From Desulfovibrio ferrophilus (GTDB lineage Bacteria; Desulfobacterota; Desulfovibrionia; Desulfovibrionales; Desulfovibrionaceae): a stretch of 64,000 nucleotides of DNA. A program made the translations under genes and the position numbers. Location: contig NZ_AP017378.1 in NCBI RefSeq assembly GCF_003966735.1, forward strand, positions 1,659,501 through 1,723,500, written 5' to 3'. A model generated the notes under the pieces. The model worked only from the letters and a program-made list of their open reading frames with translations, made no database searches and was not told the DNA's origin. Below, in pieces: positions 1-64,000 of the stretch (the stretch's first letter is position 1; each line of letters begins with the position of its first letter).

Positions 1-374
1 AATCCAGCAACAGAGGCCCCCAACGCTGCACCACCAATGGCCCACCAGTGCGTCTGTGTCCACATCCCCAGAATCATGGCCAGCACTCCACCCAGAAAAG
101 CACCATAAGCAGACAGAATCAGGCTGGCCTCGGTATTGATCTCATATCCACCCGCCCCGGTCGGCTTACGCCGCAGCATCTTGCGCAGGAAAAGCCCGGT
201 GAAACCACCGACTACATTCCCAAGCAACACCAGCAGAACCGCTGTCACAGGCCAAATGGCCCAACCTCCATCCTTTGCATAGGCCGCAACACACCCAGCA
301 ACGCCGCCAATGAGGCAAGTCCCCATAAACCCCTTGGTGCGCACTCGGGCTGTAGCCTCGCGCTCAGTCAGCAT
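1..374 (-). CDS. Partial small membrane protein, unknown function (C-terminus outside window)
   Basis: An open minus-strand frame runs from an ATG at 374 off the left edge of the window, so about 124 codons are visible. The protein starts MLTEREATARVRTKGF and then has at least three Gly/Ala/Leu-rich hydrophobic segments separated by a basic stretch (RKMLRRKP), so it looks like an inner-membrane protein with a cytoplasmic basic loop. I do not recognise the family. The plus-strand frame in the same place is only a shadow. A stop codon lies just upstream in frame, and no strong Shine-Dalgarno is seen, so a TTG five codons earlier remains possible. No function is proposed. Confidence 0.55.
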   Translation of the reverse strand, partial: MLTEREATARVRTKGFMGTCLIGGVAGCVAAYAKDGGWAIWPVTAVLLVLLGNVVGGFTGLFLRKMLRRKPTGAGGYEINTEASLILSAYGAFLGGVLAMILGMWTQTHWWAIGGAALGASVAG

Positions 375-582
375 ACCAGTCTCGAACAATCACAATACAC
401 TCAATATCCTTGAAGCACATGAAGAGGACACAACTGCGTGTCATCCTCGGAAAGCTCCGATAATTAAAAGAAAAACTGCACTTTGCATTTCATTACACAT
501 GAGCTAGAGTACGTCCTGAAAATTATCTCATGGACATCAGTCCACATGGTACAGAGTACACGTACAAGAATCGGAGGGAAAG

Positions 583-981
583 ATGCGTTTTCTGGTAGTG
601 GAAGACGACTTCACGAGCCGCAAGCTCTTGCAACGGATCCTGTCTCCCTATGGGGATGTTGATGTTGCCGTCAACGGCAAGGAAGCAGTGGAGGCCTACG
701 AGATCTCCCTCACCAACGAAGCACCCTATGACTTGGTCTGTATGGACATCATGATGCCGGAAATGGACGGCCAGGAAGCCCTCAAGAAGATCAGACAACT
801 CGAAAAAAACAATGGAATCACCAGTTCCAATGAAAGCAAAGTCATCATGACGACGGCTCTCGACGACCCCAAGAATGTCGTTGAAGCCTACTACAAGGGG
901 GGAGCAACCTCGTACGTTCCCAAACCCATCGACCGTCAACTCTTCCTGCAACTGCTGAAGAATATCGGCCTGATCAACTAA
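583..981 (+). CDS. CheY-like single-domain response regulator
   Basis: A 132-residue stand-alone receiver domain. The acidic pocket is E7-D8-D9, the phosphoacceptor is D55 in CMDIMMPEMDG, the switch Thr is T90/T91 and the conserved Lys is K114 in the PKP motif, so all catalytic positions are present. There is no output domain, so it probably acts by binding a partner protein, as CheY or Spo0F do. No histidine kinase is next to it. The start is supported by a GGAGGG ribosome site five bases upstream. A strong hairpin at 1002-1032 follows the gene. The partner kinase and target cannot be told from the sequence. Confidence 0.92.
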   Translation: MRFLVVEDDFTSRKLLQRILSPYGDVDVAVNGKEAVEAYEISLTNEAPYDLVCMDIMMPEMDGQEALKKIRQLEKNNGITSSNESKVIMTTALDDPKNVVEAYYKGGATSYVPKPIDRQLFLQLLKNIGLIN

Positions 982-1001
982 TCCCTCCTCACAAAAATAC
1001 T

Positions 1002-1032
1002 CAGGGCACGATCGGTGACTGGTCGTGCCCTG
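1002..1032 (+). terminator. Hairpin after the CheY-like gene, probable terminator
   Basis: A perfect 10-bp inverted repeat (CAGGGCACGA / TCGTGCCCTG) with an 11-base loop lies 20 bases after the stop codon. In the plus direction the following bases are AAATTC, not a T tract, so termination would be weak; in the minus direction it is followed by TATTTTT. A two-way role is possible. Confidence 0.5.
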
Positions 1033-1146
1033 AAATTCATGATCTTGTAGACTTGCCCCGGCAAGATCGGGCAGGTATCGTTCATTATCCGGACAGGCCG
1101 GACCCCAGGCCCGACGGCAGTAGCCGAACAACCACGAGGAGTGCTG

Positions 1147-1797
1147 ATGCGACTGACCCCATTTGATGTATTGATCATCGGAGTTCTGGTGTATCTCCTC
1201 ATCCGGATGGCCTTGGGCTCCAAACGCAACGGGCAAAAAGGTCCAGGCGGGCAGGGGCCCGACACCCGAGATGGCAACCCGCCTCAGGATCAGGATACCG
1301 ATCCTCGCCGGCAGGCCACAGAGGCCTACAAACGCGCCCAACAGGCTTGGGACATGCTGCGTTCCGACGAGCAAGGCCAAAAGCCGCAGATTCATTCAGA
1401 AGATTTTGAATTTGATGAAGTGGATTTCCTGGCAGGAGCCAAACTGATGTGCGCCCGCATCCGCGAATCCTGGGATGCACGTGACCTGGACGATCTGGTA
1501 CAGTTCTGCACCCCGGGAGCCATGCAGGAATTCGAACGCAGAGCAGATTCTGAAACCCGCCCGCCCAGAGCCGAGACACTGCTCATCAATGCCGGTCTGG
1601 TGGAAGTTCATGCCCGTGAGGACGGCATGGAAGAAGCGACGGTTCTCTATGAAATCCTTGAGAAGGAACCGGGCAGCGGCGTCAACCGCGAATCACGCGA
1701 AATGTGGCGATTCCTCAGGCCGACGGGAGACAACTCGGCCACCTGGCTTTTGGACGGCATCCGCCCGGTGGACGATGCCGGAGCTATTACCCAATAG
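1147..1797 (+). CDS. Membrane-anchored Tim44-like domain protein
   Basis: One N-terminal membrane segment (about residues 5-24, FDVLIIGVLVYLLIRMAL) is followed by a polar Gly/Pro/Asp-rich linker and a C-terminal Tim44-like/LolB-type fold region (AWDARDLDDLVQFCTPGAMQEF and onward). Bacterial proteins of this type are small membrane-attached Tim44-domain proteins of poorly known role; the domain binds proteins or lipids in mitochondria. The ATG at 1147 is preferred over the GTG at 1141 because AGGAG at 1137-1141 is correctly spaced only for the ATG. The gene converges with the glycosyltransferase and their ends overlap by 11 bases. Confidence 0.75.
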   Translation: MRLTPFDVLIIGVLVYLLIRMALGSKRNGQKGPGGQGPDTRDGNPPQDQDTDPRRQATEAYKRAQQAWDMLRSDEQGQKPQIHSEDFEFDEVDFLAGAKLMCARIRESWDARDLDDLVQFCTPGAMQEFERRADSETRPPRAETLLINAGLVEVHAREDGMEEATVLYEILEKEPGSGVNRESREMWRFLRPTGDNSATWLLDGIRPVDDAGAITQ

Positions 1798-2839
1798 TTC
1801 TGTAGACCTTGCAAACAGCTTCGGCCATGGCAGTATTCGTGAAGCCCTGAAGGCGCTCCAGGCCTCCGCTGGACAAACGCTCACACAATTCCGGGTCATC
1901 CATCAATACGGTCAGTTGCCGGGCCAGCCCTGAGGCATCGTGGTTGGCAAAGGTCAATCCGCTCCGGCCAATCTGCACCAGTTCCAGATTGGCAACCAGA
2001 TCCGAACAGAGCACGGGAACCTTTGCGGCCCACCCTTCCTTGATTGTACCGCTGGACCCCTCTCCGTCCACAGACGGAACAACGAGGATCGAAATTCTGG
2101 ACAGTGCCTCACTGCTTTCCCGGTAACCGGTAAATTCGACCTTACCGGTCAATCCAAGGGCCTCGGTCGCGGCCTCCAATTCGGGGCGCAATTCACCATT
2201 CCCCACGACCATGGCACTCCAGTCATCACGCCGCGCAGCCAATTCCCCCAAGGCCTTCAGAAACACCGCATGCCCCTTTTGCGGTGACAAAGCGCCCACA
2301 ACCCCAATCACCGTCGGAACCGGTTTGGGCGCGGCAGCAGCCTGTTCGTAGAGGGCAGGATCAATGCCGCTATGGATCACGTGCAAATTCTCACGCGGCA
2401 CACCGCAACTGGCCATGACCTCACCAATCTCGGCACTTACGGCAATCACTGCATTGGCCACGCGGTACTTCAATTTGGAAAGATCGCCTTTCACAGGATA
2501 GGAAACCCGACGGGAATGAATCAGCCGCACTCCACAAGCCTTTTTCAGCATGGCCCCAAGCGAGGCACTGCGCGAGCAGTGGGTATGGACGATATCTACC
2601 CCATGGCTGGAGATCAATTTTCTGAGCTTCAAAATATTGCGGGGGTCCACTTCAAAACGACCAGCCAGCGAGACCGTCTCTAGCCCCAGCTGTCCGCATC
2701 GCACACCCAACGGGCTGTTGCCAGGAGAGGCCAACAGGGTCTCGAACCCATGCGTCACCTGCAGGTGACGCATCAGGTACAGCACCTGGCGTTGCCCGCC
2801 GCGCCATTCCCGGCCCATATCCAACTGAAGAATCTTCAT
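1787..2839 (-). CDS. Glycosyltransferase family 4
   Basis: A GT-B fold glycosyltransferase of about 350 residues. The N-terminus MKILQLDMGREWRGGQRQV is typical of group 4 enzymes with a Gly-rich donor loop, and the C-terminal half carries GVVGALSPQKG and the E-x7-E type motif in GEGSSGTIKEG that binds a nucleotide-sugar. No membrane segment is present, so it probably acts at the cytoplasmic face. The acceptor is unknown; lipopolysaccharide or other surface glycan is the usual guess. The start at 2839 has AGGA six bases upstream; a longer frame reading into the terminator is rejected. It is the last gene of the minus-strand run beginning with the aminotransferase, but a terminator lies between the two. 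Confidence 0.88.
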   Translation of the reverse strand: MKILQLDMGREWRGGQRQVLYLMRHLQVTHGFETLLASPGNSPLGVRCGQLGLETVSLAGRFEVDPRNILKLRKLISSHGVDIVHTHCSRSASLGAMLKKACGVRLIHSRRVSYPVKGDLSKLKYRVANAVIAVSAEIGEVMASCGVPRENLHVIHSGIDPALYEQAAAAPKPVPTVIGVVGALSPQKGHAVFLKALGELAARRDDWSAMVVGNGELRPELEAATEALGLTGKVEFTGYRESSEALSRISILVVPSVDGEGSSGTIKEGWAAKVPVLCSDLVANLELVQIGRSGLTFANHDASGLARQLTVLMDDPELCERLSSGGLERLQGFTNTAMAEAVCKVYRTIG

Positions 2840-2850
2840 GCCACGTCCTG

Positions 2851-2880
2851 AAAAAAAGCGGGACCGGTCATCCCGGTCCC
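2851..2880 (-). terminator. Rho-independent terminator of the aminotransferase gene
   Basis: On the minus strand an 8-bp GC-rich perfect stem (GGGACCGG / CCGGTCCC, 2860-2880) is followed directly by GC and seven T residues. It sits just after the aminotransferase stop and ends 12 bases before the glycosyltransferase start, so it overlaps that gene's leader. Confidence 0.85.
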
Positions 2881-2894
2881 ACATCGCGTATTTA

Positions 2895-3836
2895 TTAGAA
2901 CGGCAGTCCGTTCTCTTCCATATCCTTGAGGATCAATTCCCGTGCACGCTGGCAGACCGGTCCGGGGCGAGCGTCATGGATGGGTTTTCCTTCATAACGA
3001 ACGATGGGCAGGCAATCACCCGTGGTGCCGAAGACAAGGATCTCTCGTGCCGAGGCCAACTGGCCTTCGGAAATCTTGCGAAAGAAACTCTTACGTTCAG
3101 GGGCCAGCAATTCCAGGGCACGCAACAGGGTGGTTCCCGGCAGGGCATTGGAAAACTCGGGAACGACGATAGTTCCGTCACGGTCCACAATGCACATGTT
3201 TTCGGTGGCACCTTCGGCCAGGAAATCATGCTCGTCAAAACAGATGGGATAGTCGAAACCCTTTTCCATAGCCTCACGCTTCATGAGCACGTTGGGCAGG
3301 TAGTTCACGCTCTTGATCTGGGCAATCCAATCCTGTTTGGCCGGAATGGAGGTACGGAAGGCCGTTGCCCCCTTATCATACCAGTGCTGAGGCTTGGGCG
3401 TAAACTTGTAGGCCACCACGTACAGGCTGGCCATGGGGCACTCGTCCGGGGCAATGCCGAAGCCCCCGGGACCACGCCCCAGCAACACTCGCACCAGCCC
3501 ATTATCTTCCTCGCCCGCCTTGGCGACCTTGATAATGATTTCCTTCAAGCGTTCCCAGGTGCACGGCGGGTCCAGATGGATGGCCTTTGCGCTCCGCTTC
3601 ATGCGGTTGATGTGGGCATCAAGCTGATAGATCTTGCGCCCCAGGTACTTCATGGTCTCGAACACGCCATCGCCGCGGTGAACGATATGATCGTCCAACG
3701 GCAACAGCATCAGATTGGGATCCTGGCAGATACCACCCAGACGATGCTCGTAAAAGGCCAGAACATCCTTGCGCCCCGGGCGGCGGGTGGAAAGCATCTT
3801 CTTCAGATAATCTTCAGATTCCATGATCGGGATCAT
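2895..3836 (-). CDS. Aminotransferase class IV (IlvE/DAAT/PabC fold)
   Basis: A 313-residue PLP enzyme of fold type IV. The phosphate-binding Arg is in HRGDGVFET (about 53-61), the Schiff-base Lys is K175 in QIKSVNYLPNVLMK, and the conserved Glu is in FLAEGATENMCIV (about 205-216). Such enzymes are branched-chain aminotransferases, D-amino-acid transaminases or aminodeoxychorismate lyases. The length (longer than the 270 of PabC) and the IKSVNYLPN motif favour an aminotransferase, but the substrate is not settled. A GGGAG five bases before the ATG supports the start; a second ATG four codons in is possible. It lies downstream of asd and has its own terminator. Confidence 0.85.
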   Translation of the reverse strand: MIPIMESEDYLKKMLSTRRPGRKDVLAFYEHRLGGICQDPNLMLLPLDDHIVHRGDGVFETMKYLGRKIYQLDAHINRMKRSAKAIHLDPPCTWERLKEIIIKVAKAGEEDNGLVRVLLGRGPGGFGIAPDECPMASLYVVAYKFTPKPQHWYDKGATAFRTSIPAKQDWIAQIKSVNYLPNVLMKREAMEKGFDYPICFDEHDFLAEGATENMCIVDRDGTIVVPEFSNALPGTTLLRALELLAPERKSFFRKISEGQLASAREILVFGTTGDCLPIVRYEGKPIHDARPGPVCQRARELILKDMEENGLPF

Positions 3837-4018
3837 GTTCTCTCCCTGGTCGGACTTTTGAAACCCGGCCCAGTTGTGTCAGTTCCATTGTCTTCCAAAA
3901 GTATTCAAAAACCGTCAGATATGCGGAGCAAAATACATTCAGGATTGCCGCGTATTCATCATACGTAAAACTCTAAATGTATTGCAGCGACAAAGCAGAT
4001 GTCTGCTTTTCAATACTT

Positions 4019-5053
4019 TTAGGGGACGCGAACGAGGTCCATTTCGATCAACTTCTCAGCAATCTGCACGGTGTTGGTTGCCGCACCCTTGCGGATGTTA
4101 TCAGAAACGACCCAGATGTTCAGCCCATTGGCGATGGTTTCGTCCTCGCGGATGCGACCGACATACGTGGCATCCTGGCCCTGAGCCTCAATGGGCATGG
4201 GATAGATCTGTTCCGCCGGGTTATCGAGGACCTGCACGCCAGGAGCCTGTGTCAGCAAAGCGCGACATTCCTTGGCACTGAGCTTCAGCTCGGTCTCGAT
4301 GTTAATGGATTCGCTGTGGCCGTAGAACACAGGAACGCGAACAGCAGTGGCCGTGACCTTGATGGACTCATCACCCATAATCTTGGTCGTCTCGTGCACC
4401 ATCTTCATCTCTTCACGGGTGTAATCATTGTCCATGAAGATATCGATATGTGGCAGACAGTTGAAGGCGATGCGATGGGGATAAGCGCTGGGCTCGATAT
4501 CCTCCACCTGACCATTGAACATCATGGTCACCTGACCAGCCAACTCGTCGATGGCTTTCTGTCCGGTTCCAGACACGGCCTGATAGGTGGACACCACCAC
4601 ACGTTTGATCTTTGCGGCATCATGGATGGGCTTCAGGGCGACCATCATCTGAATGGTCGAACAGTTGGGGTTAGCGATGATTCCCTTGTGCCACTCCAAA
4701 TCATGAGGGTTCACCTCAGGCACCACCAGCGGGCACTCGGGGTCCATGCGCCAGGCGCTGGAGTTGTCCACCACCACGCATCCGGCCTTGGCGGCCAGAG
4801 GGGCAAAGGTCTTGGAAGTGCTGCCTCCAGCAGAGAACAGGGCCAGATCCACGCCCTCGAAGGAATACTCATTGAGCACTTCAACGGTGAGCTCGCCACC
4901 CTTGAAAGGCACTTTTTTACCAGCACTGCGCTCGGACGCCAAAGCGATTACCTTGCTGGCAGGAAAATCACGTTGTTCAAGCACTTCCAGCATCGTACGT
5001 CCCACCGCACCGGTGGCACCACAGACTGCGACGACATATCCTTCCTTGGCCAT
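4019..5053 (-). CDS. asd: Aspartate-semialdehyde dehydrogenase
   Basis: NADPH-dependent reduction of aspartyl phosphate to aspartate semialdehyde, the branch point to lysine, threonine, methionine and diaminopimelate. The 344-residue protein has the nucleotide-binding GATGAVGRTML near the N-terminus, the catalytic Cys131 in ANPNCSTIQMM, and the later conserved GTGQKAIDEL and HSESINIE segments. The start at 5053 (MAKEGYVV) has GGAG eight bases upstream; the longer frame upstream is not needed. It lies 104 bases downstream of metF on the same strand, so the two may be co-transcribed. Confidence 0.96.
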   Translation of the reverse strand: MAKEGYVVAVCGATGAVGRTMLEVLEQRDFPASKVIALASERSAGKKVPFKGGELTVEVLNEYSFEGVDLALFSAGGSTSKTFAPLAAKAGCVVVDNSSAWRMDPECPLVVPEVNPHDLEWHKGIIANPNCSTIQMMVALKPIHDAAKIKRVVVSTYQAVSGTGQKAIDELAGQVTMMFNGQVEDIEPSAYPHRIAFNCLPHIDIFMDNDYTREEMKMVHETTKIMGDESIKVTATAVRVPVFYGHSESINIETELKLSAKECRALLTQAPGVQVLDNPAEQIYPMPIEAQGQDATYVGRIREDETIANGLNIWVVSDNIRKGAATNTVQIAEKLIEMDLVRVP

Positions 5054-5112
5054 GATCTGTTCTCCTTTCATTCTCAGCCACACAGCGCGCGGCAAATCGT
5101 TCAAATCTATCT

Positions 5113-5135
5113 GCCGCCGGGGTTGGACCGGCGGC
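5113..5135. terminator. GC-rich hairpin between metF and asd
   Basis: A perfect 8-bp stem (GCCGCCGG / CCGGCGGC) with a 7-base loop lies in the gap between metF and asd. No clear T tract follows on the minus strand (CAGATAGATTT), so it may be an attenuating or mRNA-processing hairpin rather than a full stop. Confidence 0.35.
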
Positions 5136-5157
5136 ATGCAAAAACTCTATTCTCTGA

Positions 5158-6045
5158 TCAACGGCCCAGCAGCGCGGGGTCCAGCGACTCGACCAGTTCC
5201 AAGCAGGCTTCAGCCCTGTTCAAGGTGTACAAGTGCACACCGGGAGCACCACCTTCCAGCAAACCACGCACCTGGCTTTTAGCCCAGTCCATGCCCACCT
5301 TGTAGGCTGCCTTGGCCCCGCCTTCGGCGTCGGCGGCTTCCAGATCAAGCAGCAGCTTGCCCGGGATATTTGCCCCGCAGAATGACAGAATGCGCTTGGC
5401 CGACTGCAGGCTCATGATGGGCAGCACACCCGGGATAACGGGTTTGTTCACGCCCATGCTGGAGAGTCGCTCCAAAAAATTCCAATAGAACCGATTGTCG
5501 AAGAACAACTGGGTGATGGCGAAATCCGCCCCTGCATCCAGCTTGAACTTCAAGAACTCGAAGTCCTCGCGGAAGGTCGAGCATTCCGGGTGCCCCTCGG
5601 GGTATCCGGCAACTCCCACTCCCATATCCGGGTAATGCCTGCCTATAAAATCAACCAGATCCGAGGCGTGGCGGAACTCCTCGGAATCGGGTTCCCAGCA
5701 TTCCTGACCCTGTGGCGGATCACCACGCAGGGCAAGCACATTTTCCACACCCGCTTCTTCCAACGCGCCCAGGAAGCCATGCAGCTTCTCCGCAGACGCC
5801 CCAACGCAGGTCAGATGCGCCATGGGGGTCAGCCCCTGCTCGTGTCTCAGCTTTCGAACGATCTCCAGGGTATTATCCTGAGTGCCGCCGCCCGCTCCAT
5901 AGGTCACGGATACGAACAGCGGATCGACGGCCTTCAACGCGGCCACTGTTTCAAAAAAAGCTGGCCAATCCTTGGGATCCTTAGGCGGGAAAAATTCCAG
6001 GGAAATAAACTTCCCGCTCTGTTGCATCAGGTCACGGATGCGCAC
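5158..6045 (-). CDS. metF: Methylenetetrahydrofolate reductase
   Basis: FAD-dependent reduction of 5,10-methylene-THF to 5-methyl-THF for methionine synthesis and, in anaerobes, for C1 flow. The 295-residue protein matches the usual MetF length, begins with a conserved SLEFFPPKDPKDW segment and shows the VTYGAGGG and NVLALRGDPPQG motifs and the ADFAITQLFFD segment of the TIM barrel. The start is a GTG whose first base is the last base of the preceding nudix stop codon (TAGTG), with AAGGAG seven bases upstream, so the two genes are translationally coupled. Confidence 0.95.
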   Translation of the reverse strand: MRIRDLMQQSGKFISLEFFPPKDPKDWPAFFETVAALKAVDPLFVSVTYGAGGGTQDNTLEIVRKLRHEQGLTPMAHLTCVGASAEKLHGFLGALEEAGVENVLALRGDPPQGQECWEPDSEEFRHASDLVDFIGRHYPDMGVGVAGYPEGHPECSTFREDFEFLKFKLDAGADFAITQLFFDNRFYWNFLERLSSMGVNKPVIPGVLPIMSLQSAKRILSFCGANIPGKLLLDLEAADAEGGAKAAYKVGMDWAKSQVRGLLEGGAPGVHLYTLNRAEACLELVESLDPALLGR

Positions 6046-6527
6046 TATATTGCTCCTTCGGAAGCTGGCCCGTCGATCAGGGCCGCCACGATTTCGGTAT
6101 CAGCTTCCAGAAACGGGTACTGCCCGGCTTCTTCGGCATTCAGCCAGGCCAGCCCCTGCTCTTCCCTGGCAGTGGCGCGGCCTGCAAACTGATAAACATG
6201 ATAAAAATGCAACCGGACCCGAATGTGCTCATAGGTGTGGTATTTCTCACGCCAATAGGCCCAGGTCGTGGGGGTCAGCCCCAGTTCTTCATTTAGTTCT
6301 CGCGCCAGGGCATCCTCTCGAGATTCGCCAGGCTCGACCTTGCCTCCGGGAAATTCCCAGAAACCGGCCTGCGGCTTGCCTTCCGGACGGCAGACAGCCA
6401 GGAATTTCCGGCCCCGCCAGATCACGGCGGCCACGACATCGACCTCAGGCAATTGCCCGTTCAGTGGTGGCACTGCTCCCCCGTATCCAGCTATATGACT
6501 CTGTTCCACGACAATGACCGGAAACAT
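6045..6527 (-). CDS. Nudix hydrolase, MutT-like
   Basis: A 160-residue nudix protein with a complete nudix box, G-x5-E-x7-R-E-x2-E-E-x-G, in GGKVEPGESREDALARELNE onward (about residues 60-82). The overall form (VDVVAAVIWRGRKFLAVCRP, GFWEFPGGKVEPGE) is that of (deoxy)nucleoside triphosphate pyrophosphohydrolases such as MutT, which remove 8-oxo-dGTP. The first 25 residues before the fold are longer than in MutT, so an internal start is possible; the ribosome site before 6527 is weak. It is the first gene of a nudix-metF(-asd) run. Confidence 0.88.
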   Translation of the reverse strand: MFPVIVVEQSHIAGYGGAVPPLNGQLPEVDVVAAVIWRGRKFLAVCRPEGKPQAGFWEFPGGKVEPGESREDALARELNEELGLTPTTWAYWREKYHTYEHIRVRLHFYHVYQFAGRATAREEQGLAWLNAEEAGQYPFLEADTEIVAALIDGPASEGAI

Positions 6528-6596
6528 TATGCTCGAAGCCTAGCGAAATCAAGCCCGGGATTCGCTGCCAACAGCGATCCCTTACCTAGCCAAGGG

Positions 6597-6625
6597 TTGA
6601 CAGTTGAACCACGAATCAATCAGAT
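6597..6625 (+). promoter_or_regulatory. Possible sigma-70-type promoter of the solute-binding protein gene
   Basis: A perfect TTGACA at 6597-6602, a 17-base spacer and TCAGAT at 6620-6625 lie 40 bases before the start codon. The -10 element is poor, so this is only a candidate. Confidence 0.35.
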
Positions 6626-6664
6626 TGTGTCATTGGACCAATCTTCATAACAACAGTTGCAAAC

Positions 6665-7456
6665 ATGACCTCAACCCGCATCGCCATCATCCTGCTCGCA
6701 TTCGCACTGCTCAGCTCGAACCTGCTCCTGCTGAATCAACAGGCTCGGGCAGAGCCAGGCGCCTCCCTTCAGGATCCCATCATCATGGGCTGCCCGGACA
6801 AGGGCTGGCCACCCTACCACTTCCCCAAGGGAAAAGACCAACCCCTTGGCATCATGCCCGAAATATTCGTAGAGGCGACTTCAACGCTGGACTACAGTGT
6901 CGAGTTGGTATGGCTCCCCGAAAAGCGCGCCATGCAACGCCTGAAGCAGGGAGACATCGACGTCTACACCAAGGCCAAGGAATGGGTGGCCCAGCCTTCA
7001 CGCTACCTGTGGTCCCAACCAGTCGTTGATTCCACCGATGTCCTGGCTTTTCGCACCGGGGAAGAATGGGCTTTCAACGGCCCTACGGACTTGGATAACA
7101 AAGTCGTAGGCACAGTACTGGGATACCGCTACCCCACGCTGGAGCCGCTCTTTTTATCCGGCAACGCCACCCGCATGGACGCCACCAATACCCACATTCA
7201 ATTGAAAATGCTCCTCAGCAGGAGAACAGATGCCGCAGTAATCAACCAGCACGTGGCCCAGTGGCTGATTCGGGAAACCCCATTTCTCACTCCGCAGCAA
7301 CTCAGATTCTCAAAGAAACCGTTGGCTTCAGCCAGCTACCGCTACGTATTCAGCACGCACCGTGACTGGGGAGACTTTATCCAGAAGCTGGACCAGGAAA
7401 TGGAGCGAATGCGAACCGACGGCCGTATGGACGCCATTCTGGACAAATACCGCTAG
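6665..7456 (+). CDS. Periplasmic solute-binding protein, family 3 (amino-acid type)
   Basis: A 263-residue protein with an N-terminal signal peptide (hydrophobic run to about residue 24, cleavage after ARA) and the family 3 solute-binding fold: PEIFVEATSTLDYSVELVWLPEKRAMQRLKQGDID is the typical opening of PBPb domains, and WSQPVVDSTDVLAFR follows in order. No ABC permease or ATPase is adjacent, so it is either an orphan binding protein serving a transporter elsewhere or a sensor-type periplasmic protein, as is frequent in Desulfovibrio. The ligand is unknown. The gene converges with the ABC-F gene and their stops overlap by four bases. Confidence 0.85.
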   Translation: MTSTRIAIILLAFALLSSNLLLLNQQARAEPGASLQDPIIMGCPDKGWPPYHFPKGKDQPLGIMPEIFVEATSTLDYSVELVWLPEKRAMQRLKQGDIDVYTKAKEWVAQPSRYLWSQPVVDSTDVLAFRTGEEWAFNGPTDLDNKVVGTVLGYRYPTLEPLFLSGNATRMDATNTHIQLKMLLSRRTDAAVINQHVAQWLIRETPFLTPQQLRFSKKPLASASYRYVFSTHRDWGDFIQKLDQEMERMRTDGRMDAILDKYR

Positions 7457-9420
7457 CACCCTGTCAGCGCTTCGCGCTCGGCTTCCAGAGTCGCGAGTTC
7501 CTCTTCCAGTGCCCCCATGCGTTCCATGAGTTTTTCGACCTGCTCATTCAGCTCGGAAAAGCGCTTCATGAGTTCTGTAGATCGAGGCACATCAGCGTAG
7601 ACATCAGGGTCAGCCAGGCTCTGTTCCACCTCGGACTGTTCGCCAAGTAGCGTCTCCAATCGGGCTTCCAGCTTCTCGTACTCCGCCCTCAACGGCTTGA
7701 TCTTCTTGTACAGTGCGTTGCGAGTCTCGGCCTGCACGCGCTTCATTTCCTTGGCCTCTGCGCGGGAAACCTTGCGCACGGCATCTGCCTTGGGGCTGCA
7801 TGCGGATTCTTCCAGAAAAGCCCGACGGGCGCGGTCATAACCCGAAAAGCCGTCCATGAAGATTTCGATGCCGTCGTGCTTCAGCCACCAGACTTCCTTG
7901 GCCACCTCGGTCATCAGATGGCGGTCGTGGGCCACCATCAGGATGGTGCCGGGGTAATCGCGCAGGGCACTGATCAAAGAGTCCCGGCTTTCCAGGTCCA
8001 GATGGTTGGTGGGTTCGTCCAGCACCAGGAAGTTGGCACGCTTCAGGAACAGCGTTGCCAACACCAGACGATTTTTCTCGCCACCGGACAGCTCGCGTAC
8101 CTTGCGCTCCCAATAGCTCTCGCCCAGCATGAAGAGCCCCAACACACTCCGTAGCTCCTCTTCGGAAATACGTGGATCAGACAGACGGCGAATCTCTGCC
8201 AGCGCCGGCTTGTTCAAATCCAGCAGATCGGCCTGATGCTGGCTGAAATAGCCCACGGTAATCTTGTTGCCCACTTCCACGGTACCCGCCGAGGGCTTCA
8301 GATCGCCCATCAAGGCCTTGAGCAGGGTGGTCTTGCCGCAACCGTTGGGACCAGCCAGGGCAACCTTCTGCCCGGCGTACAAATTGAAATCCAAGGGCTG
8401 CCACAGGGCAGGACTGTCAGGATAGGCGTACTGCACGCCAACACTGGAGAGTACGGTCCGGTTGCCACGCGCAGGTTCGGGCCACTTGAAGGCCAACTCT
8501 CTGGACTTGGCCTCGGGCTTCAAGCCCTCCAGCTCTCTCTCCAGCTTGGCTACCTGCTTCTTCATGCTATTGGCTTGGCGGGCCTTGGTGGCCTTGGATT
8601 GAAAGCGGCGCACGAAATCAGCCTTCTTGCTGATATCGTCCTGAACCTTCTGTTCGGCCCGACGGCGTTGCTCCTCGGTCTCGACCATCCAGGCCAGAAA
8701 TTCGGTGAAGGTCCCTTTTCGGACCACGGGCTTGACCCCACCAAGAAACAGGACATGTGTCGCCACACGGTCCAGAAGCACACGATCGTGAGCAACAAAA
8801 ATGAGCGGACCTTCGAAGGAAATGAGGTAATCCTCCAACCACTCCACGGCTTCCAGATCCAGGTGGTTGGTGGGTTCGTCCAGCATCAATGCGCCTGCCC
8901 CCTCGACGAGGATACGCGCCAGCTTGGCACGTTCGCGCCACCCACCGGACAACTCCCGTAAGGGTTGATTCAATTGCTGCTCTTCAAACCCCAGGCCCGT
9001 CAGCACGGCCTTGGCCTTGTGCTCCGGGTTGTATCCGAAAAGATGCTCCAGGTGCGCCTGCTCCTGGGTCAGCTTGTTGAGAGCGATCTCGTCATGCGTT
9101 TCGGTAGCCTGCTCCCATTTCTCCCAGAATTCGCTCCAGGACGGCAACGCGGCCATAACCCAGGCCAGAGCGGGCGTCATGAGATCAGACTCGTTCAACT
9201 CCTGCTTGGAAAAACCCAGAAGTGTATCCTTGGGGATCATGACCTGACCAAAATCAGGAACTTCCTCATTGGCCAGAATCCGCAGCAACGTTGATTTACC
9301 GCAGCCGTTGGGGCCGATCACGGCCAAGCGCATCCCGCCGGTAATCTCCAGGGAGAAAGACTCGAACAGGTCGTGTCCACCAAAGGACTTGGAAAGGGAC
9401 TGAATGGATATACGAGACAT
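7453..9420 (-). CDS. ABC-F family ATPase (Uup/YheS-like)
   Basis: A 655-residue soluble protein with two ABC cassettes and no membrane segments. Walker A motifs GPNGCGKST (near residue 36) and GPNGCGKTT (near 355), two signature motifs LSGGWRERAKLA and LSGGEKNRLVLA, and two LDEPTNHLD Walker B regions are all intact. The linker between cassettes is the charged ABC-F interdomain region, and the C-terminus is a predicted coiled coil rich in Glu/Lys. ABC-F proteins act on ribosomes in translation quality control or antibiotic protection, not in transport. Which paralogue it equals is not clear. Its start has little Shine-Dalgarno. Confidence 0.92.
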   Translation of the reverse strand: MSRISIQSLSKSFGGHDLFESFSLEITGGMRLAVIGPNGCGKSTLLRILANEEVPDFGQVMIPKDTLLGFSKQELNESDLMTPALAWVMAALPSWSEFWEKWEQATETHDEIALNKLTQEQAHLEHLFGYNPEHKAKAVLTGLGFEEQQLNQPLRELSGGWRERAKLARILVEGAGALMLDEPTNHLDLEAVEWLEDYLISFEGPLIFVAHDRVLLDRVATHVLFLGGVKPVVRKGTFTEFLAWMVETEEQRRRAEQKVQDDISKKADFVRRFQSKATKARQANSMKKQVAKLERELEGLKPEAKSRELAFKWPEPARGNRTVLSSVGVQYAYPDSPALWQPLDFNLYAGQKVALAGPNGCGKTTLLKALMGDLKPSAGTVEVGNKITVGYFSQHQADLLDLNKPALAEIRRLSDPRISEEELRSVLGLFMLGESYWERKVRELSGGEKNRLVLATLFLKRANFLVLDEPTNHLDLESRDSLISALRDYPGTILMVAHDRHLMTEVAKEVWWLKHDGIEIFMDGFSGYDRARRAFLEESACSPKADAVRKVSRAEAKEMKRVQAETRNALYKKIKPLRAEYEKLEARLETLLGEQSEVEQSLADPDVYADVPRSTELMKRFSELNEQVEKLMERMGALEEELATLEAEREALTGC

Positions 9421-9434
9421 ACTATCGATTGGTT

Positions 9435-9474
9435 AAAAGGGTACCCGAAAAACCATGCGGTTCTCCGGGTACCC
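9435..9474 (-). terminator. Rho-independent terminator of the leu operon
   Basis: An inverted repeat GGGTACCCG / CGGGTACCC (9-bp arms, with AACC/GGTT continuing inside) lies 54 bases after the leuB stop codon and, read on the minus strand, is followed by TTTT. It separates leuB from the ABC-F gene. Confidence 0.85.
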
Positions 9475-9528
9475 CATTCACGCAGGAAGTCAAGTGAACA
9501 GGAACTGGTCGCCCTGCTCGCCCGGTGC

Positions 9529-10602
9529 TCAAATTGCTTCTACCACCAGCTGCCCCATTTTTTGACAGCCGATCAACTCACACCCTTCTTCACGGATGTC
9601 GCCGGTGCGATAGCCCTGGTCCAGGACCTTGGACACTGCGGCCTCGATGGCCTCGGCCTCGGCAGTAAGATTGAAGGAATGACGAAGCATCATGGCAACG
9701 GAAAGGATGGTCGCCAAGGGGTTGGCCTTGTCTTGACCGGCAATATCCGGGGCCGAGCCATGAATGGGCTCGTACAGGCCGGGGCCGTCCGTTCCCAAAG
9801 AAGCCGAAGGCAGCATGCCGATGGAACCGGTGATGCAACCCGCCTCATCAGACAGGATGTCACCAAACAGGTTGCCGGTGACGATGACGTCGAATTGCGA
9901 AGGGTTACGCACCAGCTGCATGGCTGCGTTGTCGACATACATGTGGGTCAACTCCACATCCGGGTAGTCGGCATGGGTACGGATGACGACCTCACGCCAC
10001 AGGCGGGAGACATCCAGCACGTTGGCCTTGTCCACAGAGCAGAGACGCTTGTCGCGTTTACGTGCAGCCTCGAAGGCCACCCGGGCGATGCGCTCAACCT
10101 CATGCTCGTAGTAGACCATGGTGTTGTAGCCCATCTTTTCGCCGTCCTTCTCCTCGATGCCCTTGGGCTCGCCGAAGTAGATACCGCCAGTCAGCTCGCG
10201 AATGACCATCACATCCAGGCCATTTTCAACGAGGTCCGGACGCAGGAAGCAGGCGTGCTTGAGCTGCGGGAACAACTGGGCCGGGCGCAGGTTGGCAAAC
10301 AGCCCCATCTCCTTGCGAATGGCCAACAACCCACGCTCGGGACGGATGGCGGGGTCGATTTCGTCCCATTTAGGCCCACCAACGGCACCCAGCAGTACCG
10401 CGTCCGCGGCCTTGCATGCGTCGATGGTTTCCTGAGGCAGGGGCACGCCGTCGGCATCAATGGCCACACCGCCGATACGCGCGCTGGAGGCGGTCAGGGT
10501 ATGACCGAATTTTTCAGCCACGGCCTCGAGCACCGTGCCTGCCTGCTCCATGATCTCGGGGCCAATGCCGTCACCAGGGAGAAAACAGATTTTGAGTTCC
10601 AT
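9529..10602 (-). CDS. leuB: 3-isopropylmalate dehydrogenase
   Basis: NAD-dependent oxidative decarboxylation of 3-isopropylmalate in leucine synthesis. The 357-residue protein has the expected length, the N-terminal [11 protein letters not shown] motif, the substrate-binding [21 protein letters not shown] segment (the YIRRG-like loop and Arg cluster), and the [27 protein letters not shown] and [18 protein letters not shown] motifs binding Mg and NAD. It is the last gene of leuA-leuC-leuD-leuB and lies 14 bases after leuD. Confidence 0.97.
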
Positions 10603-10616
10603 ATCCAGTTCCTCCC

Positions 10617-11117
10617 TTACGCCGACTGAGCCAGACGATTTTTAACATAGCCCACAAGACCACCCGCATTCAGAATCTCGTTCATGAACGGAGGTACAGG
10701 CTGGCAGGTCACTTCCACACCAGTGGTCAGGTTTCGCACCACACCGGCTTCGGGGTCGGCCTCGATCTGATCCCCATCGGAGAACTTCGCGAAGTCATCG
10801 CCCACTTCCAACAGAATCAGCCCCATGTTGAAGCCATTACGATAGAAGATACGGGCAAAACTGTGAGCCACGACCACGGGCATGCCTGCGCCTTTGATGG
10901 CGATGGGAGCATGCTCACGCGAGGAGCCACAGCCGAAGTTGGGACCGGCGACCATGATGTCGCCCGGCGAAACACGCTTGACCCAGCCTTCTTCCTGGCC
11001 TTCCATGCAATTGGCGCCAAGCTCGGCTTCGTCGGTGGTCACCAGGAACCGGGCCGGGATGATGGCATCGGTATCGATATTCGCGCCCACGACGTGGGCT
11101 TTTCCTTTATATTTCAT
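10617..11117 (-). CDS. leuD: 3-isopropylmalate dehydratase small subunit
   Basis: Forms the LeuCD isomerase that converts 2- to 3-isopropylmalate. At 166 residues it is the short archaeal/deltaproteobacterial form, with the conserved [34 protein letters not shown] and [10 protein letters not shown] segments of the swivel domain. It follows leuC by 12 bases and precedes leuB by 14, so it is within the operon. Confidence 0.96.
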
Positions 11118-11129
11118 GACCGGACTCTC

Positions 11130-12389
11130 CTAGATATCTTTCGGATGAGTGATGATTCCAGTAACGGCGGAAGCCGCAGCAACAGCTGGATTGGCCAAAA
11201 AGACCTCGGCCTGCAGGCTGCCCATACGCCCCTTGAAGTTGCGGTTGGTGGTGGCAATACAGCGCTCACCGCCCGCCAGTATCCCCATGTGACCGCCCAG
11301 GCAGGGACCGCAGGTCGGGGGTCCAATCACTGCTCCGGCATCCATGAAGATGGCAAACAACCCTTCGTCCATGCATTGGCGCCAGATCTTGGGCGTTGCG
11401 GGCAGCACGATGCAACGCACGCTAGAGGAAACCTTGCGGCCCTTCAGGATGGCTGCGGCTTCGCGCATGTCCTCGATACGACCGTTGGTGCAGGAGCCGA
11501 TGACGGCCTGATGGATCTCCACATCCTTGACCTCGGACACCGGCTTGACGTTGTCGGGCAGATGCGGGCAGGCAATCTGCGGCTCCATACCGGTGACGTC
11601 GATGTCCACCACGCGCTCATAAATGGCGCCAGAATCGGCGGACAGAGTTTCGTCACCCTTGCGACCTGCAGCCTTGGTGTATTTCAGGGTCTTGGCATCA
11701 GAGGCAAACAGGCCGACCTTGCCACCGGCTTCGATGGCCATGTTGGCCATGGTCATGCGGCCCTCGATGGACAAGCCGTCCACCACGCCGCCGCCAAATT
11801 CCAGAGCCTTGTACAGGGCTCCGGCAACACCGATCTTGCCGATAAGGTTCAGGATGTAGTCCTTGGCACCGACATGTTTTTCCGGGGTTCCGGTTATTTC
11901 CACACGAATGGTCGGGGGGACCTTGAACCAGGTTTCCCCCAGGGCCATGGCCCCGGCGATATCCGTGGAGCCCATGCCTGTGGCAAACGCGCCAAGACCA
12001 CCGTAGGTGCAGGTGTGGCTATCGGCTCCGACCACGATGTCCCCAGGACCCACAAGCCCCAGTTCAGGCAGCAGCGCGTGCTCGACGCCCACGTTTCCAC
12101 CCTCGTAGTAATGGGTAATGCCCTTCTCCTTGGCAAACTCGCGCACCACCTTGACCTGCTCGGCGGAGTCGATGTCCTTGTTGGGCGTAAAGTGGTCACA
12201 AACCAGGGCTACCTTGTCCTTGTCAAAGACATCGGCAGCGCCCATGGCTCTGAATGACTTGATAGCCAAGGGGGCGGTGATGTCGTTGGCCAGCACCATG
12301 GACACACGGCAGCGGACGATCTGGCCCGCCTCGCCGACGGTGTCATCGCTGTGCTGCTGCAAGATTTTCTGAGCTACAGTACGGGGCAT
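11130..12389 (-). CDS. leuC: 3-isopropylmalate dehydratase large subunit
   Basis: The [4Fe-4S] subunit of isopropylmalate isomerase, 419 residues, which is the shorter HACN-type length rather than the 466 of E. coli LeuC. Cluster Cys residues are seen in IGSCTNGRIEDM and in GPPTCGPCLGGHMG, and the VVGADSHTCTYGGLGAFATGMGSTD motif is present. The first 16 bases overlap the end of leuA, so translation is probably coupled. LeuC of this type can also act on related acids (homoaconitate, citraconate), but the leu context decides the call. Confidence 0.96.
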   Translation of the reverse strand: MPRTVAQKILQQHSDDTVGEAGQIVRCRVSMVLANDITAPLAIKSFRAMGAADVFDKDKVALVCDHFTPNKDIDSAEQVKVVREFAKEKGITHYYEGGNVGVEHALLPELGLVGPGDIVVGADSHTCTYGGLGAFATGMGSTDIAGAMALGETWFKVPPTIRVEITGTPEKHVGAKDYILNLIGKIGVAGALYKALEFGGGVVDGLSIEGRMTMANMAIEAGGKVGLFASDAKTLKYTKAAGRKGDETLSADSGAIYERVVDIDVTGMEPQIACPHLPDNVKPVSEVKDVEIHQAVIGSCTNGRIEDMREAAAILKGRKVSSSVRCIVLPATPKIWRQCMDEGLFAIFMDAGAVIGPPTCGPCLGGHMGILAGGERCIATTNRNFKGRMGSLQAEVFLANPAVAAASAVTGIITHPKDI

Positions 12390-13909
12390 TCTGCTTCCTC
12401 CACGGATTTTGCGAGTCGATTCATTGCATTCAGGAAGGCCTTGGCACTAGCGAAGATGATATCCGGGTCAGAGCCACGGCCCACGGCCGTACGCTCACCC
12501 GCGCGGATCTTCACCGTCACTTCACCCTGGGCATCAGTGCCGCCGGTGATGGCGTTGACCAGATATTGTTCCAGGACAGGTTTTTGGCCGATAATTTCCG
12601 AAATGGTGTTGAACACGGCGTCAACCGGACCAACACCAAAGGTGGTCATCTTGTGTTCCTCACCGTCCACATCCATCACAACAGCCGCGGTAGGCGGAAT
12701 GTCCATGTTGCCGGACTGGATGTGCAGGTGCTTCAAGCGATACTTGTCCGGGATGCGGAACACCTCTTCCAGGACAATGGCTTCAAGGTCTTCGTCATAA
12801 ATATTTTTCTTGATATCCGCCAGCCTTTTAACTGCGTTCGCAACGAGTTCCACGTCCCCATCGGAGAGGCGATACCCCATCTCGGCCACTTTCTGCCCGA
12901 TGGCATGACGACCGGAGTGCTTACCCAAAACCATATCATTACCAGCACGCCCCACGCTCTCGGGAGTCATGATCTCATAAGTTTGGCGATGCTTGAGTAC
13001 GCCATCCTGATGGATACCAGACTCATGGGCAAAGGCATTGTCACCGGTAATGGCCTTGGTCGGCGGAATGGGACGGCCGATAATTCGCGCCAACAGCCGG
13101 TTGGCCGGGTACAACTGCTCCGTCGCGATATTCGTCTCAAAGGGATAATGCTGAGGCCGGGTGCGGATGTTCATGACGACCTCTTCCAGAGCGGCGTTCC
13201 CCGCACGCTCGCCAATGCCGGACAGGGTCACTTCGGCCTGGCGCGCACCCGCACGCAAAGCGGCCATGGTGCTGGCAACGGCCATACCCAGGTCATTGTG
13301 ACAATGGACCGAGAAGATGGCCTTGTCCTGATTGGAAACATTCTTGATGAGATAGGCAATCAACTCCGCGTACTCATCGGGCTGGGCATACCCCACGGTA
13401 TCCGGGATGTTGACGACCTTGGCACCGCAGTCGATGACCCGTTCACAGACCTTGACCAGGAAGTTCCAATCCGAACGGGAGGCATCCTCAGCGGAAAACT
13501 CGACGTTATCCGTATACTGGGCGGCATGGCGCACAGCAGCCTCGGCCATCTTCAAAACCTGGTCCGGTTCCTTGCCAAGCTTGTGCTTCATGTGCAGCGG
13601 ACTGGTGGCGATGAACGTATGAATCCGAGGGTGCTTGGCATCCTTGACCGCATTCCAGGCCCGATCGATATCGGCAGGCATGGCACGACACAGGCCGGCA
13701 ACCTGGGCGTTCTCCACGGCCTCGGCTATGGCCCGCACGGCCTCAAAATCTCCTTCACTGGCAGCCGGAAAGCCAGCCTCGATAATGTCAACACCAAGGG
13801 AATCAAGTTGGCGCGCCAAGCGGACTTTCTCGCGCAGGTTCATGGTGCAACCGGGGGACTGCTCGCCATCACGAAGGGTCGTATCAAAAATATACACGCG
13901 ATCTGACAT
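12374..13909 (-). CDS. leuA: 2-isopropylmalate synthase
   Basis: Condenses acetyl-CoA with 2-oxoisovalerate, the first step of leucine synthesis. The 511-residue protein has the TIM barrel start DTTLRDGEQSPGCT, the metal-binding HCHNDLG, the conserved GERAGNAALEEVVM segment, and a C-terminal LeuA regulatory domain (about 375-511) that normally gives leucine feedback inhibition. The start at 13909 (MSDRVYIF) has GGAGAA before it; the longer frame to 13942 is not needed. It follows pssA after a 158-base gap that holds two hairpins. Confidence 0.97.
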   Translation of the reverse strand: MSDRVYIFDTTLRDGEQSPGCTMNLREKVRLARQLDSLGVDIIEAGFPAASEGDFEAVRAIAEAVENAQVAGLCRAMPADIDRAWNAVKDAKHPRIHTFIATSPLHMKHKLGKEPDQVLKMAEAAVRHAAQYTDNVEFSAEDASRSDWNFLVKVCERVIDCGAKVVNIPDTVGYAQPDEYAELIAYLIKNVSNQDKAIFSVHCHNDLGMAVASTMAALRAGARQAEVTLSGIGERAGNAALEEVVMNIRTRPQHYPFETNIATEQLYPANRLLARIIGRPIPPTKAITGDNAFAHESGIHQDGVLKHRQTYEIMTPESVGRAGNDMVLGKHSGRHAIGQKVAEMGYRLSDGDVELVANAVKRLADIKKNIYDEDLEAIVLEEVFRIPDKYRLKHLHIQSGNMDIPPTAAVVMDVDGEEHKMTTFGVGPVDAVFNTISEIIGQKPVLEQYLVNAITGGTDAQGEVTVKIRAGERTAVGRGSDPDIIFASAKAFLNAMNRLAKSVEEAECPVL

Positions 13910-13993
13910 GGGACTTCTCCTTGTCTGAATAGAGCCAACCACACAATAGGCTTGTGCAGTGACAAATGGAAACGTTGTTCTGGGGGTGTTTCA

Positions 13994-14053
13994 CCACATC
14001 GCAAAACGGTGTGGGAAAGACTGCCACGTGCCGGGGATGAACCCCATCCGCAC
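13994..14053 (-). promoter_or_regulatory. Two leader hairpins between pssA and leuA
   Basis: In the 158-base gap upstream of leuA there are two inverted repeats. One (13994-14014) pairs CCACATCG with CGGTGTGG around a five-base loop, with one mismatch on the minus-strand RNA. The other (14028-14053) pairs GTGC-GGATG with CATCC-GCAC around a three-base bulge. Neither has a T tract. No T-box core (GGUGG-ACCGCG-like) and no Leu-codon leader peptide are seen, so any regulatory role is open. Confidence 0.35.
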
Positions 14054-14067
14054 GGGACGGGGGAGCT

Positions 14068-14829
14068 TTACGTAATCTTCTGGGAAGCGTTACGTAGCGC
14101 GCTGGGGCGGCGTAGCAATAGATAGTAGGTATAAATGGGACCGGAGAGCATGTAACCGAAGAGGATCAGGAATCCGAGAACCTTCGGCTGAGAGGCCACC
14201 ATGACAAAAAGAAGAATCACGGTAACCATACTGGAGAACGGATGCGCCTTGACGAATCCATACTCCTTGAAAGAGGCATAGCGCACGCGGCTGACCATGA
14301 GGAACGAGCACACGTAAGCCATCGCCAACAAGCCCATGGGCTCGTAGGGGACCAGAGATTCCGGCAAGAACGGCACAAACAGGACGAAGGACGCCATGAT
14401 ACAGGCCTGAGCCGGAATGGGCAAACCGATGAAGAATTTCTTGGAGCTGGTGGATGAAGCCACGTTGAAACGTGCCAAACGGAGTGCTCCGCAAATCACG
14501 ATCAGGAATGAGGCCATGAGCCCCAGCCGCCCGAAGGCATGCAGCTTCCAGAGATAGAGCATCACTCCCGGCGTCACACCGAAGGCCACCAGGTCGGCCA
14601 GAGAATCGAACTGCACGCCAAATTCACTGGCAGTGCCTGTCAGACGAGCGACTTTGCCGTCCAGCCCATCGAGCACCGCACTGACCAGAATAGCCAAGGC
14701 ACAGGCTTCAAAGCGCCCGTCAATAGCCCACATGATGCCCAGGAACCCCGAAAACAGGCTTCCCGTGGTCAGCAAATTAGGGAGGATGTAGACTCCCTTA
14801 TGGATGGGGCGTGGCTTTTCTTGGCTCAT
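14068..14829 (-). CDS. pssA: CDP-diacylglycerol-serine O-phosphatidyltransferase
   Basis: Inner-membrane enzyme making phosphatidylserine from CDP-diacylglycerol and serine. The 253-residue protein has the CDP-alcohol phosphatidyltransferase signature D-G-x2-A-R-x8-G-x3-D-x3-D in DGLDGKVARLTGTASEFGVQ plus FDSLAD, and several membrane helices (about 95-115, 130-150, 160-180, 205-235). It follows psd by 17 bases; the two make phosphatidylethanolamine together. Confidence 0.95.
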   Translation of the reverse strand: MSQEKPRPIHKGVYILPNLLTTGSLFSGFLGIMWAIDGRFEACALAILVSAVLDGLDGKVARLTGTASEFGVQFDSLADLVAFGVTPGVMLYLWKLHAFGRLGLMASFLIVICGALRLARFNVASSTSSKKFFIGLPIPAQACIMASFVLFVPFLPESLVPYEPMGLLAMAYVCSFLMVSRVRYASFKEYGFVKAHPFSSMVTVILLFVMVASQPKVLGFLILFGYMLSGPIYTYYLLLRRPSALRNASQKIT

Positions 14830-14846
14830 GATGGTGTCGTTCGTTC

Positions 14847-15488
14847 CTACTTTCTGCGGGCAAGGACAGTCTGTCCTGCAAATACTTGTTCGCCCACATG
14901 GACAGATACGTCATAGGCATCCGGCAAGTAAAGGTCAACCCTGGAGCCAAACTTGATCAGGCCGAATCGCTGGCCGCGCGCCAACTGATCGCCTTCCTCA
15001 GCCCAGCAAACGATGCGCCGGGCAATGAGGCCAGCGATCTGCACCACAGTCCAATCACCGCCTTCGATGCCACGGATGGACATGGCCAAGCGCTCGTTAT
15101 CCTCGGAGGCCTTGTCCAGGGAGGCATTGAGGAATTTGCCCGGAAAATATTTGATGACTTCAACTTCGCCGTCAACCGGTGCGCGGTTCACGTGCACGCT
15201 GAAGACATTCATGAACACGCACACAACCTTGCGCTGCTTGCCGGTAATGGGGTCCTTGGCCATGCCGACCTTGCAGACCTTTCCATCCGCCGGACTAATG
15301 GCCATGCCCGGTCCCTTGGGTGCCACGCGCTCGGGGTCGCGGAAAAAATGCACCACAAAAAAAGTAAGCACGAACATCACTGCTGTTCCCGTGGCGCATT
15401 CCAGGAAGGCCAGGCTCAGGGTCAGCAGGGCGCACAGGGCGGCAAAGGGAACCCCTTCACGGGAGAATCCAAAGGATGGGCTTTTCAT
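14847..15488 (-). CDS. psd: Phosphatidylserine decarboxylase proenzyme
   Basis: Pyruvoyl enzyme making phosphatidylethanolamine. It belongs to the short class (213 residues): two N-terminal membrane helices (about 14-47) followed by a soluble domain with SPADGKVCKVG, VHVNRAPVDGEV and the self-cleavage site FGSR (about residues 188-191), where the Ser after Gly becomes the pyruvoyl group. It precedes pssA by 17 bases and follows the HAD gene by 18 bases. The order psd-pssA-leuA is a recurring one in deltaproteobacteria and clostridia. Confidence 0.94.
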   Translation of the reverse strand: MKSPSFGFSREGVPFAALCALLTLSLAFLECATGTAVMFVLTFFVVHFFRDPERVAPKGPGMAISPADGKVCKVGMAKDPITGKQRKVVCVFMNVFSVHVNRAPVDGEVEVIKYFPGKFLNASLDKASEDNERLAMSIRGIEGGDWTVVQIAGLIARRIVCWAEEGDQLARGQRFGLIKFGSRVDLYLPDAYDVSVHVGEQVFAGQTVLARRK

Positions 15489-15506
15489 TATCGTTCTCCA
15501 ACCCCG

Positions 15507-16139
15507 CTACAGCGGGCAGATTTCGTTGATGCGGCGCTCAAAATCTTCGCGGCCGACATAGTGGATGGCCTTCATGCCCCGGGCCTCGGCCCGGCGGATG
15601 TGCCCGCCGTGATCGTCGACAAACAGAGCGCGTTCCGGGGCAACCCCCAGAGCCAGGGTAAAATCATCAAACAAGGCAGGTTCCTTCTTGGTTCTGCCCG
15701 TGCGGTAGCTATTCCAGACCAGATCAAAATGTTGCAGCATGCCATGCTTGGCATCCAGTTCTTCCAACCAGTTGGTCTGATCACTCAGGACCGCAACCTT
15801 GTACCCGGCGGCTCTCAGCTTGTCCACATACTCGAACATCCAGGGGCGCAGGATGAATCGGGATAACAATTCATGGCGTAACTCGGCATCAGTTCCTTCA
15901 AGCCCGGTCTGAGTCCTGAGCCGTACCCAGAATTCCTGTTCGTCGATGCGTCCCTCGGCGTAACCGCCTTCTCGTGCCAAATCCACCGCGGTTTCAGAGA
16001 GCAAGGTAAAATCGATGTTCTGAGCCTCGGACAAGGCCCGAAATCCATCAAAAAAGCCCTCTTCTGCCAAAACTCCACCAAAATCGAATATCACGGCATC
16101 CACTTGTCGCGCACCGGGATCATTGTGTTTCTTTTCCAT
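15507..16139 (-). CDS. HAD-superfamily hydrolase, subfamily IA
   Basis: A 210-residue haloacid-dehalogenase-like phosphatase: motif I VIFDFGGVLAEEG (nucleophile Asp in FDFGG), motif II in YKVAVLSDQT, motif III Lys near RTGRTKKEPALFDDF and motif IV ALFVDDHGGHIRRAEARG. The alpha-helical cap between motifs I and II makes it subfamily IA. The substrate is not known; related proteins act on sugar phosphates, nucleotides or haloacids. It is the first gene of the psd-pssA-leu run, 18 bases before psd. Confidence 0.85.
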   Translation of the reverse strand: MEKKHNDPGARQVDAVIFDFGGVLAEEGFFDGFRALSEAQNIDFTLLSETAVDLAREGGYAEGRIDEQEFWVRLRTQTGLEGTDAELRHELLSRFILRPWMFEYVDKLRAAGYKVAVLSDQTNWLEELDAKHGMLQHFDLVWNSYRTGRTKKEPALFDDFTLALGVAPERALFVDDHGGHIRRAEARGMKAIHYVGREDFERRINEICPL

Positions 16140-16344
16140 CTCTCCATCTTACCCCGGCCCAAGGGCAACGTCCAGAACTCAGGCAAACAATCTGATTATT
16201 CCAGTGATTAAAACAATCTCAGTGAACTATACATGGTCTTGGGCAGATATCCGCACCTCCACCATCAACGCTTCAGAACAATAGAATCACTGCCGAAGAC
16301 CACCACAGGTTGCTGTTGCCAAATCCCTGGGGTACATAACCAAT

Positions 16345-17343
16345 ATGGATCCCATTACACATATAGCCTCTGGCGCATTAGCCGGTCGCCTACTCCACAG
16401 CCGGTTCGGCACCCGACTGGCGTATGCCCTGTGCATTCTGGCGGCATGGCTCCCCGACATCGACAACTTCGTGGGTCTAAGCCCTGAAGACTATCTGCTC
16501 CACCACCGGGGTATCACTCATTCTCTGGTAGGCATCTCAGCCCAGGCCCTGATCCTGACAGCACTCTTCTGGTTATTGCACAAAGCCTTCAAACCAATGA
16601 AGACGTTCATCGTCTCCCTCTCGCTGCTTGCCCTCCACCTCTGGCTCGATGTGGTCACCACCTACGGCACCCAGTTGATGGCCCCTTTTTCCAAAGTCCG
16701 CTACGATTGGGGCGCTGTTTTCATTATCGATCCCTTCCTGACCCTGACGGCGCTGGGGCTGTTCGTCTGGTCCTTGCGCTCGCGCGAACACGGTAGGCGC
16801 ATTGCCACCCTTGGCCTGGCCTTCATGCTGCTTTATCCCGTCGCCACTCACAGCGTACGTGGGCTGGTGGAGGATTCAATGCCGCAGGTCCTGGCCGAAA
16901 ACGGTATCCAGGCCGAATCGATCACCGTCAGCACGGACCTGCTGTCCCCCATTTTCTGGAAAATCATTGTGGAAGACGGAGATCGCCTGCGCATCGGCTC
17001 GGTCAGTGCCATTCCGGCCCTGCACTCGAGCATAGAATTTGCCGAATTCACCAAAGCCGACCCGACGCTCCTGTCCAGACTGGGACAGGAAGCCTCGTTC
17101 TTCGCCACATGGGACTGGTTCGCCAAATGGCCTACCATGAAAATCACTCTCCGCCCCGACGGTGGACGTGATGTGGAATTCCTGGACGCCCGATTCTATA
17201 GCCACGGCCCCATTGCCCGTCGTTACATGGACATCAGCCAGGTGCCTTTTACTCTGACAGCCGTCCTCGGTACCGACGAGACCCTGACCCGATTCCGCTA
17301 CAACCACCACGGCCAGGTCATCGCCTACGCCGTCACGAACTAA
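16345..17343 (+). CDS. YdjM/DUF457-type membrane-bound metal-dependent hydrolase
   Basis: A 332-residue membrane protein. The N-terminus MDPITHIASGALAGRLL with WLPDIDNF and HHRGITHSLVG gives the His/Asp pattern of the YdjM family (putative metal sites H6, D38-D40, H53-H54, H58), followed by four or five membrane helices to about residue 170, and then a soluble C-terminal domain of about 160 residues that most YdjM proteins lack. The exact reaction of the family is not established. The next gene starts six bases downstream, so the two are likely one transcript. Confidence 0.85.
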   Translation: MDPITHIASGALAGRLLHSRFGTRLAYALCILAAWLPDIDNFVGLSPEDYLLHHRGITHSLVGISAQALILTALFWLLHKAFKPMKTFIVSLSLLALHLWLDVVTTYGTQLMAPFSKVRYDWGAVFIIDPFLTLTALGLFVWSLRSREHGRRIATLGLAFMLLYPVATHSVRGLVEDSMPQVLAENGIQAESITVSTDLLSPIFWKIIVEDGDRLRIGSVSAIPALHSSIEFAEFTKADPTLLSRLGQEASFFATWDWFAKWPTMKITLRPDGGRDVEFLDARFYSHGPIARRYMDISQVPFTLTAVLGTDETLTRFRYNHHGQVIAYAVTN

Positions 17344-17349
17344 ACCATC

Positions 17350-18222
17350 ATGCTCTGGTTCAGCCTTGCGTTCCTGACCGCACTTTTCTCGGCCACGGAA
17401 GCGGCCTATCTCAAGCGCTCGTTCCCCGATCTCAACCCGTTCGAGGCAGCACTATTGCCCTCGGTCTACTCCATTCCGCTGTTCGCAACCCTGCTCATCT
17501 TCATCGAAATTCCCGACCTCTCCCCAGAGTTCTGGCCCACCTTTAGCCTGCTGTTGCCCATCAACATCGCCGGAGTGCTGTTGTACTTCCGGGGCATCAA
17601 CCTCTCGCCCCTGTCCCTGACACTGCCGTACTTGGCCTTCACGCCTGCTTTTGCCCTGGTCACAGGCTATTTCATCCTGGGAGAAGTACCGAATGCATGG
17701 GGTGCTTCCGGAGTGCTTTTCATCGTTCTCGGCAGCTATGTTCTAAATCTGGAGGCCAAACAGATTGGTGGCTGGCTGGCCCCCTTCAAGGCCATCACAG
17801 CCGAACCGGGAACGCGTGCCATGCTGGGGGCGGCTCTGGTCTATGCCTTCAGTGCCGTTCTCGGAAAAAAGGGCATCATCGAATCCGACCCCCTGTTCTT
17901 TGGCTGCACCTTTTTCATTGCCCAAGGACTGATCATGCTCATTACTCTGCCGTTGTTGGGCAAAGCACGACTCTCGGCTCTCCGCATAGCTCCAGCCAAG
18001 GGCATGATTCTAGGCATTCTGGTTTTCATTCACATCATCTGCCACTGTCTGGCCATGTCCATGGTCAAAGCCGCCTATATGATCGCCATCAAACGGCTCA
18101 ACGCCGTGTTCGGAGTGCTGCTGGGTGGGCTGTGGCTCAAGGAAACGGGCATGGGCGCCAAACTCGCCGGAGCCTCCATGATGTTCGCAGGAGCCACAGT
18201 TATTGGCCTTTTAGGAAAGTAG
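17350..18222 (+). CDS. EamA/DMT-family transporter
   Basis: A 290-residue inner-membrane protein with about ten hydrophobic segments arranged as two five-helix repeats, the EamA (RhaT/DMT) pattern; SLTLPYLAFTPAFALVTGYFILGE is the end of repeat one and the FGVLLGGLWLKETGMGAKLAGASMMFAGATVIGLL end of repeat two is typical. Such proteins export metabolites or drugs; the substrate cannot be told. It begins six bases after the YdjM-like gene. Confidence 0.88.
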   Translation: MLWFSLAFLTALFSATEAAYLKRSFPDLNPFEAALLPSVYSIPLFATLLIFIEIPDLSPEFWPTFSLLLPINIAGVLLYFRGINLSPLSLTLPYLAFTPAFALVTGYFILGEVPNAWGASGVLFIVLGSYVLNLEAKQIGGWLAPFKAITAEPGTRAMLGAALVYAFSAVLGKKGIIESDPLFFGCTFFIAQGLIMLITLPLLGKARLSALRIAPAKGMILGILVFIHIICHCLAMSMVKAAYMIAIKRLNAVFGVLLGGLWLKETGMGAKLAGASMMFAGATVIGLLGK

Positions 18223-18267
18223 CCTTCCTCCTTTCTGAAACAAAAATTCAAACAATGTTTTATCTCC

Positions 18268-18296
18268 TTGACAACCCCCACTTCGAGGCATAGTTA
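18268..18296 (+). promoter_or_regulatory. Promoter of the RND efflux operon
   Basis: TTGACA at 18268-18273, a 17-base spacer and TAGTTA at 18291-18296 form a good sigma-70-type promoter, with a start expected near 18303, about 60 bases before the membrane fusion protein gene. Confidence 0.55.
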
Positions 18297-18308
18297 GTCA
18301 CAAAAAGA

Positions 18309-18329
18309 TAGCAAGCTAATAGATAGGCT
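18309..18329 (+). promoter_or_regulatory. Candidate MarR-type operator at the RND promoter
   Basis: The perfect palindrome TAGCAAGCTA (18309-18318) and the following GATAGGCT (18322-18329) lie where transcription should start. GATAGGCT also forms part of a palindrome in front of the marR gene at 22725-22735. Binding by the MarR protein encoded downstream is inferred. Confidence 0.35.
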
Positions 18330-18362
18330 GGCATCTTTGTTTAAAACAAGGGGTTTCAAACA

Positions 18363-19529
18363 ATGCACAATGGACTGAAATTACTAATTATCTTCCTCAT
18401 CATCCCACTCTTTGCGGCTGGTTGTACCGACAAGGACGCCAAAGGGCATGCGGGAACAGCACCGCCGCCCCCGCTGGTCAAAGCTATTACGGTCACCAAA
18501 GCCGATGTGCCTCTGGACGTCGAATATGCAGCCCAGGTGGACGGTTCCCGCGAGGTCGAAGTCCGCGCTCAGGTCAGCGGCATCCTGCTGGAACGCACCT
18601 ATCGCGAAGGATCCTTTGTTCAGGAAGGCGACATCCTGTTCCGCATTGATCCGAACACGTATCACGCGGCTCTGGAGCAGGCTCGAGGTGCACTGCAACA
18701 GCAGGAAGCAAACCTGGAACTGGCACGTCTGTATCGGGACAGGACCCTGTCCATCTATAAGCAAGGCGCTGTCAGCACCCACGAACGCGACGACGCCGAG
18801 GCAAAATATGAAGCCGCTCTGGCAACGGTCCGCACCGCACGCGGCAGCGTGGAAACAGCGGAGCTCAACTTGGGCTATACCGAAGTTCGTGCTCCCATCT
18901 CGGGAATCACCAGCAGGGAAACCCGCTCCGAAGGCAGTTTGATCACTCTGGACGCCTCCGGCAGTCTCCTGACCACCGTCACAAGGTTGGACCCGGTATA
19001 CGTCAATTTCTCCGTACCCGGCACCGAAGTACTGAAACGCAAACGTCAGCTCGCCGATGGCCAGATCAGTGCGCCCAAGGACGGACCTGTCGTTCGCCTG
19101 CGGCTGTCCGATGGCAATCTCTATAAGCAAATCGGACACATCAACTTTATGGATCGCCATGAAGACCCGCAAACCGGAGCCGTACGCGTACGTGCCGAGG
19201 TGCCCAACCCCGACGGAATGATCCTGCCTGGCAGTTTTGCACGCGCGGTCATGCAGGGCATGACCCTCAAGGATGCTGTGGTCATTCCTCAGCGCGCGGT
19301 ACTTTTCACCAAAAACGCTACTATCGTATATATTCTGGATGAAACCAACGTCGCCCAGCCTCGTCATGTGGTTATCGGCGAGACCATCGGCGACGGCTTC
19401 CAGATTCTCAGTGGATTGTCTGGTGGCGAGCGCATCATTTCCGATGGCGTAATCAAGGTCCGTCCCGGCGTCACAGTGACCGTGTCCAAGACCGAAGTCG
19501 CTGAAGCTGGCCAGGGGAGCGCCCAGTAA
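18363..19529 (+). CDS. RND efflux membrane fusion (periplasmic adaptor) lipoprotein
   Basis: A 388-residue AcrA/MexA-type adaptor. A lipoprotein signal ends in LFAAGC with the lipidated Cys at 21. The barrel-sandwich half-motifs ([32 protein letters not shown] and [17 protein letters not shown]), a hairpin with coiled-coil character (about 95-165) and the beta-barrel and membrane-proximal domains follow in the standard order. It bridges the inner-membrane pump and an outer-membrane channel. Its last base overlaps the first base of the pump gene (TAATG). Confidence 0.95.
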
Positions 19530-22500
19530 TGATCTCAAGATTCTTCATTCACAGGCCCATCTTCGCCACGGTCATCTCGCTGCTGATCTCACTGGCGGGA
19601 ATCATGGCGATGACCACGCTGCCTATTGCCGAATTTCCGGAAATCGTTCCACCCGAAGTCGAAGTCAAAGCGTATTATCCCGGAGCCAGCGCCGAGGTTA
19701 TTTCCCAGAACGTCGCCGCACCTCTGGAACAGGAGATCAACGGCGTCGACAACATGCTGTACATGCGCTCCACAAGCGCCAGTGACGGCACCCTAAAAGT
19801 CACCGTCACCTTTGCCGTGGGCACGGACCCGGACCAGAACACCATCAACGTCAATAACCGGGTTCAAGCCGCCACCAGCTCTCTGCCCACCGAGGTGACT
19901 CGCCAAGGCGTCACCGTCACCAAAAAGTCATCAAGCATGCTTCAGGTTGTGGGCCTTCGTAGCGACGACGAACGCTACGACACCATTTACATGAGCAACT
20001 ATGCCTCCGTAAACGTGGTTGATGAAATCAAACGTCTGCCCGGTGTTGGTGACGCCGAAGTACTAGGGGCCAAGGATTATTCCATGCGTGTCTGGCTCAA
20101 GCCCGACAAGCTGGCCCAGCTGAAAATGACCCCCGCGGACATCGCTGCCGCCATCAATGAGCAAAACGCCCAATTTGCCGCAGGTGCCATTGGCAACCTC
20201 CCCCAGGCCAACCCTGTGGAGACATCCTATACGGTCACCACCAAGGGCCGCCTGGCCACCCCCGAAGAATTCGGGAATATCATCTTGCGCGCCAATGAAG
20301 ACGGTTCATACCTGCGTCTGAGAGATGTGGCGCGCCTGGAGTTGGGGTCCAAGAACTACAACATGGTCACCCTGCGCAAGGGTAAACCTTCGGTAAATAT
20401 TGCCATCTACCTCTCACCGGGTGCCAATGCACTCCAGACAGCCGACTCGGTCATCGCTGCCATGGACAGACTCGCCCCTTCATTCCCTGATGGCCTGACC
20501 TGGTCCATGGACTACGACATCACCGACTTCGTGCGCATCTCCGTGGAAGAAGTTCGGCAAACGCTGTTCGAAGCCTTCATCCTTGTGGCTTTGATCATCT
20601 TCCTGTTCTTGCAAAACTGGCGACCAACGGTCATCCCGCTATTGGCTGTGCCCGTGTCCATCATCGGCACATTTGCAGGGATGTATGCCCTTGGTTTTTC
20701 CATCAACACCCTGACCCTATTTGGGCTGGTGCTGGCCATCGGCATTGTGGTGGATGACGCCATCGTGGTGATCGAAAACGTCGAACGTGTCATGACCACC
20801 GAAGGCCTTGGCCCCAAGGAAGCCACCATCAAAGCCATGGAAGAAGTGGCAGGTGCGGTCATCGCCATTGTGCTCGTGCTCTGCTCCGTGTTTGTACCCG
20901 TGGCCTTCATGGGCGGACTGGCCGGTGAGATGTACAAGCAATTCGCGGTGACGATCGCTGTGTCCGTTGTCATTTCGGGCATCGTGGCCCTGACACTGAC
21001 CCCGGCTCTGTGTGCCATTCTGCTCAAGCCCGGACATCAGGAACCTATCGCTCCATTGCGCTGGTTCAACCGCTTCTTCGAGCGCATCACCAACGGCTAC
21101 ACCACAGGTGTCCGCCTGCTGCTGAAACGCGGCGTACTGGCAGTTGTTCTTCTGTTGGGCCTGTGCGGTGTAACCTGGCATCTGTTTCAGATCGTGCCTA
21201 GCGCCCTGGTTCCAGAAGAGGACAAGGGCTACGCCATTGCAGTGGCCATCCTGCCGCCTGGCGCGTCCATTTCGCGTACCGAGCAATTAATGCGCGAGTT
21301 GGAAACCCAGATCGGACAACTCCCAGAAGTGGACACCAGCATCAACCTGATCGGATTCAACCTGCTGTCTGTCACAGCCAACAGCAACTTCGGCACCATG
21401 TTCATCAAGCTCAAGCCCTGGGACGAACGAGGTCCAGGCCAATCCTCGCACGATGTGGTCAAAAAGATCTTCGGCATGGGAGCAGCAATGGAGGAAGGAA
21501 TTGTCCTGGCCTTCATGCCCCCGCCCATCAATGGCATGAGTAACACTGGCGGATTCGAAGGCTATATCCAGTCCCGTACGGGTGCCAGCGCATTTGAACT
21601 TGCCGACACACTGGCAAAGCTACAGCAGGCAGCAGCCAAACGCCCTGAACTGGCTTATGTGCAAAGCACTTTCAACGTAAACTCGCCGCAACTGCACGTG
21701 GAATTGGACCGTGAAAAGGCCCGGGCCATGGGCGTGCCGGTCAATGACGTTTTCAGTGTGATGCAGGCCACCTTCGGTAGTTATTACGTCAACGACTTCA
21801 ACAAGCTGGGCCGAACCTTCCAGGTCAACCTGCAGTCTGAGGGCGACTACCGCCGCAGCCCTGAGGATCTTGGCCGTGTCTATGTCCGCTCCAGTTCCGG
21901 AGACATGGTGCCCCTGACCGCTCTGGTCAAAGTGGAGCGCACCACCGGCCCCGAGGTCATGGAGCGTTACAATGTATTCCCGGCAGCAAAGATCATGGGT
22001 GCCCCGGCCCCTGGCTACAGCTCTGGGCAGGCCTTGGCAGCTCTGGAAGAAGTTGCCGCCGAGACCCTGACCGATGGCTACACCCTGGCCTGGACCGGAT
22101 CGGCCTATCAGGAACGACTTTCGGGCGGTAGTTCCTATTCCGTCTTCGTGCTCGGCCTGTTGATGGTCTTCCTGATCCTGGCGGCACAGTACGAAAAATG
22201 GAATCTGCCCCTGGCAGTCCTCATGGTGGTTCCGTTCGCCCTGTTCGGCGCCATCGCGGCCAACTGGATGCGCGGACTGTCCAACGATGTCTACTTCCAG
22301 ATCGCACTGATCACCCTGATCGGCCTGTCTGCCAAGAATGCCATCCTTATCGTGGAATTCGCAGTGCAGAAACGCGCCGAGGGCATGTCCGTGCATGACG
22401 CCGCACTTGAGGCGGCACGACTGCGCTTCAGACCCATTGTCATGACTTCGCTGGCCTTTGTCCTGGGTTGTGTACCGCTGGCCATTTCCAGTGGCGCTGG

Positions 22501-22648
22501 TGCAGCCAGCCGCCACTCCATTGGAACCGGCGTAATCGGCGGAATGCTGGCGGCGACGTTTATCGCAACCTTCTTCATTCCCGCCTTCTACAAAGGGATC
22601 ACCCGTTTCACGGACCTCTTCCATCCTCCGAAGAAACGAATACCCTAA
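19529..22648 (+). CDS. RND multidrug efflux permease (AcrB/MexB, HAE1 type)
   Basis: A 1039-residue proton-driven pump with the full 12-helix, two-porter-loop layout. It begins [25 protein letters not shown], contains the proton-relay pair in [17 protein letters not shown] and the second-half [14 protein letters not shown] motif, both typical of HAE1 pumps for hydrophobic drugs. No tolC-like gene follows, so the outer-membrane channel must come from elsewhere. Substrates are unknown. It is the second gene of a two-gene operon with a strong hairpin downstream. Confidence 0.96.
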
Positions 22649-22666
22649 AAGTGATCCCTCTTTGGT

Positions 22667-22701
22667 GCCCCCGCCCACCCCCTCCCCCCCAGGGCGGGGG
22701 C
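22667..22701 (+). terminator. Strong GC hairpin between the RND pump and marR genes
   Basis: A perfect 10-bp inverted repeat (GCCCCCGCCC / GGGCGGGGGC) with a C-rich 15-base loop lies 18 bases after the pump stop. There is no T tract, so it may stabilise the pump mRNA 3' end or partly terminate transcription, leaving marR lower expressed or on its own promoter. Confidence 0.5.
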
Positions 22702-22724
22702 ACCATCAATGACATTGCATAGGA

Positions 22725-22735
22725 GATAGGCTATC
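22725..22735. promoter_or_regulatory. Palindrome upstream of marR, candidate operator
   Basis: GATAGGCTATC is a perfect 11-base palindrome 21 bases before the marR start; its left part GATAGGCT is repeated near the RND operon promoter (18322-18329). It overlaps the likely leader, where a MarR protein would repress itself. Confidence 0.35.
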
Positions 22736-22756
22736 GAACTCCCTAAGGAGCACTCC

Positions 22757-23245
22757 ATGAATAACAACTCCTGGCACCACATCAGCCATGATTTTGTCGT
22801 CAGTCTGGACAATACAGCCCGGGATTTGCGCAATCTAGCAGACGAGCTCGCCAGACCCTTTGGCCTCTCCAACTCACGCTGGCTGGTGCTGTATATTCTT
22901 GAAGAACATGGCAGCGCGTTATCGCAAAAGGATCTGGCTGCGGAAATCGGTATTGAAGGACCGACCATGGTACGCATTCTGGACGGCATGGAACGTGACG
23001 GATGGGTCCGCCGACGGGTCTCGGATAAAGATCGAAGGGTCAAACTGATCGACGTGGAAGAAAAGACTTGGGGAGTCATGAGGGAGTTAAGCGAAAAACT
23101 CGACGCTGCCAAAGAAGTCATGCTCAAGGGCATTTCCAATGAGGAAATGATCGAAGGCACTGAACTGCTTGAGCGTATTCGCCAACAAATCCTGCAGCTC
23201 TCGGGGCGTAAAACCTCACACAACCCTTGCCCCAAGTCCAAATAG
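22757..23245 (+). CDS. MarR-family transcriptional regulator
   Basis: A 162-residue winged-helix regulator. The recognition region LSQKDLAAEIGIEGPTMVRILDGMERDGWVRRRVSDKDRR (about 55-94) is a textbook MarR helix-turn-helix plus wing (the wing contains the D-x-R-x-R element SDKDRRVKL). It sits 108 bases downstream of the RND pump on the same strand and is most likely its local repressor, released by a substrate of the pump. AAGGAG lies eight bases before the start. Confidence 0.93.
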   Translation: MNNNSWHHISHDFVVSLDNTARDLRNLADELARPFGLSNSRWLVLYILEEHGSALSQKDLAAEIGIEGPTMVRILDGMERDGWVRRRVSDKDRRVKLIDVEEKTWGVMRELSEKLDAAKEVMLKGISNEEMIEGTELLERIRQQILQLSGRKTSHNPCPKSK

Positions 23246-23355
23246 TCAGCTTGCAGGCCAGCTAATCCTCACCTCACAAAAACAAGCAAAATACAGCTTT
23301 AGGCCGGGGTGATGCCTCCATCCCCTCCCGGATTGCGCCTCCTCCCTCTGCTTCC

Positions 23356-24195
23356 CTAGAACAATCCGTGCCGGACCATGAGCTTATCCACGAGTTTTCG
23401 ATCAGGCTCATGCGAAACGGTGAGGGCCGGACGCTCTTCCTGCCGATTTCCATCGGCAAAGGGGGTCTCATCCAGCAACGTGTTGTAGGCATGGACCATG
23501 AGCGACTCCAGGCTGATCACATCAGCCGCGTTGTAGGCCAGTAATGTCTCCAGCGCAGCTGGATTGCCCGTATTCTGGTACTCGTGCCACAGAATAACCG
23601 CAAAATACCCATCCACCCCTTCAAGGTCATCACGGCCAATCCCCATCTGTTTTTCAATGCTTTTCAAGCCACCTGAAAAACCGATCTTCTTGAGCACGTA
23701 TCTGAGGTCGATGTGTCCCATGTCCAGGCGAATGCCAAAGGAACGTTCGATGAACGGGACATCGAAGCACTTGCCATTGTAGGTGGAAATGACGTCAAAA
23801 GCCCTGATGTCATCCTGGAATTCATCCAGATTGTCGCCATACACATAGGTTTTGACCTCACCCGCTCCAGACAGGGCAATGGTGGTGATATGGTCCTCGC
23901 CGTAGGTCAGCCCCGTGGTTTCGATATCCACATAGGCCACACGGTCGCGGAACTCACCAAACAAACGCCAGCTCTCTCCGCTGGGCAGCCTGGAATCGAA
24001 CCAGTGGGCGTCGCCAGTTTCCAAACGCTCGTGGGATTCATCCAGATGTTGTCGCACCCAGGCCGTTTTACCGCCCAGAGCGGCCTCGCCGATACTGCTC
24101 GCTGCAATATCCCAATGCTTGAGCCCTTTGTCCCAGTATCGTTGTTCCGTGGTCGCGCCAATGCGCGGGATATGGCAGAATGTGTGTTTGAGCAT
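23356..24195 (-). CDS. YprB-like ribonuclease H-fold exonuclease
   Basis: A 279-residue protein of the DnaQ-like/RNase_H_2 family. Exonuclease motif I is VAYVDIETTGL (Asp and Glu metal ligands), motif II is DVISTYNGKCFDVPF and motif III is in LAYNAADVISL, so the three acidic motifs of a DEDD nuclease are present. YprB of Bacillus has the same arrangement. Substrate is unknown. The start at 24195 is chosen for its AAGGA ribosome site four bases upstream; the frame opens 16 codons earlier at 24243. It is divergent from the SRAP gene. Confidence 0.8.
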   Translation of the reverse strand: MLKHTFCHIPRIGATTEQRYWDKGLKHWDIAASSIGEAALGGKTAWVRQHLDESHERLETGDAHWFDSRLPSGESWRLFGEFRDRVAYVDIETTGLTYGEDHITTIALSGAGEVKTYVYGDNLDEFQDDIRAFDVISTYNGKCFDVPFIERSFGIRLDMGHIDLRYVLKKIGFSGGLKSIEKQMGIGRDDLEGVDGYFAVILWHEYQNTGNPAALETLLAYNAADVISLESLMVHAYNTLLDETPFADGNRQEERPALTVSHEPDRKLVDKLMVRHGLF

Positions 24196-24344
24196 GGCAT
24201 CCTTGCGGCTGCCGGAGCCTGCATACAGAGGCAAGACCGGCATGGAATCGAGGTTGATGATTGTTGCCGGGAGACGCTACGCGGGGGGCCGCAGAGAGGT
24301 CAAGCGGACTTGACGAAATCCCCCTTAACCACCATCTTTATCGT

Positions 24345-25034
24345 ATGTGCGGACGTTTCGGCCTCGACACCCCCAAAAAGCACTTGGCAGAGCAGTTTGA
24401 TCTGACCAAGGAGCCCAGCTATGCCCCGCGCTACAATATTGCCCCTACGCAGATGATCGGGGCCATACTGGCGCATCCGGAATCCGGCTCACCTGCTTTC
24501 CGAATGCTCAAATGGGGCCTTGTCCCATCCTGGGCCAAAGACACGAATGTCGGCACCCGCCTGATCAATGCCAGAGCCGAGACCGTGGACCAAAAGCCCT
24601 CATTCCGCACGGCCTTCCGTCAACGGCGTTGCCTCATCCCGGCTTCACACTTCTTCGAATGGCAGCGCCTGCCGGACGGAACCACTCAACCGCACTGCAT
24701 CCGCCTGAAGGATGATACGACCATGGGATTTGCAGGAATCTGGGAGCACTGGAGCACGCCAGAATCAAATGGCTCGCCCCCCACGTCCATATTCAGCTGC
24801 TCCATTCTAACCACCACGGCCAACGAGCTTATGGCTCCCATTCATGGACGTATGCCAGTCATTATTCCCGTTGAATCCTATTCAATCTGGCTCAAGGGAG
24901 ACGCGGTCCAAGTTCTGCCGCTGCTGGAGCCCTGCCCCGCCGAGTCTCTGGAAGCCTGGCCCATCCCTCACAGGGTCAATTCGGCAAAAAATGACGATCA
25001 TTCCATCATGGTGAGACAGGAGGAGAATCCTTGA
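24345..25034 (+). CDS. SOS response-associated peptidase (SRAP, YedK/HMCES family)
   Basis: A 229-residue protein that forms a thiazolidine cross-link with abasic sites in single-stranded DNA. The catalytic Cys is residue 2 after Met removal (MCGRFGL), and the partner residues appear in NARAET, CLIPASHFFEW (Glu) and IHGRMPVII (His). The start at 24345 is fixed by this requirement for Cys2; an upstream frame start at 24261 would bury the Cys and is rejected. No LexA box was identified nearby. Confidence 0.93.
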   Translation: MCGRFGLDTPKKHLAEQFDLTKEPSYAPRYNIAPTQMIGAILAHPESGSPAFRMLKWGLVPSWAKDTNVGTRLINARAETVDQKPSFRTAFRQRRCLIPASHFFEWQRLPDGTTQPHCIRLKDDTTMGFAGIWEHWSTPESNGSPPTSIFSCSILTTTANELMAPIHGRMPVIIPVESYSIWLKGDAVQVLPLLEPCPAESLEAWPIPHRVNSAKNDDHSIMVRQEENP

Positions 25035-25178
25035 GTCAACACCTATTGCTATGCCCCAAGGTGTTGATCTTTAACTAACATATCAGAGCCTTGCTTTCTG
25101 TGTATATCTTGTTATTATTATCGGCTTTACACTCCTAAGCCACCCCTCTTTAATCGTATAAAAAGACTGACCGGGCCC

Positions 25179-27317
25179 ATGCAGCAACTCCAAGAAATCA
25201 TCACCGCCAGCGAAACATGGCTGGTCGAACGCATCCTGTTCTACGCCAAGGAGCATGGATACTCGCAGTATAATTCCACCAAGATCGAAGACTGGCGCGC
25301 ATCCATCGCTGGTATTTCGTTGTCCCTGCTCACTGCCGTTGAGCAATTCGACAACGCCCCCCCGGAGTTCAACCCTGATGTGGACTATTCGACGCACCCG
25401 GTCGCAGCCTTTGGCATTGAGCAGGCACGGACACACCGCAGGCGCGGTATCTCCATGACCATGTTTCTTGGCCTGCTCAAATACTACCGCCAATCTTATA
25501 TCGATCTGCTCAACAAACACATCAAAACAGGAGAGGAACGCCGCCGTTGTCGCAAGTTCATCGCCCGCTGCTTTGATCTGTTTGAAATCACGTTGTGCTC
25601 GGAATGGATCTCTCTTGAAAAAGACCAGCGCATCCAGGAATTACAGGACGCCAACCGCCGCCAAACAAATGAAAAGAATAAATATCTCACCCTATTCGAA
25701 AGCATCTCGGATCCGATATTCCTGGTAGATCACGCAGGTATCGTGGAAAATCTGAATGTCTCCGCAGCCTCCTTCATGGGCATCGGCGTCACCCCTGAAG
25801 AACTCTCCCCTTTGACCAATGACGAGAAAGCCTGCGGAATCGACATCCCAGGCATCAAGACTCGCAAGTCCGTGGTTGGCCGCAGACTCTCCGAGTCCTT
25901 GCCCTGGCTGGCTGTCGAAATTCGAAACTTCCTTGCTCAGGACCGCCGGGTGCTGCGCGTTGAAAAAAAGGCTCGCTGTTATGGCGAAGATCGCTACTTC
26001 AAGATCACGCTCTCCAGCATGCTGGACATTTCCGGGAAATTTTCAGGGGCCGTGGTCGTGCTCGCGGACATCACCAAACAAACCATAACGGAGATGGAAC
26101 TGGTCCGCAGTCGTGACATGATGCAAGCGGTCATGGATGGCACTCCGGCACTCATTGCCTACCTGAATAAAGACCTGCAGTACCAATTCGCCAATAACTA
26201 CTACGAAGAAATCTTCGAAACCCCGGTGAAATCCATCTTGGGCAAACATGTCTCAACACTGGTCGGGGACAAATTGTATGCCAAGGTCGCCCCCATGTAC
26301 GAACGGGCCTTGAAAGGAGAACGGCAAAACTTCGAATTGACCTTCCAGTCGCCCAAGAAGGGTACCCGCAACTTCGAAATCACCTACCTGCCTCATACGT
26401 TTGGCGATTCTGTCGAGGGAATCATCATTCTGATCCTGGATTTGACGGATCGGAAAATGGCAGAGATTGAGCGCGAAAAATTCTTCAAACTCACACCAGG
26501 CATGATGTGCATTGCCGGATTCGATGGATTTTTCAAACAGATCAACCCCGCCTGGACCAAGAAGCTGGGCTGGTCTGAGGAAGAACTGCTCAGCCGTCCC
26601 TTCATTGACTTCGTTCTGCCCGACGACGTCAACAGCACGGTAGATGCCAACCTGATACTGGCCAGGGGTAAAGAACTTATTGGATTCGAAAACCGCTACC
26701 GCTGCAAAGACGGCAGTTTCCGATGGATAACGTGGAATGCCACCCCTTCACTTGAGGACAAAGTGGTGTACGCCGTCGCCCATGACACGACCAAGCGCCG
26801 TAAGATGGAAGAAACCCTGCGCAAACTGGCCGCCAAAGACTCACTGACCGGCACCAATAACCGGCGCCATTTCTTTGAGCTTGGCGCACGGGCATTTGCC
26901 GGTGCCAAACGCTACGACCGTGCCCTGTCCACCTTCATGCTGGACATCGACCACTTCAAGCGCATCAATGATACGCATGGACATGCCGCGGGTGACGAGG
27001 TTCTCAAAATCCTGGTCCAAACATGCCAGGACACCCTGCGGGATTCAGATATCATGGGCAGAATGGGAGGAGAGGAGTTTGCCGTCGTCCTGCCGGAGAC
27101 CAACGCTTCACGGGCCTTCGCCACAGCAGAACGCCTGCGGGAGAAATTGGACAAGGTACTGGTGAACACTCAAGAGCATGAGATCGGCTTTACGGTGAGT
27201 ATCGGTGTCGCCACGCTTGAATCCAAGAAAGATAGCCTGGAAGACCTGCTCAAACGTGCCGACGACGCCCTCTATGAAGCCAAACGACACGGGCGAAACC
27301 GTGTATTCAGCGCCTAG
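25179..27317 (+). CDS. PAS-domain diguanylate cyclase
   Basis: A 712-residue cytoplasmic sensor without membrane segments. Residues 1-150 form an alpha-helical N-terminal sensor region seen in Desulfovibrio regulators, followed by a short coiled coil, then three PAS-like units (about 165-300, 310-430, 430-545) and a GGDEF domain (550-712). The active site is GGEEF at 630-634, the metal and base motif is DIDHFKRINDTHGH at 588, and the inhibitory I-site RxxD is RDSD at 621-624, five residues before GGEEF, so it should make c-di-GMP and be product-inhibited. The signal is unknown. The gene converges with a glycosyltransferase. Confidence 0.93.
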   Translation: MQQLQEIITASETWLVERILFYAKEHGYSQYNSTKIEDWRASIAGISLSLLTAVEQFDNAPPEFNPDVDYSTHPVAAFGIEQARTHRRRGISMTMFLGLLKYYRQSYIDLLNKHIKTGEERRRCRKFIARCFDLFEITLCSEWISLEKDQRIQELQDANRRQTNEKNKYLTLFESISDPIFLVDHAGIVENLNVSAASFMGIGVTPEELSPLTNDEKACGIDIPGIKTRKSVVGRRLSESLPWLAVEIRNFLAQDRRVLRVEKKARCYGEDRYFKITLSSMLDISGKFSGAVVVLADITKQTITEMELVRSRDMMQAVMDGTPALIAYLNKDLQYQFANNYYEEIFETPVKSILGKHVSTLVGDKLYAKVAPMYERALKGERQNFELTFQSPKKGTRNFEITYLPHTFGDSVEGIIILILDLTDRKMAEIEREKFFKLTPGMMCIAGFDGFFKQINPAWTKKLGWSEEELLSRPFIDFVLPDDVNSTVDANLILARGKELIGFENRYRCKDGSFRWITWNATPSLEDKVVYAVAHDTTKRRKMEETLRKLAAKDSLTGTNNRRHFFELGARAFAGAKRYDRALSTFMLDIDHFKRINDTHGHAAGDEVLKILVQTCQDTLRDSDIMGRMGGEEFAVVLPETNASRAFATAERLREKLDKVLVNTQEHEIGFTVSIGVATLESKKDSLEDLLKRADDALYEAKRHGRNRVFSA

Positions 27318-27373
27318 CCCTGCATAAACCTCAGCCAGACCGGAGCCCTCCACCTCGGCACACGCTCGGCTGG

Positions 27374-28744
27374 TTACTCATCCGGGAAAAATGAAGGACG
27401 AGGTCGCATGGCATTAATGACTTCCGAGTACGTCAATTCTGACAGTCTGAAATCCGGGGCCTTGCGGTCCACACGGGCATAGTAACGCATCAATTCAAGA
27501 TACTTTTCAACCACATGTGGCAACAGGAAATTGCGCCGCACGTGCTCGTGGGCAGCCTCGCACATCCCTGAGCAGACATTATCATCCTCAATCAGACGAA
27601 CCATGGCCTTGGCAATGGCTTCAGTGTCATCCGGGTCCACCAGAAAGCCGGTTTTGCCGTCGATCACCTGAGTACGGATGCCTCCCCGGTTGGATCCGAT
27701 CACCGGCGCACGCTGCCAGAGGGCCTCGGTCACCACCAGTCCGAACCCTTCACGCGTAGCCGCATGAACAACCCCGCGCGCCACGTTCAAGAGCGCCCCC
27801 ACCACGGCGTCATTATCATCCACGTTCACGAGAAAATGGATATCCGGATCGCCCTCGGCCAGTTCACGCAACTGAGCCAGCATCTGCTCAGCCTCGGGAT
27901 CATCCGAAGTGTTGCCCAGGAAGACCATCTGCGGGGCAGGGTCCATTGAGATCTTGGACCGCATCTTGCGAAACGCCTTGACCACCGCAGTCTGATTCTT
28001 GTGTCGATCATAACGCGACACTGTCGCCAGAATCGGTCGGTCAGGATCAATGTTGTGCTCATTGAGCAACGGCGAAAGGATGCCCAAGGCATCGGCTCGA
28101 GTCCGCAGCAGGTTCTTCTCGGACAGGGGGTCAATCCCCGGCATGATCTGATATACCGGAATCTGCAAACCAGGCCCCACAAACTCGGGCATGGTGAAAA
28201 TCGCCCCGGCGCAGTGGTTGATATAGGGAAGCAGGAACCGCCAGATGGTCATGTCCGGCGAAGTGGTATCGATGTGACAACGCCACAGCACATTGCCATA
28301 GATGACTCCGTTCATGACCATGGCTGCTGGCTGAGGATCATGCACCACCACCAGGTCCGAGGTAATGAATGTCTCTCGAGTGTTCTGATCGATGGTGTCC
28401 AGGTAGGCATGGAAAATCTCGTCCAATGAAATTTCCTGTTCCATGCCCTGCAGCAGATTATGAAATTTTTTGGTCACCGAAAAGAATTCGTCACTGCCCT
28501 CCAGCACATGCCAGTGGGCATCGATGCCCAGGCCCCGAGCCAGGGGCAGAGTCCCCTTGATCATCTCGGCGACGCCCCCCCCCACCAACGTGGAATTCAC
28601 ATTCGCCCAGCCCTTGCCCTCCAGAGGAGCAGCCAACTGCTTCAGCCGCTCGACCCGATCCGGCCCGACGAATTCCAGGTACTCCTCGGGGCTCGTGGGA
28701 GATGTGGGGATATACTCGTTGAGGGGGCTTTTCCTGCTCTGCAT
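27374..28744 (-). CDS. Trehalose synthase (TreT)-like glycosyltransferase family 4
   Basis: A 456-residue GT-B enzyme resembling archaeal/bacterial TreT, which joins an NDP-glucose and glucose into trehalose. Seen are the donor loop NVNSTLVGGGVAEMIKGTLPLARGLG, the substrate region VVHDPQPAAMV and WRCHIDTTSPD, and the C-terminal REGFGLVVTEALWQRAPVIGS (E-x7-E). The similarity is strong in these blocks but the sugar product has to be inferred. Trehalose would serve as a compatible solute. No second trehalose gene is nearby. The start is preceded by a weak GAACGG-type site. Confidence 0.82.
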   Translation of the reverse strand: MQSRKSPLNEYIPTSPTSPEEYLEFVGPDRVERLKQLAAPLEGKGWANVNSTLVGGGVAEMIKGTLPLARGLGIDAHWHVLEGSDEFFSVTKKFHNLLQGMEQEISLDEIFHAYLDTIDQNTRETFITSDLVVVHDPQPAAMVMNGVIYGNVLWRCHIDTTSPDMTIWRFLLPYINHCAGAIFTMPEFVGPGLQIPVYQIMPGIDPLSEKNLLRTRADALGILSPLLNEHNIDPDRPILATVSRYDRHKNQTAVVKAFRKMRSKISMDPAPQMVFLGNTSDDPEAEQMLAQLRELAEGDPDIHFLVNVDDNDAVVGALLNVARGVVHAATREGFGLVVTEALWQRAPVIGSNRGGIRTQVIDGKTGFLVDPDDTEAIAKAMVRLIEDDNVCSGMCEAAHEHVRRNFLLPHVVEKYLELMRYYARVDRKAPDFRLSELTYSEVINAMRPRPSFFPDE

Positions 28745-28841
28745 GACCGTTCCTTCTCACGGGTTGGGCTTATGGTCGCAAATCTAGTGCGCCATTAACC
28801 TAACACATTCCCATTGTGCACAAAAGCTTCAGGACAAGAGA

Positions 28842-29765
28842 TCAGGAATTAAACGTGTCACGCAGTTGCTTGAAGAAGCCAAGCAGAAAATTATCAGGCA
28901 CCTCGTTGCCGTCGACAATCAGATGAGCCAGCCGAGCCACGAGGTTTCGATTGGGGGTTCTGACTTCATGGAGCATAAACACCAGTGCCTGCTCACATCC
29001 CGTCTCCGGGGCAGTGGTCAGCACCTTGAGAATCCAATGGTCGCGATCACGGTCCCAGTCCATATCCACGGAGCGGGAGGCACTTGCGCTTTTCTGAATC
29101 AGACCGACCAGCCCCTTGGGGGTAAAAGCGCCTTTCGTCGGAGCGGCCACGCCCAGATATTCGTCATGCTCGGAACGGATGACCAACGGTAATCCGAGAA
29201 AGGCTTCAGAGGGTTTGGAATGCAGGGGATTGCCACGGCGGATATGCGTTTCGACATAGTGCGACAGGCGCTTGTTCTCCTCTCGCAGGAAAGTCAGTTC
29301 CGCCTCCATATCCCGTACCGCCCGCTCATGCGCGGCTTCCCGCTCGGCAAGACCGCTCTTGAGCACGGAAACTTCCTCGCGCAGGGAACCAATCTCGCGG
29401 CGATACAACGTCTGATCATCCAGCAGACCGGAGACTCGCTCAAGCAAAAGCGACACGGAGTCCGGCTGTGCTTCCACCCTCCGCTGCGGGGGGGCGGTTT
29501 TACGGAATCTCGCTTCGAGATCGCGCTCAATTTCGGCTGCAGTACTGCTCATATTATACATTTCCCTGATTCTGACGAAGACATCGAGAACCGATGGGCA
29601 ATACCGCTGGCGGCGCCCCACTCCCGCTGAAGGGAGAATGAACCGCCGATAGCGATCCTTGTAGTAAGCGACAGTGGATGAAGGCAGTCCCAGCCGCCGG
29701 GCTATTTCCCGCAGGCTGATCAACCCACTAGAGTCTGCGCCACACGCCTTGCCCCTGGTTGTCAT
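28842..29765 (-). CDS. MerR-like DNA-binding protein with central coiled coil
   Basis: A 307-residue protein. Residues 15-75 resemble a MerR helix-turn-helix (LISLREIARRLGLPSSTVAYYKDRYRRFI), then a central alpha-helical region with heptad character (about 110-180, LLERVSGLLDDQTLYRREIGSLREEVSVL onward), and a C-terminal alpha/beta domain (200-307) that I do not recognise. It is probably a homo-oligomeric transcription factor. It faces away from the rhodanese gene, whose promoter lies in the 211-base gap, so it could control it; that is only inferred from position. Confidence 0.65.
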   Translation of the reverse strand: MTTRGKACGADSSGLISLREIARRLGLPSSTVAYYKDRYRRFILPSAGVGRRQRYCPSVLDVFVRIREMYNMSSTAAEIERDLEARFRKTAPPQRRVEAQPDSVSLLLERVSGLLDDQTLYRREIGSLREEVSVLKSGLAEREAAHERAVRDMEAELTFLREENKRLSHYVETHIRRGNPLHSKPSEAFLGLPLVIRSEHDEYLGVAAPTKGAFTPKGLVGLIQKSASASRSVDMDWDRDRDHWILKVLTTAPETGCEQALVFMLHEVRTPNRNLVARLAHLIVDGNEVPDNFLLGFFKQLRDTFNS

Positions 29766-29914
29766 TTCTTCATTAGCCCCTGCTCGTTACTCTGTCTAGA
29801 TTTTTTCAAGACTCTTTCATGACTCCACAGCATCACCTCATATTGTACAACTGTCCAACGCACGGCAACCCCAATCACAATTCTGCGTTCTTCGTCCTGC
29901 AGAGGAATAGAGGA

Positions 29915-29943
29915 CTGACGCTCCTCGCCCTACATGCTACAGT
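29915..29943 (+). promoter_or_regulatory. Possible promoter of the rhodanese gene
   Basis: CTGACG (29915-29920), a 17-base spacer and TACAGT (29938-29943) precede a good ribosome site AGGAAGG (29962-29968) and the ATG at 29977. The match is moderate. Confidence 0.3.
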
Positions 29944-29976
29944 ATATGCAAACCCAAAATCAGGAAGGTTTCAATT

Positions 29977-30378
29977 ATGCGCCAACATGCTGTTTATGCG
30001 GTGCTTGTAGTTTTGGCAGTGTTCATCGCAAGCCCACAGGCCCTTGCAAAAGATGTTGAACGGATCGAAATCACCGAATTACGGGACAAGCTCGGAGCTT
30101 CGAACCTCTTTGTGGTGGACGTCCGCACCCCATCCAGCTGGAAACAAAGCAATCACAAAATTCCTGGATCAATCCGCGCAAACCACAAAGACATCACATC
30201 CCTCGACCAGATGATCCCGCCGGGCAGTGAGGTCGTTCTCTACTGCGCCTGACCCAACGAATACACTAGCGCCCGGGTGGCGCAGAAGTTGATGGCGTTG
30301 GGCCACAAAAACGTCAAAGCTCTGGAAGGTGGATGGAATGCCTGGGAGGATTCCGGATTCCCGGTGGAGCCCAAATAG
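29977..30378 (+). CDS. Secreted single-domain rhodanese, in-frame TGA read as selenocysteine
   Basis: A 133-residue sulfurtransferase if the TGA at 30250-30252 is read as Sec (residue 92); 91 residues if it stops. A signal peptide (1-24, cleaved after ALA) places it in the periplasm. The rhodanese fold is continuous across the TGA: VVDVRTPSSWKQSNHKIPGSI before it and PNEYTSARVAQKL then GGWNAWEDSGFPVEP after it, ending at TAG 30376-30378. The loop reads Y-C90-A-U92-P-N-E, where relatives of this family carry C-x-C-P-N-E, so the TGA replaces a Cys. A SECIS-like hairpin begins right after the TGA. AGGAAGG eight bases before the ATG sets the start. The alternatives are a nonsense mutation or a sequencing error; the intact frame and hairpin argue against decay. 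Known: bacterial selenoproteins include rhodanese-type ones. Inferred: Sec at this site here. Confidence 0.75.
30253..30302 (+). promoter_or_regulatory. SECIS-like stem-loop directly after the in-frame TGA
   Basis: Immediately after TGA, CCCAACG (30253-30259) pairs perfectly with CGTTGGG (30296-30302). Inside, GCGCC (30269-30273) pairs with GGCGC (30279-30283) around the five-base loop CGGGT (30274-30278), and ACT/AGT (30265-30267, 30287-30289) can add three pairs. The loop is 21 bases after the TGA and its second base is G, both within the range described for bacterial SECIS elements. Confidence 0.65.
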
Positions 30379-30757
30379 GTTTTATTCCGATCTTTTGATG
30401 TAAACTCCACGTCCCAACAGCTTGCTCTCCAGACAAAGCCCACGCAATGTCTTGCAGAGCAAGACAACAGAACAACGCTGATTGCACCACGATTTCCCCT
30501 TTCATGCGTGCGTGTTACCTGAATGAACTGATAAGTCTTGTACGATAAGATAAATCTTGTCGTACGAGACGCTTTTCGGGGGTATTCCCCTGCCCTATCC
30601 CCCCTCAAGAGACCATACGCCCTGTCATCCTCCTGCAATTTCATGCAAATCGTAGCGCTGGCATCCTTTATGTTTATCTTCATGGAAGGTGAGACACGGC
30701 TCATACGTGGCCGTGAGAGAGACATGCTAACGAACCACCCGGAGCACTGGAGGACGT
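30379..30757. other. Long intergenic region before the CCG protein gene
   Basis: These 379 bases hold no convincing gene. They contain a long inverted repeat (30535-30570, listed separately), a perfect 6-bp hairpin CACGGC / GCCGTG at 30695-30715 close to the downstream start, and GGAGGA (30749-30754) as the ribosome site of the next gene. A long untranslated leader of that gene would explain the length. Confidence 0.6.
30535..30570. repeat. Near-perfect 17-bp inverted repeat with two-base centre
   Basis: GTCTTGTACGATAAGAT pairs with the following arm over 17 positions, two of them G-T wobbles in RNA. It is 157 bases after the rhodanese stop and about 190 bases before the CCG gene. It can be a transcription terminator (CTTTT follows after G) or a dimeric-protein binding site; TACGA and TCGTA are symmetric. 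Confidence 0.55.
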
Positions 30758-32080
30758 ATGGAGGCCGCACTGATACCGAGGGAGCTTCCCTCAGAGATCA
30801 AGGCACACTTGGGGAAATTCGACTTCAATGCCTGCATGGCCTGTGGCACTTGTTCCAACGGTTGCCCTGTTTCAGGCACCGAAGGTCAGGGTGGCCTCAG
30901 TACGCGTCAGGTCCTGCGCATGATATCGCTGGGCATGATTGACGAAGTCGTGGCATCCGACTTTCCATGGATTTGTACCGGTTGCGGTCGCTGCGCCTTC
31001 GCCTGCCCCATGGGCATCGATATCCCGGCAGTCATGGCCCACATGAAGCACCTACGCGACCGCGACAAGGTCCCCGGCACCCTGCACAAGGGCATGCAGA
31101 ACAACGTGGACTCCGGCAACAACCTCGCCATCGCCATGGATGACTACCTGATGGGCATGGCCGAACTCGGCCAAGAAATGTCCGATGACGACTGCCCCGG
31201 GTTCTATGTCCCCGTGGACAAGGACAAGGCCAAGATCCTGTTCTTCCCCAATTCAAAAGAAGTCTACGGCGACTACGAAGATCAGTTCTGGTGGTGGCGC
31301 ATCTTCTATGCGGCACGCGAGGATTGGACCGTCCCCAGCGAAGGTTGGGAAGCCGTGGACTGGGCGTTGTTCACAGGAAACTACGAATCCAACAAATTCC
31401 TGGCCCAGCGCAAGATCAACTACATGCACAAGCATGAAATCGAACGCATGATCATGCCCGACTGTGGGGGTGGCTCCTACGGTTGCCGAACAGGCATGGA
31501 GAAATGCAAGATTGAGGACCCCACCAACACGGCGGGATACACCTATCTCTATGACTATCTTGTTGAAATCATTCGCCAGGGGCGCATCAAGCTCGACCCC
31601 AGCGTGAATGCAGGCAAGATCTTCACGTGGCACGACTCCTGTAAACACGGCCGCGAACTGCAGCGCCACTTCGGGCGAGGATTCTTCGAGGAGCCCCGCT
31701 GGGTCATGCGACGCTGCGTGGACAACTATGTGGAAATGACTCCCAACCGGGAATTGAACTACTGCTGTGGTGCGGGTGGCGGTATGTGGCCCATGCCGTT
31801 TGAGAACGAATCCGCCCACCACGCCAGACACAAATACAACCAGATCAAACGCACCGGAGCCAACGTCGTGGTGGTGGGCTGCTCCAACTGTCGTGACCAG
31901 ATCATGAAACGCATTCCCAAATTCTATGACTGCGACTACGAGGTGAAATATCTCTGGCAACTGGTCGCCGAGACTCTGGTCCTTGAACCCTGGCAGGAAG
32001 AACGCATCAAGCAGGCAGAAGCCGAAGCCAAGGCCCAGTGGGACAAGTTCGGCATCGATATCGACTCTGCCGAGTACTGA
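30758..32080 (+). CDS. HdrD/DsrK-type iron-sulfur protein with one CCG domain
   Basis: A 440-residue redox protein resembling DsrK, HmcF and TmcB. Two [4Fe-4S] ferredoxin motifs are C26-C29-C32-C36 and C73-C76-C79-C83. A full CCG domain follows: C295, C336-C337-G, C375-x2-C378, the non-cubane cluster motif of heterodisulfide-type reductases. The first CCG position (around DCGGGSYGC, residues 236-245) is degenerate, as in DsrK. No membrane segment is present, so it would be the cytoplasmic part of a membrane complex whose partners are not adjacent. It may pass electrons to a disulfide in sulfur metabolism. GGAGGA precedes the start. Confidence 0.85.
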   Translation: MEAALIPRELPSEIKAHLGKFDFNACMACGTCSNGCPVSGTEGQGGLSTRQVLRMISLGMIDEVVASDFPWICTGCGRCAFACPMGIDIPAVMAHMKHLRDRDKVPGTLHKGMQNNVDSGNNLAIAMDDYLMGMAELGQEMSDDDCPGFYVPVDKDKAKILFFPNSKEVYGDYEDQFWWWRIFYAAREDWTVPSEGWEAVDWALFTGNYESNKFLAQRKINYMHKHEIERMIMPDCGGGSYGCRTGMEKCKIEDPTNTAGYTYLYDYLVEIIRQGRIKLDPSVNAGKIFTWHDSCKHGRELQRHFGRGFFEEPRWVMRRCVDNYVEMTPNRELNYCCGAGGGMWPMPFENESAHHARHKYNQIKRTGANVVVVGCSNCRDQIMKRIPKFYDCDYEVKYLWQLVAETLVLEPWQEERIKQAEAEAKAQWDKFGIDIDSAEY

Positions 32081-32130
32081 TAAATCAAGACAACCTCACC
32101 CGGCGGGTAAGCCATGCCCGTCCTTTGAGT

Positions 32131-32158
32131 GGGCCATGTCAGGAGACGTGGCCCTTTT
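32131..32158 (+). terminator. Rho-independent terminator after the CCG protein gene
   Basis: A 10-bp stem (GGGCCATGTC / GACGTGGCCC, one G-T wobble) with a four-base AGGA loop is followed by TTTT. It is 51 bases after the stop codon. Confidence 0.78.
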
Positions 32159-32215
32159 CATTGCCGGAAGTCCATGCCAGACTGCTGACCAAAACCTCCA
32201 CAGGAGCATCGTCTC

Positions 32216-33148
32216 ATGCTGATAACCATTGCCGGCTGCGGAGCCCTTGGCTGCTCTCTGGGCGCACGGATGATCGCCTCCGGGTTGGACGTGCAGGCCT
32301 ACGGACGCCCGGGGTCTCATCTCGAAGCCCTTGCCAAGGACGGCATCATCCTGGCTCCGGACTGGCAGGGAAAACGCCAGACCTTTCCCCTTCTGGCGGC
32401 ATCCAACTCTCCCTCAAAACTCCAGCCGACCGAGCTAATTATCGTGCTGGTCAAGGCGCACCAGACTGCGGCCATCGCTCCCATCCGCGAAATCCTGAAG
32501 CCAGACGGTGTCTGCCTGACCCTGCAAAACGGTCTGGGCAATGCTGAAACCCTGGCCCCATTGTTCGGGCAGGAAAACCTCGCAGCTGGAATCGCCACCT
32601 ATGGCTCCACGCGCAAGGCACCGGGCGTGGTGGACGGTTCCAGCCAGGGATTTATCATTGCAGGCCCGTGGCTGCCTGGTAATGCCATGAACTGGGTGGG
32701 GGAGTTGCTGGCGGATTCGGGCCTGAATTCCACCTGGGTGAAGGACCCGCGCCCGGCCATCTGGAACAAGCTCTGCCTGAATGCCATGATGAACCCCGTT
32801 GCCGCATTGACCGGGCAACCCAATGGAAAGCTGCTGGAGAATGATCACTGCATGACATTGATGCGTGCCCTGTTCGACGAGGCCGCTACGGCAGCAGACC
32901 GGGCTGGTGTGATGATCGACAGGCAGGCAGCCTGGGACAAAGGCATCGACACCATCAAGAAAACAGCCAAGGTCAGGCCGTCCATGCTTCAGGATCTGGA
33001 TCATGGGGCGCGCACGGAAACCGATGCCATCTCAGGTGGCGTTCTTGCTCAGGCGCAATCAGAATCCGATTTCCCGCAGACCCGTGCTGTGCATGCCCAG
33101 GTGAAGGCCATCGACGCTCGCAACGGACACGCGGACTCATCCGAATAA
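32216..33148 (+). CDS. panE: 2-dehydropantoate 2-reductase
   Basis: NADPH-dependent reduction of ketopantoate to pantoate in pantothenate and CoA synthesis. The 310-residue protein begins with the Rossmann motif GCGALGCSLGARM, has the VLVKAHQT and TLQNGLGN segments of PanE/ApbA, and the catalytic Lys and Asn region WNKLCLNAMMNPVAALTG. The HGARTETDAISGG motif near the C-terminus matches the family. An unlinked coaE activity is found at 59339, so the window holds two CoA-pathway genes far apart. Confidence 0.93.
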   Translation: MLITIAGCGALGCSLGARMIASGLDVQAYGRPGSHLEALAKDGIILAPDWQGKRQTFPLLAASNSPSKLQPTELIIVLVKAHQTAAIAPIREILKPDGVCLTLQNGLGNAETLAPLFGQENLAAGIATYGSTRKAPGVVDGSSQGFIIAGPWLPGNAMNWVGELLADSGLNSTWVKDPRPAIWNKLCLNAMMNPVAALTGQPNGKLLENDHCMTLMRALFDEAATAADRAGVMIDRQAAWDKGIDTIKKTAKVRPSMLQDLDHGARTETDAISGGVLAQAQSESDFPQTRAVHAQVKAIDARNGHADSSE

Positions 33149-33189
33149 TCCCCTGAATTTCAAGGATTCCACTAGACAAGACAAAAAAA

Positions 33190-33317
<128 letters not shown>

Positions 33318-33391
33318 GTTTTACTATTCTTCTTCGCTTCGGCTGTCAACACCCGTCGACACATTTCTAAAAACCTGTTGGTCAAAAGAAA

Positions 33392-33519
<128 letters not shown>

Positions 33520-33604
33520 CCACTTTTATGCCTTCACCCCTCTCCATGTCAACCACAAACTTTCGGCTTTATGAAAAATCTTCTCCGTGGCATGCTGGGC
33601 ACCT

Positions 33605-35482
33605 ATGAAACCCTTATGCATCCGCTTTGCGGCATTCATGCTTCTTTTCCTGCTGGCCCCAGCCTGCGTTTTTGCCAGCCCCGGGGCCCAGCCCGATTTC
33701 TACTCCCTCAGATGGGAACTGTTTCGCGTGGGCGACGCAACCCCGGACACGGAGCTGCTGGCCGTGCTCTGGCTGGAACTGGATGAAGGCTACCACGCCT
33801 ATGCCAATCCCCCGGGTGAAACCGGAATGCCCACCCATTTATCCATTTCATTGGATGGCGGATCACCGCTCAAGGTCATCTATCCCGAGGGCGAAGAAGA
33901 ACCCGACGTGTTCGACCCTTCACTCATGGTTCATACTTATTATGGAAGCACCCCCCTGTTCGTTCCCTTGGGGCAACTTCCCACCAGCGCCATCTCGCTC
34001 ACCGGAAGCCTCTCCTTTGCCGCTTGCTCCGCCACCAATTGTTGGCCACTGCGTACAGAGGTTTCATTACCGCTGACAGGCATCAATCTAGCATCCCTGC
34101 CCGATGCCACAGATTTCTTCTGGTACGAATTCTATCTGAATAAAGAATTCTCCGAAGTCGTGGACACCAACAAGCAAAACACCCTGTCCCCCTCGACATC
34201 GGAATCCACCACCGAGGCACCCGCCACTTCGCCTCCTTCCTCCGTTACAGAATGGAGCTTCAGTCCCACATATTTCCATCCGGAACTGGAAGTCACGGAC
34301 ATCGAGCTGGCGCTACTTTTCGCCTTTATTGCCGGCCTGCTCCTGAACTTCATGCCCTGTGTGCTGCCGGTTCTGAGCCTCAAACTCTCAGCGCTCATGG
34401 CGGGTTCCGAAGAGCAGACCGAAGCCGACCGCATCCGGGCCTTTCGTGAACACAACCTGTTCTTCTCGGCCGGAGTAATGCTCTATTTCCTCTTCCTTGG
34501 AGCACTGCTCTCTGCCCTGGGTCTGGCCTGGGGACAACTCTTTCAGACTCCGGGACTCATCCTTGGGCTGGCCACTGTTGTTTTTGCTCTGGGGCTCTCC
34601 CTGTTCGGCCTGTGGGATCTGCCTGTGGTGGACCTCAAAGCCGACCGTTCCTCCGGCAGCCCCAAAGTCTGCGCCCTGTTCACGGGAGTTTTGGCGACAT
34701 TGCTGGCAACTCCATGCAGCGGCCCGTTCCTGGGGGGCGTGCTGGGCTGGGTGCTGCTGCAATCACCGGAAACCATCATGGCGGTGTTCCTGACCATCGG
34801 CCTGGGCATGGCCTCGCCATTCCTGTTGATGACCGCTCGGCCTGGTTTGGTCCGGCTGTTCCCAAAACCTGGCAACTGGATGATCTATCTGGAGGCCGGG
34901 GTGGGATTCTTCCTGATGGGCACGGTGCTCTACCTGCTGACCATCCTGCCCACCACCATGCTCTTACCGGCTCTGGGGCTGCTCCTGGCTGTTGCCTTCG
35001 CTGCCTGGATGTGGGGCAAATGGACGAACCTATCACAACCCAAAGGCAAACGATGGGCCATACGTCTGGCCGCAGCCGCGCTGGTGGCACTGGCAGCGCT
35101 CATGCTCTTCGCTCCCAAGGCAACGCCCATCAAGTGGCAATCCTTCGAGCCGCAGGCCTTTCGCTCCATGCTGGGTAAACGCCCCATCGTTGTCGACTTC
35201 ACGGCGGACTGGTGCCCCAACTGCAAAGTTCTGGAGCACACCACCCTCAAGACGGACAACCTCACCAAATGGCAAGAGCACTTTGACCTGACCTATGTGC
35301 AGGTGGACATGACCCAGGACAACCCCGAAGGTCTGGCCCTGCTGCGGGCCTTGGGCAGTCAATCCATCCCTGTTGTCGCCATTTTCCCGCCCGGTCCGGG
35401 TCACAAGTCCCCGCTTGTGCTACGCGACCTGTTCAGTGCCTCGCAGATGGACGACGCCCTCAAGACCACGCTGGGCGACTAG
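33605..35482 (+). CDS. dsbD: Thiol:disulfide interchange protein DsbD
   Basis: A 625-residue three-part protein that carries electrons from cytoplasmic thioredoxin to the periplasm for disulfide isomerisation and cytochrome c maturation. It has a signal peptide (1-20), an N-terminal immunoglobulin-like nDsbD domain (about 25-180, with a Cys pair FAACSATNC), an eight-helix CcdA-like domain with the conserved Cys in NFMPCVLPV and LLATPCSGPF, and a C-terminal thioredoxin-like domain with CPNC at C537-C540. The ATG at 33605 gives a proper signal peptide; the frame opens at 33587. It lies next to the tRNA unit, and PhzF follows. Confidence 0.93.
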   Translation: MKPLCIRFAAFMLLFLLAPACVFASPGAQPDFYSLRWELFRVGDATPDTELLAVLWLELDEGYHAYANPPGETGMPTHLSISLDGGSPLKVIYPEGEEEPDVFDPSLMVHTYYGSTPLFVPLGQLPTSAISLTGSLSFAACSATNCWPLRTEVSLPLTGINLASLPDATDFFWYEFYLNKEFSEVVDTNKQNTLSPSTSESTTEAPATSPPSSVTEWSFSPTYFHPELEVTDIELALLFAFIAGLLLNFMPCVLPVLSLKLSALMAGSEEQTEADRIRAFREHNLFFSAGVMLYFLFLGALLSALGLAWGQLFQTPGLILGLATVVFALGLSLFGLWDLPVVDLKADRSSGSPKVCALFTGVLATLLATPCSGPFLGGVLGWVLLQSPETIMAVFLTIGLGMASPFLLMTARPGLVRLFPKPGNWMIYLEAGVGFFLMGTVLYLLTILPTTMLLPALGLLLAVAFAAWMWGKWTNLSQPKGKRWAIRLAAAALVALAALMLFAPKATPIKWQSFEPQAFRSMLGKRPIVVDFTADWCPNCKVLEHTTLKTDNLTKWQEHFDLTYVQVDMTQDNPEGLALLRALGSQSIPVVAIFPPGPGHKSPLVLRDLFSASQMDDALKTTLGD

Positions 35483-35501
35483 CCACCGCCAAAGGATCAT
35501 C

Positions 35502-36380
35502 ATGAACGACCGCTCACTCACCGGCCTTGCCTTTCGTCACGTGGATGTTTTCTCGCGCAGCCCCCTGTCCGGCAACAGCCTGACGGTCTTCCCCGATGCT
35601 TCGGCGCTTGATGGCCCGACCATGCAGGCACTGACCCAGGAGATGCGCCATTTCGAATCCATCTTCCTGAGTCCCACGGAGCATGCCGGAACCTTTGAGG
35701 CCCGCATCTTCACCATGGAAGAAGAACTGGATTTTGCCGGGCACCCCATCCTCGGGGCCGCAGCCGTACTGCATGAATTATTCGGAGACAACGACGGGGC
35801 CCAATTCAAACTGCGCCTGAAGGCCAAGACTGTTCAATTGGACTGCCTTCGCCGGGACGGCTGGTACGAGGCATCCATGGACCAAGGAAAACCTGTGCTG
35901 GGCGAGCCCATCGAAGGCGAAGCCGCTAACCAGTTCCTGGCCGCCCTGAACCTGCGCCCCGAGCACAAGGCGCAGGACCTGCCACTGCAAATGGTCAGCA
36001 CCGGATTGCCGTATCTGATCCTGCCGCTGACTTCAGGCCTGGAACAGGTGCGGGTGTCCACACCGGACTTCGAACAGCTCCTGCAATCCGTGGGCGCGAA
36101 GTTTTCCTACGCACTGGACGTGACCGCTCGCGAAGGCCGCAGTTGGGACAATCTGGGAATGGTGGAGGATATCGCCACGGGTAGCGCCGCCGGTCCGGCA
36201 GGAGCGTATCTGGTCCGCCACGGGCTGGCTGAGATCGATGAGCACATCATCATCCGTCAGGGCCGTTTCTGTGGCCGCGACAGCGGGATTCACGTCAGGA
36301 TCAACGGCAACGCCACAAGCCCGTCCCGCGCCGTGGTGGGCGGGGACGTCGTCATGGTTGCCAAAGGAACGTTCGATTAG
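35502..36380 (+). CDS. PhzF-family isomerase/epimerase-like protein
   Basis: A 292-residue protein of the PhzF/diaminopimelate-epimerase fold. The FRHVDVFSRSPLSGNSLTVF start, the Glu-containing MRHFESIFL loop, the FAGHPILGAA GHP motif and the late DIATGSAAGPAGAYLVRHG motif are all typical of the family. The reaction is not known; phenazine genes are absent, so a role in phenazine synthesis is not implied. AAAGGA lies six bases before the ATG, and it starts 19 bases after dsbD, probably in the same transcript. It overlaps the next, convergent gene by four bases. Confidence 0.87.
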   Translation: MNDRSLTGLAFRHVDVFSRSPLSGNSLTVFPDASALDGPTMQALTQEMRHFESIFLSPTEHAGTFEARIFTMEEELDFAGHPILGAAAVLHELFGDNDGAQFKLRLKAKTVQLDCLRRDGWYEASMDQGKPVLGEPIEGEAANQFLAALNLRPEHKAQDLPLQMVSTGLPYLILPLTSGLEQVRVSTPDFEQLLQSVGAKFSYALDVTAREGRSWDNLGMVEDIATGSAAGPAGAYLVRHGLAEIDEHIIIRQGRFCGRDSGIHVRINGNATSPSRAVVGGDVVMVAKGTFD

Positions 36381-36676
36381 CGAGGCAGCTTGGGGTCCTT
36401 GTCCAGGCCCTTCATCAGGTACTCATAGAACCCGGGGCGGCCCTCACTGGCCTTGCAACGCTTGTAGAAGATATTGATGGCCCCTTCCCAGGTCCGTTTG
36501 GGCAAGCCGTTTCTGGTCTGCCACAAGAACACTGCCAGAAAGAATGCCAGAATCAGGTACAGGAAGCCCCCCGCGCTTGCGGTGAGTTCCCATTCGTCGG
36601 GATCCCGGGCCAATGCCGGGGCAACAGTCATCAGAATGGTCAGCGCCGCGATCGCAGCAGTGGAAAGCCTACGCAC
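36377..36676 (-). CDS. Small membrane protein of unknown function
   Basis: A 99-residue protein with a signal peptide (1-23, cleavage after ALA), one membrane segment (about 34-52, GGFLYLILAFFLAVFLW) and a basic, Trp/Tyr-containing cytoplasmic or periplasmic tail (KRTWEGAINIFYKRCKASEGRPGFYEYLMK). The start is a GTG with GGGT upstream. I do not recognise the family. It converges with and overlaps the PhzF gene. Confidence 0.6.
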   Translation of the reverse strand: MRRLSTAAIAALTILMTVAPALARDPDEWELTASAGGFLYLILAFFLAVFLWQTRNGLPKRTWEGAINIFYKRCKASEGRPGFYEYLMKGLDKDPKLPR

Positions 36677-36817
36677 AAACTACCCGCCTTGTTGAGGTCT
36701 CGGGAACAGGTGGTCAGCCTTGCCCCTTGCGTAGCACAGCCACGGCAAAAGGGGAAGGATTCCATTTATTTCCGAGTAATCAGGCAGGAGTCCCGCGTAT
36801 TCACAGGCAGCGCAGGG

Positions 36818-37612
36818 CTATGCGCCGCCAAGCCATGAGTTGATCACCGAGAACCGCTCGCGCGAGGTACAATCGAGACTGAGCGGAGTCACGGAAACGA
36901 CCTTGTCCACGGCCAGAGCATGGACGTCCGTATCCTTGGGTTCGCCTTCGGCCACGGCCTTGGTGATGCGATAATCCCCCAACTGACTGCTCAGGGATGG
37001 CTTCGGCAACTCGATGCCGTAATAGGAATCCGGGGACAGGCGGGTCAATCGCCAGGGAGTCTCCAGAGTCGCGCCACAGGGCACATCGATCTTCAGGACA
37101 TCTACATCCATGGGACGGCTGTTCCCCAGCATAATCCCCGCAAACAGACGCAGAAAATGAGCGGCCACATCCCACTCCTGCTCGGAGTAGTCATGGATGG
37201 TATCAATGCTTGTTTCCAACGAGATCGCAATGGAGGGGATGCCTTGTCCGGCCCCCTGCAACGCTGCGCCCACCGTACCGGAGCCGGTAATGCTTGAACC
37301 GAGATTCTCACCGTAATTGATGCCGGACACCACAAGATCCGGACTAAACGACGGCAAGCAACTCAAACCATGCCGCACCGCAAAGGCTGGCGAGGCGTCA
37401 CAGGCATAGGCCTGATAATCCCGCCCACCGATGGAGAGAGGCACGGGTTGCATGGCGCTTGCCTTGTTACCTGTCAGCGCACGGCCCATGGCCGTCTGCT
37501 GGTGCAACGGAGCCACAATCTCGACATCCGCCAGCCCATACAAACCATCCACAGCCGCATGCAGCCCCGGGGAATGCACTCCATCATCATTGGTCACCAG
37601 AATTTTTGGCAT
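36818..37612 (-). CDS. surE: 5'-nucleotidase SurE
   Basis: Survival protein SurE, a metal-dependent nucleoside monophosphate phosphatase, 264 residues. The N-terminal VTNDDG metal-binding motif is preserved (MPKILVTNDDGVHSPG), as are the SGINYGENLGSSITGSGTVGAALQG segment that carries the metal-ligating Ser/Asn and GIPSIAIS. The start at 37612 gives the canonical N-terminus; GGAG lies 13 bases upstream, which is long. It follows the M24 peptidase gene by 19 bases, so they are likely co-transcribed. Confidence 0.95.
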   Translation of the reverse strand: MPKILVTNDDGVHSPGLHAAVDGLYGLADVEIVAPLHQQTAMGRALTGNKASAMQPVPLSIGGRDYQAYACDASPAFAVRHGLSCLPSFSPDLVVSGINYGENLGSSITGSGTVGAALQGAGQGIPSIAISLETSIDTIHDYSEQEWDVAAHFLRLFAGIMLGNSRPMDVDVLKIDVPCGATLETPWRLTRLSPDSYYGIELPKPSLSSQLGDYRITKAVAEGEPKDTDVHALAVDKVVSVTPLSLDCTSRERFSVINSWLGGA

Positions 37613-37631
37613 TGCGTTGGATTGTCTCCGA

Positions 37632-38858
37632 TTATTCGATGCAGAGGATGTCATAGTCATGCCCGGAGATGCATTTGGCACCACTGGCGGTGACCTCAAA
37701 GGTATTTTCCACGCCCACCATGCCCAGCCCGGGCACCCCGAACTTGGGCTCAAGAGCAAAGACCATGCCCTCTTCCAGTGGAGTCTTGATCTTGTTGGCG
37801 ATGGCCGGGAACTCGTCGATGACCAGCCCGATACCGTGGCCCAGGAACACGACCTTGTTTTTGCCCAAAGACATGAAGCCTTCGGTCATGCCCCGACGCG
37901 TCGACTCCTCCATGACCTGATTGTACAGATCCTCGGGAATGGCGCCCGGTAGCATGCGCTCGGCCAGCCAGGCCTGGATTTCCACACAAAAATCATGGCC
38001 ACGCCTGACCTCGTCGGAAATGCTGGTTGCCGGTCCAGCCCAGTAGCACTGGGTCTTGTCCGTGACATACCCTTCCAGACAGAAACCGATATCACACGTC
38101 AGGGGTTCGCCCGCATTCCATATCTTGCCCGCATAGCCCATGAACGGCACTGCCGGGTGTTCGCCACGGATACCAACCGGTCCATTGAACACGCTGGGGT
38201 AGTTGCCGGAATCACCGGCAGAGACATGCCCAAGAAAACATTCCTCGCCAAAATTGCCCATGCGCAGCGGCCCGGAATGGCCCAGTGCAAAGAAAGCCTC
38301 CCAGGACTTGTGGCTCACTTCGCGCTCGCTCATACCGGGGCGGATCATCTCGGGCAGCATCTCGTACAGCGCCTTGTGGTGCCGCTCACCGCACAGACGC
38401 AGCTTGGCAAGCTCCCACTCAGTCTTCTTGGCACGGGTCATGGTCAACACGAAATCGGCGGGTACGATCCTGCAATCGCCGTTCAGTGTCTGCTCCAGCT
38501 TGACGCCGAAGCTCCAGGGCAGGCCATCCATCTGCACACCAATGATCTTGCCCAAGGGCGAACCAACATCGGCCAGTAGTCCCTTGATATCCTTGTAGGA
38601 ACGGAACTCGACAATATGAGGTACACTGGATTCCAGACGCGCACGCTCAATGCCCTTGCGGCACAGCAATACGGGCTCGCCACTTTTTGGCAACCAGAAC
38701 AGGCCGTTAGCCAGATGTCCGGTCAGATAATACAGATTCACCCGCGAAAACGCCAAAAGGCCTTCAGCCTCGGGAGCATGGGTTTCAAGCATGGCTCGGC
38801 AGCGCGCCCAGCGCAGTTCCAGTTCTTCACGGGGGATGGTTTCGATGGCGGTAAACAT
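37632..38858 (-). CDS. M24-family peptidase (Xaa-Pro aminopeptidase-like)
   Basis: A 408-residue pita-bread metalloenzyme. The C-terminal half shows the M24 ligand pattern in order: DIGFCLEGYVTDKTQC (Asp pair), FLGHGIGLVIDEFP (His), LEEGMVFALEPKF (Glu) and GVENTFEVT (Glu), typical of Xaa-Pro dipeptidase or aminopeptidase. The N-terminal creatinase-like half is present. The start at 38858 has AAGGAG six bases upstream; an earlier ATG 19 codons upstream is possible. Substrate specificity is open. Confidence 0.88.
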   Translation of the reverse strand: MFTAIETIPREELELRWARCRAMLETHAPEAEGLLAFSRVNLYYLTGHLANGLFWLPKSGEPVLLCRKGIERARLESSVPHIVEFRSYKDIKGLLADVGSPLGKIIGVQMDGLPWSFGVKLEQTLNGDCRIVPADFVLTMTRAKKTEWELAKLRLCGERHHKALYEMLPEMIRPGMSEREVSHKSWEAFFALGHSGPLRMGNFGEECFLGHVSAGDSGNYPSVFNGPVGIRGEHPAVPFMGYAGKIWNAGEPLTCDIGFCLEGYVTDKTQCYWAGPATSISDEVRRGHDFCVEIQAWLAERMLPGAIPEDLYNQVMEESTRRGMTEGFMSLGKNKVVFLGHGIGLVIDEFPAIANKIKTPLEEGMVFALEPKFGVPGLGMVGVENTFEVTASGAKCISGHDYDILCIE

Positions 38859-38953
38859 GATCGGCTCCTTGGAAAACAAATACCCCGGCGGGTCATCCCG
38901 CCGAGGCACGGTCATACGAAATATATTAGAAAGAAGGCAACTGCCAATAACAG

Positions 38954-41671
38954 CTAATTATCCTGGGCCTTCCGGCCTCGCACCCGCTTCTTATCCAATT
39001 CGATCACTGCAAAGGCCACGAATCCACAGGTCAGTATCTTTGCCCAATCAAGCACATCAAGAGGGGCACTGGAAAATAGCGCGTTCATAACAGGAACGTA
39101 TGTATAGAGTAATTGCAAAATCATCATTGCAACAAAACCTATGGGAACAAGCGGATTGCTCATGATTCCAAGCGCGAAGGGTGAACGTTCGAACGACCTG
39201 GAATTGAAGAGGTAAAATGCCTCGACCACGACAAAAACATTAACAGCCATGGTTCGTGCCTTGGCGATATCAGCCCCAGTCTGGATTTCCCATTCATAAA
39301 GGCCAAAAGCCGCGACGAGTAGAATCAGGCTGACCATTGCGATCCGTTTAATGATCAATCCCCCAAGAATGGGCTGGTCTGGCCGCCGCGGTTTGCGGTC
39401 CATAAGCCCGGGCTCCATGGGCTCGAAGGCCAACATCATACCGAGGCAGAGAGCTGTCGTCATATTGATCCAGAGAATCTGCACCGGAAGAATCGGAAGG
39501 GTCACACCGAACAAAATCGCTGTGAGTATGACAAGCCCCTCCCCGGCATTGGTGGGCAATGTCCAGGCAATGAATTTGACCAAATTGGAGAAGACGCAGC
39601 GCCCTTCTTCCACGGCAGCTTCAATCGTTGAAAAATTATCGTCGGTCAACACCATGTCCGCAGCTTCCTTAGCAGCCTCAGTGCCGTTCACGCCCATGGC
39701 AATCCCGATATCCGCCTGCTTCAAAGCAGGAGCATCGTTGACTCCGTCACCAGTCATTGCACAGACTTCACCTCGTGCTTGCAGAGCCATGACTAGTCTC
39801 AATTTCTGATGAGGCGAAACCCTTGCGAAAACGGGAATTTCATCAACCCGACCAATGAGTTCCTCATCGGTGAGTTCCTCAATCTCCCACCCTGTCATGA
39901 CTGGACAGTCCGCACCCAGTGTACAATTGTTTCCAACAAGGCCGAGTTTGCTTCCAATGGCTTGTGCAGTCACTGCATGGTCGCCGGTAATCATCTTTAC
40001 GGAAATGCCTGCCTGTTGGCAGGCCTCTACCGCGATCCTTGCCTCTTCGCGAGGAGGATCAATCATTCCCTGCAACCCAACGAACGTCATACGATCTTGA
40101 ACATCGCTCTGAGCGTATGCATCGCTTTTTGGAAGTGTCTTGACGGCAAAGGCCAGGACGCGAAGCCCTCTCGAAGCAAGTTGATCCTGTCTGCTCATGA
40201 TTTCATCTGCATCAAGTGGTGCCGTATTTCCATCGGCCACCATCATGTCCTCACAACAGGCCACCACCCTTTCCACAGATCCTTTCATATAGGCGACGAT
40301 CTCGCCACCGGCCTGATGAAAAGTCACCATGTATTGCAGATCCGATTCAAACGGCAACTCGTCAATCCGAGGTGAATCAGCATTCTCCTCCGCCAAGTTC
40401 AAACCATACTTGGCAGCAGACACAAGCAGCGCGGCCTCTGTAGGATCCCCCTCCACAACTGGCGAATCAGGCATGCCACTAATCCGTGCGTCATTACACA
40501 GCATTCCCGCGCGCAGGCATGCCGCAAGGCTCTTGCTGCTGGCATCGGCATCGTCTTCAGCACCAGCGATATTTCCTTCCAAGGAGTATCCGGTCCCGGA
40601 GACATTATAAACAATACCTGCGGAATAGATCTGCTGCACAGTCATCTGATTTTTGGTCAAAGTCCCTGTCTTATCTGAACAAATAACTGTCGTCCCGCCA
40701 AGAGTCTCCACAGCCGGAAGTTTACGAATAATGGCCTTGCGTCCGGCCATGCGCGACACGCCCAAAGCCAGAATAATTGTTACGGCAGCGGGCAACCCCT
40801 CAGGGATTGCACCAACGGCCAAAGCCACTGCGGCCATGAACATCTCGGAAGCTGGTTCTCCCTGAAGCACACCAAAAATAAAAGACGCTGAAGCTAAAAT
40901 GAGGATGGCGATCAGAAGAATATGACTGAATTTTGTGATCTGACGTGTCAGTGGAGTCTCCAGGCTCTTGGCTGAATCGATCAGACCGGAAATTCTGCCA
41001 ATCTCGGTCTTGTTCCCGGTCGCGACGACAACTCCTGTGCCCTGCCCATAGCTGACCAGAGTTCCCGCGTACCCCATGCAACTTCGTTCTGCCAGGACGG
41101 CGTCTCGATCCACTGCAACAGCATTCTTCTCAACAGGCACAGACTCTCCAGTGAGAGTCGACTCATCGATGCGGAGCTCCTTGCCGAGCAGAATGCGAAC
41201 ATCCGCGGGGACCTTGTCCCCAGAGCGCAACAGCACGATATCTCCAGGAACAAGTGCAGCAGCATCCAACACGATGGTTTCGCCTGCACGGACGACAGTC
41301 GCCTGAACCCGCATTGCAGAGGTCAGTGAACTCAAGGCCTTTTCTGCTTTGGCCTCCTGAAGAAAACCGATCAGACTGTTGACGACGACTACGGCGAGAA
41401 TCACGCCAGCATCGACCCACTCACCAAGAACAGCTGTCACCCCGCCAGCAGACAGCAGGATGTAAACCAGAGGCTGATGAAACTGGAGTAAAAAACGTTC
41501 GAAACCGCTACGCGGTTTCTTGCCAACAATGAGGTTCTCCCCAAAGTGCTGAAAGCGTTTGTCACTCTGAAACTGATCGAGCCCCTTTTCGCCATGGCTC
41601 CCCATCAACTCGATGACCTTTTCAGCCTGAAGTCTATGCCAATGCCTGTCCAAAAGCGTTTCCATCTTCAT
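38954..41671 (-). CDS. Cation-translocating P-type ATPase, P2 class
   Basis: A 905-residue pump with an N-terminal cation-ATPase domain, TGES in DESTLTGESVPVEK, the phosphorylation site D333 in DKTGTLT, the hinge GDGVNDAPALK and about ten membrane helices. The M4 motif VGAIPEGLP is present and M5 has LPTNAGEGL, as in Ca/Na pumps. In M6 the SERCA NLVTDG is here NMTTAL, so the Asp of the second Ca site is Ala. The pump is therefore probably of the bacterial PacL/CtpF group; ion choice (Ca, Na, K or Mn) is not settled. No regulator is adjacent. Confidence 0.93.
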   Translation of the reverse strand: MKMETLLDRHWHRLQAEKVIELMGSHGEKGLDQFQSDKRFQHFGENLIVGKKPRSGFERFLLQFHQPLVYILLSAGGVTAVLGEWVDAGVILAVVVVNSLIGFLQEAKAEKALSSLTSAMRVQATVVRAGETIVLDAAALVPGDIVLLRSGDKVPADVRILLGKELRIDESTLTGESVPVEKNAVAVDRDAVLAERSCMGYAGTLVSYGQGTGVVVATGNKTEIGRISGLIDSAKSLETPLTRQITKFSHILLIAILILASASFIFGVLQGEPASEMFMAAVALAVGAIPEGLPAAVTIILALGVSRMAGRKAIIRKLPAVETLGGTTVICSDKTGTLTKNQMTVQQIYSAGIVYNVSGTGYSLEGNIAGAEDDADASSKSLAACLRAGMLCNDARISGMPDSPVVEGDPTEAALLVSAAKYGLNLAEENADSPRIDELPFESDLQYMVTFHQAGGEIVAYMKGSVERVVACCEDMMVADGNTAPLDADEIMSRQDQLASRGLRVLAFAVKTLPKSDAYAQSDVQDRMTFVGLQGMIDPPREEARIAVEACQQAGISVKMITGDHAVTAQAIGSKLGLVGNNCTLGADCPVMTGWEIEELTDEELIGRVDEIPVFARVSPHQKLRLVMALQARGEVCAMTGDGVNDAPALKQADIGIAMGVNGTEAAKEAADMVLTDDNFSTIEAAVEEGRCVFSNLVKFIAWTLPTNAGEGLVILTAILFGVTLPILPVQILWINMTTALCLGMMLAFEPMEPGLMDRKPRRPDQPILGGLIIKRIAMVSLILLVAAFGLYEWEIQTGADIAKARTMAVNVFVVVEAFYLFNSRSFERSPFALGIMSNPLVPIGFVAMMILQLLYTYVPVMNALFSSAPLDVLDWAKILTCGFVAFAVIELDKKRVRGRKAQDN

Positions 41672-41711
41672 CTCCGCCGATCGTCAAAGTATGTTGACAA
41701 TATTCCCAAGC

Positions 41712-41741
41712 TTGCATTGAATTCTTTTGACAACTTATACA
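41712..41741 (+). promoter_or_regulatory. Possible promoter of the PsiE gene
   Basis: TTGCAT (41712-41717), an 18-base spacer and TATACA (41736-41741) lie about 140 bases before the PsiE start, in the divergent region with the P-type ATPase gene. Confidence 0.3.
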
Positions 41742-41883
41742 ATGACAGAGAGTCTTTTTGTGATCAAGACAACGAGGGGATACTTGGACATAAATTCTTG
41801 GCAGCAACTCAATGCAGCAAGCCAGGCAGGAAAGCCCCTCAACCTGCGCCTCCACATCGAACCTTCAAGCCCTCAGAGGTAGC

Positions 41884-42336
41884 ATGATCTTCAATGAAAC
41901 AACTCCAAAGGCTCACGAGCACTCGGACCCGTTCACCAGAAAGCTCTGGAGCATCATCAGGGTTTCCGTTAAAGCACTCGCCATCCTCATGACGCTCGTC
42001 ATCATCCTGGGCATTTTCGACGTGGTGTGGATGCTCTACCAGCGGCTGATCACTCCCCCGGTCTTTCTGCTGAGCATCAATGATATCCTGGCAACGTTCG
42101 GAGCCTTCATGGCGGTCCTCATTGCCATTGAAATCTTTGCCAATATCGTGGTGTATCTGGACACCCAGATCATTCACCTCAAGCTCGTCATATCAACGGC
42201 ACTCATGGCCGCCGCCCGGAAAGTGATTGTATTGGATTTTTCAGTCAACGATCACATGCAGGTGATTTCCCTCGGAGTGGTCATTCTCGCGCTGAGCATC
42301 GGCTACTGGCTGACCTGCATGAAAGGCAAATGCTGA
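41884..42336 (+). CDS. PsiE-family membrane protein
   Basis: A 150-residue inner-membrane protein with four helices (about 27-52, 62-82, 95-117, 128-148) resembling phosphate-starvation-inducible PsiE; the pattern SINDILATFGAFMAVLIAIEIFANIVVYLD is characteristic. The function of PsiE is not established. The start ATG at 41884 has AGAGG four bases upstream; the longer frame to 41812 is rejected. No PhoB box was found. Confidence 0.75.
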   Translation: MIFNETTPKAHEHSDPFTRKLWSIIRVSVKALAILMTLVIILGIFDVVWMLYQRLITPPVFLLSINDILATFGAFMAVLIAIEIFANIVVYLDTQIIHLKLVISTALMAAARKVIVLDFSVNDHMQVISLGVVILALSIGYWLTCMKGKC

Positions 42337-42441
42337 CATCACCAGACGTTGTTCCTCATGCAAAGAGTATAACGGCTCAGCGCTCACAGTACACGTCCAC
42401 GAACGGCATCGCCAAACAGACATCATCACAAATACGGACCG

Positions 42442-43185
42442 ATGATGGACGGTAGAATGATGCAACCCTGCGCAACGACGCTACTCTCAACAACGATAGC
42501 AGGAAAAAAATTGCAGTTCAGACAGCCCACACTGACCTTGTGGATCCTCTTCGCCATCCTCTGCTCCTTGCCAGCCTGTACACCTGCCATCGTGGACAGC
42601 GCCCTGACAGATATACAAGCGATCTGGACCAATCAGCCCCCGGACGCACCAGAAGAAATCCAGCAGCAACTCGTTGCCGTGGATGTGCACTACTATGGCT
42701 TTGACCGAAAGCTGCACCAGGGACAGGTCGTCATCCACAAGGAGCTGGCCCCGGATATCAGGCAACTCTTCGCCGTGATCCGGGAGACCCGTTTCCCGGT
42801 CGAAAGCGTACTGCCCATTGCCCATCCATTGGTACAGTTGAAAGGTCCTTTTGGATTGTCCCCTGACACCAACAATACCTCGGCATACGTCTGGCGCCCC
42901 ATTGTCGGCTCTCGCACTGTTTCCCTGCATGGCCTCGGGCTTGCCATCGACTTCAACCCCCGGCTGAATCCCTATTGCAAAGGCGACCTGATTCTCCCGC
43001 CCGGAGCCACGTACGAGCCTACCAAGCCGGGGACACTGACACCGGGGTCCCGCGTGGTGCAGGCTTTCAAGGAACTTGGTTGGGAATGGGGAGGAGACTG
43101 GGCTGAAAAGGGCAAAGTCGACTACATGCACTTCCAGAAAATCCCTAGCCAGCTTGAGCCGTGGGTCAAAAACTACAGAAAATAG
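42442..43185 (+). CDS. M15-family D-Ala-D-Ala carboxypeptidase-like lipoprotein or secreted peptidase
   Basis: A 247-residue secreted metallopeptidase. A hydrophobic segment at about 29-47 ends in LPACTP, so it may be a lipoprotein. The VanY/M15 zinc motif SxHxxGxAxD appears as SLHGLGLAIDFNP, and the second ligand site is VDYMHFQKIP near the C-terminus (His of MHF). It may cut peptidoglycan stem peptides or take part in cell-wall turnover. The N-terminus before the hydrophobic core is long, so an internal start such as the ATG at 42457 is possible. A strong terminator follows. Confidence 0.8.
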   Translation: MMDGRMMQPCATTLLSTTIAGKKLQFRQPTLTLWILFAILCSLPACTPAIVDSALTDIQAIWTNQPPDAPEEIQQQLVAVDVHYYGFDRKLHQGQVVIHKELAPDIRQLFAVIRETRFPVESVLPIAHPLVQLKGPFGLSPDTNNTSAYVWRPIVGSRTVSLHGLGLAIDFNPRLNPYCKGDLILPPGATYEPTKPGTLTPGSRVVQAFKELGWEWGGDWAEKGKVDYMHFQKIPSQLEPWVKNYRK

Positions 43186-43212
43186 GCTGGTGACGTTAAC
43201 CCATTCAAAACC

Positions 43213-43249
43213 AAAAGGCCTCGATGATAAAATTCACCGAGGCCTTTTT
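43213..43249. terminator. Bidirectional terminator between the M15 peptidase and aspA
   Basis: AAAAGGCCTCG (43213-43223) and CGAGGCCTTTTT (43238-43249) form an 11-bp stem with A and T tracts on both sides, serving convergent ends. Confidence 0.88.
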
Positions 43250-43340
43250 ATGAAAAAAACGTCAGGAACATTGTAAATCGTACGGCATTCTTCATCTATG
43301 AGATTTGAAATACCCCGCAACAACGAAGCAGTTCGGCATG

Positions 43341-44750
43341 TTAGGACGACCTGAACTGACGCGGGGCAGTCATGCTCTCAGGCTTCAGAATATCATCCAG
43401 TTCTTCCTGACTCAGGATGCCCTTTTCCAACACGATTTCAGCCACGGTGCGCCCCGAGGCCAAGGCTTCCTTGGCGACCTCGGCGGAGCGTTCATAGCCG
43501 ATATAGGGATTCAAAGCCGTTGCCAGCCCAATGCTGTTCTCCACCATGCGGCGGCAATGCTCCCGGTTGGCGGTGATGCCCATGACACAGCGCTCCCGCA
43601 GGGTGCTGCACGCCCGACGCAGCATGTCCAGATTGTTGAACAGGGTATGCGCGATGACCGGTTCCATGACGTTCAATTCCAACTGCCCGGCCTCGGCAGC
43701 CATGGTCACGGTGATATCGCCGCCCACCACGGTGAAGGCGACCTGATTGACGACCTCGGGAATCACGGGGTTGACCTTGCCGGGCATGATGGTCGAGCCC
43801 GGAGCCATGGGCGGCAGGTTGATCTCGTTCAGGCCACAGCGAGGTCCGGAAGACAGTAGACGAAGGTCATTGCAGATCTTGGACAGTTTCACGGCCACGC
43901 GCTTGCACACGCCCGAAAGCTGCACGTAGGCGCCTGTATCCTGAGTAGCCTCCACCAGATCCGTAGCGGAAATCAGCGGCAAAGCGGACATGGCGGTCAG
44001 ATATTCGGTCACAGATCGGCGATAATCCGGGTGCGCATTCAGGCCCGTACCAATGGCCGTACCGCCCAGATTGATCTCGTGCACCAGGGACTGGGCCTCG
44101 GCCAGACGCTGCATATCTTCGCGCATGGTCACGCCCCAGGCCCCGAATTCCTGACCAAGGGTCATGGGCACGGCGTCCTGCAACTGGGTCCGACCGATCT
44201 TCAACACGTCAGAAAATTCATCCCGCTTGGCCTCAAAGGCCCTCGCCAGTTTTTCCAGTTCCTCGATGAGCACCCTGATTTTCAGGATCAGGGTAATACG
44301 CAAGGCCGTGGGGTACACGTCGTTGGTGGACTGAGACATATTGATATGCGTATTGGGCGAGACAATGTCGTAACGCCCCTTCTCATACCCCATCAGCTCC
44401 AGAGTCCGGTTGGCGATGACCTCATTGGCATTCATGTTGGCCGAGGTTCCAGCCCCGCCCTGAATCACGTCCACCACGAACTGGTCATGCAGTTTGTCAT
44501 CCAGAATATCGTCACAGGCGCGGGAAATGGCCATGGACATTTCCTGATCCAACAACCCCAATGAGGCGTTGGCAGCGGCGGCAGCCTTCTTGATGAAGGC
44601 CAGGGAGTACAAAAAACGGGGATAATGGGAGATGGGAATCTGGGTAATGCAAAAATTCTGAACTGCGCGCAGGGTCTGGATGCCGTAATAGCACTCTTCA
44701 GGAACCTCCATGGTTCCCAGACTGTCTTTCTCGATACGTGTCCCGGCCAT
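43341..44750 (-). CDS. aspA: Aspartate ammonia-lyase
   Basis: Reversible deamination of aspartate to fumarate and ammonia. The 469-residue protein has the fumarase/aspartase superfamily signature GSTIMPGKVNPVIPE (about 318-332), the AGTSANMNANEVIANR and SQSTNDVYPTA substrate loops, and the full length of AspA. The call over fumarase or argininosuccinate lyase rests on IEKDSLGTMEVPEECYYGIQTLRA at the start, an AspA pattern. The ATG at 44750 has GAGG six bases upstream; the frame opens at 44849, but the extra residues are not needed. It converges with the M15 gene and shares its terminator. Confidence 0.94.
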   Translation of the reverse strand: MAGTRIEKDSLGTMEVPEECYYGIQTLRAVQNFCITQIPISHYPRFLYSLAFIKKAAAAANASLGLLDQEMSMAISRACDDILDDKLHDQFVVDVIQGGAGTSANMNANEVIANRTLELMGYEKGRYDIVSPNTHINMSQSTNDVYPTALRITLILKIRVLIEELEKLARAFEAKRDEFSDVLKIGRTQLQDAVPMTLGQEFGAWGVTMREDMQRLAEAQSLVHEINLGGTAIGTGLNAHPDYRRSVTEYLTAMSALPLISATDLVEATQDTGAYVQLSGVCKRVAVKLSKICNDLRLLSSGPRCGLNEINLPPMAPGSTIMPGKVNPVIPEVVNQVAFTVVGGDITVTMAAEAGQLELNVMEPVIAHTLFNNLDMLRRACSTLRERCVMGITANREHCRRMVENSIGLATALNPYIGYERSAEVAKEALASGRTVAEIVLEKGILSQEELDDILKPESMTAPRQFRSS

Positions 44751-44770
44751 GGTCGCCTCACTTTGACTCT

Positions 44771-44796
44771 GCCCGCCAAAGGGCGGGACGTTTTTT
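44771..44796 (+). terminator. Hairpin upstream of aspA
   Basis: CCCGCC (44772-44777) pairs with GGCGGG (44782-44787) around AAAG and is followed three bases later by TTTTTT (44791-44796) in the plus direction. It also lies in the aspA leader on the minus strand. No plus-strand gene upstream needs it, so its role is open. Confidence 0.35.
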
Positions 44797-44935
44797 ATCG
44801 TGGCACACCAGATGTACGCCACCATTCCCCCCTCGGCAATCTCTTGCAAACCTCAGAGTGATGGCATAGAAAGCGTGCTTAACGCCCGCAGCCCCCACGC
44901 GGGAATGAACCATATATTCCCAGGAGACAGATCGC

Positions 44936-45250
44936 ATGGATTTCCAGTGGCTCTTCAAGGCCCGTGATTATCTGACCGTAAAAAAGCACACACCCGGCAC
45001 CCTCAAGCTCGGCGTCAGCCCGGCCATCATGACTGTTCCGGAGTTGTCCAAGATTCCCAGGACAGACGTCCTGCCTAAGGGGATCAAGAAGGTGGACGTT
45101 TCCATCTTCACCATGTCCGCCACCATCGAATACGACACTCATGTCCTCGATCACACTCTGGTGGATGAGCTTTTTGCCACAACCGACCCTGAACGCGGGA
45201 CACAGATCGTGGCAGAGCTGAATGAATGCTTGGAGCTGGGACTGGCGTAA
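44936..45250 (+). CDS. Small protein with HMA-like C-terminal part, unknown function
   Basis: A 104-residue protein whose residues 45-95 (GIKKVDVSIFTMSATIEYDTHVLDHTLVDELF) follow the pattern of the ferredoxin-like HMA_2 domain found at the N-terminus of bacterial P-type ATPases, but without a CxxC metal motif. It is followed 30 bases later by a HAD protein resembling the phosphatase part of P-type ATPases. Both are small and soluble. An interacting pair is inferred. GGAG lies a few bases before the ATG. Confidence 0.6.
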   Translation: MDFQWLFKARDYLTVKKHTPGTLKLGVSPAIMTVPELSKIPRTDVLPKGIKKVDVSIFTMSATIEYDTHVLDHTLVDELFATTDPERGTQIVAELNECLELGLA

Positions 45251-45280
45251 CAGCGCCCCTCGCCCCAGTTGGAGAACGCC

Positions 45281-45751
45281 ATGTACCAATTCGACATCCC
45301 CGGGCGCACCCGGCTTGAAATCATCCACCTCGTGCTGGACCTGAACGGGACCCTGTGCGTGGATGGCGAACTGCTGCCCGGTGTGGCCGAACGCATTACG
45401 GCTCTGGGCAGCGAAGTCTACGTGCATGTGGTGACGGCAGACACGCATGGCAAAGCCGCCCAACTGCTTTCCGACCTGCCCGTGCGGCTGGTGGTCCTGC
45501 CCGAAGGAAATCAGGACGCTGCCAAAAGAGATTTCGTTCGGGGTCTTGGTTCCAGCTGCGTCGCAGCCATGGGCAACGGCTTCAACGACCGTTTGATGCT
45601 CCATGAAGCAGCACTGGGAGTCGGCGTGATTCAGGCCGAAGGCACCTATTCGGAAGCACTGCTCATGGCCGATGTCATCTGCCCGAGCATCACGGATGCC
45701 ATGGACCTGCTGCTTATCCCCACCCGACTCCTGGCCACCTTGCGCAGCTGA
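45281..45751 (+). CDS. HAD-like soluble P-type ATPase-related protein
   Basis: A 156-residue haloacid-dehalogenase-like protein. Motif I is VLDLNGTL (D20; DxNGT, as in the DKTGT family), motif IV is MGNGFNDRLML, close to the GDGxND hinge of P-type ATPases, and the cap and actuator domains are absent. It matches the soluble P-type-ATPase-like HAD family (COG4087) of unknown substrate. GGAG lies six bases before the ATG. With the HMA-like gene just upstream it forms a two-gene unit. Confidence 0.72.
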   Translation: MYQFDIPGRTRLEIIHLVLDLNGTLCVDGELLPGVAERITALGSEVYVHVVTADTHGKAAQLLSDLPVRLVVLPEGNQDAAKRDFVRGLGSSCVAAMGNGFNDRLMLHEAALGVGVIQAEGTYSEALLMADVICPSITDAMDLLLIPTRLLATLRS

Positions 45752-45882
45752 ATTTCCACCTCGTCCTCAAAACCTTCTCATGCGAAGGAGCAGGGGCAAC
45801 TCCCACACGCGCCATCATTCACTCCTCCCTGCGACGCCCCGCGCCATCGGCTTGCCCCGCCACTGAAGCCAAGCCACCAACT

Positions 45883-45911
45883 TTGACCCCGGCTTGACGC
45901 TGGGGCACAAT
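45883..45911 (+). promoter_or_regulatory. Promoter of the lytic transglycosylase gene
   Basis: TTGACC (45883-45888), a 17-base spacer and CACAAT (45906-45911) lie 35 bases before the start, with GGAG in the leader. Confidence 0.45.
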
Positions 45912-45946
45912 GCCTCGGTCACCGAATCCCAAGACCGGAGCCTCAC

Positions 45947-47137
45947 ATGCCCAATCGTTCCAGCACCAAGATCCTTATCTCCCTGGCCCTCTGCCTTCTG
46001 CTTGCCGCGTGCAGTGCGGGCGACGCCGTACGCACCGTGCGCATCATCGCCACGGGCGACGCCGCCGGTGCGGGAGTCATGGCAGCGGAAAAGGCCACAC
46101 GATATGTTCTAAATCCCAAGGCTTTGAGCTGGGACCTGAAACAATTCAAGGAGCGATTGGAGGCCTTTCGCAAGGCCATCGGCGGAGTCTGGGGGGAAAA
46201 GGAACGCCAGGAGCCCACCCCCAAGCGTTACGTCAAATACACCCGCAACTACCTCTCACGTGCCAGCGTGAATTTTGATACCGGCTTGGTCACAGTGGAG
46301 ACCCTGGACCCCAAGGACCCGCAAGGCAGCCTCAAAAACGCTATCGTGACCACGGTATTGGCACCGGCAGACCCACGCTCCCTGGACCTTTACTCGGACA
46401 AGGAAATCAAGTTGGGCGACACGCCGTTCCTGCTCGGCGAGGTCAAGGACTTCGACGGCAAGGATATCCGCTGGAACTGGCGGGCCGAGCGTTTTGCCGA
46501 TGCACTCATGGCCCGCGGTATCACGACTAGGACCGTGGATGGCGCCAAAGGCAAGGCCACAGCCCACACGGTCAGCTTTCGGCTCATCAAGGACCACCTG
46601 CACATCCGCGCGCGCAAATACGCCGGACTGGTCGATCAGAACGCCGCCAAATTCAAAATCAGTCAGAACCTGATCTATGCCGTGATCAAGACCGAAAGCG
46701 ATTTCAACCCCTTTGCCGCATCCAGCGCCCCGGCTTTCGGCCTGATGCAGATCGTGCCACGCTCCGCAGGAGCCGAAGTTTCCAAGTATCTGACCGGCAA
46801 ATCCGGTAAGCCCGACAAACAGTTCCTGTTCCAGCCCGAAAACAACATCCTCTACGGCACGGCCTACCTGCACCTGCTGGACACCCGGCACCTGAACAAG
46901 GTGACCGATCCCATCTCCCGCGAATATTGCATGATTGCAGCCTACAATGGCGGTTCGGGCACGGTTTTACGCAGCTTCGACAAGGACCGCACCAGGGCCG
47001 TTGCCCGCATCAACGCCCTGACGCCCAAGCAGGTTTACGAGCACCTGCGCACCCGTGTGCCCTTTGCAGAAACACGGCGCTATCTGGACAAAGTGGTCAA
47101 CAGCAAGAAACTCTTTGTGGGGACCGGCAGGAGCTAG
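45947..47137 (+). CDS. mltC: Membrane-bound lytic murein transglycosylase C
   Basis: A 396-residue lipoprotein (lipobox LLAACS, Cys near 22) that cleaves peptidoglycan between MurNAc and GlcNAc to leave 1,6-anhydro-MurNAc. The N-terminal half matches the MltC-specific DUF3393-type domain (KALSWDLKQFKERLEAFRKAIGG and onward); the C-terminal SLT domain has the catalytic Glu in IKTESDFNPFAAS, the GLMQIVP motif and AYNGGSG. GGAGCC lies five bases upstream of the ATG. No partner gene is adjacent. Confidence 0.9.
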   Translation: MPNRSSTKILISLALCLLLAACSAGDAVRTVRIIATGDAAGAGVMAAEKATRYVLNPKALSWDLKQFKERLEAFRKAIGGVWGEKERQEPTPKRYVKYTRNYLSRASVNFDTGLVTVETLDPKDPQGSLKNAIVTTVLAPADPRSLDLYSDKEIKLGDTPFLLGEVKDFDGKDIRWNWRAERFADALMARGITTRTVDGAKGKATAHTVSFRLIKDHLHIRARKYAGLVDQNAAKFKISQNLIYAVIKTESDFNPFAASSAPAFGLMQIVPRSAGAEVSKYLTGKSGKPDKQFLFQPENNILYGTAYLHLLDTRHLNKVTDPISREYCMIAAYNGGSGTVLRSFDKDRTRAVARINALTPKQVYEHLRTRVPFAETRRYLDKVVNSKKLFVGTGRS

Positions 47138-47209
47138 GCCCCCGGTAAACATCGTGAGCCCTCGCGCCGTCAGCGCGGGAAGCAACCTCATTGCCAATAA
47201 GCGACAGGC

Positions 47210-47246
47210 AAAAAAAGCCCGGGCAGGTGAATCACCGTGCCCGGGC
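47210..47246 (-). terminator. Rho-independent terminator of the phosphodiesterase gene
   Basis: GCCCGGGCA (47217-47225) pairs with TGCCCGGGC (47238-47246), with GGTGA/CACC inside. On the minus strand it is followed by seven T residues, 23 bases after the stop codon. Confidence 0.88.
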
Positions 47247-47268
47247 ATAAATATCATTGGTGAAAGCG

Positions 47269-48030
47269 TTAGGCGCGCTTAGCCAGAAAATACTCCACGT
47301 TGTTGGCGAAAAAACCGTCAACGCCCATCTCCAGCACCTGCTCCATGGCCAGGGCTTCGTCATCGTAACTTTCGGTCCAGCAATAGACCTTGATCCCGTC
47401 CTCATGGAACAGATCCACGATCTCGGGGATCAATTCTGCCGCACGGATATGAAAGGAGAAGGCGTCAATGGCCTGGAGCAGAGCACGAAAATCGATATTT
47501 TCCTCTTCACCCGTGAACAATGTCCCCAATCGCAGGTCGGCGTCCAAGCCACGCAGACGCAGCAGAATCGAATAATCAAAACTGGAAACAACCACCGAGT
47601 CCATCAGCCCATGCTCGCGCACACAGTCCAAGACCTGCTGTTCCACCGGAACATCAGCAGAGACACACGCGGCTTCGGGCTTGATCTCGATGTTCACGAG
47701 CATCTTGCCTCCCACGACGTCCAGCACCTCGGAAAGTGACGGCAGTCGCTGCCCGGCGAAGGCCTCATCAAACCAACGCCCGGCATCCAAGTCCCCCAAC
47801 TCATCCCAATCCAGTGCACTGACCGGCCCGGTGCCATCGGTGGTCCGGTCCAAAGTCTCGTCATGAATGACCACCAACCGTCCATCTCGCGACAGGGTCA
47901 CATCCAATTCTATGCCATCGGCACCTGCTTCCAGAGCGGCCTCGAAGGCAGCGAGCGTATTCTCGGGATACTTGGCGCTGAAACCGCGATGCGCCCAACA
48001 CAGGGAATGATCAAGATCGAATGTCGGCAT
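47269..48030 (-). CDS. Glycerophosphodiester phosphodiesterase
   Basis: A 253-residue TIM-barrel enzyme that splits glycerophosphodiesters to glycerol 3-phosphate. The catalytic pair is in the N-terminal WAHRGFSAKYPENTLAAFEAAL (His and the acid/base HRG...E region), with GADGIELDVTLSRDGRLVVIHDETLDRTT giving the second His and the metal ligands. No signal peptide, so it acts in the cytoplasm (UgpQ-like). A long intergenic region lies upstream and a terminator downstream. Confidence 0.92.
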   Translation of the reverse strand: MPTFDLDHSLCWAHRGFSAKYPENTLAAFEAALEAGADGIELDVTLSRDGRLVVIHDETLDRTTDGTGPVSALDWDELGDLDAGRWFDEAFAGQRLPSLSEVLDVVGGKMLVNIEIKPEAACVSADVPVEQQVLDCVREHGLMDSVVVSSFDYSILLRLRGLDADLRLGTLFTGEEENIDFRALLQAIDAFSFHIRAAELIPEIVDLFHEDGIKVYCWTESYDDEALAMEQVLEMGVDGFFANNVEYFLAKRA

Positions 48031-48342
48031 ACGTTGTTCTCATAAAGGGATGTGAAGGCATCCCGGTTGAAGGCTACATAACCTATTAATTTGTCATTGT
48101 GGCAATGGGGGAACAAGAACCTACAGATCGGGGCTTTCAAGCAGGCCGCGACTTGCCTCCAAAGGCGATCAAAAACCTCGCTGGCGAGGCGCAAGGCTAG
48201 TCCAGGCTCGACGCGTATCCTAGAATACGTGAGATTTGGGACGGGCTGCAGCACACCTAAGGCGTAAGGTCTTGTAGGCTCGATGACTCGCTAACAATTC
48301 ACTTAACGAAGCCAGTGGGGGAATTTCATCGCCCGACCTCCA
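48031..48342. other. Intergenic region with repeat-like composition, no gene
   Basis: These 312 bases lie between two minus-strand genes and hold no plausible gene. The part 48130-48290 differs in look from the coding DNA around it: GCGAGGCGCAAGGC, a central small palindrome CGTAT(CCTAGA)ATACG near 48215 and an unusual CT-rich right half. It looks like a degenerate interspersed repeat, but no second copy is visible in this window. Confidence 0.35.
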
Positions 48343-49371
48343 CTATTCCAACAACGAATAATCCATGGTCCGCCGACAAGGAGTAAACCCGGCAGACGCC
48401 ACCAGCCGACGCAGCTTGTTCTCGGGCAGACGGAAATGCACCCCGGCTGCAGCCACGACGTTTTCCTCGATCATGGTGGAGCCAAAGTCGTTGGCGCCCC
48501 AGAACAAAGCCAATTGACCAACCAGAGGCCCCTGCGTCACCCACGAGGCCTGGACGTTGGGAATGTTATCCAGATACAAACGCGACACGGCCAGAGTCTT
48601 CAAATAGGCGTCACTTGAGGCTTCGGGCATGGGATTACGCGTGTTCTCGGGCTGGAAGGTCCAGGGAATGAATGCCGTGAAGCCTCCGGTCTCGTCCTGC
48701 ACTTTGCGCAGTCTGTCCAGATGCTCAATGCGCTCCTCCAACGTCTCCCCCTGACCAAACATCATGGTGGCCGTGGTCTTCAGGCCCTGTTTGTGTGCCT
48801 CGCGCATGACATCCAGCCATGCATCCGTGCTGCATTTGCGTGGCGACACTTTCTCGCGCATGCGATCAGTCAGAATTTCCGCACCACCGCCGGGGATGGA
48901 ATCCAGCCCCGCAGCCACAAGACGGCGGATGACCTCGGGCACGCCCAATCCCGTCGCCTCGCCCAGATAGGCAATCTCGGTGGGAGAAAACCCATGAACA
49001 GCCACGGAGGGAAATTCACTCTTCAAAAAGGACAACATGTCCTCATAGAAATCCAGCTCCAGGTCAGGGTGCATCCCGCCCTGAAGCAGAATCTGGTAGC
49101 CACCCAGTTCCACGGTCTCGCGCACCTTCTGCGCCAGTTCATCCTTGGTGAGGACATAGCCTTCGGGGTCGCCAGGCGCACGAAAGAATGCGCAAAATTT
49201 GCAACCAGACACGCAAACGTTGGTATAATTAATATTGCGATCCACAATGTAGGTCACTCGTTCATGCGGATGCATCTCAAGACGACGCTCATGGGCCATA
49301 CGGCCCAGGCTGAAAACATTTTCCGACTTGAGAAGCTCGACTGCATCATTCGGACTCAGGCGCTGGGGCAT
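48343..49371 (-). CDS. mqnC: Cyclic dehypoxanthinyl futalosine synthase
   Basis: Radical SAM enzyme of the futalosine route to menaquinone, 342 residues. The cluster motif C-x3-C-x2-C is in VCVSGCKFCAFFR (about 61-73), and the GGYQILLQGGMHPDL, FSPTEIAYLGEATG, DSIPGGGAEILTDRMREKVSPRK and FIPWTFQPENT segments match MqnC rather than MqnE or CofH. GGAGG lies four bases before the ATG at 49371. Other mqn genes are not in the window. It is in line with an anaerobe using menaquinone. Confidence 0.94.
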   Translation of the reverse strand: MPQRLSPNDAVELLKSENVFSLGRMAHERRLEMHPHERVTYIVDRNINYTNVCVSGCKFCAFFRAPGDPEGYVLTKDELAQKVRETVELGGYQILLQGGMHPDLELDFYEDMLSFLKSEFPSVAVHGFSPTEIAYLGEATGLGVPEVIRRLVAAGLDSIPGGGAEILTDRMREKVSPRKCSTDAWLDVMREAHKQGLKTTATMMFGQGETLEERIEHLDRLRKVQDETGGFTAFIPWTFQPENTRNPMPEASSDAYLKTLAVSRLYLDNIPNVQASWVTQGPLVGQLALFWGANDFGSTMIEENVVAAAGVHFRLPENKLRRLVASAGFTPCRRTMDYSLLE

Positions 49372-49496
49372 CGTCCCTCCGGGTGTAGTTCTTGACGAGG
49401 CCATAAAATTCGAAGAGAACAAAAGGCCCGGCGGGGATCGCCCCTTTCCGGTCCATATCCAGTCCATTTACCATCCAATTCCGGCCTCGGAGTTTT

Positions 49497-49907
49497 ATGC
49501 TATTCGATGATGAGCTAAAGGCGCTGCTCGAAAAGGTCAAGACCATTGCCATTCTCGGCGCCAAAGACAAGCCAGGTCAAGCCGTTAATACGGTGGGCCA
49601 ATATCTGATTAATGCGGGGTACAATGTGATCCCCGTCCATCCCGCACGCACAGGCGTCTGGGGGCTGCCCACGTTCAAGACTCTGGCCGACATTCCTCAC
49701 CCCGTGGACCTTGTGGATGTCTTCCGCGCTCCGCAGTTCTGCCCCGACCATGCCCGTGAAGTCACCAGCCTGATGCCCAAGCCCCAATGCTTCTGGATGC
49801 AGTCCGGCATTACCAGCCTCGAGGCCACCGAGCTTCTGCAGGCTCAGGGCATTACCGTCATTCAGGACGCCTGCACCATGGTCGAACACAGGAGACTCCT
49901 CGGATGA
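49497..49907 (+). CDS. CoA-binding domain protein (YccU-like)
   Basis: A 136-residue stand-alone CoA-binding Rossmann domain (KTIAILGAKDKPGQAVNTVGQYLINAGYNVIPVHPA) ending in [12 protein letters not shown], the pattern of the YccU/DUF family; its role is not known. The stop TGA overlaps the ATG of the YkgJ gene (ATGA), so the two are translationally coupled. Divergent from mqnC. Confidence 0.88.
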   Translation: MLFDDELKALLEKVKTIAILGAKDKPGQAVNTVGQYLINAGYNVIPVHPARTGVWGLPTFKTLADIPHPVDLVDVFRAPQFCPDHAREVTSLMPKPQCFWMQSGITSLEATELLQAQGITVIQDACTMVEHRRLLG

Positions 49908-50356
49908 GCGAGCACACTGCATTCGAATGTCAAATGTGCGGTCACTGCTGCGAAGGCACAGGCGGTATCGTCATGGCCACCAAGGACCGCATCCGCCTGG
50001 CGAAACACCTGGGCCTGACTGTGGAGGAAATGCTCAGCAAATACGCCGAACGCGTCAGCGGAAAACTCCGCCTCGTGGCCGGTGAGGACGGTTTTTGCAT
50101 ATTCTACAAGGACGGCAAAGGTTGCAGCGTGCACCTTGGCCGTCCGGACATCTGCCGAGCCTGGCCATTCTTCCGCGGAAATCTTGTGGACGAGAGCAGT
50201 TGGGAGATGATTCAGACCGACTGCAAAGGTGTCAGCCTCGAGGCTGGCCATGCGGCGTTCAGGAAGCAGGGGGTCGCTTACGTACTGGCCCTGGACGTTG
50301 ATGAATCCGACCCCGAAGCCGCCACTGCGCTCCGGGTCTCGGATCTGGTGGAATAG
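49904..50356 (+). CDS. YkgJ-family cysteine cluster protein
   Basis: A 150-residue protein of the YkgJ-type zinc/iron-sulfur cluster family: CQMCGHCC near the N-terminus (about 10-17), [27 protein letters not shown] in the middle and TDCKGVSL later. The set of Cys suggests a structural metal or cluster; the function is unknown. It overlaps the CoA-binding gene by four bases and precedes the DnaJ-like gene by 38 bases. Confidence 0.85.
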
Positions 50357-50394
50357 GCGGCAGGCGATTTTTCACAGCATTCCCTGGGGGGGAA

Positions 50395-51204
50395 ATGAAT
50401 ATCAAGCAGTGCTACAAGGTGCTCGGAGTCCGCTCCGGAGCGGACATGGAGGAAGTCAAAACCGCCTTCCGTGCACGAGCCTTTGAGCTGCACCCCGACC
50501 TGAACCCCAACGATCCCGAAGCCCATACAAAATTTCAGGAAGTCAACGAGGCTTACGTCCTGCTTAAGGAGGCTTTGGTCAACGAGCCTCCCCCACGCCG
50601 TGGCAAAAAACGCGCTGATCCCAGGCCGGGAAAACCCAAGGCAGACAAGACGGAAGGTGCCCGCCGCTACGAGCGTCAGGCCAAGGCCGAAGCCAAGGCC
50701 CGTCCGGGGGCAGGTCCAAAACCAGGCCCCAAGCGAGAGGCTACCCCCGGCCCGCGCTTTACCTACAAGAAGGAAGACGTTCTCAAGAACATCCTGAACG
50801 ACCCCTTCGCCCGCAAGGTCTTCGAAGACATCTATAGCCAGATCCGCCAGGGTGGGGCCTCCGCCAAGAGTGCGCCACAGGTGGTCAAACGCCGCAGCCT
50901 GTCCCTGCGCTGGGGCAGCAAGCAGTTGAAAATGGACTTGTCCAGAGGACTCTTCGGGACCGTCAAACACTGGTTTGCCAGACAGATGGACGATGAACAG
51001 ACCGTGACCCTGCAAGCTGGACAGCTCCTGCCGGGCAACATCATCCGCCTGACCATCCGCCGGGCCTGGTCGGGTGATCCCGTCACTGTGGAAGTGCCCA
51101 TCCCGGCTGACTATGTGGTGGGGCGCCCGCTGCGGCTTCGGGGCCTAGGGCGCAAGCTTGGCCCATTCAAAGGCGACCTGTATCTCCGCCTGATGGCTAA
51201 ATGA
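50395..51204 (+). CDS. DnaJ-domain protein
   Basis: A 269-residue J-domain protein. The J domain occupies residues 1-65 with the HPD motif at 33-35 ([11 protein letters not shown]), followed by a basic Pro/Ala/Lys linker (about 70-125) and a C-terminal region (about 170-269) with DnaJ_C-like beta content, but the zinc-finger repeats of DnaJ are absent, so it is a class II/III type co-chaperone or a specialised J protein. GGGGGG stands seven bases before the ATG. Possibly co-transcribed with the two genes upstream. Confidence 0.82.
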
Positions 51205-51391
51205 TCAAAATAGTCAGGCTGTTCGATACAGAAAAAGCCATCACAGCCTTCCCGTATTCTCTGATTCGCTGACCAGCCACCGCCTCCCGGCTTGCAATCC
51301 TCGCGCATCCATGCGAGTGAAGCTGGCGCGTAGGCATTGCAAATGGCCTGTGCACCATCCAAAGAATCAAGACGCAAAGGAGCTCATCCGC

Positions 51392-51691
51392 ATGGCCGAG
51401 ACCATCGACGACATCACGATCAACTGGGAAGACGAGGAAGGCCGCCTTCTGGTCAAGGAACTCAAGAAGGAAGTGCTGACCAAGGGATCCTGGTCTACTA
51501 TTATCTTTATGTATCAAGAGATGGACAAACGTACCGAAGAGTACAAGCCCGCCAAGATCCGCGTGGGTCGCTACCAGAAGCGTGGCGGTCGTTACTCCTT
51601 GCAGTCCAAGTTCAACATTTCCTCGGCCAAGCAGGCCAAGCAGTTGGTAGACGTGCTCCAGGGCTGGCTGCCCGAGATGGAACAGGACTAG
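51392..51691 (+). CDS. Conserved small protein, unknown function
   Basis: A 99-residue cytoplasmic protein, rich in Lys, Glu and Tyr, with no membrane segment, cysteine motif or known domain that I recognise (MAETIDDITINWEDEEGRL; C-terminus KQAKQLVDVLQGWLPEMEQ). The ATG at 51392 has GGAG nine bases upstream; the frame opens at 51311. Its compact, charged sequence and good ribosome site suggest a real gene. Confidence 0.7.
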   Translation: MAETIDDITINWEDEEGRLLVKELKKEVLTKGSWSTIIFMYQEMDKRTEEYKPAKIRVGRYQKRGGRYSLQSKFNISSAKQAKQLVDVLQGWLPEMEQD

Positions 51692-51803
51692 CCAACAGTC
51701 CGTAGAGCCCTTTTCGTCGGGCCGCCTTACCGCAATGGATGGGCGGCCTGCCGAAAGGCGCGGTTAGCGACAGCACCGGTAGCAATACCGGGAACGACCG
51801 TAT

Positions 51804-52007
51804 CTAGTAGGTATCTTCAGGAGGACTGGGGGGATCAGGATGCGGCTCGTAGAATTCGCAACATCCGCAGGCCTCGGTCAGGCACTGGACATCGTGCTCC
51901 TCATCGTCCCCAGGGGGACGGTACAGACACAGCCCTTCAACCTCACAGAGGATGGGCTTGCCTTGGGGCGGACTCCAGTACTTGCAACGGGCACACAACT
52001 TTCGCAT
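51804..52007 (-). CDS. Small Cys-rich protein, unknown function
   Basis: A 67-residue protein with nine Cys, several as C-x2-C or C-x-C-C pairs (CARCKYW, ILCEVEGLC, CLTEACGCCEF) and a Pro-rich tail. This looks like a small zinc- or cluster-binding protein. The ribosome site is weak, so the call is moderate. It is followed on the minus strand by the convergent small gene at 51392. Confidence 0.55.
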   Translation of the reverse strand: MRKLCARCKYWSPPQGKPILCEVEGLCLYRPPGDDEEHDVQCLTEACGCCEFYEPHPDPPSPPEDTY

Positions 52008-52107
52008 CAGACCGGTCTATCCGCACCCCGCATGGGCGTCAATACCCAACCACGATCGTTCTTTTTTTCTCGTGCATCCCAAGCCATAAATCCTGTCTCG
52101 CCCCCTC

Positions 52108-52722
52108 TCAGAGCACCGCGTCCAACACCAGATGCGAAAGATACCCCAACACGGCCGCTGCATAGAACGGCGCCAGTGCCAGAGGATGAACCTCCCAAAA
52201 AATCACCGGCAAGACCAGAATGGGCAAAGGGATCACGAACATGGCCCACCAGGAATGCGTCCATCCCCGATGATGCCCCAATGCAGGCAGCATGGCCGCA
52301 AAGCCGATGACGGCGGCCCACTTGAACTGCCCACGGATGAGCAACCCCAAATCCACCGCTGCCAGAATGGCATAAAACAGGCTCTGCCCCTTGGAATCCG
52401 TATCCACATCCGGGAACAGGGCCGCGAGCACTGTAATGGCTGTCAGCACGATGCCAAAAAGCGGTCCCGGCTCCTGCTCGGGCAACCATAGAGCAACCGC
52501 AGCCCACGCCACTCCGGCGAACAGACCGCCTCCCATGAGATGCCCCCTGTATCCAGGCACATTCAACTCCCCGTCCCTACGCAGGACCCGGTGAAAATTC
52601 TTGCAGCACATGACCCAAGGTTTCGACATTCCCTGAAGCCGATCACGAATGAACGGGTCGTACCAGCGACCGGGTCCGGGCGCAATGTCACTGTACAAGC
52701 TTTTCAGGTATCTTTTTGTCAT
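52108..52722 (-). CDS. YdjM-like membrane metal-dependent hydrolase
   Basis: A 204-residue inner-membrane protein of the same family as the gene at 16345, without the large soluble C-terminal domain. Metal ligands are suggested by YRGHLMGGG, FPDVDTDSKGQ and HHRGWTHSWW (His-x-His / D-x-D pattern), with several membrane helices. The start is uncertain: ATG 52722 is chosen, but ATG 52629 or others are possible because no good ribosome site is visible. It is divergent from the EamA gene, with their leaders overlapping. Confidence 0.75.
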   Translation of the reverse strand: MTKRYLKSLYSDIAPGPGRWYDPFIRDRLQGMSKPWVMCCKNFHRVLRRDGELNVPGYRGHLMGGGLFAGVAWAAVALWLPEQEPGPLFGIVLTAITVLAALFPDVDTDSKGQSLFYAILAAVDLGLLIRGQFKWAAVIGFAAMLPALGHHRGWTHSWWAMFVIPLPILVLPVIFWEVHPLALAPFYAAAVLGYLSHLVLDAVL

Positions 52723-52814
52723 TGAGAGGCAGAGCCCGCCCGTGATACATGGCAACACCGCGCTTGACCATTGCACGGGAAAAACCCCACCGACAACGGC
52801 GATCGGAGCCCCTG

Positions 52815-53675
52815 TTGAAAGACAACACCAAGGCGGCACTGCTGCTTGCGACCACCGCACTCATCTGGAGTTCCGGTGGGTTGGCCATCAAACTCACGGA
52901 CCTGCACCCCATGGCTCTCACCGGCCTGAGGAGCACTCTGGCAGCATTAACCATGGCCGTGCTCCTGCGCGGGCGACTCTGCTTTACCTTCTCCCGTGCC
53001 CAACTCGGCGCGGCACTAGGCTATGCCGGTCTGCTGGTCAGCAACGTTGTGGCAACCAAACTGACCACTTCGGCCAACGCCATCCTGCTCGCCTACACGG
53101 CACCGGTCTATGTCGCCTTGCTCGCCCCCCTGTTTCTGGGAGAACGTACCCGTCGCTCCGATTGGCTGTTCATTGCTGTCACCATGTGCGGCATGATCCT
53201 GTTCTTCATGGACAAACTGTCTCCCACGGGCATGTGGGGCAATATCATCGCCGTGGGTACCGGCATTTCCTACGCCATCTTCACCCTGTGCATGCGCGCC
53301 CAGAAGACCGCATCACCCGTTGAATCCGTCGTCTTCGGTCACGCCATCACCGCCGCCTTGGGCCTGCCCTTCCTGTCCCAGGGACTGCCCAGCGCGGAAG
53401 GCTGGCTCGGCTTGCTGTATCTCGGGGTATTCCAGCAGGGATTCTCGCTCCTGCTCTACGTGTGGTGCATCAAACGGCTGGGGGCGCTGCCCGCGATTTT
53501 GATCATGACCCTCGAGCCGATATTCAACCCGGTCTGGGTTGCCTTGGGCTATGGCGAACTTCCAGGCCCATGGGCTTTTATCGGTGGGACGGTAGTCATC
53601 ACTGCTGTCACGTTGCGTGGCGCACTCCCGGCCCTGCGCGCCAGGGCAATCCAACATTCCGGCCGGAGCAGATAA
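52815..53675 (+). CDS. EamA/DMT-family transporter
   Basis: A 286-residue ten-helix exporter-type membrane protein with two EamA repeats; LLLATTALIWSSGGLAIKLTDLHPM opens repeat one and GALPAILIMTLEPIFNPVWVALGYGELPGPWAFIGGTVVI closes repeat two. The substrate is unknown. The TTG at 52815 has GGAG six bases upstream and gives a typical N-terminus; the ATG at 52749 would add 22 basic residues without a ribosome site. It is unrelated in sequence detail to the EamA protein at 17350. Confidence 0.84.
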   Translation: MKDNTKAALLLATTALIWSSGGLAIKLTDLHPMALTGLRSTLAALTMAVLLRGRLCFTFSRAQLGAALGYAGLLVSNVVATKLTTSANAILLAYTAPVYVALLAPLFLGERTRRSDWLFIAVTMCGMILFFMDKLSPTGMWGNIIAVGTGISYAIFTLCMRAQKTASPVESVVFGHAITAALGLPFLSQGLPSAEGWLGLLYLGVFQQGFSLLLYVWCIKRLGALPAILIMTLEPIFNPVWVALGYGELPGPWAFIGGTVVITAVTLRGALPALRARAIQHSGRSR

Positions 53676-53710
53676 AAAGGTCCCGGCATGGCTGCACCAC
53701 ACCGGGACCT
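53674..53710 (-). terminator. Rho-independent terminator of the Cys-rich GGDEF gene
   Basis: AGGTCCCGG (53678-53686) and CCGGGACCT (53702-53710) form a 9-bp stem; on the minus strand it is followed by TTTTT. It is also next to the EamA stop on the plus strand. Confidence 0.8.
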
Positions 53711-53754
53711 CATGATCGATATCCATCTTTGCCGCAAAGCGGCTCATTCATCCA

Positions 53755-56073
53755 TTAGTAAGACTCGTCAGTCCACATCTCGGGCTTGAAGCGGATGACC
53801 TTGTTCCGGCCCCCATCCTTGGCGCTGTACAGAGCAACGTCCGCAAACTTGATGGCCTTGTACATTCCATCGCCATCATCGGGGAATTCGGAGACACCGA
53901 CACTGATTGTCTTATGCAATCGGGAACCGGAAGGCAGTTCGAACGCCGTATCCTCCACCGCCTTGCGAATCTTTTCGGCCACGGCTTCCGCTGAACCAGT
54001 CTCAACGTTCTGCAAGAGTGCAAGGAATTCCTCACCACCATAGCGAATCAACAAGTCACTACGGCGGATATTGGCCTGGATAATGCCGACTACCTGCTGC
54101 AGCACGGCGTCTCCAGCTTCGTGGCCGTGTTCGTCGTTGACCTGCTTGAAGTAGTCCATATCGCACATCAACAGACCTGTGGTCTTGCCCTCACGATCAA
54201 TGAGTGGCTCGTACTTGGTGATGAACTCATCCAGGAACCGTCTGTTATGGCAATGGGTCAACGGGTCACGCAGAGCCTGCTCCTTGGACAGCTTCAACAG
54301 CTTCAGGGAGCTCAGAACCGGGCCGGCCTCATCCAGATACTTGCGCAGAATCGGCATCTGAGCCCGCAGAGGTTCCCATTCGCGCCGCGTAGTCATGAAG
54401 GAAGCCACTGCTCCAACCTTGCCACTCATGACCACAGGCATGCAGACTCGAACAGCCTCGGACATGTCGCAATTGAAATGCGGACACAATTTCGGATTGT
54501 AGAACGAGACGACGTCCTCGGCGACTCGACAGGCCCGGCAGGACTCGCAGGAAAGCAACACCTGATGCTTGCACAACCCCTCGTCTTCTATGCCGTCCAG
54601 AGCCAGCACCAGGCGGTCCGCATCTTCATCCACCTCAAACACCATGTGTTTGGGCAGCCCGAATCCTTCCGTAAAGACGTGCCCCAGTTGGGCGTAGACC
54701 TCTGTCTTGTCAAAGGCACCTTGCACGTCACGGCCAAAGAACGTCAGTTTGGCCATCTGCTCAAGACGATCAGAGATTTCATCCAGCGAAGGCATCAACC
54801 CCGACTGCCCCTGACTACGCAACACGTAAGCCAGCAAATGCCCCACACGCTCCAGGAACTCACTCCACAGGCGCATCATGGTGTTCATCACGTTACGCAT
54901 TTCGGTCAGTTCGTCACCCTTGCGTAAGGCGTATACGGGACAGTTATGACAGGTTTCATACTTATTCAGGAAGAGGCAGGTGTCCCGCCATTTTGGCGAA
55001 ATGGCCTCGGAACCAGTCTCCAGATAACAGGTCAGGGACGGGTTCTGGTAGACCGGGCACTCCTCGTTATGACAGTGCAACACATCCAGACAGTGCACAC
55101 TGTCACTCTCAAACCGCTCGGCAAAATAGTTGGAATGCGAAGAGATGATGATCTTCTTCATCCGGGAAAAGAAGCTCTCGATGCGAATCACGTTCAGATA
55201 GAGCACGGTCATGATGAGCAGCGCACCGCCCAGGAAGAACCAGATGAAGAGATTGATCTTGTTCCAGCGGGACTCGCTCAGCCCCGACGCGTCAAAGGAC
55301 AAAATTGCCCAAATGTCATTGTCCAGAGGCATTGCAATCCCGAATGCATCACCATGGCCTTCCGCCAGTCCCGTGGCCGCGGCCTCGAAATCCAACCCCT
55401 TGGCCAAGGCTCCCCGCTCGGTCAGGATCTGCAATGAGCCTTCGGTTCTGCCTGAGGCCAGGGCGATCCCAAGACCTTGGGGCAAATCGATCTTTGAAAG
55501 CCCTTCCCACAGATCGCACCGGGTAACCACACACCCGACGCGGGTGTCTCCACGTTGGACAGGCCAGCGCGCGAAGAGTACGGGCTTACCGCCGACATTC
55601 TCCATCCATGTCGCGGCCTCGGTCTCCTTGGCATCGCTTCCAGACAGTTCAAAGTCCAGAGACATCAGCCCAAGAGCCTTGCGGACATTGTTGCCATACG
55701 ACAACAGAAAATCAGACATACCGTCGGATGCACCTGCGGCCAGAGAAGCTTTGACTCCGGGCATCTCCGCCAAGGCGGCAGCCTGGGATCGAACCATCCC
55801 TTCCAGGCCCTGGACCTCTATACTAACAGTGGTCCTCACCAGATTGAGTTGGGCCTGAGCAGAGCGCTCGAGCACTCCACCGAAGATCACATAAAGATAG
55901 CCAATGAGAAAGAGGTTACCCAGAACGAGCAACGCTCCTGTCAGATACAGAAAGCGCCCCTTGATGCTCCAGCGATGAGGATCAAAGCGACGCGCGATGG
56001 AACGACACATGGGAATCTTTTCCCTATTGCGACCGGGCTTGATGTCGGCCTTGGAACTTCCTTTTCCGGCCAT
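53755..56073 (-). CDS. Membrane diguanylate cyclase with two cysteine clusters
   Basis: A 772-residue sensor. Helix 1 (about 40-64) and helix 2 (272-296) flank a periplasmic sensing domain (65-270). The cytoplasmic part has a first Cys cluster (C328, C334, C339, C349, C366, C375, C378, with a CHNCPVY end resembling two-CW-type Cys domains), a GAF-like stretch (about 400-545) with a second cluster (C501, C509, C512, C515, C530, C535, C544), and a GGDEF domain (600-772) with GGEEF at 679-683 and I-site R670-x2-D673, so it should be an active, product-inhibited cyclase. The 14 Cys may hold metal, heme or [Fe-S] and sense redox state. The ATG at 56073 has AGGAAGGGGG upstream. Confidence 0.88.
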   Translation of the reverse strand: MAGKGSSKADIKPGRNREKIPMCRSIARRFDPHRWSIKGRFLYLTGALLVLGNLFLIGYLYVIFGGVLERSAQAQLNLVRTTVSIEVQGLEGMVRSQAAALAEMPGVKASLAAGASDGMSDFLLSYGNNVRKALGLMSLDFELSGSDAKETEAATWMENVGGKPVLFARWPVQRGDTRVGCVVTRCDLWEGLSKIDLPQGLGIALASGRTEGSLQILTERGALAKGLDFEAAATGLAEGHGDAFGIAMPLDNDIWAILSFDASGLSESRWNKINLFIWFFLGGALLIMTVLYLNVIRIESFFSRMKKIIISSHSNYFAERFESDSVHCLDVLHCHNEECPVYQNPSLTCYLETGSEAISPKWRDTCLFLNKYETCHNCPVYALRKGDELTEMRNVMNTMMRLWSEFLERVGHLLAYVLRSQGQSGLMPSLDEISDRLEQMAKLTFFGRDVQGAFDKTEVYAQLGHVFTEGFGLPKHMVFEVDEDADRLVLALDGIEDEGLCKHQVLLSCESCRACRVAEDVVSFYNPKLCPHFNCDMSEAVRVCMPVVMSGKVGAVASFMTTRREWEPLRAQMPILRKYLDEAGPVLSSLKLLKLSKEQALRDPLTHCHNRRFLDEFITKYEPLIDREGKTTGLLMCDMDYFKQVNDEHGHEAGDAVLQQVVGIIQANIRRSDLLIRYGGEEFLALLQNVETGSAEAVAEKIRKAVEDTAFELPSGSRLHKTISVGVSEFPDDGDGMYKAIKFADVALYSAKDGGRNKVIRFKPEMWTDESY

Positions 56074-56462
56074 GAAAACCCCCTTCCTGGCTCGGTGAAA
56101 CCGGTGGTGCAACCTACCCCGGCAATATATTTATTTCCCCTATAGATCATAAATGCAAGCATTGACAACCAGTTATGCAAGACTTTGCCAAATTGGGTAA
56201 ATCCCCCAGACGCCACAATGAACAGCAAAGTAGATATCGAATAACAATATCAAATTGGCCAATACTGATTCACAACGAACACAAAGCCAGATCAAGCACC
56301 ACGTTGTCATGTCATCGGAACATAAGTAAGGCCCGGTCGTTTCCGACCGGGCCTTATATTATTATTCGCGCACGTTCTTTCAAAGGGCCACTCTGCAGCA
56401 GTGGTGTCACCCTCACTCAACAGGAATGACATTGCTGCAACGAAGCTCCGCCGTTGAAGGAA
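56074..56462. other. Intergenic region between GGDEF and sufB, no gene
   Basis: These 389 bases contain the GGDEF leader, a possible minus-strand promoter (TTGTCA near 56165 and TATAGG after an 18-base spacer), AT-rich sequence and the hairpin at 56327-56356. No coding frame stands out. Confidence 0.6.
56327..56356. terminator. Terminator hairpin downstream of the suf operon
   Basis: TAAGGCCCGGTCG pairs perfectly with CGACCGGGCCTTA around a four-base TTTC loop (13-bp stem). Plus-strand flank is TATTATTATT; the minus flank is not a clean T tract, so its main direction is not sure. It lies 107 bases beyond the sufB stop. Confidence 0.6.
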
Positions 56463-57629
56463 CTACATTGCGTCGCTGGAATCCAAATGATTGATCTGCT
56501 CGTCAATGGCCTGCTTCAGAGCCTCGGGCAGTCCGTCCATTTCCACGTTCAGGAAACCGCGCACGATGGTCGAGGTAGCCTCGTCCTCATCCAGACCACG
56601 GGCCTGGAGATACTCGATCTCCTCCTGAGCAATCTTGCCCACCGCAGCCTCATGGGAAAGTTCCACGCCCTCGCGAGAGGCATCCAGTTCCGGAATAGCA
56701 TGGATACGGCCACCACCAAGAATCAGGCCCTTGCATTCCAGATGACCACGCGCAGGCACCGCGGAGGCAGTGATACGCCCCGGGGCAACGATGGTGCCAC
56801 CAGTGGTCAGGGTACGGGAAATGATTTCACCACGGGTGTTGGGAGCCATCAGGTTGATTGCCGAACCGGAGTTCACATGACTGCCTTCGGGGGCAACGAT
56901 CACGGAATTGAATCGGGCACGGGCGCCCTCACCAACCAGATCAATGGAAGGATAGGACTGCAAAGTTCCCACGGCCTTCATCAGCACGTAGTTGCTCTGG
57001 AACACGCCGCCTTCTTCGACAATGCCACGGGTGCGCGGACGGACCACGACATTCTCTCCCCAGTTATGGATCATGGTGAAGGTCAGCTTGCCGCCCTTCT
57101 TCACGAAAAACTCGGAAATACCCAGATGGGCCGCAGCTTCGGTCTCGCTCGACACGGCACAACCGGTAATGATGTGCAACTCGCTGTCTTCTTCCACAAT
57201 GACGACGTTGTGGACGTTCTGGCCCACCTGCTCACCCTTGAGGAACAGACAGGACTGCACAGGCTCTTCGATCTTCGCACCTTTTTCGGTGCGCACGAAA
57301 TAACCGCCGTGCAGATTGTCGTGGGCCTGGCGGGTAAACTCATCCTTGTCAGGATCAATGAGCTTCCAGAAATACTCAGGAAGGCCATCGTACTTATCCA
57401 GGGCCTTCTTGATATCGAGAATCTCGACGCCCTTGTGATTGGACTTGCAGTGCACACCACTATGGTTCAGGTGCAAGAAGGAACCGGCGCGTTTATCCTG
57501 CTCCACATCCACACCCGCCATAAGCAGTTGATGCTTGTCATCGTCCGACAGGCTGCGCAGGTCCTCGATGGTGCTTTCTTCCGCACCAGAGAAGGTAAAA
57601 TCGGACAGTTTGACGTCGCTTGCGTTCAT
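56463..57629 (-). CDS. SufB/SufD-family Fe-S scaffold protein
   Basis: A 388-residue member of the SufB/SufD family (COG0719), the scaffold on which SUF iron-sulfur clusters are built. The right-handed beta-helix repeats are visible (MIHNWGENVVVRPRTRGIVEEGGVFQSN, GARARFNSVIVAPEGSH, NTRGEIISRTLTTGG, RGHLECKGLI). It corresponds to the single SufB-type protein of the minimal archaeal/deltaproteobacterial SufBC system. It follows sufC by 25 bases; no sufD, sufS or sufE is present. Confidence 0.92.
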   Translation of the reverse strand: MNASDVKLSDFTFSGAEESTIEDLRSLSDDDKHQLLMAGVDVEQDKRAGSFLHLNHSGVHCKSNHKGVEILDIKKALDKYDGLPEYFWKLIDPDKDEFTRQAHDNLHGGYFVRTEKGAKIEEPVQSCLFLKGEQVGQNVHNVVIVEEDSELHIITGCAVSSETEAAAHLGISEFFVKKGGKLTFTMIHNWGENVVVRPRTRGIVEEGGVFQSNYVLMKAVGTLQSYPSIDLVGEGARARFNSVIVAPEGSHVNSGSAINLMAPNTRGEIISRTLTTGGTIVAPGRITASAVPARGHLECKGLILGGGRIHAIPELDASREGVELSHEAAVGKIAQEEIEYLQARGLDEDEATSTIVRGFLNVEMDGLPEALKQAIDEQINHLDSSDAM

Positions 57630-57654
57630 ATCCGTCTCCGAAAATCTAATATCG

Positions 57655-58425
57655 TTATTTGGTCAGGCAGCGGACGCATTCCTGGTAGCCATACTTGCCC
57701 ACGTGCTCCAGAATGTCGCGGGGCCGTGCTTCGCAGCACAGGTGGCCATTGTACATCACCTGACCACGGTCAGCGTTGATGTAGTCCAGAATGTATCCGG
57801 TATGGGTGATGATCAGGCCAGAGGTCTTATGGCTGGAGCGGATCTCTTTCATGCTCCTGAGCGGGTCGGGAGCCACAAAACCATCCAGCAACTGCCGGGC
57901 AGTCTTACCGATGAGCTGCATGTTCTCCAGGTCAACACCGGATTCCGGCTCGTCAAAGAGTACCAAATCCGGGGACTGAGCCATCAGCTGCAACAGCTCG
58001 GAACGCTTGATCTCACCACCGGAGAAACCGGCGTTAATATCGCGCTCCAGAAAATCGGTAAAATTAACCAGACCGGAGAGTCCATCCACATCCGGAATAC
58101 CGTTCCGGCTATGCTTGCCACACATTTCCACCAGGTGCCGGGTCTTCAGACCGTGGATGGTGGGAGGACGCTGGAAGCTCATGCCAACACCCAAGCGAGC
58201 GCGCTCGTGAATGGGCGCGTGGGTGATATCCACCCCCTTGAAGGTGATGGTGCCGCCGGTCACTGTGTAGTTGCCGAAACCCATCAAGCTCATGAGCAGT
58301 GTCGTCTTGCCCGAACCGTTGGGTCCGAACAGGATGAAAGTCTCGCCTTCCTCGATGGTCAGATCGATACCACGCAGGACTTCCTTGTCGCCTATGTTGA
58401 CGTGCAAATTTTCAATTTTCAGCAT
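57655..58425 (-). CDS. sufC: Fe-S assembly ATPase SufC
   Basis: A 256-residue ABC ATPase with Walker A GPNGSGKTTL (about 34-43), signature FSGGEIKRSELLQ, Walker B LVLFDEPESGVDLEN and the SufC-type H-loop THTGYIL. It works with the SufB-like protein to drive cluster assembly. AAGGAA lies eight bases before the ATG. No Rrf2/IscR or SufR gene is adjacent, so regulation is unknown. Confidence 0.94.
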   Translation of the reverse strand: MLKIENLHVNIGDKEVLRGIDLTIEEGETFILFGPNGSGKTTLLMSLMGFGNYTVTGGTITFKGVDITHAPIHERARLGVGMSFQRPPTIHGLKTRHLVEMCGKHSRNGIPDVDGLSGLVNFTDFLERDINAGFSGGEIKRSELLQLMAQSPDLVLFDEPESGVDLENMQLIGKTARQLLDGFVAPDPLRSMKEIRSSHKTSGLIITHTGYILDYINADRGQVMYNGHLCCEARPRDILEHVGKYGYQECVRCLTK

Positions 58426-58600
58426 GTATTATTCCTTCTTGGTCTCGGCGAACGCCGCCTTGCGCCCGCGTGCCCACACACATAATCTTCTTACCGGAAA
58501 TGTCCAGCAAGTGGTGCGGAGAAAATTCCTATCAAACTAATCTGAATTCGCAAAGCTCGACTCCGGCCTCAATACAGCAAAGATCATCGTCATTACGCTC

Positions 58601-59338
58601 CTAGCGCCGAAAATCATCTTTATATAGAACAGGTCCTTCAGGTTTGGCACAGAAATAACAACGCCCCTTCTTGCGAAACACTGGGAGCAGCAGCATTCCA
58701 GCCACAAAGCCCCCGGCATGGGCCCACCATGCAATGCCCGCGCCCGAGCTCGTTGACATGGCATCCGAAACCCCTGAAAAAAACTGCACCACAAACCAGA
58801 TGCCCAGATAGAGCACCGCCGGAATATTCAGGATCAACGGAAAGATGAAAATGGGGATAAGCGTGACAACCTTGGCGTGGGGATAGAGCAGGAAATAGGC
58901 TCCCATGACTCCGGCGATGGCCCCGCTGGCTCCCACAACCGGGGCCACGGCCTCCGGGTTGAAAATATAATGCACTCCCAGCGCCGCCAGCCCTGAACAG
59001 AGGTAGAATCCTGCGAACCTAAGCGGCCCCATGACATCTTCGATGTTGTCCGCGAATATCCACAGGGTCCACATATTCACGATGAAATGCAGCCAACCGC
59101 CATGCAGGAACATGTAGGTCACGAAGGTGTGCATCCCGAAATCCGGATAGCCAACGTGCTGCGCCACCCAGGGGTGAGTGAACCGAGCCGGGACCACACC
59201 ATAGAGATGAAACAAGGACGCCGTCTCTGGTGGGGACAGCGTCAGGGTATAGGCAAAGGCCAAGGCGTTGAGCACGATGATGCCGTACACCGAATAGGGG
59301 ACATGCACGCGGGGAATGGAATCACGCAGGGGGAACAT
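58601..59338 (-). CDS. Rhomboid-family intramembrane serine protease
   Basis: A 245-residue six-helix membrane protein. The catalytic Ser is in VGASGAIAGVMGAYFL (GxSG) and the catalytic His in WAHAGGFVAGMLLLP; the conserved FIVNMWTLWIF helix gives the Asn. It cleaves substrates within the membrane. A hydrophilic, Cys-containing C-terminal tail (RCYFCAKPEGPVLYKDDFRR) is short. The ATG comes directly after the stop of the RluD-CoaE gene (TAGATG), so it is likely co-transcribed. Confidence 0.92.
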   Translation of the reverse strand: MFPLRDSIPRVHVPYSVYGIIVLNALAFAYTLTLSPPETASLFHLYGVVPARFTHPWVAQHVGYPDFGMHTFVTYMFLHGGWLHFIVNMWTLWIFADNIEDVMGPLRFAGFYLCSGLAALGVHYIFNPEAVAPVVGASGAIAGVMGAYFLLYPHAKVVTLIPIFIFPLILNIPAVLYLGIWFVVQFFSGVSDAMSTSSGAGIAWWAHAGGFVAGMLLLPVFRKKGRCYFCAKPEGPVLYKDDFRR

Positions 59339-60982
59339 CTAACAGTTTCCAGCCCACAAAGCATTCAAGCGGTTCTCAAGGGCAACGCGGCTCTCCCGAC
59401 GCCTGTCGACAAGCTGCCTGAGCAGCTCCGCCACATTCTGCTTCAAATCTTCCAAGGTTCCGCCATTATCAACCACAAAATCACAGGCCGCCAACTTGTC
59501 GGCCTCCGCCCACTGCCACGACTCAAGCGTCGCCACGGTCTCTTCATCCCAACCCCGCGTAGCAAGACGGGCTCTGCGCACACCCTCGGTACAGGACACC
59601 CCCACAACCACGTCCGCAAGTCCCTGCTCGACCCAACCACCTTCCAGGAGCAACGGAACCTCGGCCACAGCCACATCCTCGCGGCGGTGGCTGCGCCAGA
59701 ATTCGGTCATGCGGTGACGCACCAACGGATGCACCACATCCAGAATCTCGCGGCGCATCCCCTCGGAGGAGCGCATGGCGGCAAACAACTGGGCTTTGTC
59801 CACCGCAGAACCGGTAGGCGCAAATTTTTCCCCGAAGCGCCTGCGGAGCATGATCCACCCGTCCGCCTCTTCCTCATATAATTCGGCCACGCATTGATCT
59901 GCGGAAAACAACGGCGCTCCAGCTTCAGCCAGCAGCGCAGCCACAGTGGACTTGCCACAGCCGGGCATCCCCACCACTCCCACACGCTGCACACTCTGCC
60001 CAAGGCTCAGGGCCAGACGTTGGAAGTCTTCAGCCGGAGGCAGGACGAATTCCAGTCTCTCCCCGGAATGAGGGTGGGTAAATCCAAGGCGCCAGGCATG
60101 CAGCATCTGTCGTCCGGCCAGGGCCGGATCCAGTCCTGAATCACGACACCACTCGGCATGTTGGCGCGAGCCATAGACGACGTCTCCCAGCAAAGGATGG
60201 CCGAGGTGTGCCATATGCACGCGAATCTGATGGGTCCGGCCAGTGTGGATGGTCACCGCCACCATGCTGGCCGATCCGTCCGGGGTGGACCACAGAACTT
60301 CCCAATCGGACAGAGCGTCGCGCCCGCCTTTTTCCACAACCGCCATCTTGGTCTTGCTGCGCGGGTGACGACCAATGGGGGCGTCGATTGTCCCCTGATT
60401 CCCAACATTGCCTTGAGGCACACCGTGTACCAAAGCCAGATAGCGTTTATCCACCCGGCGTTCGGCAAAGTCAGCAGACAAAGCCAAGCGCGAGGCTTCA
60501 TCCAGCGCAACCAACAGCAGACCAGAGGTATCCTTGTCGATGCGGTGCACGATGCCGGGACGCTCCCCTTCCATTTCCAGAATCTTGGGAAATCGATGAG
60601 CCAATTGATGCACCAAAGTCCCGGCGGGTCGCCCGGGAGCGGGATGCACGGTCAACCCGGCAGTTTTATGGATCACGGCCACCCGTCCATCCTCGAACAA
60701 CACGTCCAGCTCACTCTGCTCGGGAACAATGCCCGAGCCAGGAAGCTCCAAAGCCACGTCCACGGTCTCGCCGCCCATGAGCTTGAACTTGGGCTTGGTA
60801 CGCACAGTACCATCCACAAAAACCTTGCCCCCCTTGATCAGATCCTGCACTTTGCCGCGCGAAACACCTTCGCCAGCCAGTTGTTCAGCCAGATATGCGT
60901 CCAAACGACCTGCCACCGAAGCGGAGGAAACATCGAAGCTCCGCGCGGTATCATCGGCGGAAGTGTCATTGAAAGAATTCAT
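59339..60982 (-). CDS. RluD-type pseudouridine synthase fused to dephospho-CoA kinase
   Basis: A 547-residue fusion. Residues 20-80 form an S4 RNA-binding domain, 90-310 an RluA/RluD-family domain with the catalytic Asp149 in HRIDKDTSG and LGDVVYG in the core, and 330-547 a CoaE domain with the P-loop VGMPGCGKSTVA (about 336-347), the acceptor motif FSADQCVAELY and KLAACDFVVDNGGT. The first half isomerises uridines in large-subunit rRNA; the second half makes CoA from dephospho-CoA. Both sets of motifs are intact, so the protein is probably bifunctional. The start is the ATG at 60982; its ribosome site is weak. The rhomboid gene starts right after. Confidence 0.9.
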   Translation of the reverse strand: MNSFNDTSADDTARSFDVSSASVAGRLDAYLAEQLAGEGVSRGKVQDLIKGGKVFVDGTVRTKPKFKLMGGETVDVALELPGSGIVPEQSELDVLFEDGRVAVIHKTAGLTVHPAPGRPAGTLVHQLAHRFPKILEMEGERPGIVHRIDKDTSGLLLVALDEASRLALSADFAERRVDKRYLALVHGVPQGNVGNQGTIDAPIGRHPRSKTKMAVVEKGGRDALSDWEVLWSTPDGSASMVAVTIHTGRTHQIRVHMAHLGHPLLGDVVYGSRQHAEWCRDSGLDPALAGRQMLHAWRLGFTHPHSGERLEFVLPPAEDFQRLALSLGQSVQRVGVVGMPGCGKSTVAALLAEAGAPLFSADQCVAELYEEEADGWIMLRRRFGEKFAPTGSAVDKAQLFAAMRSSEGMRREILDVVHPLVRHRMTEFWRSHRREDVAVAEVPLLLEGGWVEQGLADVVVGVSCTEGVRRARLATRGWDEETVATLESWQWAEADKLAACDFVVDNGGTLEDLKQNVAELLRQLVDRRRESRVALENRLNALWAGNC

Positions 60983-61189
60983 AAATTTGATGGGCCTTTT
61001 GTTGGCATTGCAATTCTGGCGTGACACCGTTGCACATTTCGCTGCAGCACAACCGCAACAGCGAAAACAGAACAAGGGCCTCAGAACACTATAAAATGGA
61101 CAACGATGCGGAGAAACGAAGCCGCCCGGAGAAATCAAATAAGCACGAGCTAGCCAAAAGCAGCCCCCCGTGGCATTTTTTTTTCGGCG

Positions 61190-61936
61190 TTATAGCATAT
61201 GAGCGCGGGCGACCTTGAACAAATCTTCATAGCTGATCTTGGTACGCAGGGCCAAAGCCATGTCCAAAGCCAGATTCATTTTCACAGTCGCAGCACCGAG
61301 CATTTCTTCCGCAGCAATCTCAAGGCACCCGAGGACAAACCCCCGCTCAAACCCATCCATGACCATGCCCAACCCCTGGTTGAAATACCGGCAACGGCCA
61401 TTCTCGGCCATGGGTTCCAGTCCGGCCTTGCCCTCACGCCGTGCCCAGAGGACATAAAAGAACAATTTCAGAATCAACTGCTCGGCGGGGAGAGAGGCCT
61501 CCACCGTAACGACATAGCTATCCTTGCCCGTCTCGGCCAGGCGAACCATGTCCAACGCCATCTTGGTGAGGTTCTCCTCGGTCAGAGACGGTTCCGGCAG
61601 ATACGACCCCATACGCAACAGCGCCTTGCGGGGGTTATCTGCGGCAGCGATGGCGACCAGGGCCTCACGCATCAGAGTCAGCTTGAGGCGAAGTTCACGC
61701 AGCGTACTCTCCCGCCGGATCATCCCAAGCCTGCGCACGTCAGCTTCCGAGGCACCGGTAAAGCATGTCTCAAGCAGATACTTGATGTATGGCTCCTCGG
61801 TATTTTCCGCCTCGTCCTGAATCACCTTGGGCACATACTTGATACCCATGACTTTCTTCAGGGACAGCCAGTAAGCGGCGATCCCTTCCAAGGGCATTTC
61901 CAGTAAATTGATATCCTTGACGCTTTCTTCGCTCAC
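61190..61936 (-). CDS. Conserved protein of unknown function
   Basis: A 248-residue cytoplasmic, mostly helical protein without cysteine motifs or membrane segments. It is rich in Leu/Ala/Glu (DINLLEMPLEGIAAYWLSLKKVMG; KMNLALDMALALRTKISYEDLFKVA), which suggests an all-alpha fold. The likely start is the GTG at 61936, with AGGGG seven bases upstream; the frame opens earlier at 62026. It lies upstream of, and in the opposite direction to, the PilZ gene. I do not recognise the family. Confidence 0.55.
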   Translation of the reverse strand: MSEESVKDINLLEMPLEGIAAYWLSLKKVMGIKYVPKVIQDEAENTEEPYIKYLLETCFTGASEADVRRLGMIRRESTLRELRLKLTLMREALVAIAAADNPRKALLRMGSYLPEPSLTEENLTKMALDMVRLAETGKDSYVVTVEASLPAEQLILKLFFYVLWARREGKAGLEPMAENGRCRYFNQGLGMVMDGFERGFVLGCLEIAAEEMLGAATVKMNLALDMALALRTKISYEDLFKVARAHML

Positions 61937-62140
61937 AATACATCCCCTGCCGAAGGTTGGGCACGATTTCGCATTATCCATTGAAATCGCAATGGAATCA
62001 AGGGCGGAGGGGAACACACTCGGCACCCTCCCCGGACGGTGGGGTTTTCCCTTAAATTCATCTGGGGCAGTTGATAAAAACAGTCGCTGACGTCAAAGAA
62101 GCGTAGAAAACAGAGCCCAAGACAGAAAGGAGAGGGGACC

Positions 62141-62812
62141 ATGGCCCCGACAAAGACCACAAGCAAGCTGCCCAGCAGCATCTACAATATCACCCCCGGG
62201 ACCCAGCTACTGGTTACGCTGGCAGGACTCGATGAACGATTGAAAACGTCGTTTATCGGCCTTGAGCGCAAGCGTTATTTCATATTCAAAACCCCAAAAC
62301 GCAAGATTCATAACGGCATCTACGACTATCTCTATTCCGGTAACGAAGCCAAAATCAGCTTCCTGTATGAAGGCAATATTTGGGGCTTCGCCTCCCGTAT
62401 CCAGGCCTATACCGCCACTCCTCATCCTCTGGTCTTTGTGGACTTCCCCAGCGCCATCGAATCTCACAACCTGCGCAAGGAACACCGCATTGAATGCTAT
62501 TTTCCGGTGCAGGCCTTCAGTGGCAGCGACGAATATCAAGCCATGATTCTGGATTTGAGCCGGACTGGCTGTGGCCTGTCCTATTCGGTCAGCGATCCCG
62601 ACAAGCTCCCTGCTCTGGGCGATACGGTCAGCATCGAGTGTCCACTGTTCGGCGCAATGGGTGAGGCACGCATCATAGGTGAGGTTCGCCGCGCGGCCTG
62701 CGAGTCAAACAACATTATCAACCTGGGGCTCACTTTCCAGGAGTTGGACTCCAAGGTCGATCAATGGATCAAGAATTACGTAGCCCAGGTCATCGGGCTG
62801 TTCTCTCCCTGA
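62141..62812 (+). CDS. PilZ-domain c-di-GMP receptor (YcgR-like)
   Basis: A 223-residue protein. The N-terminal half is a YcgR-type beta-barrel flagellar brake domain (about 15-108); the C-terminal PilZ domain (108-215) has the c-di-GMP motif RKEHR at 112-116 (R-x3-R) and DLSRTGCG at 138-145 (D-x-S-x2-G), so it should bind c-di-GMP made by the two cyclases of this window. It may slow flagella or tune surface behaviour. AGGAGAGGGGACC precedes the ATG. Its end converges with the HD gene, with a 37-base overlap. Confidence 0.9.
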   Translation: MAPTKTTSKLPSSIYNITPGTQLLVTLAGLDERLKTSFIGLERKRYFIFKTPKRKIHNGIYDYLYSGNEAKISFLYEGNIWGFASRIQAYTATPHPLVFVDFPSAIESHNLRKEHRIECYFPVQAFSGSDEYQAMILDLSRTGCGLSYSVSDPDKLPALGDTVSIECPLFGAMGEARIIGEVRRAACESNNIINLGLTFQELDSKVDQWIKNYVAQVIGLFSP

Positions 62813-63594
62813 TCTCGCAACAGGTCGGTCTGCAACTGCCGCCCCAGTTCAATGAACTCGGGCCGATCAGGCATCAATTTCAGCAAATCATTCAAATGCC
62901 CCCTCTCACGCAGCAATGCACGACTCGAAGTAAAATTCAGATCGTAAACCCAAGAGGCCAGCAGCAATTTAAAGTCGTTGAGATAGCGCATATCCATATA
63001 ATTGGCCTGGCTGCGCCCCTGAACCTGTTCCAGCACAACAGGAGTATAGGCCTCCGGATCTTCTTCAAGCCCCAGCGTAATGGTCTTGTCCAGCGGTGAA
63101 TCACAATCAAGGTGTTCGAGCATAACCAAAAAGATGTCCAGCTTGTCCGCATCGCGCACCGCACGCGCGGCCAAATCGATCCCGAAGGGAAGCCCCCTGG
63201 GCAGATTGCGACGGTTATGCAGAATCACTGCCGACAGCACTACCTTGCGGCGGACCGGGTCCAAATCCTCCAACAATCCCTCTTCGCGCAGGGCACGAAC
63301 CCCCATCCGTCCGTGATCATCCGAAAGCTTGTCCTTGAAGGTGCCGTAACGAACCAATTGAGGGAAGCGGCCAGTATCATGATACAGGGCAGCCAAATGC
63401 ACGGTCTCGACAAGCCCGGCGTCCAGCCCGCCCTGTCCGGCAATCCCCTTGAGAATAAGCTGGGCATTGTCCAGCACCCGCAGCGAATGCTCACGCTTGA
63501 GGTCGATGTTCCCCAATTGCCCATCCGCCATGGCCCTGTACTTGGCCACAAAGTCCCCGAAACGGCGACGATGCACCCCAAGTAAATCAGGCAT
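62776..63594 (-). CDS. HD-domain phosphohydrolase
   Basis: A 272-residue HD-superfamily hydrolase. The metal motif is visible as H (EHSLRVLDNAQ), HD (LAALYHDTGRFPQ) and later D (RDADKLDIFLVM), giving the H...HD...D pattern. Substrates of this group are nucleotides or oligonucleotides. It may be a HDOD-like or YfbR-type enzyme; this is not decided. The start at 63594 (MPDLLGVHRRRFGDF) is chosen; the open frame to 63948 is rejected because it overlaps the next gene. It overlaps the PilZ end by 37 bases. Confidence 0.78.
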   Translation of the reverse strand: MPDLLGVHRRRFGDFVAKYRAMADGQLGNIDLKREHSLRVLDNAQLILKGIAGQGGLDAGLVETVHLAALYHDTGRFPQLVRYGTFKDKLSDDHGRMGVRALREEGLLEDLDPVRRKVVLSAVILHNRRNLPRGLPFGIDLAARAVRDADKLDIFLVMLEHLDCDSPLDKTITLGLEEDPEAYTPVVLEQVQGRSQANYMDMRYLNDFKLLLASWVYDLNFTSSRALLRERGHLNDLLKLMPDRPEFIELGRQLQTDLLRDQGENSPMTWAT

Positions 63595-63925
63595 CGTCTT
63601 TCCAGAGGGTTTTGACCGCTTCCTCATAGTCATCATCAGACAACTCCCCATCCTTCCAGCTCTGCCGCAACACCTTGGCCTTGGCCTTCTTGCGATTACG
63701 TTCATCGATGTGTTCGGTACCAAACTCCTCAGGCCGCAGTCGCCCCCCCGGCCCGAACAGGACTCGCAGGAGCCAGGCAATGCCAATAAAAACAACAAGG
63801 ACGAACAGCAACCGGGCCGCACCAGCCACCCAGGGGCTCCCCAGACCGGTAAAAGGCCACCCTTCCCAGCCTGTGCGCTGCGCTGTTGTCTGAACCTGAA
63901 CTGCCACATTAAGCATATTGAACAC
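63587..63925 (-). CDS. Membrane protein with SHOCT-like C-terminus
   Basis: A 112-residue protein. A short N-terminal part precedes one membrane segment (about 36-58, AARLLFVLVVFIGIAWLLRVL), then a charged helix and a C-terminal sequence WKDGELSDDDYEEAVKTLWKD resembling the SHOCT motif of short oligomerisation domains. The GTG at 63925 has AAGGAG six bases upstream; ATG 63916 is the alternative. It overlaps the HD gene start by eight bases, so the two are coupled. The function is unknown. Confidence 0.6.
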   Translation of the reverse strand: MFNMLNVAVQVQTTAQRTGWEGWPFTGLGSPWVAGAARLLFVLVVFIGIAWLLRVLFGPGGRLRPEEFGTEHIDERNRKKAKAKVLRQSWKDGELSDDDYEEAVKTLWKDDA

Positions 63926-64000
63926 TGCGTACTCCTTGAACAAATCACATTTCAAACCTGTCGCACCCGCGCAGGCCCGCAAAAGGTACCCGTTTCGCAC

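Follow-up and report, generated by a model that had tools for sequence, protein, structure and literature searches.

A probable selenocysteine-containing rhodanese of the C-x-U family in Desulfovibrio ferrophilus, with a conserved and covarying SECIS hairpin

Several selenoprotein forms of the rhodanese domain have been described. In the table of a 2026 review, 'Rhodanese-like domain-containing protein form 3' is entered with a CxU motif and one selenocysteine (Sec) and is credited to Zhang and Gladyshev 2005 (PMC13188914); the entry in a 2022 review names it COG0607 form 2, again CxU and with the same example accession (PMC9312934). NCBIfam holds an equivalog model, NF041203, named after the LYCAU motif. 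Forms 1, 2 and 4 (UxxS, UxxG and UxxG) share the rhodanese domain and a Sec in a short motif, and form 5, TsoB (UxxxxU; NF045694), likewise has Sec in its rhodanese domain, with a DsbD-type link given by its name. The literature passages dealing with the CxU family contained no functional test of it.

The gene analysed here lies in a window of 64,000 nucleotides from the genome of Desulfovibrio ferrophilus and belongs to this already described family, a circumstance not foreseen by the first-pass annotation of the DNA; it is ordinary within the known selenoproteome. With NF041203 and the review's entry for form 3 it shares the YCAU motif, one Sec and a single rhodanese domain, and no substantive difference from what these sources state was found. 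Compared by motif only, as tabulated in the review, forms 1, 2 and 4 begin with Sec, whereas the window gene keeps a Cys, with Sec two residues further on in a longer loop. TsoB, as entered there, has two Sec at another spacing and is named as rhodanese/DsbD fusion-like, whereas the window gene has one Sec and scores 19 bits with NF045694 against a cut-off of 805. Fold and profile match are shared with GlpE (1gmx), 6mxv, 3nhv and similar structures. On the strength of sequence comparison, we put the probability that the UGA is decoded as Sec and that the gene is a member of the CxU rhodanese family at roughly 90%.

As had been noticed from the letters alone, an in-frame TGA (30250-30252) splits a rhodanese frame that opens with ATG at 29977 and stays open for 41 more codons, up to a TAG stop (30376-30378). 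Under translation table 11 the frame stops at 30252 after 91 residues; the read-through product has 133 residues, contains YCAUPNE (active-site codons TGC-GCC-TGA, read as C90-A-U92) and ends in GGWNAWEDSGFPVEPK. The gene very probably encodes this 133-residue selenoenzyme and not the 91 residues of the standard code. With U read as C, the product scores 139.1 bits with NF041203 'rhodanese_LYCAU' (cut-off 115; 131.5 bits in the whole-genome search) and shows the Cys-x-Sec loop of that family as YCAU. The single rhodanese domain scores 59.2 bits with Pfam PF00581 (cut-off 22.2). An AlphaFold model has a mean pLDDT of 89.8, with 105 of the 133 residues at 90 or more, and Foldseek returned 140 PDB matches at E <= 0.001, to solved rhodaneses. 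At the N-terminus, the model has a helix over residues 3-17 (mean pLDDT 56-59 over residues 1-20), and the hydrophobic N-terminus and AxA site, judged by eye, suggest that the protein is probably exported. Coordinates are collected in Table 1.

Table 1. Features of the predicted selenoprotein gene, in window coordinates
Feature	Position	Strand	Basis
Predicted selenoprotein gene, rhodanese with Sec92	29977..30378	+	Reading frame; NF041203 and Pfam Rhodanese scores
Likely ribosome-binding site AGGAAGG, 8 bases before ATG	29962..29968	+	Putative, read from sequence
Probable signal peptide, residues 1-24, AxA before K25	29977..30048	+	By eye
Cys90 codon TGC	30244..30246	+	Catalytic Cys of canonical rhodaneses mostly aligns here
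UGA codon, probably read as Sec92	30250..30252	+	TGA in 124/140 family loci
Thr97 codon, loop-end residue, place of Arg in most canonical rhodaneses	30265..30267	+	Alignment
Probable bacterial SECIS upper hairpin, 5 bp, 5-base loop 30274-30278, conserved G 30275	30269..30283	+	Pairing conservation, covariation, -9.1 kcal/mol

The only other genome of the genus that was searched carries the gene too (63% identity), and its single TGA is at the same place. Beyond the TGA the sequence changes in a protein-like manner, with 16 of the 30 differences at third codon positions. A class-wide search gave matches at E <= 1e-8 in 66 of 348 genomes, and of the best 35 matches, 33 have exactly one TGA and the other two, both CxC, have none. 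In a phylum-wide search with NF041203, 165 of 395 genomes matched at E <= 1e-12, and 61 were above the cut-off. The better matches were taken as 140 family loci, the class search supplying 39 and the listed phylum matches 101; weaker matches were excluded, and 20 weaker class matches served only as a set of ordinary rhodaneses. Both active-site positions were typed by profile alignment, which gave C-x-U at 111 loci, U-x-U at 13, C-x-S at 9, C-x-C at 4, C-x-A at 2 and S-x-S at 1, so that codon 92 is TGA in 124 of 140. Position 92 is Ser or Ala in 12 members, and Sec or Cys is therefore not needed there everywhere. Exchange of Sec for Cys is seen in the four C-x-C loci, two of which (L038 and L226) fall in the same taxonomic family. 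The earlier statement that relatives carry Cys at this place holds for 80 of 80 distant loci, by construction of a search pattern that demanded Cys, but for only 4 of the 140 family members. Beyond the TGA, G118, G119, W120 and W123 are invariant in 36 sequences.

The active-site loop, C90-A-U92-P-N-E-Y-T-S, exceeds that of most canonical rhodaneses by two residues. Among the 20 ordinary rhodaneses from related genomes, it is two residues shorter in 16; 15 of the 20 align their Cys with C90 across this gap, one with the gap has Cys at residue 92, and four have a loop of equal length, one of these with Cys at 90. The loop ends in Thr97 in 110 of 124 Sec members, at a place where most canonical rhodaneses aligned have Arg; a passage in PMC8533005 says that Thr serves the same functions as the loop-end Arg. 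The favoured assignment is that C90 would be the nucleophile and U92 a resolving selenolate in the enlarged loop. In the proposed cycle, thiosulfate, polysulfide or a persulfide would donate a sulfane sulfur to C90, turning it into Cys-SSH; attack on this group by the U92 selenolate would free sulfide and join C90 to U92 in a selenenylsulfide. A periplasmic thioredoxin-like or DsbD-type reductant would reset the pair, which would make the enzyme a sulfane-sulfur reductase rather than a plain sulfurtransferase. This full reductive cycle is drawn by analogy and is offered tentatively, at somewhat under even odds.

The roles could also be reversed, with U92 as the sulfur-carrying nucleophile, C90 as a resolving or structural thiol, and the protein a conventional sulfurtransferase sped up by selenium. 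A profile alignment with 6mxv, ungapped at the loop (both rhodanese domains), places residue 92 opposite Cys, and residue 92 stands 17 away from Gly109, just as far as Cys stands from the corresponding Gly in canonical rhodaneses such as L254. We nevertheless find the reversed roles rather doubtful: ordinary rhodaneses align their Cys with C90 fifteen times as against once with residue 92, and 139 of the 140 family loci have Cys or Sec at position 90, whereas position 92 gives way to Ser or Ala in the 12 mentioned.

The annotation had further described a two-part stem-loop directly after the TGA, and the letters fold accordingly. Its limits, 30253-30302, are the outermost pair of the minimum-energy fold (-20.5 kcal/mol over 53 nt, z -2.36, with 4 of 200 shuffles as low), and the first base of the apical loop, which has G second, is the 22nd after the TGA. 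The upper hairpin pairs 30269-30273 with 30279-30283, leaving 21 nt between UGA and loop; folded alone (19 nt) it reaches -9.1 kcal/mol, not an extreme energy, since 9 of 200 shuffles go as low. Constraints on bacterial SECIS elements given in the 2026 review comprise a loop of 3-9 nt, an upper stem of 4-16 bp, a position 16-37 nt from the UGA, a G in the first two loop positions and an MFE <= -7.5 (PMC13188914). The comparison with a bacterial SECIS model that had been proposed for the mRNA fold turned out favourably, with the window element inside each of these published limits. An Rfam scan of 29900-30500 returned no family at E up to 1. Among 100,000 synonymous recodings of the window sequence alone, 2.0% form the five pairs with the codon usage of six window genes and 4.8% with uniform codons. 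Taken by itself, the hairpin in the window is only moderately unusual; the case for a SECIS is carried by conservation and covariation in 123 distinct sequences, not by the window alone.

With the T of the TGA as base 1, the stem joins bases 20-24 with 30-34 around a loop of 25-29. Counted over the 123 distinct sequences among the 124 Sec loci, the five pairs form in 121, 122, 119, 123 and 122, and all five in 116; G26, the second loop base (30275 in the window), is present at all 124 loci. Bases 21 and 33, which pair, are the wobble positions of a Ser codon (19-21) and an Ala codon (31-33), and they covary: the combination AGC/GCG occurs 51 times and AGT/GCA 48 times, AGT/GCG twice and AGC/GCA once. 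When every possible base pair within 60 nt was scanned for excess pairing, 18-36, 21-33 and 22-32 ranked highest, and sliding one side of the stem lowered the paired fraction from 0.985 to 0.24-0.61 (110 distinct C-x-U sequences). At least four of the five pairs, G at the second loop position and G or U next to it were found together at 123 of 124 Sec loci, and an MFE at or below -7.5 within 54 nt at 121 of 124. After synonymous recoding, the five pairs survived in an average of 2.5 of the 124 Sec sequences (at most 8 over 300 rounds), versus 117 observed, under nulls that apply the window's codon usage to all genomes and ignore shared ancestry.

The Cys control set consisted of the best 80 of 269 relatives, retrieved with a pattern (U as C) that could find only Cys loci. 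All five pairs occur in 5 of its 79 distinct sequences and G26 in 23; the set also lies above its own recoding null (5 of 80 vs a mean of 0.09). Of the 16 family loci that lack TGA at 92, one has all five pairs. Residue 100 is R, S, G or W in Sec members, every codon having G as its second base, and L, R, M, K, V and others in Cys loci. The two-part structure claimed earlier is thus upheld for the upper hairpin and mostly not for the lower stem (30253-30259 with 30296-30302): the two outermost of its pairs are present in 91 and 96 of 123 sequences, but only 22 of 123 keep five or more of the seven pairs, and a longer lower stem was largely dropped as a family feature.

The UGA is most probably decoded as Sec through a standard bacterial SECIS, because the TGA is conserved, the loop G is invariant, the stem is kept with covariation, and Cys relatives seldom have the hairpin. 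Rival explanations of the UGA itself were rejected on this comparative evidence. That the TGA is a true stop, leaving a decaying pseudogene or a truncated protein of 91 residues, agrees with where the table-11 frame ends; it is very improbable for a TGA kept in 124 of 140 loci, ahead of a conserved C-terminus and with a covarying hairpin. Decoding by near-cognate read-through independent of a SECIS found nothing in its favour and is equally improbable, given a loop G and a wobble-wobble covariation that accompany the UGA and are rarely kept without it. That a Cys codon was misread in sequencing or assembly, as the four Cys-encoding members could suggest, is less probable still, as the TGA recurs in the second genus member and at 122 further loci, nearly all with the hairpin.

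The Desulfovibrio ferrophilus genome (3.72 Mb, 99.98% complete) was searched for the machinery of Sec insertion, as the annotation had advised, and all four genes were found: a tRNA-Sec gene (selC; 80.9 bits, anticodon tca), selB (396.6 bits, cut-off 242.25), selA (617.9 bits) and selD (340.5 bits). Absence of selB or selC, which would have spoken against Sec, is thus not seen, and the annotation's proposal of Sec at residue 92 finds agreement in the conserved TGA, the published SECIS limits, these four genes and a curated selenoprotein family. The selD frame contains one in-frame TGA (G000:C1:455441-456355, L071), so that SelD is probably itself a selenoprotein. Binding of the SECIS hairpin by SelB with Sec-tRNA is established for bacterial selenoproteins. 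In the rhodanese mRNA, SelB and Sec-tRNA (anticodon UCA) would bind the hairpin, whose first base is the 17th after the UGA, for the ribosome to insert Sec at residue 92 of the probably exported protein.

Among the 12 loci with Ser or Ala at position 92, L200 has a nearby but displaced TGA, and the loop of L240 seems canonical in length. Seven loci (L198, L201, L206, L208, L209, L213 and L214) form a clade with Ser at 92 in which the full hairpin is lost (1-4 of the five pairs); codon 92 is TCA, one base from TGA, in six of them. L188 stands apart from this clade, with TCA at 92 and all five hairpin pairs and the loop G kept, and would seem to have exchanged Sec for Ser only recently, the SECIS being a remnant.

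At 13 of the 140 loci (L048, L054, L058, L069, L173, L182, L183, L185, L187, L194, L215, L222 and L230), from seven taxonomic families, TGA stands at both active-site positions, one codon apart, and all five hairpin pairs are present in all 13. The two TGAs lie 21 and 27 nt before the loop, both within the range given in the review (PMC13188914). In a tree built without the two active-site residues, the U-x-U label needs 9 changes, at least 7 of them forced by well-supported branches; losses count as changes, and the tree has few columns, many weak forks and a bootstrap that had not settled. The form was not found in the review's table, where form 3 has one Sec (PMC13188914), nor among the papers listed by literature searches, whose scope left out most subscription papers; it may be new, but these sources do not establish its absence from print. 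The two TGAs and the hairpin are seen in the sequences; double decoding and its chemistry are inferred. We give about even odds to the idea that the C-x-U rhodanese is a step in an evolving two-chalcogen site, in which the catalytic Cys would also become Sec, two UGAs would be served by one SECIS, and a diselenide would make a strongly reducing sulfane-sulfur reductase.

Upstream of the rhodanese gene lies a divergent gene that has no Pfam or NCBIfam match and, by eye, looks like a regulator. Downstream follow an Fe-S/CCG-domain gene, a PanE-like gene, two tRNA-Lys genes on the minus strand (33222-33297 and 33424-33499, both anticodon ctt, about 200 bases apart) and a DsbD gene (33587-35482), some 3.2 kb from the rhodanese gene. 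The one other genus member has the same gene order. None of the window neighbours was found in 10-12 kb around nine other family loci by tblastn (E 1e-6), a search of limited sensitivity, as the truncated 91-residue rhodanese query itself gave no match at three of the nine (L077, L079 and L081). A function drawn from the neighbours was rejected, with no window neighbour at 9 of 10 other family loci. The periplasmic setting beside DsbD-type thiol chemistry suggested by the annotation divides: export is probable, as judged by eye, and a connection with DsbD is weakly indicated and is not supported by conserved context.

At 29 of 60 loci (L002, L003 and L012-L069; flanks up to 1.5 kb), a same-strand membrane ORF of a single homology cluster lies upstream, 316-483 residues from stop to stop, with some cut by the locus edge. 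It is weakly amino-acid-transporter-like (57.1 and 21.4 bits against a cut-off of 556.8), and the two proteins tried have no Pfam match. Searches with three of these proteins gave no match in the window or in the genus relative's stretch of 14 kb, so the ORF does not explain the window's rhodanese gene. Clusters of opposite-strand ORFs over the rhodanese gene look like mirror frames and were dropped.

In computational terms, the wobble covariation of the CxU family is a clean sign of a bacterial SECIS. How one SECIS might serve two nearby UGAs could be tested naturally in the U-x-U relatives, and their pair, if true, would be an intramolecular diselenide across one residue. The CxU family would link the use of selenium with the chemistry of sulfane sulfur, probably within the cell envelope.
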